Shown here one piece after another: positions 1 through 29,205 of a stretch of 29,205 bases of DNA; position 1 is the first letter of the stretch; each line of letters starts with the position of its first letter. Origin of the DNA: a virus; the IMG/VR virus record IMGVR_UViG_3300035698_003843, positions 1 through 29,205 of that record, one strand, 5' to 3'. Both the position numbers and the translations under genes were made by a program. Under the pieces are notes generated by a model. The model did no database searches. It had not been told where the DNA came from and saw only the letters and a list, made by a program, of their open reading frames with translations.

Positions 1-55
1 CAACTAACACCTAAAGCAATCAAAAACATTATTGCATAACACACACCTACAATAC

Positions 56-97
56 GGGGGAGCGAGCTATAAACTTTCTCCCTCGCATATCTTTTTT
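56..97 (+). terminator. Weak intrinsic terminator candidate
   Basis: GCGAG at 62-66 can pair with CTCGC at 82-86, or GGGAG at 58-62 with CTCCC at 78-82. A run of six T follows at 92-97. The stem is only five pairs and the loop is long, so this is a tentative terminator for a gene to the left of the window. Confidence 0.3.
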
Positions 98-182
98 ATC
101 GTGCCAACTTTTTTCATCCTCCAAAACGGGGAACACGTACACGACCCCCTCCCCTCTCCCATGTCGTCGTAAAATTTACAAA

Positions 183-221
183 AATTCTGGAAAAAAAATA
201 ATTCGGGGAAATTCTGGGGAA
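183..221 (+). repeat. Short imperfect tandem repeat AATTC(T)GGGGAA
   Basis: Three imperfect copies lie close together: AATTCTGG at 183-190, AATTCGGGGAA at 200-210 and AATTCTGGGGAA at 210-221. They are in non-coding DNA. Their role is unknown; a protein-binding cluster or slippage repeat are both possible. Confidence 0.55.
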
Positions 222-406
222 ATAGATGTTTTTCTCGTTAGCTGAATTCCGACCACGGGGTACATGCAATAAAAATTTGCGTGGGATATTTCTAGCGATA
301 AGTATCTCACATTTTATGTCTTGGGGTAAGCAGCACCGACGAGGTACATCGGAATCACGATACACGTGTGTAACATTCTCAAGGCGGGGCCTAAAACTAA
401 TAATAG

Positions 407-423
407 CTAAAAATCTATTATAA
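407..423 (+). repeat. 17-bp repeat shared with promoter at 1717-1744
   Basis: CTAAAAATCTATTATAA at 407-423 is identical to 1727-1743, where it forms the spacer and -10 region of a strong promoter. At this copy no good -35 hexamer lies 16-18 bases upstream (actaat), so it is either a weak promoter or a relic of a duplicated control element. Confidence 0.55.
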
Positions 424-505
424 AAAATATCGCGCGTTCTCCTACAGAAGCCTTGCCTACCTGCTGTCTCTATTGATAGGTGCGAAATAGTAATCTATTA
501 TCTGC

Positions 506-534
506 TTGCGTACGGTCATCTTTTCTATTATACT
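506..534 (+). promoter_or_regulatory. Sigma-70-like promoter TTGCGT-N17-TATACT
   Basis: The -35 hexamer TTGCGT is at 506-511 and the -10 hexamer TATACT at 529-534, with 17-bp spacing. It sits 34 bases before the first convincing gene (568). The ten bases GCTTGCGTAC around the -35 are identical to those of the promoter at 10596, which supports a shared phage promoter class. Confidence 0.75.
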
Positions 535-567
535 CCTCTTATTAATAATCTTAAACGGAGCTAAATA

Positions 568-837
568 ATGCCGGAAAAAAATAACGACCTCTCTTTGCAG
601 CACTTTATCGACGGTGCGGTTGCTGATGCGAAAATACGCGGGGATGGACCGCTAGCGAATCCGTCTCACCTAACGTCGGACGAATGGCGCGTGCTGAACG
701 ACATTGCTTATGCGAAGGGGCCGTTAGTGGGTGCGGAAATGATTGCGGTATACGTTCTTTCGCTAAGAAGCCATTACGAATGCGCTTGCAAACGTTTGCA
801 CGGTTTATATGGAAATGGGTTATACGACCAATTATGA
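568..837 (+). CDS. Hypothetical phage protein, 89 aa
   Basis: First gene behind the 506-534 promoter. The start has a good site: ACGGAG at 555-560, within the leader ACGGAGCTAAATAATG that recurs before three other genes. The protein is soluble and mildly acidic at its N-terminus, with no domain I recognise. Its last codons overlap the start of the membrane protein gene at 780, and the TGCAAACGTTTGCA palindrome lies in this overlap, read here as C-K-R-L. The function is unknown. Confidence 0.7.
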   Translation: MPEKNNDLSLQHFIDGAVADAKIRGDGPLANPSHLTSDEWRVLNDIAYAKGPLVGAEMIAVYVLSLRSHYECACKRLHGLYGNGLYDQL

Positions 838-1001
838 TAGGCGTGGGTATAATACTTATGCTCAATGGTGTCCTATACTTTGAGTCCGACCCTTATCTAC
901 GTGTGTACTACGGGTTCGCTCTAGGGGCGTTCTACGGTATGCTTGTAGATTATATATTCTGCGAGAGAAGCCTTAGAAAAAGCAGCAAAGATAATGGCTA
1001 A
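780..1001 (+). CDS. Small membrane protein with two predicted TM segments, 73 aa
   Basis: I place the start at 780 rather than at the earlier in-frame ATG at 684, because 684 lies deep inside the preceding gene and has no ribosome binding site, while 780 follows AAGAAG. Hydrophobic segments at about residues 14-33 and 42-60 suggest two membrane helices, with a charged tail (SLRKSSKDNG). The second to seventh codons carry the palindrome TGCAAACGTTTGCA, read as L-Q-T-F-A. Phage two-TM proteins of this size can be holins or superinfection-exclusion proteins, but nothing here decides between these. Confidence 0.6.
   Translation: MRLQTFARFIWKWVIRPIMIGVGIILMLNGVLYFESDPYLRVYYGFALGAFYGMLVDYIFCERSLRKSSKDNG
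787..800. repeat. Palindrome TGCAAACGTTTGCA, copy 1
   Basis: Perfect 14-bp inverted repeat lying just after the start codon at 780 and inside the overlap of two genes. It reads L-Q-T-F-A in the downstream gene. It is the first of six exact copies in the window and matches the core of LacI/PurR-family operators. Confidence 0.9.
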
Positions 1002-1015
1002 AAGGGGAGTTTAGA

Positions 1016-1396
1016 ATGTCTGGTCTTCCTACTTTATTTAGGGATGCGTGGTGGGAAATAAAACCTACCGTACTTAAATTATTCCCACAGGACAAAGAAT
1101 TTCTATCTGGCATATCGGGTAGGGACTTACGTATTTACTTGAATAAAAAAACTGGGGCGGACGTACAAGGAGGGTCACGTATTACGCTGGAGAATACGTT
1201 CGACATATGGAGTCCTATAATATTTTCTATTATTCCATGGGGAGGAGGGGAGTGCCCTGTACCTGCTGACACTAAGGTATGCGTATATATGCGTGGCGGA
1301 GCTGTCAGTAGGCACGGAACAGCCTTTACATGGTCGTGGGAGCATTACTATAAAGGTGATACTTCCGACATAATTGCTTATCGTATATTAACTTAA
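1016..1396 (+). CDS. Phage protein with C-terminal DIIAYR-type domain, 126 aa
   Basis: Starts after a strong site (AAGGGGAG, about 8 bases before ATG). The C-terminal half contains GGECPVPADTKVCVYMRGG, then aromatic W residues, and ends with GDTSDIIAYRILT. I know this pattern (GGxCPV, then a strand with V-x-V, then DI[IV]AYR near the C-terminus) from many small phage and prophage proteins of unknown function; the resemblance is from memory. The N-terminal half, about 70 residues, is not recognised. It belongs to the small-gene operon between 568 and 1711. Confidence 0.75.
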   Translation: MSGLPTLFRDAWWEIKPTVLKLFPQDKEFLSGISGRDLRIYLNKKTGADVQGGSRITLENTFDIWSPIIFSIIPWGGGECPVPADTKVCVYMRGGAVSRHGTAFTWSWEHYYKGDTSDIIAYRILT

Positions 1397-1411
1397 ACCA
1401 AGGAGCTTAAA

Positions 1412-1711
1412 ATGCCTACTGATATAGAAGATAGTTTAATTGATCGCATAGCGGAGGTTTGGGTACGTATGCTAAACCACCCTAAGTTTGACAACGGGGA
1501 TAAATCCGATAATAGAGTCTTCGCCGAAGCCTTGCAATACCATAACTCGGATTCTGTACGAGATAACATAGCTGTGAAAATCAGTGTACAAAAAAAGGCG
1601 CAGGTACTATTTGAGGTATATAAGAAAGAACTTGCGGAGAGTAAGAAATCACTTATCCATCGTGGGCGTAAGAAACGTACTATTAAGCTAGGTAATAAAC
1701 AGGAAACATAA
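1412..1711 (+). CDS. Hypothetical phage protein with basic C-terminus, 99 aa
   Basis: Preceded by AGGAGCTTAAAATG, one of four near-identical start leaders in the window. The protein is predicted mostly helical. Its C-terminal 20 residues are rich in Lys and Arg (HRGRKKRTIKLGNK). The RTIK[LV]G string also occurs at the N-terminus of the probable small terminase at 16285. It is the last gene before the promoter at 1717. Function unknown. Confidence 0.7.
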   Translation: MPTDIEDSLIDRIAEVWVRMLNHPKFDNGDKSDNRVFAEALQYHNSDSVRDNIAVKISVQKKAQVLFEVYKKELAESKKSLIHRGRKKRTIKLGNKQET

Positions 1712-1716
1712 ATAAC

Positions 1717-1744
1717 TTGCTAACCACTAAAAATCTATTATAAT
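1717..1744 (+). promoter_or_regulatory. Sigma-70-like promoter TTGCTA-N16-TATAAT
   Basis: TTGCTA at 1717-1722 and a perfect TATAAT at 1739-1744 are separated by 16 bp. They lie between genes and 50 bp before the gene at 1794. The predicted start of transcription, near 1751, coincides with a small hairpin. The spacer and -10 are part of a 17-bp repeat also found at 407-423. Confidence 0.75.
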
Positions 1745-1750
1745 AATCAC

Positions 1751-1766
1751 GGACGCGCTACGCGCC
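1751..1766 (+). other. Hairpin at the predicted mRNA 5' end
   Basis: GGACGCGCTACGCGCC folds with GG:CC, a bulged A, and CGCG:CGCG around a CTA loop. It begins about where transcription from the 1717-1744 promoter should start, so it could protect the 5' end of the message from degradation. This role is inference. Confidence 0.45.
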
Positions 1767-1793
1767 ATTAACCCTAATAAGGATACCACTATT

Positions 1794-2300
1794 ATGAAAG
1801 AATTCTTAAAACAACCTACCATCCAACGTTTGAGAGAGAGCGCAACCGACGTTAACTCTGCGTTATTTTCACGTGCCCTAGAAACAGCAGAAGCTGGTGG
1901 CACTGTACAGCTTACACGCTTCGAAGGTGACTGGTATTTCGGTATAGGTAATGTTAACCCTTTGAAAGGCAAAACTGCTAACGATGCGGTACTTAATTAC
2001 CTTGAAGCGTTTGACGCTGGTAGCCTGACTATAATGGTTGCCCCTCTAGTGGAAGACGAAGTGGACGTATCCTCTGATGACTTTGATATTGAGTCTGACG
2101 AAGAGGAAAACAGTATAGCGGTAACAGGTGATATTACTGTTACTGGTGATGCCGATGAGATAATGAAAGGTATTGAGGGTTCCGAGACTTATGAGGAAAA
2201 GCATGGTGAGGGCACCCCTGTTGACGAAAAGTCTACTGAATCTGCTAAGACGGACGATAAGCCTAAAGGTATGAAGAAAAGAAAACCTAAGGCTAAATAA
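1794..2300 (+). CDS. Acidic hypothetical protein with basic tail, 168 aa
   Basis: First gene after the 1717 promoter; a purine-rich site (AAGGA) precedes the ATG. The first 90 residues look globular (helix followed by strands with VQLTRFEGDWYFGIGNV). Residues about 85-155 are strongly acidic and low in complexity (EVDVSSDDFDIESDEEE), and the last dozen residues are basic (KGMKKRKPKAK). The acidic part may mimic DNA or bind a basic partner; that is inference. A stable hairpin follows the stop codon. No family recognised. Confidence 0.75.
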   Translation: MKEFLKQPTIQRLRESATDVNSALFSRALETAEAGGTVQLTRFEGDWYFGIGNVNPLKGKTANDAVLNYLEAFDAGSLTIMVAPLVEDEVDVSSDDFDIESDEEENSIAVTGDITVTGDADEIMKGIEGSETYEEKHGEGTPVDEKSTESAKTDDKPKGMKKRKPKAK

Positions 2301-2314
2301 TATTACTTACTAAT

Positions 2315-2344
2315 AGGGGTCGGTCGGAATTCCGGCTGGCCTCT
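2315..2344 (+). terminator. Strong intergenic hairpin, terminator or processing site
   Basis: A 13-bp stem pairs AGG-GGTCGGTCGG (2315-2327) with CCGGCTGGCC-TCT (2332-2344) around an AATT loop. Four of the pairs are G-U wobbles, which points to selection at the RNA level. The downstream tail is only moderately U-rich (TCTTCTA), so it may terminate weakly or act as an RNase III-type processing or stability element between the genes at 1794 and 2362. Confidence 0.65.
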
Positions 2345-2361
2345 TCTATCGGAGAATAAGC

Positions 2362-2556
2362 ATGGCTCAGGACGAATCAACAGAATGTAAAAATTGCTCA
2401 GCTACATTTGGGTATGCTGTGGAGGGTGTTGTCTTCACGGAAGAGCGTGCCAAAGAAATCGTCGCTGAGGCGGGAGTAATACCCAAGAAATTTACCTACC
2501 TATCTTCACCTATAGGTAAGCCTCGTAAATATTATACGAAAGCGAAAACCTTATGA
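2362..2556 (+). CDS. Small hypothetical protein with one CxxC pair, 64 aa
   Basis: Good site CGGAG before the ATG. The N-terminus contains CKNCSATFGY, half of a zinc-ribbon-like motif; no second cysteine pair is present, so it could only bind metal as a dimer or with a partner. The rest is mixed helix and strand with a basic C-terminus. It overlaps the next gene by the ATGA at 2553-2556, suggesting coupled translation. Confidence 0.65.
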   Translation: MAQDESTECKNCSATFGYAVEGVVFTEERAKEIVAEAGVIPKKFTYLSSPIGKPRKYYTKAKTL

Positions 2557-2765
2557 GTAAATTATCCAAAGCATACGACAAATATATTATTGAGCTAGAG
2601 AAATACGTCAAGATTGTCAAAGAGGCACGCATACCTTTATATAGGGCAATGGATGCCATCACCGATCAGGATGAGCTAGACTTAGCAATAATTAAAATTA
2701 GGCGTGCTGCCGAAGAGGTAGAAAACGACGCAGGTAATTATCTTAAAGGAGTACCTAAGCCATGA
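2553..2765 (+). CDS. Small helical hypothetical protein, 70 aa
   Basis: Begins in the ATGA overlap with the gene at 2362 and ends four bases inside the next gene at 2762. The sequence is predicted almost entirely alpha-helical with heptad-like hydrophobic spacing (YDKYIIELEKYVKIVKEA, then LDLAIIKIRRAAEEVEN), so a two-helix hairpin or coiled-coil dimer is likely. No family recognised. The operon context is 2362-3663. Confidence 0.65.
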   Translation: MSKLSKAYDKYIIELEKYVKIVKEARIPLYRAMDAITDQDELDLAIIKIRRAAEEVENDAGNYLKGVPKP

Positions 2766-2998
2766 TGCACGAAATAGTTATTGATACTAACAAGATGACT
2801 GTATCCGAAGCAGTGGCTAAAATACAGAAGGCTGGTTGCCTCCATTTGTGTACGAGTAATGCGGGGTTATCTGTAGGAAAGCAACGTTTGACTTTTGTAA
2901 AAAAACACACGGTGGTGGAAGGTAAGTCCGAGACCCTAACGGGAGAGTCCATTGATGCTGATTTACCTACAGTTACGATTGATGAGTTCTTAGCATGA
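2762..2998 (+). CDS. Small hypothetical protein, 78 aa
   Basis: A strong site (AAAGGAG) lies about 10 bases before the ATG. The N-terminal half (MMHEIVIDTNKMTVSEAVAK) begins with a strand and an amphipathic helix; two cysteines occur in GCLHLCTS. The C-terminus is acidic. It overlaps both neighbours by four bases, which fits a tightly coupled operon. No domain recognised. Confidence 0.65.
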   Translation: MMHEIVIDTNKMTVSEAVAKIQKAGCLHLCTSNAGLSVGKQRLTFVKKHTVVEGKSETLTGESIDADLPTVTIDEFLA

Positions 2999-3111
2999 GT
3001 ATTTTTAAATTCTTTGCCACGCATGACGTAACCAAAGAAGAGAAGCGTGCGCTTATACTACACTTGTGCGCCATACGCACTGAAAAACTTTTAAAGATGT
3101 TCTGGCTGTAA
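2995..3111 (+). CDS. Microprotein, 38 aa
   Basis: Starts at the ATGA overlapping the stop of the preceding gene and ends with TAA at 3109-3111. The peptide (MSIFKFFATHDVTKEEKRAL, then a hydrophobic and basic helix) is plausible as one amphipathic helix. No site stands out, so it would depend on coupled translation. It fills what would otherwise be a 125-base gap. It could be non-coding. Confidence 0.45.
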   Translation: MSIFKFFATHDVTKEEKRALILHLCAIRTEKLLKMFWL

Positions 3112-3123
3112 GGGGATATTAAA

Positions 3124-3663
3124 ATGCATGAAGGACAAGCCTGTTTACGAGGTAAATACGTATGTGACGGTATTATGAGGCGGGTAATGGTGGCGGATAG
3201 AAATATGAGTATGGCTGGCGCAGGTACAATGCATTTAGACCACCTCTCCATGCAGCCCGTAAGGACTACCAGTTTTATTGCGTGCTGTAAGTGCAATGTG
3301 TTCGGGGGTACGGTGGATGCAGACAGACGTAATAGTAAACACCTGACAGTGAGAGACGTAGTAAATCTACAGGAAGTAGTGAAGAGGTACGGGAGAGACG
3401 GAAAAGAAGTCAGTCACCTAGACGCACTGTTATTAATATTCACTGATGGTCACGACCTTCAACACGCCTACCATAGGCAAGAGGAACTTATCACTAATTT
3501 AGATATGGCGTTGCACGATACTCGTTTGGAGTTAAAGGAGCTTAAAGAGGGTTTTGAAGAAGCTGCCACAGAGAAATTTGAGGTATACAAGAAAGATTAC
3601 CAAGAGTCTAGGTATACTAAACCTACTAATAACAAGACCCGAAAAATAAAAATAAAGAAGTAG
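3124..3663 (+). CDS. Hypothetical protein with C-terminal coiled coil and basic tail, 179 aa
   Basis: Starts after AAGGGGA, 8 bases upstream. The N-terminal 70 residues are rich in Cys, Met and His with strand-like character (TSFIACCKCNVFGG). Residues about 105-155 form a long charged helix, likely coiled coil, and the last residues are basic (TRKIKIKK). No family recognised. It is the last gene before the promoter at 3676. Confidence 0.65.
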   Translation: MHEGQACLRGKYVCDGIMRRVMVADRNMSMAGAGTMHLDHLSMQPVRTTSFIACCKCNVFGGTVDADRRNSKHLTVRDVVNLQEVVKRYGRDGKEVSHLDALLLIFTDGHDLQHAYHRQEELITNLDMALHDTRLELKELKEGFEEAATEKFEVYKKDYQESRYTKPTNNKTRKIKIKK

Positions 3664-3675
3664 TTAACTTATTGC

Positions 3676-3704
3676 TTGCACTATACGACCGTTAGCAATA
3701 TAAT
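3676..3704 (+). promoter_or_regulatory. Sigma-70-like promoter TTGCAC-N17-TATAAT
   Basis: TTGCAC at 3676-3681 and TATAAT at 3699-3704 have 17-bp spacing in an intergenic gap, 51 bp before the gene at 3755. The element CGTTATCAAAA (3708-3718) lies just after the -10; the same element follows the promoter at 6314-6342. Confidence 0.75.
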
Positions 3705-3754
3705 CAGCGTTATCAAAACTAACATAACCAAAATATTAAACTACGGGGCTTAAA

Positions 3755-3937
3755 ATGATCGAAATGAAGATGCTAATCATAGCTATACTTACCTTCTTAT
3801 TAGTATCATTCACTTACCTAGATGAAATAATGCACGCGGATTGGCGGAGTAAGTTCAAGAAGCAATTCTGGTATACATGGATACTTACTATCATATGGAT
3901 GTACGTTTCCCTATGCTGGGTAGTAATTGCTTGGTAA
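3755..3937 (+). CDS. Two-TM membrane protein, 60 aa
   Basis: Preceded by ACGGGGCTTAAAATG, a variant of the recurrent start leader. Hydrophobic segments at about residues 5-22 and 39-58 flank a charged middle (HADWRSKFKK), so both termini should face the same side of the inner membrane. It could be a holin-like or exclusion protein, but position and length alone do not decide. First gene of the 3676 transcription unit. Confidence 0.65.
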   Translation: MIEMKMLIIAILTFLLVSFTYLDEIMHADWRSKFKKQFWYTWILTIIWMYVSLCWVVIAW

Positions 3938-3979
3938 TAAGATTTAATGATGTTTAACCCACCTAATGAAGGACTAATT

Positions 3980-4429
3980 ATGCCGGATAAGAACAAAAAA
4001 GCCCCTCTAATAGCGACTTTACGAAGTACTGCAACGACTTATGCAAATGCGAACGCTAATTATAAGAAGAATCGCGACCATGCCAATAAAGTTAGGGAGA
4101 ACCTGCACTTGCTGGACGCGGACGTAATGGTAGACGCAAAAGCTGCCGAAGACGCTCGTTTACTATACGAATGTGCTAGGGAAGACATATTAAGCAGTAT
4201 TATAGAGGACGATGTGCTATGGCACGCTGACTCGAATTTATTTGTGCCTAGCGTTATAGAGGACGAAGACGACGACGAGGAAGAACTGGACGTTGAGGAG
4301 GAGGAGGACACGGAAAAAGAGTTAGCCGAGGATTTCGACAGATCAACAGTTACTTTTAAGAAGAAAAAGAGAAGAGTACAAAAAATTAAAGCCGATGCCT
4401 TCGCTAAAGAGGATTTCCCTCATGGTTAA
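3980..4429 (+). CDS. Hypothetical protein with an acidic tract and basic patch, 149 aa
   Basis: I prefer the ATG at 3980 over 3947 because AAGGA precedes it at normal spacing and the start ATGCC resembles other starts here. The first 90 residues are predicted helical. Residues about 92-115 are nearly all Asp and Glu (EDEDDDEEELDVEEEEDTEK), followed by a Lys/Arg patch (FKKKKRRVQKIK). The charge pattern resembles the protein at 1794. Its end overlaps the start of the next gene at 4422. Confidence 0.7.
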   Translation: MPDKNKKAPLIATLRSTATTYANANANYKKNRDHANKVRENLHLLDADVMVDAKAAEDARLLYECAREDILSSIIEDDVLWHADSNLFVPSVIEDEDDDEEELDVEEEEDTEKELAEDFDRSTVTFKKKKRRVQKIKADAFAKEDFPHG

Positions 4430-4745
4430 TGCTCTGCAAACGTTTGCAACGGAACCACTAACGATTATTCTGGCGTTTGTCTGCATACTCGTTTTAATGA
4501 TAGGTCAGCACTTTACTAGCAGGGGTATGAAGGCTTTGTATAAAGCGTATGAACCAGAACCCCAAGCTAAGTTAAATGCAGCGTTAGCGGATGCGTGTAA
4601 GACCAACTCTACTTTCACTAGGAATGTGATGGTGTTATTATCGAATGAGATAAATTTATTAAGGTTGGAAATAACCTTATTAAAAGCGGAGCAAGGGCTG
4701 TCCAGTACACCATGTACCAAGCCTCCTAAGAACAAAATGAATTAG
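4422..4745 (+). CDS. Single-TM protein with cytoplasmic or periplasmic helix, 107 aa
   Basis: Start placed at 4422, where AGAGGA lies about 9 bases upstream, rather than at 4395 inside the previous gene. The palindrome TGCAAACGTTTGCA occupies codons 5-9 (L-Q-T-F-A). A hydrophobic segment spans about residues 12-29, then a helical domain follows with a leucine-rich stretch (LLSNEINLLRLEITLLKAE). One N-terminal TM plus coiled coil is seen in some spanins and holin partners, but no lysis genes lie nearby, so this stays a guess. Confidence 0.65.
   Translation: MVNALQTFATEPLTIILAFVCILVLMIGQHFTSRGMKALYKAYEPEPQAKLNAALADACKTNSTFTRNVMVLLSNEINLLRLEITLLKAEQGLSSTPCTKPPKNKMN
4435..4448. repeat. Palindrome TGCAAACGTTTGCA, copy 2
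   Basis: Exact copy, 13 bases after the start codon at 4422 and close to the stop of the preceding gene. It reads L-Q-T-F-A in the gene that contains it. Confidence 0.9.
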
Positions 4746-4752
4746 GTATAGT

Positions 4753-5064
4753 ATGAAAAAGAAATCAGTAGAATATAGTTACGCGGTAGGTGTACGCACT
4801 CGCAAAGTATTAATACTAATATGGAAGTGGCTAGGCACAGACGCAGCTTGGCGTTATTTAATAATCGGGGGTCTAGTTATGTTGTCCCTGACTGTCAATT
4901 CACAGAAAGAGCTTGTCAGAGCACTATATGAGTATACCATAACTATGGACGAGAGCCATGACTATAGAATAAAGCTGAACTTGGATACTCTGGATAAGGT
5001 AGCCCACGATCATAACAGCAGGTTAGAGCAGATAGAGAGTGCGTGCTTCGGGCAAGGTGTATAA
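4753..5064 (+). CDS. Single-TM hypothetical protein, 103 aa
   Basis: Follows the previous membrane protein by 7 bases. A basic N-terminus precedes one hydrophobic segment at about residues 33-48 (WRYLIIGGLVMLSLTV), and a charged helical domain follows. Its layout is like that of the gene just upstream, so the two may form a membrane pair; this is inference from position and topology. It overlaps the next gene by TAATG. Confidence 0.65.
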   Translation: MKKKSVEYSYAVGVRTRKVLILIWKWLGTDAAWRYLIIGGLVMLSLTVNSQKELVRALYEYTITMDESHDYRIKLNLDTLDKVAHDHNSRLEQIESACFGQGV

Positions 5065-5270
5065 TGAAAAAGAAAAAAACCAAAGAGAGACCTCTATATA
5101 TGGACTTCCGTGTTTACGGTTTTAACCATAATATGTTTGGTAAGGTAATAAGGCGCGTGGTGTTATTCGATAAAGTCCATGGGAACTATATCAAGTATAA
5201 AGGGTATAATCTCAAGGTCGATGTTAAAGAGTCGGTTGTTAAAGTTGATATGGAAAGTATAAAGGAGTAA
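5064..5270 (+). CDS. Small basic hypothetical protein, 68 aa
   Basis: The start is placed at 5064 (TAATG overlap with the previous stop, with CAAGGTG upstream) rather than at 5043. The N-terminus is very basic (MKKKKTKERP). The remainder alternates strands (YMDFRVYGF, KVIRRVVLFDK, GYNLKVDVKESVVKVDM), suggesting a small beta-rich fold. No family recognised. Confidence 0.6.
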   Translation: MKKKKTKERPLYMDFRVYGFNHNMFGKVIRRVVLFDKVHGNYIKYKGYNLKVDVKESVVKVDMESIKE

Positions 5271-5272
5271 TT

Positions 5273-5452
5273 ATGAAAGATTTTCTAGAAATTTGTGGGG
5301 TAATAGTCGCGTGTATCGTTGGCCTGTTTTTATTTATAACACTCCTCTATTGGATTGTAAAAACCTTCTGGTTACTGCTTATAGGAACCGTGGTTGTTTC
5401 AATAGGCTGGGAACTCGGTAAAAAACTAGTTAAATGGTACAAGGATCAGTAA
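5273..5452 (+). CDS. Small membrane protein with two hydrophobic helices, 59 aa
   Basis: AAAGGAG lies directly upstream of the ATG. The protein consists of two hydrophobic segments, at about residues 6-27 and 30-46 (LEICGVIVACIVGLFLFI, then WLLLIGTVVVSIGW), and a basic tail (KKLVKWYKDQ). Its stop overlaps the next start by TAATG. A small hydrophobic protein next to two other membrane genes fits a membrane-acting role such as a holin or exclusion factor, unproven. Confidence 0.65.
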   Translation: MKDFLEICGVIVACIVGLFLFITLLYWIVKTFWLLLIGTVVVSIGWELGKKLVKWYKDQ

Positions 5453-5952
5453 TGGTTAGACGCTTACCTATACATAAGAACTATAATAAGCCTAAGCACG
5501 AACCTACGGCAAACAACTTGTTCGCAGATAGTACTACTTTTTTATCTTTGGGTATATTCGCAGGGCAATCTGAGAAACGAGTGCGAAACTGGTTAGACAC
5601 TCAGGGTATGGGATTCTTAGTACACGACCTTAGTATCTTTCTGGCTTACGCTACCCCCGATACGAGGTCACCCCGTGTGTTTAATGTAGATAGAGGTATT
5701 GAGGAGTCACCTTTGGATGGATATATAATCGCAGGTCGTGTCAAGGAGAGAGGTGTAATATTTGTGGACATATCTGATATGACTAGTCCGCAGAATAGGC
5801 ATGACCCGGGTAGGCTACGAAGTGTAAATCTTCGAGACCTTATAGAGCAGGGGATACACGATACTATTGCTTCGCGGGGTGATTTGCGTCGTGGAGAACA
5901 CAATTCTAAGATGGTAAGTCATTTAAAATATTTAACAACTAAAATGGTATGA
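5452..5952 (+). CDS. Hypothetical phage protein, 166 aa
   Basis: The start at 5452 is preferred over 5434 because AAGGA lies at 5441-5445. The protein is soluble with alternating helices and strands, a basic N-terminus (MVRRLPIHKNYNKPKH), and a middle with strands (YIIAGRVKERGVIFVDISDM). I recognise no domain or catalytic motif. It ends one base before the next start. Confidence 0.65.
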   Translation: MVRRLPIHKNYNKPKHEPTANNLFADSTTFLSLGIFAGQSEKRVRNWLDTQGMGFLVHDLSIFLAYATPDTRSPRVFNVDRGIEESPLDGYIIAGRVKERGVIFVDISDMTSPQNRHDPGRLRSVNLRDLIEQGIHDTIASRGDLRRGEHNSKMVSHLKYLTTKMV

Positions 5953-5953
5953 T

Positions 5954-6301
5954 ATGAAAGAAGCAATGCAAGCTGCTAGTAAGTCGGCTGAACAGGAACA
6001 TGATGAGAAGCTTAAGGTTTTTCTAGAGAGCGAAGGTTACGAGAACGTTCGGGTGGTAGACGGAGGGTGTGTATGCACTTTCGATTACTTCACTACCAGA
6101 GCCGTTATGGTTAAGATAGACCAGAGTGGCTGGGATGCTCGCTACTGCTACCAAGACCGTGCTTTGGCTACCAAGGTATGCAATGAGCTTAAATCGGTTG
6201 ATGAGCAGCCCCCAGAGGGCTATTCTGCCATCAAAGGGCGTGTAGGTGACTATAATAGTGAAGCCATGGCCGAGTATGTAGCTAAAAGGTGGGGTAAGTA
6301 G
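5954..6301 (+). CDS. Hypothetical phage protein, 115 aa
   Basis: Starts two bases after the previous stop, so translation is probably coupled. It begins with a charged helix, then a strand-rich core (VRVVDGGCVCTFDYFTTRAV) and a helical C-terminus. Four cysteines are present but not in a known metal-binding pattern. It is the last gene before the 6314 promoter. Function unknown. Confidence 0.65.
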   Translation: MKEAMQAASKSAEQEHDEKLKVFLESEGYENVRVVDGGCVCTFDYFTTRAVMVKIDQSGWDARYCYQDRALATKVCNELKSVDEQPPEGYSAIKGRVGDYNSEAMAEYVAKRWGK

Positions 6302-6313
6302 TGCCATATACTC

Positions 6314-6342
6314 TTGCCTTACCCGTGCTTATATATTATACT
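6314..6342 (+). promoter_or_regulatory. Sigma-70-like promoter TTGCCT-N17-TATACT
   Basis: TTGCCT at 6314-6319 and TATACT at 6337-6342 with 17-bp spacing lie 34 bp before the XRE-type regulator gene. CGTTATCAAAA (6345-6355) follows the -10, as it does at the 3676 promoter, and could be a shared operator or initial transcribed element. Confidence 0.75.
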
Positions 6343-6376
6343 AACGTTATCAAAAATATACTAGCGGAAGCAAAGC

Positions 6377-6619
6377 ATGGTAAGAAAACGTAAAAAGCCC
6401 AAAGCGAAGAAACTAACACTGGGTGAGTTACTAAAATCGCATAGAAAATCCAGAGGGTATACTAGGAAAGAAGTTACGGAAAAGACTGGTGTGAACGATG
6501 TTACATTATTTCACATAGAAACTGGAAGAACACTAGACCCTAAATTCGGGGTCATGGTAAAATTAGCTAAACTATACAAGACCGATCTTAATTTATTTTC
6601 GGGAACCTACGATGTCTAA
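6377..6619 (+). CDS. XRE-family helix-turn-helix regulator, 80 aa
   Basis: After a very basic N-terminus (VRKRKKPKAKK), residues about 13-75 match the Cro/C1-type HTH: LGELLKSHRKSRGYTRKEV, then EKTGVNDVTLFHIETGR, then LAKLYKTDLNLF. The recognition helix should lie around VNDVTLFHIE. The length is that of a minimal DNA-binding domain without a dimerisation or RecA-sensitive domain. It is the first gene after the 6314 promoter, so it may regulate itself or this operon; that is inference. The start has a purine-rich site GCGGAAGCAAAG. Confidence 0.85.
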   Translation: MVRKRKKPKAKKLTLGELLKSHRKSRGYTRKEVTEKTGVNDVTLFHIETGRTLDPKFGVMVKLAKLYKTDLNLFSGTYDV

Positions 6620-6642
6620 CCTTAGGTTGGTGGAGGTAGCTA

Positions 6643-6810
6643 ATGCATTCAACAACGACCTCTGAGCCAGAGTGCATATGCTGGACAACACACAGCATGG
6701 GTAGATGCCTAGCGTGGACACATAAGGAACGACCAAGTAGTAAATATATTCCAGTTAATCGGCACGAACGTAGAAGAGACGCTAAATTAAATAAAAGGAA
6801 GCGTATATAA
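6643..6810 (+). CDS. Small Cys-containing basic protein, 55 aa
   Basis: A very strong site (GGAGGT at 6632-6637) precedes the ATG, which is good evidence of translation despite the length. The N-terminal half has ECICWTTHSMGRCLAW with three cysteines and one His, possibly metal-binding; the C-terminus is rich in Arg and Lys (RHERRRDAKLNKRKRI). The stop overlaps the next start by TAATG. Family unknown. Confidence 0.6.
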   Translation: MHSTTTSEPECICWTTHSMGRCLAWTHKERPSSKYIPVNRHERRRDAKLNKRKRI

Positions 6811-7325
6811 TGGAGTTAGTACATTTTACAGATAGTCTGGAATTTATACCAGAGTCGTATACGCAACCTAGTGAACACGAAATGAAGCCTAAGGGCTTGT
6901 GGGTTTCGGACGAAGAGGACTACGGCTGGATGGAGTGGTGCCAAGCAGAGCAGTTCGGTAATATAAAAGATAAAACAGCCTACCACATTGAACTAGCGGA
7001 CGACGCAAATATTACGTATCTTAAAAGCGAAGAGGATATACTAAAATTTGGTAAATACTACCAACCAGTAGTAGCCCCTGATAAACAGTGGATGATTAGG
7101 ACGTGTTTGGACTGGGAGCAGGTGGCTAAGGATTACCAAGGAATAATAATAACACCCTACCAATGGGGTAGCCGTATGGACCCTAAAGTAATGTGGTATT
7201 ACGGGTGGGACTGTGCGTCTGGGTGTATATGGGATTTGAAAGCCATAAAGCAGATGAAAGAACGTGAGAATTTTAGCCAACTTAGAATAGAGGACAAGAA
7301 ATGCGAAACAAATCAAGCAAGTTAA
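6810..7325 (+). CDS. Conserved phage protein with WYYGWDCASGCIW signature, 171 aa
   Basis: I recall this pattern from hypothetical proteins in several unrelated phages: an N-terminal VHFT, then KPKGLWVS, GWMEWC, a DW-x-x-VA segment, IIITPYQW, and the C-terminal WYYGWDCASGCIWDL. The order of short motifs (H-F-T, G-L-W-V-S, then I-x-P-Y) loosely recalls the ADP-ribosyltransferase fold of DarT-like or Tpt1-like enzymes, but I cannot align it further and treat this as a hypothesis. It overlaps its neighbours on both sides and lies upstream of the ClpP-like gene. Confidence 0.75.
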   Translation: MELVHFTDSLEFIPESYTQPSEHEMKPKGLWVSDEEDYGWMEWCQAEQFGNIKDKTAYHIELADDANITYLKSEEDILKFGKYYQPVVAPDKQWMIRTCLDWEQVAKDYQGIIITPYQWGSRMDPKVMWYYGWDCASGCIWDLKAIKQMKERENFSQLRIEDKKCETNQAS

Positions 7326-7924
7326 AGGACTACGAGGTAATACCTAATATTAATAAGAGTATGAATTTCTTTAGCGAGAACTTTTATATTCATGGGTGCT
7401 TTGATGCGACAATATCCACGGAGATAATCCCTCAGCTTATAAAAGAAATCGAAGCTAAGAAACTTCTAAAGAAACCCGTTATTAAATTCTACATAAATAG
7501 CGATGGCGGGTACGTTAGATTCCTACAGGATTTATTGGGGTTATTCGATATTGCTAAATCTCATGGTATTATTATTGAAACCTACGTTATGGCTGCTGCA
7601 TATAGTTGTGGCTCCATGCTTGCTTGCGCGGGAACGCCCGGACATAGGTACATAAGTGATTTCGCAGAGCATCTATGCCATTTGGGGTCTACTGGCTCGG
7701 GTACAGTGATTAATGATAATGAAGCGGTAAGGATGCAGGAGCGTATCCAACGTCACTTCGACTTTGTTCGCAGACTGTACAAGAAATATGCTAAGATAAA
7801 AGATTTAGAGAAAGTTATTCACGACGATTGTTATTTCCTATACGGTCAGGAGATTATTGATAATGGTCTAGCCGATAAATTTATAACAGAGCTTGATGAG
7901 GTTAAATCTAATGGCAAAATATAA
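7301..7924 (+). CDS. ClpP-like serine protease, 207 aa
   Basis: The crotonase-like ClpP fold is clear: FYINSDGGYV (oxyanion-forming strand and glycines, residues about 63-72), IIETYVMAAAYSCGSMLACA with the nucleophile Ser102, HLCHLG with His127, and an HDDCYF segment with Asp176 as the third triad residue. The Ser-His and His-Asp spacings (25 and 49) equal those of E. coli ClpP. The IGF loops that dock to Clp ATPases cannot be judged. It lies among accessory genes, far from the head-maturation protease at 24759, and no Clp ATPase is in the window. It may work alone or with host ClpX/ClpA. The 25-base overlap with the previous gene suggests coupling. Confidence 0.88.
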   Translation: MRNKSSKLKDYEVIPNINKSMNFFSENFYIHGCFDATISTEIIPQLIKEIEAKKLLKKPVIKFYINSDGGYVRFLQDLLGLFDIAKSHGIIIETYVMAAAYSCGSMLACAGTPGHRYISDFAEHLCHLGSTGSGTVINDNEAVRMQERIQRHFDFVRRLYKKYAKIKDLEKVIHDDCYFLYGQEIIDNGLADKFITELDEVKSNGKI

Positions 7925-8156
7925 ATTTAATAAGTATGAGTTTAGACGACAGTTAAAAGAAGCGTGGGATATTGCCAAGTACCTAGGAATGATCGGGGGT
8001 ATTATAGGGTTTATATTTATTATAGGGTGGGCTGCGGACAAGGAAGAGAAAAAACAAAACCTTGTACACATAGCAGATACCAAGCTATGCTTACAAGATC
8101 ACAAACCTTATTATTGCCGAGCTTTAATGGGTAAACATTTTTTGAAGGAAGAATAA
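7911..8156 (+). CDS. Single-TM hypothetical protein, 81 aa
   Basis: I choose the ATG at 7911 (GAGGTT about 10 bases upstream) over the nearer ATGs at 7893-7896. A basic, helical N-terminus is followed by one membrane segment at about residues 24-41 (YLGMIGGIIGFIFIIGW) and then a tail with three cysteines (CLQDHKPYYC). Two of the tail cysteines could form a disulfide if the tail is periplasmic. It overlaps the ClpP-like gene end by 14 bases. Confidence 0.65.
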   Translation: MAKYKFNKYEFRRQLKEAWDIAKYLGMIGGIIGFIFIIGWAADKEEKKQNLVHIADTKLCLQDHKPYYCRALMGKHFLKEE

Positions 8157-8157
8157 A

Positions 8158-8508
8158 ATGAGACTTACAGTACCAAACGCATGGTTTGAAAAACTGGCGG
8201 AAGAGGAATCAGGGTATGAGGATGGCATCGGAGGTGCACCTGAGCCTGAGAAGGAATATATCGACGGTGTTGCCATAAAGTATATGGACGGTGGCTTCCT
8301 CGCTCTTGCTCGCCCGAATAGGCATGGTCATGTCATACATGCCATGGTTGGGATGAATATTAAGCGCAAGGTGGGTGAGCAGGGGTTCATAACTAACCGA
8401 GGCAGATTCGTCGGGAGAACAGAGGGTGGTCGGATAGCCATAGCTGCTGGACAAATAAAAGAATTGAATTATCAACCTGAGACAATGTTTAGTGAGGATT
8501 TATGGTAG
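8158..8508 (+). CDS. Conserved phage protein with C-terminal SEDLW motif, 116 aa
   Basis: The sequence contains NRHGHVIHAMV, GEQGFITNRGRFVGR, IAIAAGQI and ends MFSEDLW. This succession (HxHVI, QGF[IL]T..GRFV.R.E...IA..AGQ, then SEDLW at the extreme C-terminus) is a recurrent phage family that I know without an assigned function. The conserved Arg, Glu and SEDLW end suggest an enzyme or binding pocket, but no reaction can be named. Good site (AAGGAAG) before the ATG. Confidence 0.8.
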   Translation: MRLTVPNAWFEKLAEEESGYEDGIGGAPEPEKEYIDGVAIKYMDGGFLALARPNRHGHVIHAMVGMNIKRKVGEQGFITNRGRFVGRTEGGRIAIAAGQIKELNYQPETMFSEDLW

Positions 8509-8717
8509 GCAAGGAAATGAGCTGGGCTGAGGAGCAGAGACATAACTTTATAGAGGAGAAAACTCTGAAGGATAAGAAAATCAATCGTAAAGATTTGGTC
8601 GAAAAATTCAGAATATCTTTGCCTCAGGCTAGTAGAGATTTACAGGGATATATAAAAAAGAATCCGGGGGTGTTAACGTATAACATTAGCCAACGGTGCT
8701 ATGAATTAACTGATTAA
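8502..8717 (+). CDS. Stand-alone winged helix resembling WYL-regulator N-termini, 71 aa
   Basis: Start at 8502 with GAGGA upstream, overlapping the previous stop. The pattern RHNFIEEKTL, INRKDLVEKFRISLPQASRDL and YIKKNPGVLTYNISQRCYEL matches the DNA-binding winged helix in front of WYL domains in regulators of the BrxR/CapW type, where FGIS-P-Q-A-S-x-D-L is the recognition helix. Here only that domain is present: the protein ends where a WYL domain would begin. It may be a phage repressor, or may occupy the operators of such host regulators; both are inference. The palindrome at 8719 follows its stop immediately. Confidence 0.75.
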   Translation: MVGKEMSWAEEQRHNFIEEKTLKDKKINRKDLVEKFRISLPQASRDLQGYIKKNPGVLTYNISQRCYELTD

Positions 8718-8718
8718 C

Positions 8719-8732
8719 TGCAAACGTTTGCA
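8719..8732. repeat. Palindrome TGCAAACGTTTGCA, copy 3
   Basis: Exact copy in the 30-base gap between the winged-helix gene and the gene at 8748, directly before the ribosome binding site GGAGG. Its position would let a bound protein or the transcript context affect the downstream gene. Confidence 0.9.
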
Positions 8733-8747
8733 ACGGAGGAATACACG

Positions 8748-9107
8748 ATGGTTACAGTAGGACTAAAGTACATCCATTATAAGGGTGGTGAATACATAGT
8801 AAAGGGTATTAGTGCAAACGAAGCCACTGGGGACGTTCTTATAACTTACGCGGGAGTTAACCAAGGACCCCAAGACATTCCTTACACCCGCCCTCGGTCG
8901 GAATTTCTTGAAAAGTTTAAGGAGGATAAAACTTTCGAGGACAAACTAGGAACACCTCTTCAGCTCGTAGAATATGTACTAACCCTAGAGGATAGTTCAG
9001 ATGCACTGGCTCTTATACGAGATTGGACGGTAGGTGATTTGAGCGATTGGCAGGATTTCAGTAAATTTTTGTCGCATAAAAGAGCAGGGTGGAAATGGAA
9101 ACCTTAG
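8748..9107 (+). CDS. DUF1653-like domain protein, 119 aa
   Basis: A strong site (GGAGG, 10 bases upstream) precedes the ATG. Residues about 4-60 match the DUF1653 pattern: VGLKYIHYKGGEYIVKGIS, then a strand pair, then IPYTRPRSEFLEKF, a small beta-barrel-like domain common in bacteria and phages. The second half (EDKLGTPLQLVEYVLTLED, RDWTVGDLSDWQDF) is helical and not recognised. The function of DUF1653 is unknown. It overlaps the following acetyltransferase gene by 13 bases. Confidence 0.75.
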   Translation: MVTVGLKYIHYKGGEYIVKGISANEATGDVLITYAGVNQGPQDIPYTRPRSEFLEKFKEDKTFEDKLGTPLQLVEYVLTLEDSSDALALIRDWTVGDLSDWQDFSKFLSHKRAGWKWKP

Positions 9108-9490
9108 CCTCACACGACCGAGATATATTAGACATGGAACGTCAGTACGGTGAGTTTATGGAGGGTAAGGTTCTACATACCTACCTGAAGAATGATCTGA
9201 TAGAGGTTTACACAAGATTAGCCGATAGGGCTATATTCGGGGTGTCTAAACCTTTTATCGACATTGCCCGTATAGAGGTACTTTTTTCGGAAAGGCGTAA
9301 GGGCGTAGCAGGTAAGTTCTTCGATATGATTGAAGTGTTCGCAGCTAAACATAATCGGGGCATTTACGTAGAGTCTATAGTAAACCCCTTGTTGACGGAT
9401 ATGCTTGCGAGTCGGGGGTATACCAAGGTTGAATATGATGGTACCCGATTATGTGCAATGTACGATATACAGGGATTGATTAGTGTTTAA
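9095..9490 (+). CDS. GNAT-family N-acetyltransferase, 131 aa
   Basis: The acetyl-CoA binding motif A is present as IEVLFSERRKGVAGKFF (R67-x-x-G-x-A, residues about 60-76), followed by motif B-like IYVESIVNPLLTDMLASRGY, where NP..... L..RGY is typical. Length is normal for a single GNAT domain. Substrate is unknown: small phage GNATs may acetylate host proteins, tRNA-derived toxins or metabolites. The start at 9095 (AGGG upstream) is preferred over the GTG at 9089. Its end overlaps the next gene. Confidence 0.82.
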   Translation: METLASHDRDILDMERQYGEFMEGKVLHTYLKNDLIEVYTRLADRAIFGVSKPFIDIARIEVLFSERRKGVAGKFFDMIEVFAAKHNRGIYVESIVNPLLTDMLASRGYTKVEYDGTRLCAMYDIQGLISV

Positions 9491-9782
9491 AGTACAAAAG
9501 AAAATGTGCACTAGCTGTATCTACAGATCGGATTCCCCGCTGGACGTAGAGGTTTTGGAAGAAGCTGTTCGGGACGAGTATATAGGATTTAAAGGGCATA
9601 GGATTTGCCACCATTCCAAGGACTGTTGTTGCAGAGGGTTCTGGGAAAAGAATAAGGACGACTTCCCCATGGGGCAAATAGCCCAGAGACTAAGGATGGT
9701 AGAATTCGTACATGTTGACTTAGACCCGATGACGGTCGCATATGAACTAGAGGAAATAGAAGAGGGTAAAACAAATGAGTGA
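9483..9782 (+). CDS. Cys/His phage protein, CxxCIxR-CRGF family, 99 aa
   Basis: The pattern MCTSCIYR near the start, then ICHHSKDCCCRGFWE and IAQRLRMVEFV matches a recurrent phage family with CxTCIFR...CH...CRGF...QIAxRLG. The conserved Cys and His residues probably bind zinc. Translation likely starts at GTG 9483, since AGGG at 9471-9474 is correctly spaced; ATG 9504 is the alternative. It overlaps both neighbours (8 bases each side). Family function is not known to me. Confidence 0.78.
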   Translation: MFKVQKKMCTSCIYRSDSPLDVEVLEEAVRDEYIGFKGHRICHHSKDCCCRGFWEKNKDDFPMGQIAQRLRMVEFVHVDLDPMTVAYELEEIEEGKTNE

Positions 9783-10287
9783 GATATTTTTCGGAGCAGA
9801 CCATCACCTAGGCCACAAGGGGATACTTAAATACGAATCCAAGGTTCGTCCGTTTTCCTGCGTAGATGAAATGAACGAGGTCATTATTGATCGTCACAAT
9901 TCGGTTGTTGGAAAACAGGACATTGTGTGGTTCGGTGGTGACGTAGCCATAGGGGCTAGACATATAGAGCTTGTCGGGCGTATGAACGGTATAAAGAAGC
10001 TTATAATGGGTAACCACGATATGCATAGCATGGAGACCTACCTAAAGTATTTCACTAAAGTGTATGGGGCTTATCAATTTCAAAACTTCCTGCTTACGCA
10101 CGTTCCCGTACACCCTTGCCAAATGAACGAAAGATTTTGGGGTAATATCCACGGACATATGCATAATAAGAAGTTTGACAGAATGGGTAAAAGGTATATT
10201 AATATATGCATAGATAATCTACCCGACCTAAAACCTATACCTTACGACGAGATTTTAAATATAGCTACAGAGCAGGAGGATGTATAA
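9775..10287 (+). CDS. Calcineurin-like metallophosphoesterase, 170 aa
   Basis: All five metal-binding blocks are visible: ADHHLGH (D9, H11), WFGGDVAIG (D56), MGNHDMH (N80, H81), LTHVPVH (H109) and IHGHMH (H128, H130). The family hydrolyses phosphomono- or diesters using two metal ions. The compact form with GNHD and GHxH resembles small phage and YfcE/MJ0936-like phosphodiesterases; the substrate could be a cyclic nucleotide or nucleic acid end, undetermined. The start overlaps the previous stop by eight bases. Confidence 0.9.
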   Translation: MSEIFFGADHHLGHKGILKYESKVRPFSCVDEMNEVIIDRHNSVVGKQDIVWFGGDVAIGARHIELVGRMNGIKKLIMGNHDMHSMETYLKYFTKVYGAYQFQNFLLTHVPVHPCQMNERFWGNIHGHMHNKKFDRMGKRYINICIDNLPDLKPIPYDEILNIATEQEDV

Positions 10288-10578
10288 ATGGAAAGAGAGA
10301 TAAGACTATGGGTGGTACGCTTACAGCTTAGAGTGCGTAAAGTCCTAATTACAAAAATACCCATAGGTAGTTTACCTCGTATTTTATTATACTGGACAGA
10401 GAAGCAGCTTGATAGGTTCCGCTGGAGGAAGTATAAAAGTATACGGCGAGAATGGGTATTCAAACTACAAACTAGCTTGCTCGACATGGCTCACGACGAG
10501 AAAAATATAGACACGTGGAAGCACGATTATTTTGAGAAGATGGCTTATAGGTTAGACAGATTTCGTTACCGAGCCTGA
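10288..10578 (+). CDS. Basic helical hypothetical protein, 96 aa
   Basis: Begins directly after the phosphoesterase stop, with AGGAGG a few bases upstream. The sequence is rich in Arg, Lys and Trp (VVRLQLRVRKVL, RFRWRKYKSIRREWVFK) and predicted helical, so it may bind nucleic acid or membranes. No family recognised. It is the last gene of the 6314 unit; a promoter follows at 10596. Confidence 0.6.
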   Translation: MEREIRLWVVRLQLRVRKVLITKIPIGSLPRILLYWTEKQLDRFRWRKYKSIRREWVFKLQTSLLDMAHDEKNIDTWKHDYFEKMAYRLDRFRYRA

Positions 10579-10595
10579 TGAAGTTCTAAAACAGC

Positions 10596-10624
10596 TTGCG
10601 TACTAACAAACTACCTGCTATAAT
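10596..10624 (+). promoter_or_regulatory. Sigma-70-like promoter TTGCGT-N17-TATAAT
   Basis: TTGCGT at 10596-10601 and TATAAT at 10619-10624 are 17 bp apart in an intergenic gap. GCTTGCGTAC around the -35 is identical to the promoter at 506. Transcription should start near 10631, giving a leader of about 77 bases that contains a stable hairpin before the gene at 10708. Confidence 0.8.
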
Positions 10625-10664
10625 CTTTATACAGCTACAGGTTTAAGCTCCGGTAGTGTGGGTG

Positions 10665-10684
10665 CCCTCGCTTCCGAGCGGGGG
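10665..10684 (+). other. GC-rich leader hairpin with UCCG tetraloop
   Basis: CCCTCGCT (10665-10672) pairs with AGCGGGGG (10677-10684), including one G-U pair, around the loop TCCG. It lies in the 5' leader between the 10596 promoter and the gene at 10708. No T-run follows, so it is not a standard terminator. It may stabilise the transcript or control readthrough. Confidence 0.7.
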
Positions 10685-10707
10685 TTACTTCTTAGAGGGG
10701 AACAATT

Positions 10708-10938
10708 ATGGATGAATGTGAACTACAAGAGATTGACAGCCTACTAACCGCCATAGGCGAACGAGAGGCTATTGGCGACCTTAACGAATGGGAAATGAAA
10801 TTCTTTAAGGACGTGGTTAAACGAAGAGAAGTTTACGGCAAGCAGCTAAACGTCTCCGACAAGCAATACGCCAAGTTAGAGCAGATGGCTAACCCCATCG
10901 CACCGCATAAAGACACTGTATATAGTATACGACATTAA
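10708..10938 (+). CDS. Hypothetical phage protein, 76 aa
   Basis: First gene after the 10596 promoter and hairpin leader; site AGAGGGG lies about 7 bases before the ATG. The protein is charged and predicted helical (LLTAIGEREAIGDLNEWEMKF). No motif recognised. Its place behind a dedicated promoter and structured leader suggests it is expressed strongly or in a regulated way. Confidence 0.65.
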   Translation: MDECELQEIDSLLTAIGEREAIGDLNEWEMKFFKDVVKRREVYGKQLNVSDKQYAKLEQMANPIAPHKDTVYSIRH

Positions 10939-10963
10939 TTTTAAATATGAAGCAGGGATTAAC

Positions 10964-11266
10964 ATGCTAAATGACCAACAGATCAGCGATAAAGTATGTC
11001 ACCGTTGCCTAGAACTATACAACCTCCAACGAGACAGCCCCCAAACATTAGAGAAAGAGCGTGGTATAAAATTACTCACGCCTTTAATGACTCTACAAAC
11101 CAAAGAATCTACTAGCCACAGTCTAATGCGCTCAATAGGTGCACAGATTATCGGTGAAGCCGAAGTGAAGTATTCGGTGGAGATTTTCTGGAGTGTGGAT
11201 ATTACTACCGATGATAAAGTTTCTCTTAACATATATAATATAACAGGTAACAAATGGAATTCGTAA
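10964..11266 (+). CDS. Hypothetical phage protein, 100 aa
   Basis: Site CAGGGA precedes the ATG. The N-terminal half has a CHRCLEL cysteine pair within a helix; the C-terminal half is strand-rich (AEVKYSVEIFWSVDITTDDKVSLNIY). Not recognised. Its end overlaps the start of a possible frameshifted microgene at 11254. Confidence 0.62.
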   Translation: MLNDQQISDKVCHRCLELYNLQRDSPQTLEKERGIKLLTPLMTLQTKESTSHSLMRSIGAQIIGEAEVKYSVEIFWSVDITTDDKVSLNIYNITGNKWNS

Positions 11267-11348
11267 AAACACCCTAATATATCCAGAGTGCGCCACCGCG
11301 TACGGTACATACGTTCCCGAGTATAAATTCGAAAATGAGAAAATATAG
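11254..11348 (+). pseudogene. Possible microgene with a one-base frameshift
   Basis: ATG at 11254, with AACAGG upstream, reads MEFVKTP and then stops at TAA 11275. In the -1 frame the same point continues without a start as LIYPECATAYGTYVPEYKF and a few more residues to TAG at 11346-11348. Adding one C to the CCC run at 11272-11274 would join both parts into a 31-residue peptide. The downstream segment looks protein-like. It could be a natural frameshift, a sequencing error in a homopolymer, or chance. Confidence 0.4.
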
Positions 11349-11350
11349 TT

Positions 11351-11968
11351 ATGTCTAGAAAACCCATGAATACGAAACTAGTATTAATAGCAGGTGCTCC
11401 TAGCTCAGGCAAGGATACTTTAGCTGAAATACTTTATCCAGTGTACACACAGAAGGGCGTTCTTAGCTTCATGTTCGTTATGTCGGACGTGTTAAAAATA
11501 GCTACACACTATGCCTACGATGTCCCTAAGAAGAACATCAAGGCGTACGAGCTGTGCAAAGACGTTCCTCACCCTGACTTTCTTGGGTTGACACCTAGAC
11601 AGGCGTATATAAATCATGCGGAGAACTATATGAAGCCTCTACATGGCCGAGATGTTTACGCCAAACTTATGGTTACTAAGATAAACAGGAACATCGAATC
11701 TAGGAAAGTGCGTAAGCAGTATGATGCTGTTTATTTTATGCCGGGGATTGGTTTCCAAGAAGAGATTGACGTTCTTATAAAAGCCTTCGGTGAGAAAAAC
11801 GTATTGTTGATTAACATGTCTAGATCGGGTACGGATTTCGAGCTAGACAGCAGGTACCCTGTGAGACACCCTGACCCTACTATGGAACTGGAGCTACTTA
11901 ACGATGGCTCTATTGCCGAACTGACAGAAGAAGCGACTCTACTTGCGGAACCTTTTATTACGGGGTAA
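11351..11968 (+). CDS. Deoxynucleoside monophosphate kinase-like P-loop protein, 205 aa
   Basis: A Walker A motif GAPSSGKD (residues 15-22) follows a strand (KLVLIA). The segment LTPRQAYINHAENYMKPLHG resembles the phage dNMP kinase PRx(L/Y)LQxxG...G region, and DAVYFMPGIGFQEEIDVL and LLINMSRSG fit later strands. T4 gene 1 product is the archetype; it converts dGMP, dTMP and hydroxymethyl-dCMP to diphosphates. The specificity here is unknown. The ribosome binding site is weak, so ATG 11366 is an alternative start. The nearby glycosyltransferase raises a link to modified bases. Confidence 0.78.
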   Translation: MSRKPMNTKLVLIAGAPSSGKDTLAEILYPVYTQKGVLSFMFVMSDVLKIATHYAYDVPKKNIKAYELCKDVPHPDFLGLTPRQAYINHAENYMKPLHGRDVYAKLMVTKINRNIESRKVRKQYDAVYFMPGIGFQEEIDVLIKAFGEKNVLLINMSRSGTDFELDSRYPVRHPDPTMELELLNDGSIAELTEEATLLAEPFITG

Positions 11969-11995
11969 TATACGTACACACAACGGAGCTTAAAA

Positions 11996-12556
11996 ATGCC
12001 TGAAGATGGCTATTATCATAAGAAGAGAAAACTAAAAGGGGTAGCTACCCCTACGGCTATCGCTCCGAAAAAGCCGGGGCTTGACGCAGCGGCTAAGGAG
12101 GCTATAGCGGACTTCAATGATAAGAAACAGCCTCTCTTACCTAGTGTATGGCCTCGCATATTAGAGAATTTCGGTATGCACATGCCCAGTTTTAATGGCC
12201 TTGACCTACTTAACCAACCGAGTCCGTATGTGGGTGTTGATTACGGCAATGAGGACTCCACGGTTATGGTGCACAGAAACGGTGGTGAAAGCTTCCCCGT
12301 AGCGTTGCACGGTAGCCCACGGCAGGTACACGATGAGGTTGTTATAACGACTAATAATGTAGCGGAGGTGCACGCCCACGATTTTAGTGCGGGGAATGCG
12401 AGTTTGGCGGATTTGGCACAGGCTATGCAGCTAATGGGTGATGCGATGAAGCGCAACCTTGATTCTGAGATTTACAGAGCAATAATAAATAATCCTAACG
12501 AAAACTTTACAGATGAGGGCGACGAAGATGGCAATGCGGAAACGGAAGAAAGCTAA
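11996..12556 (+). CDS. Hypothetical protein with basic N- and acidic C-terminus, 186 aa
   Basis: Starts with the recurrent leader ACGGAGCTTAAAAATGCC. The N-terminus is basic (YYHKKRKLKG), the centre has strands and several His (VAEVHAHDF), a helix follows (ADLAQAMQLMGDAMKRNL), and the last 20 residues are acidic. It overlaps the next gene by 29 bases in another frame. No family recognised. Confidence 0.68.
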   Translation: MPEDGYYHKKRKLKGVATPTAIAPKKPGLDAAAKEAIADFNDKKQPLLPSVWPRILENFGMHMPSFNGLDLLNQPSPYVGVDYGNEDSTVMVHRNGGESFPVALHGSPRQVHDEVVITTNNVAEVHAHDFSAGNASLADLAQAMQLMGDAMKRNLDSEIYRAIINNPNENFTDEGDEDGNAETEES

Positions 12557-13073
12557 TACAACACACGCTGGGCATAAGGGTAGGCACAAACTACTCAAAC
12601 TTGGCTCAGTGTATTATTCAATATTTTATTATGTGAAAGCAAACCCCGGCTCAACTAGAAGACAGTTGGCTGATGGTACTGGTATAAGCACACCAACATG
12701 CACTGGACGCGTGGCAGAAATGAAAAGCGCAGGTTTATTGGTAGACGATACGAAGGTACTTTGTCCTACGACTAGAAAACACGTGGCTAGCTTATACGTG
12801 GTCGAAGAGAATGTGTCTGGCGTAGAGCGCGATCTTCTTGACGTGGAGATACAGGTTCGTGTTAGCGAATCGGGGCAGTACCATATAGAAACCACTGTAT
12901 TAAACTTTGAGCAGGTACCCAAAGGAATGGGTCCAGCTCAGCAATATACCTCAGTACTTACCAAAAGAGTTAAAATCTCTGTACCCAAGTCTAGCGAGTC
13001 ATTATCCTTGCAAATGTCTGCAAGCCATAAATCCTCCTTGACAATCGACGCGGATTACGTGATAGTAGGTTAG
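12528..13073 (+). CDS. Winged-helix DNA-binding protein, 181 aa
   Basis: Residues about 25-75 form a winged helix: YYSIFYYVKANPGSTRRQLA, then GTGISTPTCTGRVAEMKSAG and LLVDDTKV, similar to MarR/Rrf2-type or phage replication-initiator wHTH domains. A strand-rich C-terminal domain of about 100 residues follows and is unrecognised. The N-terminus is basic (RKRKKANTTHAGHKGRHK). I prefer the ATG at 12528 (GAGGG 8 bases upstream); 12513 and 12534 are alternatives. A degenerate palindrome lies in its 3' end. Confidence 0.7.
   Translation: MAMRKRKKANTTHAGHKGRHKLLKLGSVYYSIFYYVKANPGSTRRQLADGTGISTPTCTGRVAEMKSAGLLVDDTKVLCPTTRKHVASLYVVEENVSGVERDLLDVEIQVRVSESGQYHIETTVLNFEQVPKGMGPAQQYTSVLTKRVKISVPKSSESLSLQMSASHKSSLTIDADYVIVG
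13009..13022. repeat. Degenerate palindrome TGCAAATGTCTGCA
   Basis: Differs from TGCAAACGTTTGCA at two positions. It lies near the end of the winged-helix gene, about midway between exact copies at 8719 and 17055. It may be a decayed copy or a chance match. Confidence 0.35.
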
Positions 13074-13106
13074 CGTCTCGACGTTAATTTTATTTTTGGG
13101 GATAAT

Positions 13107-13472
13107 ATGAAGTACGGTATAATTGGACTTCGTGATTTTAATGGTGAAGTATTCGACAACTTTGAATGTGTTAATTCCGCACTAAACTCTTTTAAACCTA
13201 CTATGACTGGTATTGTATCCGGTGGTGGCAAAGGTGCTGAGAAGCTGGTACAACGTTGGGCTGGCGAACAGTCTGACATTGAATTCAAACTTATACTACC
13301 TAACATAAAACTCCATGGTAAAAAGGACGCGTTCTTAATCCGTAACCTCGACATCTTGAAAGAGTCCGACGAACTTATCATCTTCTGGGATGGTATGAAC
13401 CTAGGCAACATCAAGGCTATAGGTCACGCGATGAAGGATAACATTCGTGTTCATGTTTTACCAGTGAGATAA
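13107..13472 (+). CDS. SLOG/DUF2493 (YspA-like) nucleotide-binding protein, 121 aa
   Basis: The Rossmann-like SLOG pattern is clear: YGIIGLRDF, GIVSGGGKGAEKLVQRWA (residues about 35-52), DAFLIRNLDILKESDELIIFWDG with the RN pair (79-80), and GNIKAIGHA. SLOG domains bind nucleotides or nucleotide-derived ligands; members act in cytokinin-type nucleoside release, DprA and defence-linked sensing. DUF2493 members are common in phages with unknown ligand. Site TGGGGA precedes the ATG. It sits between the winged-helix gene and the HNH endonuclease. Confidence 0.85.
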   Translation: MKYGIIGLRDFNGEVFDNFECVNSALNSFKPTMTGIVSGGGKGAEKLVQRWAGEQSDIEFKLILPNIKLHGKKDAFLIRNLDILKESDELIIFWDGMNLGNIKAIGHAMKDNIRVHVLPVR

Positions 13473-13474
13473 TT

Positions 13475-13936
13475 ATGCCTAAAGTTTATGCTCCGCGTCT
13501 TAGGATTGTCAGAAAGCAGAAAAGAGCCGCCACCGGATGCCTTGAGTGGCAAGGGGACAGGGTTAATGGGTATGGCCGTATACAGGTTGCCCGAAAGAAC
13601 TATCTTGTACATAGGGTGGTGTTGGCACAGCACCATGGTGATATACCCGAAGGTATTAATATTTTGCACACTTGTGATAACCCTTCTTGCAGCAGGATAG
13701 ACCACCTGTATTCGGGCACGCACACAGACAACATGCGAGATAAAGTGCGTAAAGGCAGGCAACGGGGCGCACCTCTAAAAGGAGAGCGTCATCATTTCGC
13801 TAAATTATCTGATACGCAGGTAGGTACCATAAAAAAACTGTACTCTACGGGTAGGTATCTCCACCGTGAACTTGCTTCTATGTTCAAAGTATCTCGTAGG
13901 CATGTAGGGAAAATAATTTCGGGGGAATCACGATGA
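13475..13936 (+). CDS. HNH homing endonuclease with C-terminal HTH, 153 aa
   Basis: CLEWQGDRVNGYGRI and a strand with VHRVVL (H46) lead to the HNH core: ILHTCDNPSCSRIDHLYSGT, with H65, the Asp-Asn pair, H77, and N86 in a following helix. Residues about 105-150 (RHHFAKLSDTQVGTIKKLY... SMFKVSRRHVGKIISG) form the HTH often found at the end of such enzymes. It makes DNA breaks that spread its own gene. Its first residues VYAPRLRI match those of the next gene, so it has probably inserted at or captured that gene's 5' end. The stop overlaps the next start as ATGA. Confidence 0.88.
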   Translation: MPKVYAPRLRIVRKQKRAATGCLEWQGDRVNGYGRIQVARKNYLVHRVVLAQHHGDIPEGINILHTCDNPSCSRIDHLYSGTHTDNMRDKVRKGRQRGAPLKGERHHFAKLSDTQVGTIKKLYSTGRYLHRELASMFKVSRRHVGKIISGESR

Positions 13937-15492
13937 CTGTATACGCACCTAGATTAAGAATATTAATTGACCCAATATATGTAAGTATAGCTAATTTGGG
14001 GGGCAGCTCCACGTATCATAAGTATGTGTCTTTGGTGACTGAGTTAGTAAGTAGAAATCACTACGTTTACTGGTGTGTGCCCGATGCAGAATACGTGCCC
14101 AATGAAATAGAAAACCACCCGAGCGTGGGTATTATCAGAACATCGTCCATACAAGACCAATTCGTTATTGATGGACTAGTAACTGATGACTTCTTCAACC
14201 TATTTAATAGGATTGCGGGGACGTACCACATAGATGTACTAATTACCAGCCGTAACTCACTAGCATTAACGTATAAGCGTACGCTGGAGCCACCACGCTT
14301 CCATGATACGGATAAAGAGTACACGGATAAGGGGTATGGCTTACCTGTGGTACTGCTTGAGGAATTTCCGCAAACAAGAAAGAGACAGCACACCAGCAGA
14401 TCATACTGGCTATCACAATGCCTAGGTTATATATCGTCAGATTTGACAGTGTTCTTATCGGAGCATAATCGGGACGAGGTAGTCGTAGAGATGCAAGACT
14501 ACATAGCCAGCACACAAGTGCAGAAGTGGATGGATAAAACAAAAATATATCCTGCGGGTATTGAGTGTGCCGATTTAGATAAGATATACGACGCAAAACG
14601 CTGGGAGGTGGAAAGCGGCTTTCAGGTACTATGTCTGGGTCGCTTATTCGGGCCAAGTTACATTGAATACGTACCTTGGTTCGATTATTTATTCAAGGGT
14701 GGGTTATCCGATGCGGTATTAACCATATCTTTGTCAGGTGCGTTAAGTGGGCCTATGCGTAAGAAGCTTAAAAGCATTGGGTTCGACTTCGCCAACGTGG
14801 GTAAGCAGTTTATTATACATGAGAACAACCCTCGTGCGAACTTCTTACGTATGCTTCGTAAATTTCATTGCTTTATATGCCCACTATCACATCTAGATCA
14901 CCCTACGGGCATCTTCGAGGCTTTATACATGGGCGTGCCGGGAATACTTCCTATATCGGATTACCAGCAAACCTTTTTCAAGGATTACCCTTTTGTGGTT
15001 AACCCTAAAAAGAAACATGAACTTATAGCAATGCTCACATGGATACGTGAAAACAAAGCGGAAGCTCGGGCTATGATTTTGCCGTGGAGGGACATCATAC
15101 GTGAGAAGTATAATGCGCCTGATACAATCAGCAGCTTAAGTAACGAAATAGAAACCGTGGCTCATACCCACATCGACCGATTCAAAACATCTAAAGGTGT
15201 GGTGGGTTTGGTTAAGGAACTAAAAGGTAAAACTTATTCTTTTGCGGACGTATGCGCCCATTTAAAAAACGAAGGCACTCACGGTGTTAGTATAGGTAAC
15301 TTGGCTATGCGTACTACATTTACGTATGCGCGAAGTGCTATACATCATGCCATGAGATTAGCTGGTTACGTTGATACTTGTGAGACCCCTGAAGAAATCT
15401 TCACTCGTCGGGATGTTCTCGAAAATAAATCTAAAATTAAAACTACAATCAGGAGACGTAAGAATGTTAAGAGTAAAAAAACTAAAAAGTAA
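13933..15492 (+). CDS. GT-B glycosyltransferase with C-terminal extension, 519 aa
   Basis: The nucleotide-sugar binding half has FQVLCLGRLFGPSYIEYV (about residues 232-249) and the donor-site motif HPTGIFEALYMGVPGILP (about 322-339), where Glu binds the sugar nucleotide as in GT4-like enzymes. The N-terminal acceptor half is divergent. After about residue 415 there is an extra region (KTYSFADVCAHLKNEG... YARSAIHHAMRLAGYVD) resembling a helix-turn-helix, then a Lys/Arg tail (RRRKNVKSKKTKK). A DNA-binding-like and basic end would suit DNA glycosylation, though a protein or cell-surface target is possible. It overlaps the ParB-like gene by 29 bases. Confidence 0.82.
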   Translation: MTVYAPRLRILIDPIYVSIANLGGSSTYHKYVSLVTELVSRNHYVYWCVPDAEYVPNEIENHPSVGIIRTSSIQDQFVIDGLVTDDFFNLFNRIAGTYHIDVLITSRNSLALTYKRTLEPPRFHDTDKEYTDKGYGLPVVLLEEFPQTRKRQHTSRSYWLSQCLGYISSDLTVFLSEHNRDEVVVEMQDYIASTQVQKWMDKTKIYPAGIECADLDKIYDAKRWEVESGFQVLCLGRLFGPSYIEYVPWFDYLFKGGLSDAVLTISLSGALSGPMRKKLKSIGFDFANVGKQFIIHENNPRANFLRMLRKFHCFICPLSHLDHPTGIFEALYMGVPGILPISDYQQTFFKDYPFVVNPKKKHELIAMLTWIRENKAEARAMILPWRDIIREKYNAPDTISSLSNEIETVAHTHIDRFKTSKGVVGLVKELKGKTYSFADVCAHLKNEGTHGVSIGNLAMRTTFTYARSAIHHAMRLAGYVDTCETPEEIFTRRDVLENKSKIKTTIRRRKNVKSKKTKK

Positions 15493-16288
15493 GTCAGCGG
15501 GTACTCCTGATTTCAAGATAAAGGAAAAGGTAAGCTCTATGCTTACTATCTACGATGTTCCCATGACTAGTATCTCACTGTCCGAGGATAATCCGAACCA
15601 AGAGGACGATAAAACCTTCGACCAACTGGTAGAAAAGATTAAGACTGATGGCTTTGACGAACCTGTGCATATTATGCCTAACCCTAAGGTTAAAGGTAAG
15701 TACGTTATGGTAAGTGGTGAGCATAGATATAAAGCAGCAAAATATTTAGGCTTCGATAATATACCTGCTGTTATACATTTAGACTGGGATGACAAAAAGC
15801 GTAAGATAGAACTGGTGGCACGTAATATGCTGGGCGGTCAAATGAACCCAGAGAAATTTACAAAGCTATTCAACGATCTTCAGAAGTCGGGGTTATCTAA
15901 GGAGATACTTAAGACTCAAATGGGTTTCACTAAAAAGGATGCATTCGAAAAGGTATACAAAAGCATTGAGGCAGCGGTTACACCAGCGCAGAAGAAAAAG
16001 CTAGGGGAGGCCAAAGAGAATATTAAATCCGTGGACGATTTATCATCTGTGCTAAACACCATATTCAAAGATCATGGAAGTGAGCTGGATAACGGTTTTA
16101 TGGTGTTCTCTTACGGTGGCAAAAATCATCATTATATCCCTGTAGATAAGCAAACGGACAACGTATTAAAATCAATAGAATCACATTGTGCAGAAAAAGG
16201 CTTGGCAGTTGGGGAGTTTTTCCGTACAATGCTAATAGAGAACTTTGTTAAAAAATCTAGCAAACGAAAGCGTAGGATTAAGAAATGA
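15464..16288 (+). CDS. ParB/sulfiredoxin-fold protein, 274 aa
   Basis: AGGAG upstream sets the start at 15464. Residues about 25-125 carry the ParB N-terminal pattern: TIYDVPMTSISLSEDNPNQ, then DQLVEKIKTDGFDEPVHIMP, VMVSGEHRYKAAKYLGFDNI and IPAVIHLDW. GEHRYKA replaces the usual GERRxxA. Helices after it may include an HTH-like part, and the tail is basic (SSKRKRRIKK). Some phage ParB-like proteins have nuclease or CTPase activity; a DNA-partition role is not shown here. It lies directly before the terminase genes and overlaps the next gene by four bases. Confidence 0.82.
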   Translation: MLRVKKLKSKSAGTPDFKIKEKVSSMLTIYDVPMTSISLSEDNPNQEDDKTFDQLVEKIKTDGFDEPVHIMPNPKVKGKYVMVSGEHRYKAAKYLGFDNIPAVIHLDWDDKKRKIELVARNMLGGQMNPEKFTKLFNDLQKSGLSKEILKTQMGFTKKDAFEKVYKSIEAAVTPAQKKKLGEAKENIKSVDDLSSVLNTIFKDHGSELDNGFMVFSYGGKNHHYIPVDKQTDNVLKSIESHCAEKGLAVGEFFRTMLIENFVKKSSKRKRRIKK

Positions 16289-16944
16289 GTTTGAGAAAGC
16301 GCAGTAATAGGACTATCAAGGTGGGTAAGGCAGCTAGCAGGGACAAGCAAGCTGAGTATAAAGCTCGCTCAGAGGATAAAGTGATTCAGGGGCACCCAAG
16401 GTACCTAGCGATCATTGGTGCCCTCAGGGAAGGCTCTACACCCACTAAGGTTGGACGCTGGTTTGCAGTAAACGGTTGGCTTACTGGCTCAGAGAAGAGC
16501 TTTATAGCTAGCCTACAGTCTTTTAGGCGTAGACATGCCTATATAATCGACAGTGTGGACGATACTAGCCTAGATTTCGTGCAGGACGCTAATAGACCTG
16601 ATATGGATATTGAGGTGGAGCTAAACAGGCTCCTACGCGTACAGAAGGAGCGTATCGCCATCGACTTCAAATCTGAGAAGACCATTGGTAAGTTATTCCA
16701 GACTACCCACAAAGAGTTACAGGTGGCTGGGCAGCTAATTGATCTAATGATGAAAAGCAAAGGTGTCGGTACTGGTCACGGTATAGGTAGCGACACTAAC
16801 TTTAATGCAGACTTACCTATTGAGGTAAGAGAACGGCTTCGTGGAATCACGGTAGATGAGACTAAAAGACAGAAGCTGTTCAGCTTAACACAACAATTTG
16901 CGAGTAAAATGGATGACACTAAGGAGAAGGTTAGCACCACATAA
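16285..16944 (+). CDS. Probable terminase small subunit, 219 aa
   Basis: It lies immediately before the large terminase, overlapping the ParB-like gene by ATGA. A basic N-terminus (SLRKRSNRTIKVGK) precedes a likely HTH (YLAIIGALREGSTPTKVGRW), then a segment with aromatic and basic residues, and a long helical region (residues about 110-165) that fits the oligomerisation core of small terminases. The length is typical. The assignment rests on position and layout, not a recognised family signature. The small subunit recognises phage DNA and stimulates packaging. Confidence 0.6.
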   Translation: MSLRKRSNRTIKVGKAASRDKQAEYKARSEDKVIQGHPRYLAIIGALREGSTPTKVGRWFAVNGWLTGSEKSFIASLQSFRRRHAYIIDSVDDTSLDFVQDANRPDMDIEVELNRLLRVQKERIAIDFKSEKTIGKLFQTTHKELQVAGQLIDLMMKSKGVGTGHGIGSDTNFNADLPIEVRERLRGITVDETKRQKLFSLTQQFASKMDDTKEKVSTT

Positions 16945-16960
16945 ACGTCGAACGTCTTTT

Positions 16961-19900
16961 ATGACGGACGATTCATGGGTGCTGTATCAAAAAATACTCG
17001 ACGAAATAGAGGACATAACTGACCCACGGCTACAAGCTCAGTGGGCGGACTCCTTGCAAACGTTTGCACGAACTGGGGAAATGGAATACCTGTTTGATGC
17101 GTGTAGCGATACTCGGGAGCTTGTGGACTTAGACACATTCCTCTTCGACCGCTCATACCTGAATCTAGATGAGAGCTACATATATCCGTCCGTTATAGAT
17201 GCCTGTCACGACCTAGACCACGACAATTACACAGAAGCGGTTCTGAAGGGCGCACTTGGTACTGGAAAAAGCTTAGACGTAGACACTCCTATACCCACCC
17301 CTACTAACTGGAAGGCCATGGGGGACCTTGAAAAAGGCGATATAGTGTTCGACGAGAAAGGAATACCCTGCAATGTTACCGAGGCACATCCTGTTCGTTA
17401 TGACCGTAATTGTTATAAAGTAGAATTTTCTGATGGTAACCATATAATAGCAGACGAGGAGCATTTATGGTTTACGCAGGACAAAAATGACCGTAGATGT
17501 GGGCGTGAAGGTCAGGTAAGAGACACCTTAGAGTTATCTAGAACTGTACAATGTGGCAAGGAGCATAATCATTCTATACCTCTAACTGAACCTATTGAGT
17601 GCTCGCATACGCGGTTACCTATAGCACCTTATGTCCTAGGAGCATGGCTGGGTGACGGGTCGTCTAAGGATGCTAAATTTTTCTGCCATGATGATGATAT
17701 ATCCATAGCCAACACAATAAAGGAATTGGGGTACGATATACAAGAGTGCGACTATCCGTCCGTGCGGCAAGAGGGTAGGTGTCCTACCTATTATATATAC
17801 AGTACCCACGATGGTGTAGGTTTCAACGAGGCTCTTACTTCTTTTGGTTTACAGAAAAAGGGAAAATACATACCTAACGATTATCTCCGCGCGTCGGTTG
17901 CCCAGAGGGTAGAGCTGCTACAGGGATTAATGGACACTGATGGTACGGTGTCTAAGCGGGATAAGTGCTGTGAGTTTGTTACCAAGTCGTTAGTGTTAGC
18001 CGAGGATTTCTTAGAGCTTACGACGTCTCTAAGTTTAAAGCCTAAGATTAGCCCAAAGGTGGTTAAAGGACGTACTTACTATAGGATAACCTTCACGGCG
18101 CACAGAGACAGGCTGGAGGCATTTAAACTACCTAGGAAACAGGGATTATGCCCTACAAGCAACAAGTCTACACGTATGCGCTTATCTAGGTATATCACAG
18201 CGGTAACCAAAGTACCTTCTCGCCCCGTAAGGTGCATATCAGTGGACAGCACTAGTAAGCTATACTTAGCGGGCAAGGCTATGGTACCTACACATAATAC
18301 TACCATAGCAAATATTATGCTTGCCCGTAGTATATATAAAATATCCTGTATGCGTGACCCGCAAACCACATTCGGGGTGCAGTCAAAATCATCCCTAGTA
18401 TTTACCATACAGTCGGTGCGCTTCCAGACAGCCAAGAAAGCTGTATTTGAGGAATTCGGTTCATACCTAGGAAACTCACCTTACTTCACTGAGATATGCC
18501 AGTACGACCCTAAAGTGCAAAGCCAGATGATCTTCCGTAAACAGAACCTGCATATTATGCCTGTGTCGTCGTCTAACACTGGTGTTATTTCTATGAACGT
18601 GCTCGGGGGTATTCTGGATGAGATGAACTTCATGCAGAAAATAGAAAACAGTAAAGCGGGTAGTGCCGATGCTTCAGGTGAGTTCGACCAAGCTAAGAAC
18701 TTATATGATACACTAGCCAGACGTAGGAAATCCCGTTTCACCAAAAAAGGTAAGTTGCCGGGAATACTATTCGTTGTGTCATCGTCTAGGTTCCCTGATG
18801 ACTTTACAGAGACTAAAGCAGCAGAGTCTGAGATGTGCGGTGGTAAAGACCCCGGCATATATGTTTACTCACATTCGCAATGGTCTGCAAAGCCGAGAGA
18901 TACATTTTTGGAGGAAGAGTTCAAGGTACTTATCGGTACTGAGAATTTACGTTCCAAAATAATAGAGGAAGGTGACTACGTTCCTGACGATGCTACTGTC
19001 ATAGATGTACCCATGGATTTCTACAATGAATTCGATAAAGATGTTGAGGGTTCCATTCGTGATTTCGCTGGACTTACTTCATTGGCAACCACGCCATTTA
19101 TTACCAAACGTGACTACATATATCAATGTATGAACGCTGCTGAAAATGCGGGGTACTTTAATGCATTTAACGTAGAGGAAATAGACTTGTCCTTGGGCAT
19201 ACCTAAACCAGTCCTTGATCGCCTACGCTTAGATGTCAATGAGCCACGGGCTTGTCATATTGACTTAGGGCTTACGAAGGATGCGTGTGGTATATCTGTA
19301 GGCCATACGGCTGGCTGGAAGCGTGTAGATCGTCGTGACCCTGAGACTAACGTGCTGCATCAAGATTGGATGCCTGTAATAGCCATTGATTTCGTTTTGC
19401 GGGTTGTTCCTCCACCCGGAGAAGAGATTGAGTTCTCCGATGTACGTCAGCTAATAATAGACCTTAGAGATAAATACGGTTTGCCTATAAAATGGGTAAC
19501 CATGGATGGATTCCAATCTGTAGACAGCCGACAAATATTTAAGAAGCAAAAATTCTTGGTGGACTATTTATCTGTGGAGAAAATTGAGCCGTACCGTACG
19601 CTAAGAGATGCGCTATACGATGTTAGGCTTTTGCTGCCAAAAAATACTATCGTAGCTAAGGAATTAGCCGAGCTTGAGCAGACTACTAAAAATAATAAAA
19701 TCAAGGTAGACCATCGCCCTAACTCTTGTTTTGTTGCGGGGACAGAGCTAGTGGTGGAGGGAAACACTTGTGTAGCTATAGAGGATTTGGTAGGCCGACC
19801 CCCCGCTATAGTACCCAGCTATAATCACACAACAAAAGAGTTTGAGTTAGCTACGGCATTAAATGCACACCTAGCAAAGTATACCTCCGATTTAGTTGAT

Positions 19901-20026
19901 ATAGAGTTAGATAATGGCCGCATCATACGATGTACGCCGGACCATAGGTTCCTTCTTGTAGACGGTAATTATAAGCAGGCGCAGTATCTGACAGAAGATG
20001 ATGAACTTATGTCTTTACAAGTGTAG
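16961..20026 (+). CDS. terL: Terminase large subunit, N-terminal piece with intein and split-intein N-half, 1021 aa
   Basis: The precursor holds extein 1 (103 aa), a complete intein, extein 2 (476 aa), and the N-half of a second intein ending at TAG 20024-20026. Joining exteins 1 and 2 restores a Walker A GALGTGKT; Walker B is GGILDEMNF (near 18607). The nuclease domain begins with HIDLGLTKD, and the second acidic residue is in WVTMDGF. The third acidic motif is on the separate gene at 20738. TerL drives DNA into the prohead by ATP hydrolysis and cuts the concatemer. The start at 16961 has no clear ribosome binding site; 16913 is possible. Mature TerL after both splices would be about 658 aa, a normal size. 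Confidence 0.93.
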   Translation: MTDDSWVLYQKILDEIEDITDPRLQAQWADSLQTFARTGEMEYLFDACSDTRELVDLDTFLFDRSYLNLDESYIYPSVIDACHDLDHDNYTEAVLKGALGTGKSLDVDTPIPTPTNWKAMGDLEKGDIVFDEKGIPCNVTEAHPVRYDRNCYKVEFSDGNHIIADEEHLWFTQDKNDRRCGREGQVRDTLELSRTVQCGKEHNHSIPLTEPIECSHTRLPIAPYVLGAWLGDGSSKDAKFFCHDDDISIANTIKELGYDIQECDYPSVRQEGRCPTYYIYSTHDGVGFNEALTSFGLQKKGKYIPNDYLRASVAQRVELLQGLMDTDGTVSKRDKCCEFVTKSLVLAEDFLELTTSLSLKPKISPKVVKGRTYYRITFTAHRDRLEAFKLPRKQGLCPTSNKSTRMRLSRYITAVTKVPSRPVRCISVDSTSKLYLAGKAMVPTHNTTIANIMLARSIYKISCMRDPQTTFGVQSKSSLVFTIQSVRFQTAKKAVFEEFGSYLGNSPYFTEICQYDPKVQSQMIFRKQNLHIMPVSSSNTGVISMNVLGGILDEMNFMQKIENSKAGSADASGEFDQAKNLYDTLARRRKSRFTKKGKLPGILFVVSSSRFPDDFTETKAAESEMCGGKDPGIYVYSHSQWSAKPRDTFLEEEFKVLIGTENLRSKIIEEGDYVPDDATVIDVPMDFYNEFDKDVEGSIRDFAGLTSLATTPFITKRDYIYQCMNAAENAGYFNAFNVEEIDLSLGIPKPVLDRLRLDVNEPRACHIDLGLTKDACGISVGHTAGWKRVDRRDPETNVLHQDWMPVIAIDFVLRVVPPPGEEIEFSDVRQLIIDLRDKYGLPIKWVTMDGFQSVDSRQIFKKQKFLVDYLSVEKIEPYRTLRDALYDVRLLLPKNTIVAKELAELEQTTKNNKIKVDHRPNSCFVAGTELVVEGNTCVAIEDLVGRPPAIVPSYNHTTKEFELATALNAHLAKYTSDLVDIELDNGRIIRCTPDHRFLLVDGNYKQAQYLTEDDELMSLQV
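17055..17068. repeat. Palindrome TGCAAACGTTTGCA, copy 4
   Basis: Exact copy inside extein 1 of the terminase gene, about 95 bases after the start, reading L-Q-T-F-A. Confidence 0.9.
17270..18298 (+). mobile_element. LAGLIDADG intein in the TerL Walker A motif, 343 aa
   Basis: The intein begins at Ser1 (AGC, 17270) after GALGTGK and ends with VPTHN; the +1 residue is Thr (18299). Splice block A is LDVDTPIPTP with MGDLEKGDIVFDE; block B contains ADEEHLW; blocks F and G are CISVDSTSKLYLAG and PTHN. Homing endonuclease motifs are intact: VLGAWLGDG (about intein residues 122-130) and LLQGLMDTDG (about 215-224), both with the catalytic Asp. It interrupts the ATP-binding loop, so terminase is inactive until cis-splicing. 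Ser1 in place of Cys1 is less common but accepted in the family. Confidence 0.93.
19727..20023 (+). mobile_element. Split intein N-half (IntN), 99 aa, in TerL nuclease domain
   Basis: After KVDHRPNS, the intein starts with Cys1 in CFVAGTELVVEG (block A). Block B is RIIRCTPDHRFLLVDG with the conserved T-x-x-H. It then ends at a stop codon with no endonuclease domain and no C-terminal splice block. The missing blocks are on the gene at 20738. A length of about 100 residues is typical for IntN of natural split inteins. Confidence 0.93.
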
Positions 20027-20060
20027 AGCGGTGGTACATACTGGTAGGCAGGAGGTACTT

Positions 20061-20741
20061 ATGCGTAGATTAAAATTATGTGGTGCGGGGTTGGCGTATG
20101 CCTTAGTTGATGACATAGATTATGCCGAGGTATCTAAGTTTAAATGGTATAATAATTCGTGCGGGTATGCCACTACTACTTTTCATAGAAAAGGGTGTTC
20201 TAGGGGGAATAAAAATAGGAATGTTAATATAAATATGGCGAAAGTAATAGCTGACCGTATGGGTATATATACTCCGTCTACCCCTTTCGTAGACCATATA
20301 GATAGGAATCGGCTTAATAATACTAGGGATAATCTAAGGGCAGTCACCGAGCAGGAGAACTCATGGAACACTGCTCGACAGTATAATTCGTTATCAGGTA
20401 TACGTAAACGGCACGGAAAGTACGAAGTAAGATTGGCTAAAATACGGTACGGTACCTACAGTACCATAGAGTTAGCTCGATTAGTGTACGACAGGGTATC
20501 TTATCATACCAGGGGGAGGTTCGCTTGCTTATACCACCCAGACAGGATGGGGGAGTTACCCTTAGATTTTCCTATAATAAACTTTAATAGCCAGCCCCGT
20601 GTTGCTAGTAAACAATCTAGTATTACGGGGGTAACTTGGTACGCTTCTAGGAGTAGATGGCGTTTAATAATTAAAAATAAGACATTAGGTTATTTCCTAA
20701 CGGAAGAGGAAGCTATTAAATTTAAAGAGAGCATAGTATGA
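20061..20741 (+). CDS. Free-standing HNH endonuclease with AP2-like repeats, between intein halves, 226 aa
   Basis: AGGAGG 7 bases upstream sets the start at 20061. A strand-rich start (YAEVSKFKWYNNSCGYATT) leads to the HNH_3-type core FVDHIDRNRLNNTRDNLRAV with EQENSWN. Two AP2-like DNA-binding segments follow: SGIRKRHGKYEVRLAKIRYG and SSITGVTWYASRSRWRLIIK. It lies exactly between the two halves of the split intein and stops in an ATGA overlap with the IntC gene, so the halves and endonuclease move as one unit. This is the fractured-gene layout known from environmental phage genes, where a free endonuclease separates split-intein genes. Confidence 0.9.
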   Translation: MRRLKLCGAGLAYALVDDIDYAEVSKFKWYNNSCGYATTTFHRKGCSRGNKNRNVNINMAKVIADRMGIYTPSTPFVDHIDRNRLNNTRDNLRAVTEQENSWNTARQYNSLSGIRKRHGKYEVRLAKIRYGTYSTIELARLVYDRVSYHTRGRFACLYHPDRMGELPLDFPIINFNSQPRVASKQSSITGVTWYASRSRWRLIIKNKTLGYFLTEEEAIKFKESIV

Positions 20742-20851
20742 GAGTTGTGTCAGTCACCCACATTAAGTTGGATAGCCCTGTGCCTGTCTATGATATAACA
20801 GTACCGGGTAATGAAAATTTCCAGTTAGCCGCAGGGCCTTTTGTGCATAAT
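20738..20851 (+). mobile_element. Split intein C-half (IntC), 38 aa
   Basis: Block F is VYDITVPGNENFQLAAG and block G FVHN, followed by Ser+1 (TCA, 20852). The penultimate His and terminal Asn needed for cyclisation are present. A length of under 40 residues, starting with its own Met, is typical for IntC of natural split inteins of the gp41-1 kind. Confidence 0.93.
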
Positions 20852-21091
20852 TCAAAGGATTGCGCGGATGCAGTTTGCGGGGTAGTGGCATTTCTTATGA
20901 CTAGGCGTTCGTCTTGGGATGGTATGGAATATAACCACGATGATGAGAGTCCACTCAAACTTATAGGTGATAAGAACATAGCGGATAGTATTAGCCGACA
21001 TGAAAGAGAACGTGGCTCAGATGTCGGGTATTACGCTCGCCCCGGAGTTACTAGGAAGGCTTCACATCGACGTACCATAAAGCGCAAATAA
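20738..21091 (+). CDS. terL: Terminase large subunit, C-terminal piece with IntC, 117 aa
   Basis: The first 38 residues are the C-half of a split intein; the remaining 79 begin SKDCADAVCGVVAFLM, the last catalytic motif of the TerL nuclease (KD-x-x-DA, usually just after HPxxGS). Joined to the 16961 product it gives HRPNS-SKDCADA without a gap. The end is basic (SHRRTIKRK), suiting DNA or portal contact. Translation seems coupled to the endonuclease stop. On its own this piece cannot act; trans-splicing must supply the nuclease's third acidic residue. Confidence 0.93.
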   Translation: MRVVSVTHIKLDSPVPVYDITVPGNENFQLAAGPFVHNSKDCADAVCGVVAFLMTRRSSWDGMEYNHDDESPLKLIGDKNIADSISRHERERGSDVGYYARPGVTRKASHRRTIKRK

Positions 21092-21093
21092 AC

Positions 21094-21121
21094 TTGACAA
21101 AAAAACGGTTATAACTATACT
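21094..21121 (+). promoter_or_regulatory. Strong sigma-70-like promoter TTGACA-N16-TATACT
   Basis: A perfect -35 hexamer (TTGACA, 21094-21099) and TATACT (21116-21121) with 16-bp spacing occupy the 61-base gap after the terminase C-piece, 31 bp before the gene at 21153. The -35 differs from the TTGC class of the left half. Confidence 0.82.
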
Positions 21122-21152
21122 AAGCATTCATACATAATTTACGGGTGCATTT

Positions 21153-21998
21153 ATGCTACGAATAAAGAAACAACATCTAACATTAAAATTAACGCCTACC
21201 CCGTGGCTACCTGCTGACACTAAAGATCATGCACATGGCAAGTACGGGCACGGCATGGACGAGAGTGCGGTGTACACGTTCTACGCATGGTTCGTGCAGG
21301 AATACCCTACCAACTTTGTCACAAAGTATGAATTAGCGGAACGTCTGGATGTTCATCGCTGTGTAATAGACGAATGGTTCATGGCCTTAACTTATGAGGG
21401 GCTACTTAACGAAAAAAGCCTCACTAACAAACGGGGTGCTTTGTACGGGTTCGCCCCAAATACTAAACGCAGCTTTGTAGCGAAGAACATCACTGATAAA
21501 ATTGTAAAAATAAAGCCCTGCTCTTCCTACGACCCATGGGTAGACCGTAGCTTCGACAAATCGTCGTACAGTTGCTGGACTCCTTATTTCCTAGACGAAG
21601 TTATTGATAAATATTACTGCGTATACACCGATGAGGTATTCGTACTGACAGGCAGTAGGAGAGTAAAGGAAGGGAAAGTATTCCACCATCTAATTAATGA
21701 CAGGAGCGACAATGACCACCCCATCAACTTCAAAGATTCGTTTAAGAAAAAAACCAAGCAAAAAAACGGATGCCCCCGACCGCCCAGCATTGCGCGTAAG
21801 GACGAAATTGAAAAAAGCTGCTTCACTGAAGGGAGCCAAATCAGAAAGCGTGGAGAAAAAGCCCGATCTTTATCCTCATGGTTACCGTCCAAATACTTCT
21901 GTGCTATTGAGACAGAACGAGGAGAGGTTTCTGGCGATACTGAAATCAAACAAAAAACTAGCAAAGAAATACTGCGAAAAAGGAAAAGAAGAATTTAG
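21153..21998 (+). CDS. Winged-helix-like protein, possibly read past its natural end, 281 aa
   Basis: First gene after the 21094 promoter. The N-terminus is basic (LRIKKQHLTLKL). Residues about 30-95 resemble a winged helix (VYTFYAWFVQEYPTNFVTKY, ELAERLDVHRCVIDEW, ALTYEGLLN). About residues 1-180 look like a real protein. The last 100, from 21697 on, overlap the next gene on the same strand and have poor, polar composition. A TAA lies in another frame at about 21691-21696, so a single indel may have removed the original stop. The ribosome binding site is weak (CGGGTG). Confidence 0.68.
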   Translation: MLRIKKQHLTLKLTPTPWLPADTKDHAHGKYGHGMDESAVYTFYAWFVQEYPTNFVTKYELAERLDVHRCVIDEWFMALTYEGLLNEKSLTNKRGALYGFAPNTKRSFVAKNITDKIVKIKPCSSYDPWVDRSFDKSSYSCWTPYFLDEVIDKYYCVYTDEVFVLTGSRRVKEGKVFHHLINDRSDNDHPINFKDSFKKKTKQKNGCPRPPSIARKDEIEKSCFTEGSQIRKRGEKARSLSSWLPSKYFCAIETERGEVSGDTEIKQKTSKEILRKRKRRI

Positions 21999-22560
21999 CC
22001 CTAGGCAGAAATCCCTTAGAACTTGTGCAGTAAAAATATTAAGTTTCTGCAAATATCTGGATTTACAACAAGAGCTACCTCTTATGGGGCGTTCCCCTAG
22101 ACTAATAGCCGACACATACAAAATGGCCTCCGTTGGTTACTACCATATTCCGGGTATGCACATACTAGGTGATTTCGCTTACGATAAAATACAAAGATGG
22201 ATGCACGCCAATGTAGCCTACCTGAGGCATCACGATATTATACCTGCGGTGATACCTAGGTACCAGATAAATTTGGCGACTGGGGTAGATGTACGATTGA
22301 ACTCCGCTGCTGACTGGGATATTTTGTACCATCTGCATGAGTTGAGCGATAGCGGGGATAAAGATGCCGATTCCTTAGGGGTTATAGCCACGGGCAGGGA
22401 AAGATTCTTTACACATAATGATAAAGACCTAGCTAGGGCCATAGCGAATAAGAAGCAAGGCCGGATAGATGCCAAAAAATCAATAGAGGCTAACCGTCAA
22501 ATATGCATTGCTGAAGGAAAGATCAAACCACTTAAATTAAGAAAGCGGGGTAAAAAATGA
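21712..22560 (+). CDS. Hypothetical phage protein with basic N-terminus, 282 aa
   Basis: AGGAG at 21703-21707 favours the ATG at 21712 over 21697. The N-terminus is highly basic (IRLRKKPSKK), like several proteins of this phage. The central part (about residues 65-200) is a mix of helices with aromatic residues (VGYYHIPGMHILGDFAYDKI), and the end is again basic (LKLRKRGKK). No family recognised. It overlaps the previous gene by 287 bases and couples to the XRE gene through ATGA at 22557. Confidence 0.7.
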   Translation: MTTPSTSKIRLRKKPSKKTDAPDRPALRVRTKLKKAASLKGAKSESVEKKPDLYPHGYRPNTSVLLRQNEERFLAILKSNKKLAKKYCEKGKEEFSPRQKSLRTCAVKILSFCKYLDLQQELPLMGRSPRLIADTYKMASVGYYHIPGMHILGDFAYDKIQRWMHANVAYLRHHDIIPAVIPRYQINLATGVDVRLNSAADWDILYHLHELSDSGDKDADSLGVIATGRERFFTHNDKDLARAIANKKQGRIDAKKSIEANRQICIAEGKIKPLKLRKRGKK

Positions 22561-22952
22561 CAAAGGTAACTAAACTACGTACTATTATGAAAGAGATTCG
22601 TACGGCCAGAAAACTAAACATGGCGGACGTAGCACGAACTCTGGGTATTACCCCATCGTACTTATGTAATATCGAAAGATTACGTACCGACGTTCCTCTT
22701 ACTTTTTCCGAAAACATCCATAATGTATTATACTTATCCGACTATGAGAAAGAAATATTTGCCGAGGCCATGGAAGAGGCTATACCTAAGGACGAACTCG
22801 AACGTAGGACGCGCAAGGCCGACCAAAAGAAGATGATACACCTTATACACGAATTATTTGTTGGCATAACTATAGGTAAATACAGCGAAGTTACCATGAT
22901 GAAACTGCGTTCACAGTTACTGCATATTGAGCGTAAGTATAAAACTAATTGA
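22557..22952 (+). CDS. XRE-family helix-turn-helix regulator, 131 aa
   Basis: Residues about 8-60 match the Cro/C1-type HTH: LRTIMKEIRTARKLNMADVA, RTLGITPSYLCNIERLRTDV. The second half is a helical domain of about 70 residues with a Lys/Glu-rich stretch, perhaps for dimerisation. It is the last gene of the 21094 unit and lies just before the portal promoter and palindrome at 22949-23003, so it is a good candidate regulator of the head operon; the operator is not known. ATGA overlap gives coupled translation. Confidence 0.82.
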   Translation: MTKVTKLRTIMKEIRTARKLNMADVARTLGITPSYLCNIERLRTDVPLTFSENIHNVLYLSDYEKEIFAEAMEEAIPKDELERRTRKADQKKMIHLIHELFVGITIGKYSEVTMMKLRSQLLHIERKYKTN

Positions 22953-22978
22953 CTATACCCAGTTCCTAGTGCTATTAT
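22949..22978 (+). promoter_or_regulatory. Promoter TTGACT-N18-TATTAT before portal
   Basis: TTGACT (22949-22954) and TATTAT (22973-22978, within TATTATAA) are 18 bp apart, in the gap before the portal gene. Transcription should begin around 22985, so the palindrome at 22990-23003 would lie at about +5 to +19, a classic repressor position. Confidence 0.7.
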
Positions 22979-22989
22979 AACCCCAGCGT

Positions 22990-23003
22990 TGCAAACGTTT
23001 GCA
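22990..23003. repeat. Palindrome TGCAAACGTTTGCA, copy 5
   Basis: Exact intergenic copy just downstream of the portal promoter -10 and 22 bases before the portal ATG. Of all copies this one is placed most like an operator. Confidence 0.9.
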
Positions 23004-23024
23004 TAAATTTAAGGGTGGGATAGC

Positions 23025-24755
23025 ATGGCTATACGTAGAAGAAGAACTGGGGCAGTTGTTAAGGAATCAGCGAGTGTAGCGAAGAGTTCGCAAATAAGGT
23101 TAGTATCTAAGCAGGTCGTTGACTATTCATCCGACTATATGACACTGCTGACTAAGGCACAGAACAGTAAGCAGTTAACCGACCCTTTCGCTTCATTATA
23201 CAGCGGTGTATCCAAGTTCGCCATTCTTGAGCCGATGTTCCCCTTCAAAGATTTAATAACAATATACTTAGAAAGCAGTATAATTCGCCAGTGCGCGGAA
23301 GCTTATAAAGTGAATATTGAGTCGTATGGTAATGTGTGGGAATACATAGGGCCAGCAGGAAAGCAGAAGGACAAAGCTGCCAAAAAAGAAAAGATGATAA
23401 TGGAATCTGTATTGAGCAGATTATCGTGCAGACATTCATTAATAGAAACTAGGGAACTATCCCGCATAGATTACGAAGTTCTGGGAATGCGTTGCTTCGA
23501 AGTAGCCAGAGACCAGAAGGGTAGGGTTACGTTATTTGACTACGTACCAGCCTCTACTTTACGTATGACTAAGAAAGACCCAGAGGCCGTTGACGTAGAA
23601 GTGGAGTACACTGACCCTGATACTGGCAACTCAGCCAAAGAAACTATCCAGCGGACATTCCGTAGGTATGTGCAGGTTGACCAATCGGGGCGTACCAAGA
23701 CTTTCTTCAAAGAATTCGGTGACCCACGTAAGATTGACCCAACTACGGGTAAGGTGAACGATACTTTAAACGTGGAAGATCAGGCTACAGAAATATATAC
23801 TGATGCTCAGTACGTGCCGGGGCATGTATACGGCCTACCAAGATGGATAGGACAATTACCTTCTATACTAGGTTCTAAAGAAGCAGAGATAGTAAACCTT
23901 AACTTCTTCAGGGATAATGCTATACCAGCTTTGGCTGTACTAGTATCTGGGGGTTCATTGACTCAAGAATCGTTTGATAAGATACATGAATACATAACTG
24001 CGGTTAAAGGCCAGAAGTCCATGCATAGGGTAATGGTGATAGAAGCAGCAGCCGATGACAGTGCTGGCTCTATAGACCACTCACAACCTGCGCCTAAGAT
24101 CGACATGAAACCTATGATTTCGGAAAGACAGCAAGAAGGTCTATTCCAAGAATATGACGAAAAGAATGCAGGTAAAGTGCGTAGTGCCTTTAGGCTCCCT
24201 CCTATCTTTATAGGACGAGCGGAGGATTACACTCGGGCTAGCGCATTTGCCTCTATGCAGACAGCGGAAGACCAGATATTCGGACCAGAGCGTATGCGCT
24301 TCGATATGCTGGTTAATTCAAAGATACTGAATAACTATAAGCCTGTGTTCTGGCGTTATAAGTCTATGGGTGCTCCGTTGTCTGACCCTGATAGTATTGC
24401 CAAGATTTTGGGTGCATTAGGTAAAGAGGGAGCATTGACTCCAAACATCGTAGTTAAGGTGGCGAACCAAATACTAGATATAGACCTACAAACTATTGAT
24501 GAAGAGTGGGGCGATATACCTTTCGACATCACTACCTCATTGGTGCGTAGCGGTAATACGATAAAGGGTTTCTCTAAATTTGTAGAGGAGGTCGCGGACA
24601 AAACTAAGGACGAAAATAAAAAACCTTCAAAAGACTCTGGTAATTTATCAGAAGATGAGGTAAAATCTTTCGTGCAGAAGGAAATGGCTAATATGGCTGA
24701 AGAGTTACGCGACATGATTACCGAGAGCGTGCAAACGTTTGCAGCAAAAGGATAG
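23025..24755 (+). CDS. Portal protein, 576 aa
   Basis: Matches the PBSX/HK97-like portal pattern: LEPMFPFKDLITIYLESSII, a long crown-to-stem region, FFKEFGDPR, GLPRWIGQLPSILGSKEAEI, NLNFFRDNAIPALAVLVSGG and VRSAFRLPPIFIGRAEDYTR. Portals form a 12-mer at one vertex of the head, the channel through which TerL packs DNA and to which the neck attaches. A longer-than-usual C-terminus (from about residue 500) is charged and ends VQTFAAKG, encoded by the palindrome. The first residues are basic (AIRRRR). Site AGGGTGGGA lies upstream of the ATG. Confidence 0.92.
   Translation: MAIRRRRTGAVVKESASVAKSSQIRLVSKQVVDYSSDYMTLLTKAQNSKQLTDPFASLYSGVSKFAILEPMFPFKDLITIYLESSIIRQCAEAYKVNIESYGNVWEYIGPAGKQKDKAAKKEKMIMESVLSRLSCRHSLIETRELSRIDYEVLGMRCFEVARDQKGRVTLFDYVPASTLRMTKKDPEAVDVEVEYTDPDTGNSAKETIQRTFRRYVQVDQSGRTKTFFKEFGDPRKIDPTTGKVNDTLNVEDQATEIYTDAQYVPGHVYGLPRWIGQLPSILGSKEAEIVNLNFFRDNAIPALAVLVSGGSLTQESFDKIHEYITAVKGQKSMHRVMVIEAAADDSAGSIDHSQPAPKIDMKPMISERQQEGLFQEYDEKNAGKVRSAFRLPPIFIGRAEDYTRASAFASMQTAEDQIFGPERMRFDMLVNSKILNNYKPVFWRYKSMGAPLSDPDSIAKILGALGKEGALTPNIVVKVANQILDIDLQTIDEEWGDIPFDITTSLVRSGNTIKGFSKFVEEVADKTKDENKKPSKDSGNLSEDEVKSFVQKEMANMAEELRDMITESVQTFAAKG
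24730..24743. repeat. Palindrome TGCAAACGTTTGCA, copy 6
   Basis: Exact copy at the 3' end of the portal gene, just before the ribosome binding site of the protease gene. It reads V-Q-T-F-A. Confidence 0.9.
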
Positions 24756-24758
24756 TAT

Positions 24759-25421
24759 ATGGCATCACTAAATGACATCGTTAGCAAAGGAGTGGCTACC
24801 CGTCCTGAAGACGTGGCAGCATTAGCTTTTTCTGTGAAGAAACGCGAAGCCGGAATCACGGCATCGGTAAATATAAAGAAAGTTAACAGCGAAAAGAAAA
24901 TAGTTTACGGGGAAGTATACGCTCCTGAGATTATCGACGCACATGGACATACCATGAACGCTGAAGAGGTTGAGAAAATGGCTCACCGCTTTCTAATAGA
25001 AAAGAAAACCGACAGTATTGACATCATGCATAACAACAAACCTGCTCTAGCGAGTGCGGTGGAATCCTTTATAGCACGGGACGGTGACGCAGAATTCACT
25101 CCGGGGTCTTGGGTTGTTGCTACGAAGATTTTCGACGATGAACTGTGGGAAGAAATAAAGAGTGGAAAGTATAACGGGTACTCCATGGAAGTGATGGTGG
25201 AGAAGCATTCCGAAATCATAAAGATGCAAATCGAGAATCATGTTTTTGGTATCACTGAAGAAAATGATGGACATGACCATATTTTTTATGTACAAGTTAA
25301 TGATGAAGGTACAGTTGTTAAAGGATATACATCTGAAGATGACGGCCATAAGCATGAAATAGGTATGGGAACTGCTACTGAATCTTCCGTCAAACATAAA
25401 CACAGGTATTTTTTACCATGA
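24759..25421 (+). CDS. XkdF-like prohead protease with His-rich tail, 220 aa
   Basis: The sequence IVYGEVYAPEIIDAHGHTMN, IDIMHNNKPA (His91), FTPGSWVVATKI and IKSGKYNGYSMEV (Ser142) follows the XkdF/S78-like phage serine protease pattern, with His and Ser as likely catalytic residues. Such enzymes trim scaffold and capsid proteins during head maturation. After about residue 165 a separate segment has three His-x-His pairs (GHDH, GHKH, KHKH) with a repeated DGH-x-H frame, not part of the protease core. AAGGA precedes the ATG. Its stop overlaps the next start as ATGA. Confidence 0.85.
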   Translation: MASLNDIVSKGVATRPEDVAALAFSVKKREAGITASVNIKKVNSEKKIVYGEVYAPEIIDAHGHTMNAEEVEKMAHRFLIEKKTDSIDIMHNNKPALASAVESFIARDGDAEFTPGSWVVATKIFDDELWEEIKSGKYNGYSMEVMVEKHSEIIKMQIENHVFGITEENDGHDHIFYVQVNDEGTVVKGYTSEDDGHKHEIGMGTATESSVKHKHRYFLP

Positions 25422-26671
25422 AACAGAAAAGCAAGTTAGTAGAGAAGCAAGTTGATTACCTCAAGAACGGTCAGCCTCGCTTCGTTTCTATCGTTGACCA
25501 CGGGGCTAATCAAACACCATTTGCGGTGCTTAAATCATTAAAAGGAGAGAAAACCATGCCTAAAAAACTTAAGACCAAAAAACGCTTGAGACTTGTCCGT
25601 AAGGGCGAGAGGCTTGCAGGTGTACGCAAGCTTACTTTTGCTAAAGAACAATATGCTACTGAAGACTCAGTGTCTAAGTACTTAGAAAATGAGAATTGGG
25701 AGGGATTTACTATAGTAGATAAATCTACTCACTTCGAAGTGTCTAATGAAGACGTTACGGATAAAGAGTTCAAATCAATCCGTGAAGTTAAAGTAGCCGA
25801 GGGTATTAAGGGTTTCGTAGGCGAAGCTACTACTAAAGCTGCCGAGGACGCTGACATCGAAGAAGACGATGACGATAAAGCTGCGGAAGTTGCCGAAGTT
25901 GAGAAATCATCTGAGGAAGAAGAAGTAGAAGCGGTAGAATCAGCAGAAGACGCAGCAGAGGACGCTGACGTTGAAACTAAAGCTGCTGAGAAAGTATGCA
26001 AGTTTGACTACTGGGGTGCGTACATGTCTGGCGAGGATTCGTTGGAAGGTGTTATGAAAGACGGTATGAAAGACGGTGTTCCTCCGGGGTTTGAAGAGGT
26101 TATGTCTAGTATGTATGTAGCTGTGTCTAACACATTGAGTGGTGACACGGATAACAGCGAGAAGAAAACACTATTGGGTACTATTGGCACTGAATTTGCT
26201 GATGTAGTATACAATGTGTTCGAAGTATTTAATAAAACTCTTGAGTTGGAAGAGAAGTCTGCTAATCAGCAAACTTTCGTGGACAGCACACAGAAGTTTA
26301 TTGATACTAACAAGTCGGTGGTTGAGACTAAATCTGTCGATGTAAAAGCTGATGAAGTTAATGCGATTATGCTTAAGACCCTAAACGCACTTAACGACAC
26401 AGTTGCTAATCTTACTGCCAAAATTGATGGCGTAGGCGAAACTGCAACCAAGTCTTTAGAAGTTGCCGAGAAAGCTGCTTCTGAGGTGGAAACTTACAGT
26501 AAGAAATCGCCTACTAAAAAAGCGGCAGATGTGGAAGCTGTTGACGATGTACTTAGTGCCGTTGAGATTAAACGCGCTGACGACAAAGCGGTGGAGATCG
26601 CTGCATATAAGAAACGACTACGTGATGACGAACTCGGCATAGCGTATGGAAGCGGTACTACTACTCACTAA
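25418..26671 (+). CDS. Scaffold-like head assembly protein, 417 aa
   Basis: It sits between protease and major capsid genes, where scaffolds are usual. The N-terminal 40 residues (RFVSIVDHGANQTPFAVLK) resemble a segment often attached to XkdF-type proteases. A basic section (PKKLKTKKRLRLVRKGERL) is followed by an acidic, repetitive region at about residues 140-195 (AEDADIEEDDDDKAAEV and similar), and a long helical part with coiled-coil spacing. Scaffolds shape the prohead and are lost later. The start has only a weak site and depends on the ATGA overlap; a stronger internal start lies at 25556. Confidence 0.75.
   Translation: MKQKSKLVEKQVDYLKNGQPRFVSIVDHGANQTPFAVLKSLKGEKTMPKKLKTKKRLRLVRKGERLAGVRKLTFAKEQYATEDSVSKYLENENWEGFTIVDKSTHFEVSNEDVTDKEFKSIREVKVAEGIKGFVGEATTKAAEDADIEEDDDDKAAEVAEVEKSSEEEEVEAVESAEDAAEDADVETKAAEKVCKFDYWGAYMSGEDSLEGVMKDGMKDGVPPGFEEVMSSMYVAVSNTLSGDTDNSEKKTLLGTIGTEFADVVYNVFEVFNKTLELEEKSANQQTFVDSTQKFIDTNKSVVETKSVDVKADEVNAIMLKTLNALNDTVANLTAKIDGVGETATKSLEVAEKAASEVETYSKKSPTKKAADVEAVDDVLSAVEIKRADDKAVEIAAYKKRLRDDELGIAYGSGTTTH
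25556..26671 (+). CDS. Nested in-frame start in scaffold gene, shorter 371-aa product
   Basis: An in-frame ATG at 25556 is preceded by AGGAG (25543-25547) at 8-base spacing, far better than the site for 25418, and begins ATGCC like other starts in this phage. Translation here would give the protein without its first 46 residues. Nested products of this kind are known in head genes, such as lambda C and Nu3. That both products are made is inference. Confidence 0.5.
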   Translation: MPKKLKTKKRLRLVRKGERLAGVRKLTFAKEQYATEDSVSKYLENENWEGFTIVDKSTHFEVSNEDVTDKEFKSIREVKVAEGIKGFVGEATTKAAEDADIEEDDDDKAAEVAEVEKSSEEEEVEAVESAEDAAEDADVETKAAEKVCKFDYWGAYMSGEDSLEGVMKDGMKDGVPPGFEEVMSSMYVAVSNTLSGDTDNSEKKTLLGTIGTEFADVVYNVFEVFNKTLELEEKSANQQTFVDSTQKFIDTNKSVVETKSVDVKADEVNAIMLKTLNALNDTVANLTAKIDGVGETATKSLEVAEKAASEVETYSKKSPTKKAADVEAVDDVLSAVEIKRADDKAVEIAAYKKRLRDDELGIAYGSGTTTH

Positions 26672-26739
26672 GGTACTAAATCAAGGGCTTTACTAACTTA
26701 AGTTAAATTAAACTAATTACAAAAACCAAGGAGAATGTT

Positions 26740-27687
26740 ATGTCTACACCATCTTTTAAAGAAATCATAAGAAAGACCGACGTTGCGCTGAGCGATCTTA
26801 GCAGCGGTGGCTTACTTAACGTTGAGCAGAACGATACTTTTTTCCGTAAAATTATCGACGCACCTACAATCCTTAAAGATGTACGTTTCGTGCCAATGGC
26901 TCGTCCGTCTAAAGAGATTAACAAGATAGGTTTCGCTAACCGCGTACTTAAAGTTGCTAACCAAGGTACTATCTCTTCCCCGCGTTCTGGTGAAGAAGGT
27001 ACTCGTGCTCTAGCTATTGCAGATCGTACTACACCTGCACTATCTAAAATCACACTTAACACTGATGAAGTTATTGCTGAAATCAATATCCCTTATGAGG
27101 TATTGGAAGATAACATCGAAGGTGACAACTTCCAAGATACAGTTCTTACTATGATCGCTGAAGCTGCTGCTCGTGATCTAGAAGAGAAACTAATTTTGGG
27201 TGATACAGGTTCTGCTGATGCATTCCTAGCATTGCAAAATGGTATACTTGCTTCGACTACATCAAACCTAGTGAACCATGGTGGTGCAGCTATAGGGCCT
27301 AACTTGTTCGAGAACATGCTTACGGGTCTTCCAGTTCGTTACCACAGATTCCTAGACCAAATGCGCTTCTACACGTCAACTATGCGTGAGATTAACTTAC
27401 GTGCTCAAATCGGGCAACGTCAGACTGCGCTAGGTGATGCTACTTTGCAAGGAAACGCTCCTGTACAAATGTTGGGTGTGGGTGTAAAAGGTGCTTCACA
27501 AATGCCTAATGCACAAGCGGTGCTAATGAACCCTAAGAACTTAATCTGGGGCGTGCAACGTAACGTTAAAATGGAATTTGATAAAGACATTCGTGAGCGT
27601 GCGATTATCATTGTTCTTACTATGCGTATTGCTAATGCATTTGAAGAAGAAGATATGGTAGTTAAAGCTACTGGTATCGGGGCATAA
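26740..27687 (+). CDS. Major capsid protein, HK97 fold, 315 aa
   Basis: Position after protease and scaffold, size and pattern fit an HK97-like capsid protein: an N-terminal helix (PSFKEIIRKTDVALSDLSSG), the E-loop region with VPMARPSKEINKIGF, TLNTDEVIAEINIPYEVLED, a spine helix (FQDTVLTMIAEAAARDLEEKL), FYTSTMREINLRA and the P-domain strand APVQMLGVGV, ending with ERAIIIVLTMRIANAF. It makes the icosahedral shell. Site AAGGAG precedes the ATG. Codon choice is more uniform (many GCT, GTT, CGT) than in the neighbours, as expected for a very highly expressed gene. Confidence 0.92.
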   Translation: MSTPSFKEIIRKTDVALSDLSSGGLLNVEQNDTFFRKIIDAPTILKDVRFVPMARPSKEINKIGFANRVLKVANQGTISSPRSGEEGTRALAIADRTTPALSKITLNTDEVIAEINIPYEVLEDNIEGDNFQDTVLTMIAEAAARDLEEKLILGDTGSADAFLALQNGILASTTSNLVNHGGAAIGPNLFENMLTGLPVRYHRFLDQMRFYTSTMREINLRAQIGQRQTALGDATLQGNAPVQMLGVGVKGASQMPNAQAVLMNPKNLIWGVQRNVKMEFDKDIRERAIIIVLTMRIANAFEEEDMVVKATGIGA

Positions 27688-27761
27688 CAACAATTCCCGT
27701 TTGGGTAAGGTAGGCGTAGTCACATACATTTATCATTAAAACTCAAACAAGGATTTCACTT

Positions 27762-28058
27762 ATGGCTAGTAGAAGCAAAAAGATAACAACGGCAACTCTT
27801 ATTAGAGGTTCGTATTACAGTTTTAAAGGTACTCCCTTTAGACGCAACGAAGTGATAACAGTGACTGAGGATTTAGCCTCTGAACTGGAAGAGTTAGCCG
27901 ATGTTATCTATGACAGCGAAGGTGAGGGATTCTCTAAACCACGCTTTCTAATTAATCGTGAAGCTAAACAGGCGAGTGCCGTGCAAACGTCTGCAAAGCT
28001 AACGGATAGCAAACCTAAGAAGTCGGCAATACGTAAACGCAGCAAAGCATCTGCGTAA
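27762..28058 (+). CDS. Small head-associated protein with basic tail, 98 aa
   Basis: Site CAAGGA precedes the ATG. Residues about 10-60 (LIRGSYYSFKGTPFRRNEVI, ELADVIYDSEGEG, PRFLI) look like a small beta domain common between major capsid and connector genes. The C-terminus is rich in Lys and Arg (PKKSAIRKRSKASA). A role as head decoration or connector-associated protein is inferred from position only. A one-mismatch palindrome encodes VQTSA near its end. Confidence 0.65.
   Translation: MASRSKKITTATLIRGSYYSFKGTPFRRNEVITVTEDLASELEELADVIYDSEGEGFSKPRFLINREAKQASAVQTSAKLTDSKPKKSAIRKRSKASA
27983..27996. repeat. Palindrome variant TGCAAACGTCTGCA, copy 7
   Basis: One mismatch from the exact element (T to C). 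It is read V-Q-T-S-A in the same phase as the other coding copies. Lies 62 bases before the end of the small head gene. Confidence 0.75.
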
Positions 28059-28063
28059 AGTTC

Positions 28064-28103
28064 AAGTGGGGAGTGACAGACATGCGACTGTTGCTTTCCA
28101 CTT
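28064..28103 (+). other. 16-bp RNA hairpin between head genes
   Basis: AAGTGGGGAGTGACAG (28064-28079) pairs along its whole length with CTGTTGCTTTCCACTT (28088-28103) around an 8-base loop; four pairs are G-U wobbles, so the fold is made by RNA. No T-run follows. It fills the gap between the genes at 27762 and 28122 and looks like an RNA processing or stability element rather than a terminator. Confidence 0.75.
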
Positions 28104-28121
28104 AACCTCTAGGGGATACCA

Positions 28122-28766
28122 ATGACTGCATATAAATTCTGTGAAGTAGCCGACGTTCTATCTTACCTACGGGTGGGTGCTACCTTTACGGGGCATGACA
28201 AGATTCTATCCGATAGGATAATACCTAACGCCTCCGTAGCAATACAAAATTACTGTAGGGAAGACAGCTTCGCTTTGGGCGTTGTTACCGAGTACATACC
28301 TACACCTGATGCACACGCACCTGTTAATATATACCTTAAGCGTAGTAACATCGCTACAAGCCCTGCGCCTATTTTTAAGGTGTATTACGGGTTCCCTGAT
28401 GACTGGGACGCAGTTACTGCATTAGAGACCACCAAATATGCGCTAGACAGCACCACTGGTAAGCTTTCTTTGTTTTTTGATACCCGACAGCACGGAAGGA
28501 GCATTAAGGCGGTCTACACGGCTGGGTATGCTATATCAACGGACGATAACCTTACAGTAGCCGTACCTGAGGACATAAAGGAAGCATGTGCCTTGCAGTC
28601 AGCGTTCTTATTGGAGCGTGTTATAAACCAAGACGGTGGTACAATCGACAAGAAGGGTTCGGGCGGAGCTAATGTAAGAATGTCTACAGCAGCCGTTATG
28701 GGTCTGATACCGCAAGTTCGAGCCTTGCTAAACGCCCGTAGAAGGCAGCTCGTCGGGAGGTACTAG
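28122..28766 (+). CDS. Head-tail connector (adaptor) protein, 214 aa
   Basis: The layout fits the HK97 gp6/SPP1 gp15-like adaptor: YKFCEVADVLSYLRV at the start, a helix with IPNASVAIQNYC, a strand insertion, VYTAGYAISTDD, the pattern VPEDIKEACALQSAFLLERV and a helical end with VRALLNARR. These proteins form a ring under the portal. It is longer than the basic family (about 100-150 aa) because of a strand-rich insertion at residues 55-130. Site TAGGGGA lies upstream. Its stop shares a base with the next start. Confidence 0.75.
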   Translation: MTAYKFCEVADVLSYLRVGATFTGHDKILSDRIIPNASVAIQNYCREDSFALGVVTEYIPTPDAHAPVNIYLKRSNIATSPAPIFKVYYGFPDDWDAVTALETTKYALDSTTGKLSLFFDTRQHGRSIKAVYTAGYAISTDDNLTVAVPEDIKEACALQSAFLLERVINQDGGTIDKKGSGGANVRMSTAAVMGLIPQVRALLNARRRQLVGRY

Positions 28767-29205
28767 TGGCCTCAACCAAAACACCCATATTCAGTTTCAA
28801 AATACCTCAGTCGGCACGTAGGGCATTTAAGCCTTTAGTTAAGAACCGCCTCATTGCCATGGAGAAACGCATCGTACCTCAAATGAGAGCTGCGATGCTT
28901 AACTTTATGGACGACGTTGTAGCGGAATCTTTAAATAAAACTAAACTATCCCGTGTCACGGGCAACTTGGCTAAGACCTTAATACAGGGCACTAAGATTC
29001 GGGGCAGTAAGCTACATAACCTAGAGGGGATATACAGGGGAGCCAGCTATGCCCGACCGCTGGAATACGGTGGAGTAATTCGCCCTGTAAACGCTAAGGT
29101 TTTAACTATACCCTTGCCCGATGCATTGCGTGCGGATGGTAGCCCTAAATTCAGGAGCGCAAGAAGCTGGAAACGGTTTGGCACATTCAGCTACACCTCC
29201 AAGAA
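28766..29205 (+). CDS. Neck/minor tail protein, HK97 gp10-like, partial (3' end outside)
   Basis: Translation starts at GTG 28766, with GGGAGG at 28755-28760. The first 146 residues are visible. A helical basic N-terminus (SARRAFKPLVKNRLIAME) leads to NLAKTLIQGTKIRG, SYARPLEYGGVIRPVNAKV and LTIPLPDALRADGSPKFRSA. The pattern YAxxxEYGG-x-x-RP with a following LxIP-L is typical of HK97 gp10-like head-closure or tail-completion proteins. It follows the connector gene as usual. The gene runs off the window. Confidence 0.72.
   Translation, partial: MASTKTPIFSFKIPQSARRAFKPLVKNRLIAMEKRIVPQMRAAMLNFMDDVVAESLNKTKLSRVTGNLAKTLIQGTKIRGSKLHNLEGIYRGASYARPLEYGGVIRPVNAKVLTIPLPDALRADGSPKFRSARSWKRFGTFSYTSK

What the first reader, a model, noticed from the sequence alone, without database searches (positions are those of the whole stretch)
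16961..21091. Large terminase broken by two different inteins: one cis-splicing, one split with an HNH gene between its halves
Seen directly: the Walker A motif is cut after GALGTGK by a 343-aa intein with both LAGLIDADG motifs, and the nuclease domain is cut between HRPNS and SKDCADA by a Cys1 intein whose N-half ends at a stop (20026) and whose C-half starts a new gene (20738). A free HNH/AP2-like endonuclease gene fills the gap exactly. Established: split inteins with a free endonuclease between the halves are known as fractured genes, and inteins favour catalytic motifs. Inference: packaging ATPase and nuclease are both held inactive until splicing finishes, so splicing could time packaging. 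Two unrelated homing systems at the two most conserved sites of one gene is rare.
Basis: partly seen in the sequence, partly recalled or inferred. Interest (0 to 1): 0.93.

Follow-up and report, generated by a model that had tools for sequence, protein, structure and literature searches.

The report
Phage packaging motor in two genes
A virus of bacteria has its DNA-packaging enzyme interrupted by one self-removing protein insert and broken by a second one into two genes with a DNA-cutting gene wedged between them; relatives show the same break is an old, recurring arrangement, so this is a real and instructive case of a known kind rather than an error.

Summary
TerL is encoded by 16961-20026 plus 20738-21091. 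Intein 1 (17270-18298, 343 aa, LAGLIDADG) sits in Walker A. Intein 2 is split (99-aa N-half, 38-aa C-half) at nuclease motif HRPNS|SKDCADA, with a free HNH gene (20061-20741) filling the gap. Removing both inteins gives a 658-aa TerL that aligns without a break at both junctions to many uninterrupted relatives, confirming both sites. Corrections and additions: intein 1 is a class 3 intein (internal Cys322 nucleophile, WCT triplet), not a Ser1 one. The nuclease site is a recurrent intein site: 55 distinct cases, 42 contiguous, about 10 truly split. In those 10 the gap holds HNH/AP2-like genes, another HNH family, a DUF559-type nuclease, a TnsA-like nuclease, a decayed remnant, or nothing. In one relative the halves lie 5.7 kb apart, and phage GXN1 has TerL in three genes. 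Assembly error is therefore excluded. Two inteins in one TerL is not rare: phage Mic1 was published with one in each domain, together with the packaging-timing idea, and one contig carries four. Best reading: a 'fractured gene' whose product must be trans-spliced; the gap is a homing slot. Regulation of packaging by splicing is untested.

The parts
16961..17269 (+). TerL extein 1 (103 aa), ends in Walker A GALGTGK
   Evidence: aligns to uninterrupted TerL of relatives across the junction
17270..18298 (+). Intein 1, 343 aa, class 3 (Cys48, Asp62, His65, Trp67, Cys322, Thr341, His342, Asn343) with nested LAGLIDADG endonuclease
   Evidence: AlphaFold model pLDDT 92.7 matches PI-SceI and the M. 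smegmatis class 3 DnaB intein
18299..19726 (+). TerL extein 2 (476 aa): rest of ATPase and most of nuclease domain, ends HRPNS
19727..20023 (+). Intein 2 N-half, 99 aa, Cys1, block B TPDH; stop 20024-20026
20051..20056 (+). Shine-Dalgarno-like AGGAGG of the HNH gene
20061..20741 (+). Free-standing HNH_3 endonuclease with AP2-like C-terminal part, 226 aa
   Evidence: 51% identical to the gene at the same place in L053
20738..20851 (+). Intein 2 C-half, 38 aa (VYD...FVHN), opens its own gene; ATG overlaps the HNH stop
20852..21091 (+). TerL extein 3 (79 aa): nuclease motif SKDCADA to C-terminus, with stop

Best explanation
This is a fractured TerL gene. Two polypeptides are made: an N-precursor (ATPase and most of the nuclease, with intein 1 inside and the intein 2 N-half at its end) and a C-precursor (intein 2 C-half plus the last 79 aa of TerL). 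Intein 1 removes itself in cis by the class 3 route, probably starting from Cys322. The intein 2 halves associate and join the pieces in trans by the class 1 route (Cys1, His, Asn, Ser+1), giving a 658-aa TerL. The HNH gene in the gap is a homing endonuclease that spreads into uninterrupted TerL copies; the LAGLIDADG domain does the same for intein 1. Shown: anatomy, catalytic residues, insertion sites, and recurrence of the arrangement. Inferred: that splicing occurs, and that either nuclease homes.
For: The virtual spliced product runs without break over both junctions into relatives that are 48-64% identical and empty at both sites (L006-L021). RcTiptonus and Gmala1 hold only intein 1. Splicing residues are intact. 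55 distinct inteins sit at the HN|SKD site, 42 contiguous and 11 scored split; one of the 11, L143, looks like a contiguous HNH intein with a frameshift. An HNH gene of the same family lies between the halves in L053, L054, L131 and L056 (broken), with a remnant in L061. The contiguous sibling L031 folds as a Hint domain (pLDDT 94.8; Foldseek E 4.5e-11 to an Ssp DnaB intein). Neighbour genes portal, protease and ParB fit a normal packaging module.
Against: No splicing or cleavage was measured. The window is a 29-kb fragment from a metagenome, so phage viability is not shown. No near-identical genome with an empty site was found, so homing is not directly visible.
Confidence: 0.9

Rival explanations
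1. Self-splicing intron: the gap 20024-20737 is a group I (or other) intron carrying an HNH gene, and intein 2 is contiguous after RNA splicing.
For: HNH genes are common in phage introns; ICP1 TerL is spliced at RNA level (PMC10448857); N and C parts happen to be in the same frame.
Against: No Rfam match at gathering or relaxed threshold. Only 34 nt lie before the HNH gene and none after it, so there is no room for an intron core. The split falls at the usual endonuclease position of inteins, and relatives have other nucleases or almost no gap there.
Confidence: 0.03
2. Assembly error or decayed terminase (pseudogene).
For: Single metagenome contig; HNH copies are broken in L056 and L061.
Against: Same split site in about 10 divergent contigs and in isolate GXN1, each with intact extein and intein residues; C genes have their own starts, overlapping or just behind the preceding frame.
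Confidence: 0.03
3. The inteins act as switches that hold ATPase and nuclease inactive until a signal (for example redox) lets splicing finish, so they time packaging.
For: Both interrupt catalytic motifs. Intein 1 has Cys48 and the class 3 Cys, the pair that forms the redox disulfide in M. smegmatis DnaBi1 (PMC6195587). The same idea was published for Mic1 (PMC7156551).
Against: Cys48 is Ser or Met in close relatives with the intein. TerL inteins of mycobacteriophages spliced readily in the tested reporter (PMC5050341). Most close relatives lack both inteins, so regulation is not needed for packaging.
Confidence: 0.12
4. The free HNH gene is the detached endonuclease domain of a contiguous HNH intein at the same site, not a separate invader.
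For: Contiguous siblings carry an in-frame HNH_3 domain at the same place, 10 of 10 scanned.
Against: Free HNH proteins form one similarity group and nested ones another, with only about 50-aa marginal matches between. Mini-intein L031 falls among the split ones.
Confidence: 0.2

Closest known systems
Microcystis phage Mic1 TerL (PMC7156551, MN013189)
   Same: Two inteins in one TerL, one in ATPase and one in nuclease domain; same proposal of fine control of packaging
   Different: Both contiguous; insertion sites differ (...DHL|C...SN|CDALRY, near but not at SKD)
Fractured genes (Dassa et al. 2009, cited through PMC6892783; original not held)
   Same: Split intein halves with a free endonuclease gene between them
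   Different: As I recall, the original endonucleases were Vsr-like and the hosts replication or nucleotide genes; here HNH/AP2-like in TerL
Pseudomonas phage MIJ3 PolB split intein (PMC6892783)
   Same: Split intein with an HNH gene between halves
   Different: PolB instead of TerL; no second intein described there
AceL NrdHF split class 3 intein (PMC7891396)
   Same: Fractured-gene layout with an endonuclease between halves, 98-aa N-half, splicing shown
   Different: Class 3, GIY-YIG nuclease, nrdHF gene
AceL-TerL, GOS-TerL, Cat-TerL split inteins (reviewed in PMC11766414)
   Same: Naturally split inteins named after TerL
   Different: Short N-halves (25-37 aa); +1 residue Cys, here Ser; the usual split site here
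M. smegmatis DnaB inteins DnaBi1 and DnaBi2 (PMC6195587)
   Same: One ATPase with a class 3 P-loop intein and a class 1 intein elsewhere
   Different: DnaB; both contiguous; DnaBi1 lacks an endonuclease, intein 1 here has one
Streptococcus phage vB_SagM-GXN1 TerL (PQ819873, unannotated there)
   Same: Split intein at the identical HPPNS|SKD site with a nuclease between
   Different: DUF559-type nuclease fused to the N-half; a second split intein at Walker B

Membership tests
TerL (large terminase) | Walker A ATPase and RNase H-like nuclease with the motif SKDxxD, in a packaging module | tested here: met
   Spliced product matches annotated TerL of RcTiptonus, JP1, Summit and others; portal and head genes follow. 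The PF03354 search itself was negative
Split class 1 intein | Cys/Ser1, block B TxxH, block F, terminal HN, Ser/Thr/Cys+1, halves on separate genes, split at the endonuclease position | tested here: met
Split class 1 intein | Protein trans-splicing | not testable with these tools
   Needs expression
Class 3 intein (intein 1) | WCT triplet (Trp block B, Cys block F, Thr block G), DxxH | tested here: met
   Asp62, His65, Trp67, Cys322, Thr341 invariant in 15 sequences; best PDB match 6bs8, a class 3 DnaB intein
Class 3 intein (intein 1) | No position 1 nucleophile needed | tested here: inconclusive
   Most relatives have Ala1 but the window has Ser1
Fractured gene | Free endonuclease gene between split intein halves of one host gene | tested here: met
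HNH homing endonuclease | HNH motif | tested here: met
   PF13392 1.1e-8, phrog_99 3.7e-27; aligned with four relatives
HNH homing endonuclease | Cuts the empty TerL site and drives homing | not testable with these tools
   No near-identical empty-site genome found
Group I intron with HNH gene | Intron core around the HNH gene | tested here: not met
   no space outside reading frames

The most novel reading that the evidence does not exclude
TerL of these phages forms a lineage in which one old split intein at the nuclease motif is kept while unrelated endonucleases (HNH/AP2-like, another HNH family, DUF559-type, TnsA-like) take turns in the gap and are lost again, ending in genes whose halves move far apart, so the packaging motor becomes permanently dependent on trans-splicing.
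Probability: 0.5. Interest if true: 0.7.

Novelty: new variant of a known kind. Interest (0 to 1): 0.55.

Why it matters
It gives a natural series at one fixed protein site: empty, contiguous with nested HNH, mini-intein, split with an intact HNH gene, split with a broken HNH gene, split with nothing, and halves kilobases apart. That makes the question of how split inteins arise and become fixed directly testable, and it supplies about ten new natural split pairs for protein ligation. It also means that gene callers can miss the C-terminal nuclease motif of TerL in such phages.

Tried and rejected
PF03354 on the own record gave no match; TerL identity rests on relatives instead. Nucleotide search of the region in named phages: no match. 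The HNH protein alone found only Bacillus phage Stahl in named phages and nothing in IMG/VR, so relatives had to be reached through the C-half plus SKD motif. Intron models: rejected. L143, scored split by the script, looks like a contiguous HNH intein with a frameshift. L115 has a C-half but no N-half on its 138-kb record: unexplained. One bacterial MAG contig (L212) holds a contiguous version only. DNA identity around the empty site is only 33-37 of 50 bases in the closest three, too distant to infer a cut site.

Full report
What is there. The window is a 29,205-base virus record. TerL is split over two genes, 16961-20026 and 20738-21091. Intein 1 (17270-18298) lies behind GALGTGK. Intein 2 has a 99-aa N-half (19727-20023) and a 38-aa C-half (20738-20851), and the HNH gene 20061-20741 lies between, with an AGGAGG before its ATG and its stop overlapping the next ATG.

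The sites are proven by relatives. Joining the three exteins gives 658 aa. Against L006-L021 this product aligns across both junctions (for example KGALGTGK|TTIANVML and RVDHRSGG|SKDCSDAV in L006, 64% identical), with no intein at either site. Rhodobacter phage RcTiptonus and Gordonia phage Gmala1 have a homologue of intein 1 at the same place and nothing at the second.

Intein 1 is class 3. It matches the M. smegmatis class 3 DnaB intein (6bs8, E 1.7e-24). Asp62, His65, Trp67, Cys322 and Thr341 are invariant in 15 relatives, most of which start with Ala. The model (pLDDT 92.7) matches PI-SceI over its length and the class 3 splicing domain. Such inteins are common: 763 named phage records hold a relative, and published TerL examples splice and cut (PMC5050341). 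Cys48, redox partner in DnaBi1 (PMC6195587), is present here but not in all relatives.

Intein 2 belongs to a recurrent site. Searches with the C-half plus SKD and with the N-half gave 55 distinct inteins at HN|SKD: 42 contiguous, 11 scored split, 2 without N-half nearby. The contiguous long ones carry an in-frame HNH_3 domain, 10 of 10 scanned; others are mini-inteins, and one of them, L031, folds as a Hint domain. The split ones group together in a rough tree (3 changes, none of 500 shuffles as low; bootstrap not settled).

What fills the gap. HNH genes of one family in the window, L053 (51% identical), L054, L131 and L056 (broken); a remnant in L061; another HNH family (phrog_3377) in L055; a DUF559-type nuclease fused to the N-half in phage GXN1; a TnsA-like nuclease in L098; nothing in L083. 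In L057 the halves are 5.7 kb apart on one 100-kb record, and that TerL also appears to carry a P-loop intein. In GXN1 TerL is in three genes, with a split Walker B intein whose halves lie about 60 kb apart.

How it works. Trans-splicing of intein 2 and cis-splicing of intein 1 are the only economical way to a complete TerL, given intact splicing residues and conserved exteins. That they happen is inference from established intein chemistry. Free and nested HNH proteins form separate similarity groups, so invasion of a mini-intein by a separate HNH gene is favoured over detachment, but this is not settled.

Against what is known. Fractured genes with HNH (MIJ3 PolB, PMC6892783) and with GIY-YIG (AceL NrdHF, PMC7891396) are published; so are split TerL inteins (PMC11766414) and a TerL with one intein in each domain plus the timing idea (Mic1, PMC7156551). 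The original fractured-gene paper is not held here, so I could not check whether this TerL site was listed there. New as far as the held papers go: this nuclease-motif site in split form with HNH/AP2-like genes, its spread, and the exchange of nucleases in the gap.

Limits. Homing and splicing are not shown.

Noticed in passing
L047 and L211 (PQ819873.1: 61190-62143, 122565-125180, 125164-125535): Streptococcus phage GXN1 TerL appears in three genes, with split inteins at Walker B (halves about 60 kb apart) and at SKD; none is annotated in the record.
   Followed up: partly
L057 and L210 (one 100,142-bp IMG/VR record): TerL intein halves 5.7 kb apart with other genes between; the same TerL seems to have a P-loop intein too.
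   Followed up: partly
L032:1-5869: One TerL reading frame with four inteins (P-loop, Walker B, mid, SKD site).
   Followed up: partly
L038, L040, L041, L035: NrdA-type reductase genes split by an intein, with an HNH-like homing gene between the halves in L038 and L040 (L041 has the same spacing) and none in L035.
   Followed up: no
L115: C-half plus TerL tail nearly identical to L023, but no N-half found on the 138-kb record.
   Followed up: partly
window 7301-7924 and 24759-25421: Two genes related to head maturation or ClpP-type proteases in one 29-kb stretch.
   Followed up: no
window 21153-22560: Two overlapping frames (21153-21998 and 21697-22560) behind TerL with no family match.
   Followed up: no
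L051 (Rhodobacter phage RcKickapoo): DNA polymerase gene also carries an intein related to intein 2.
   Followed up: no
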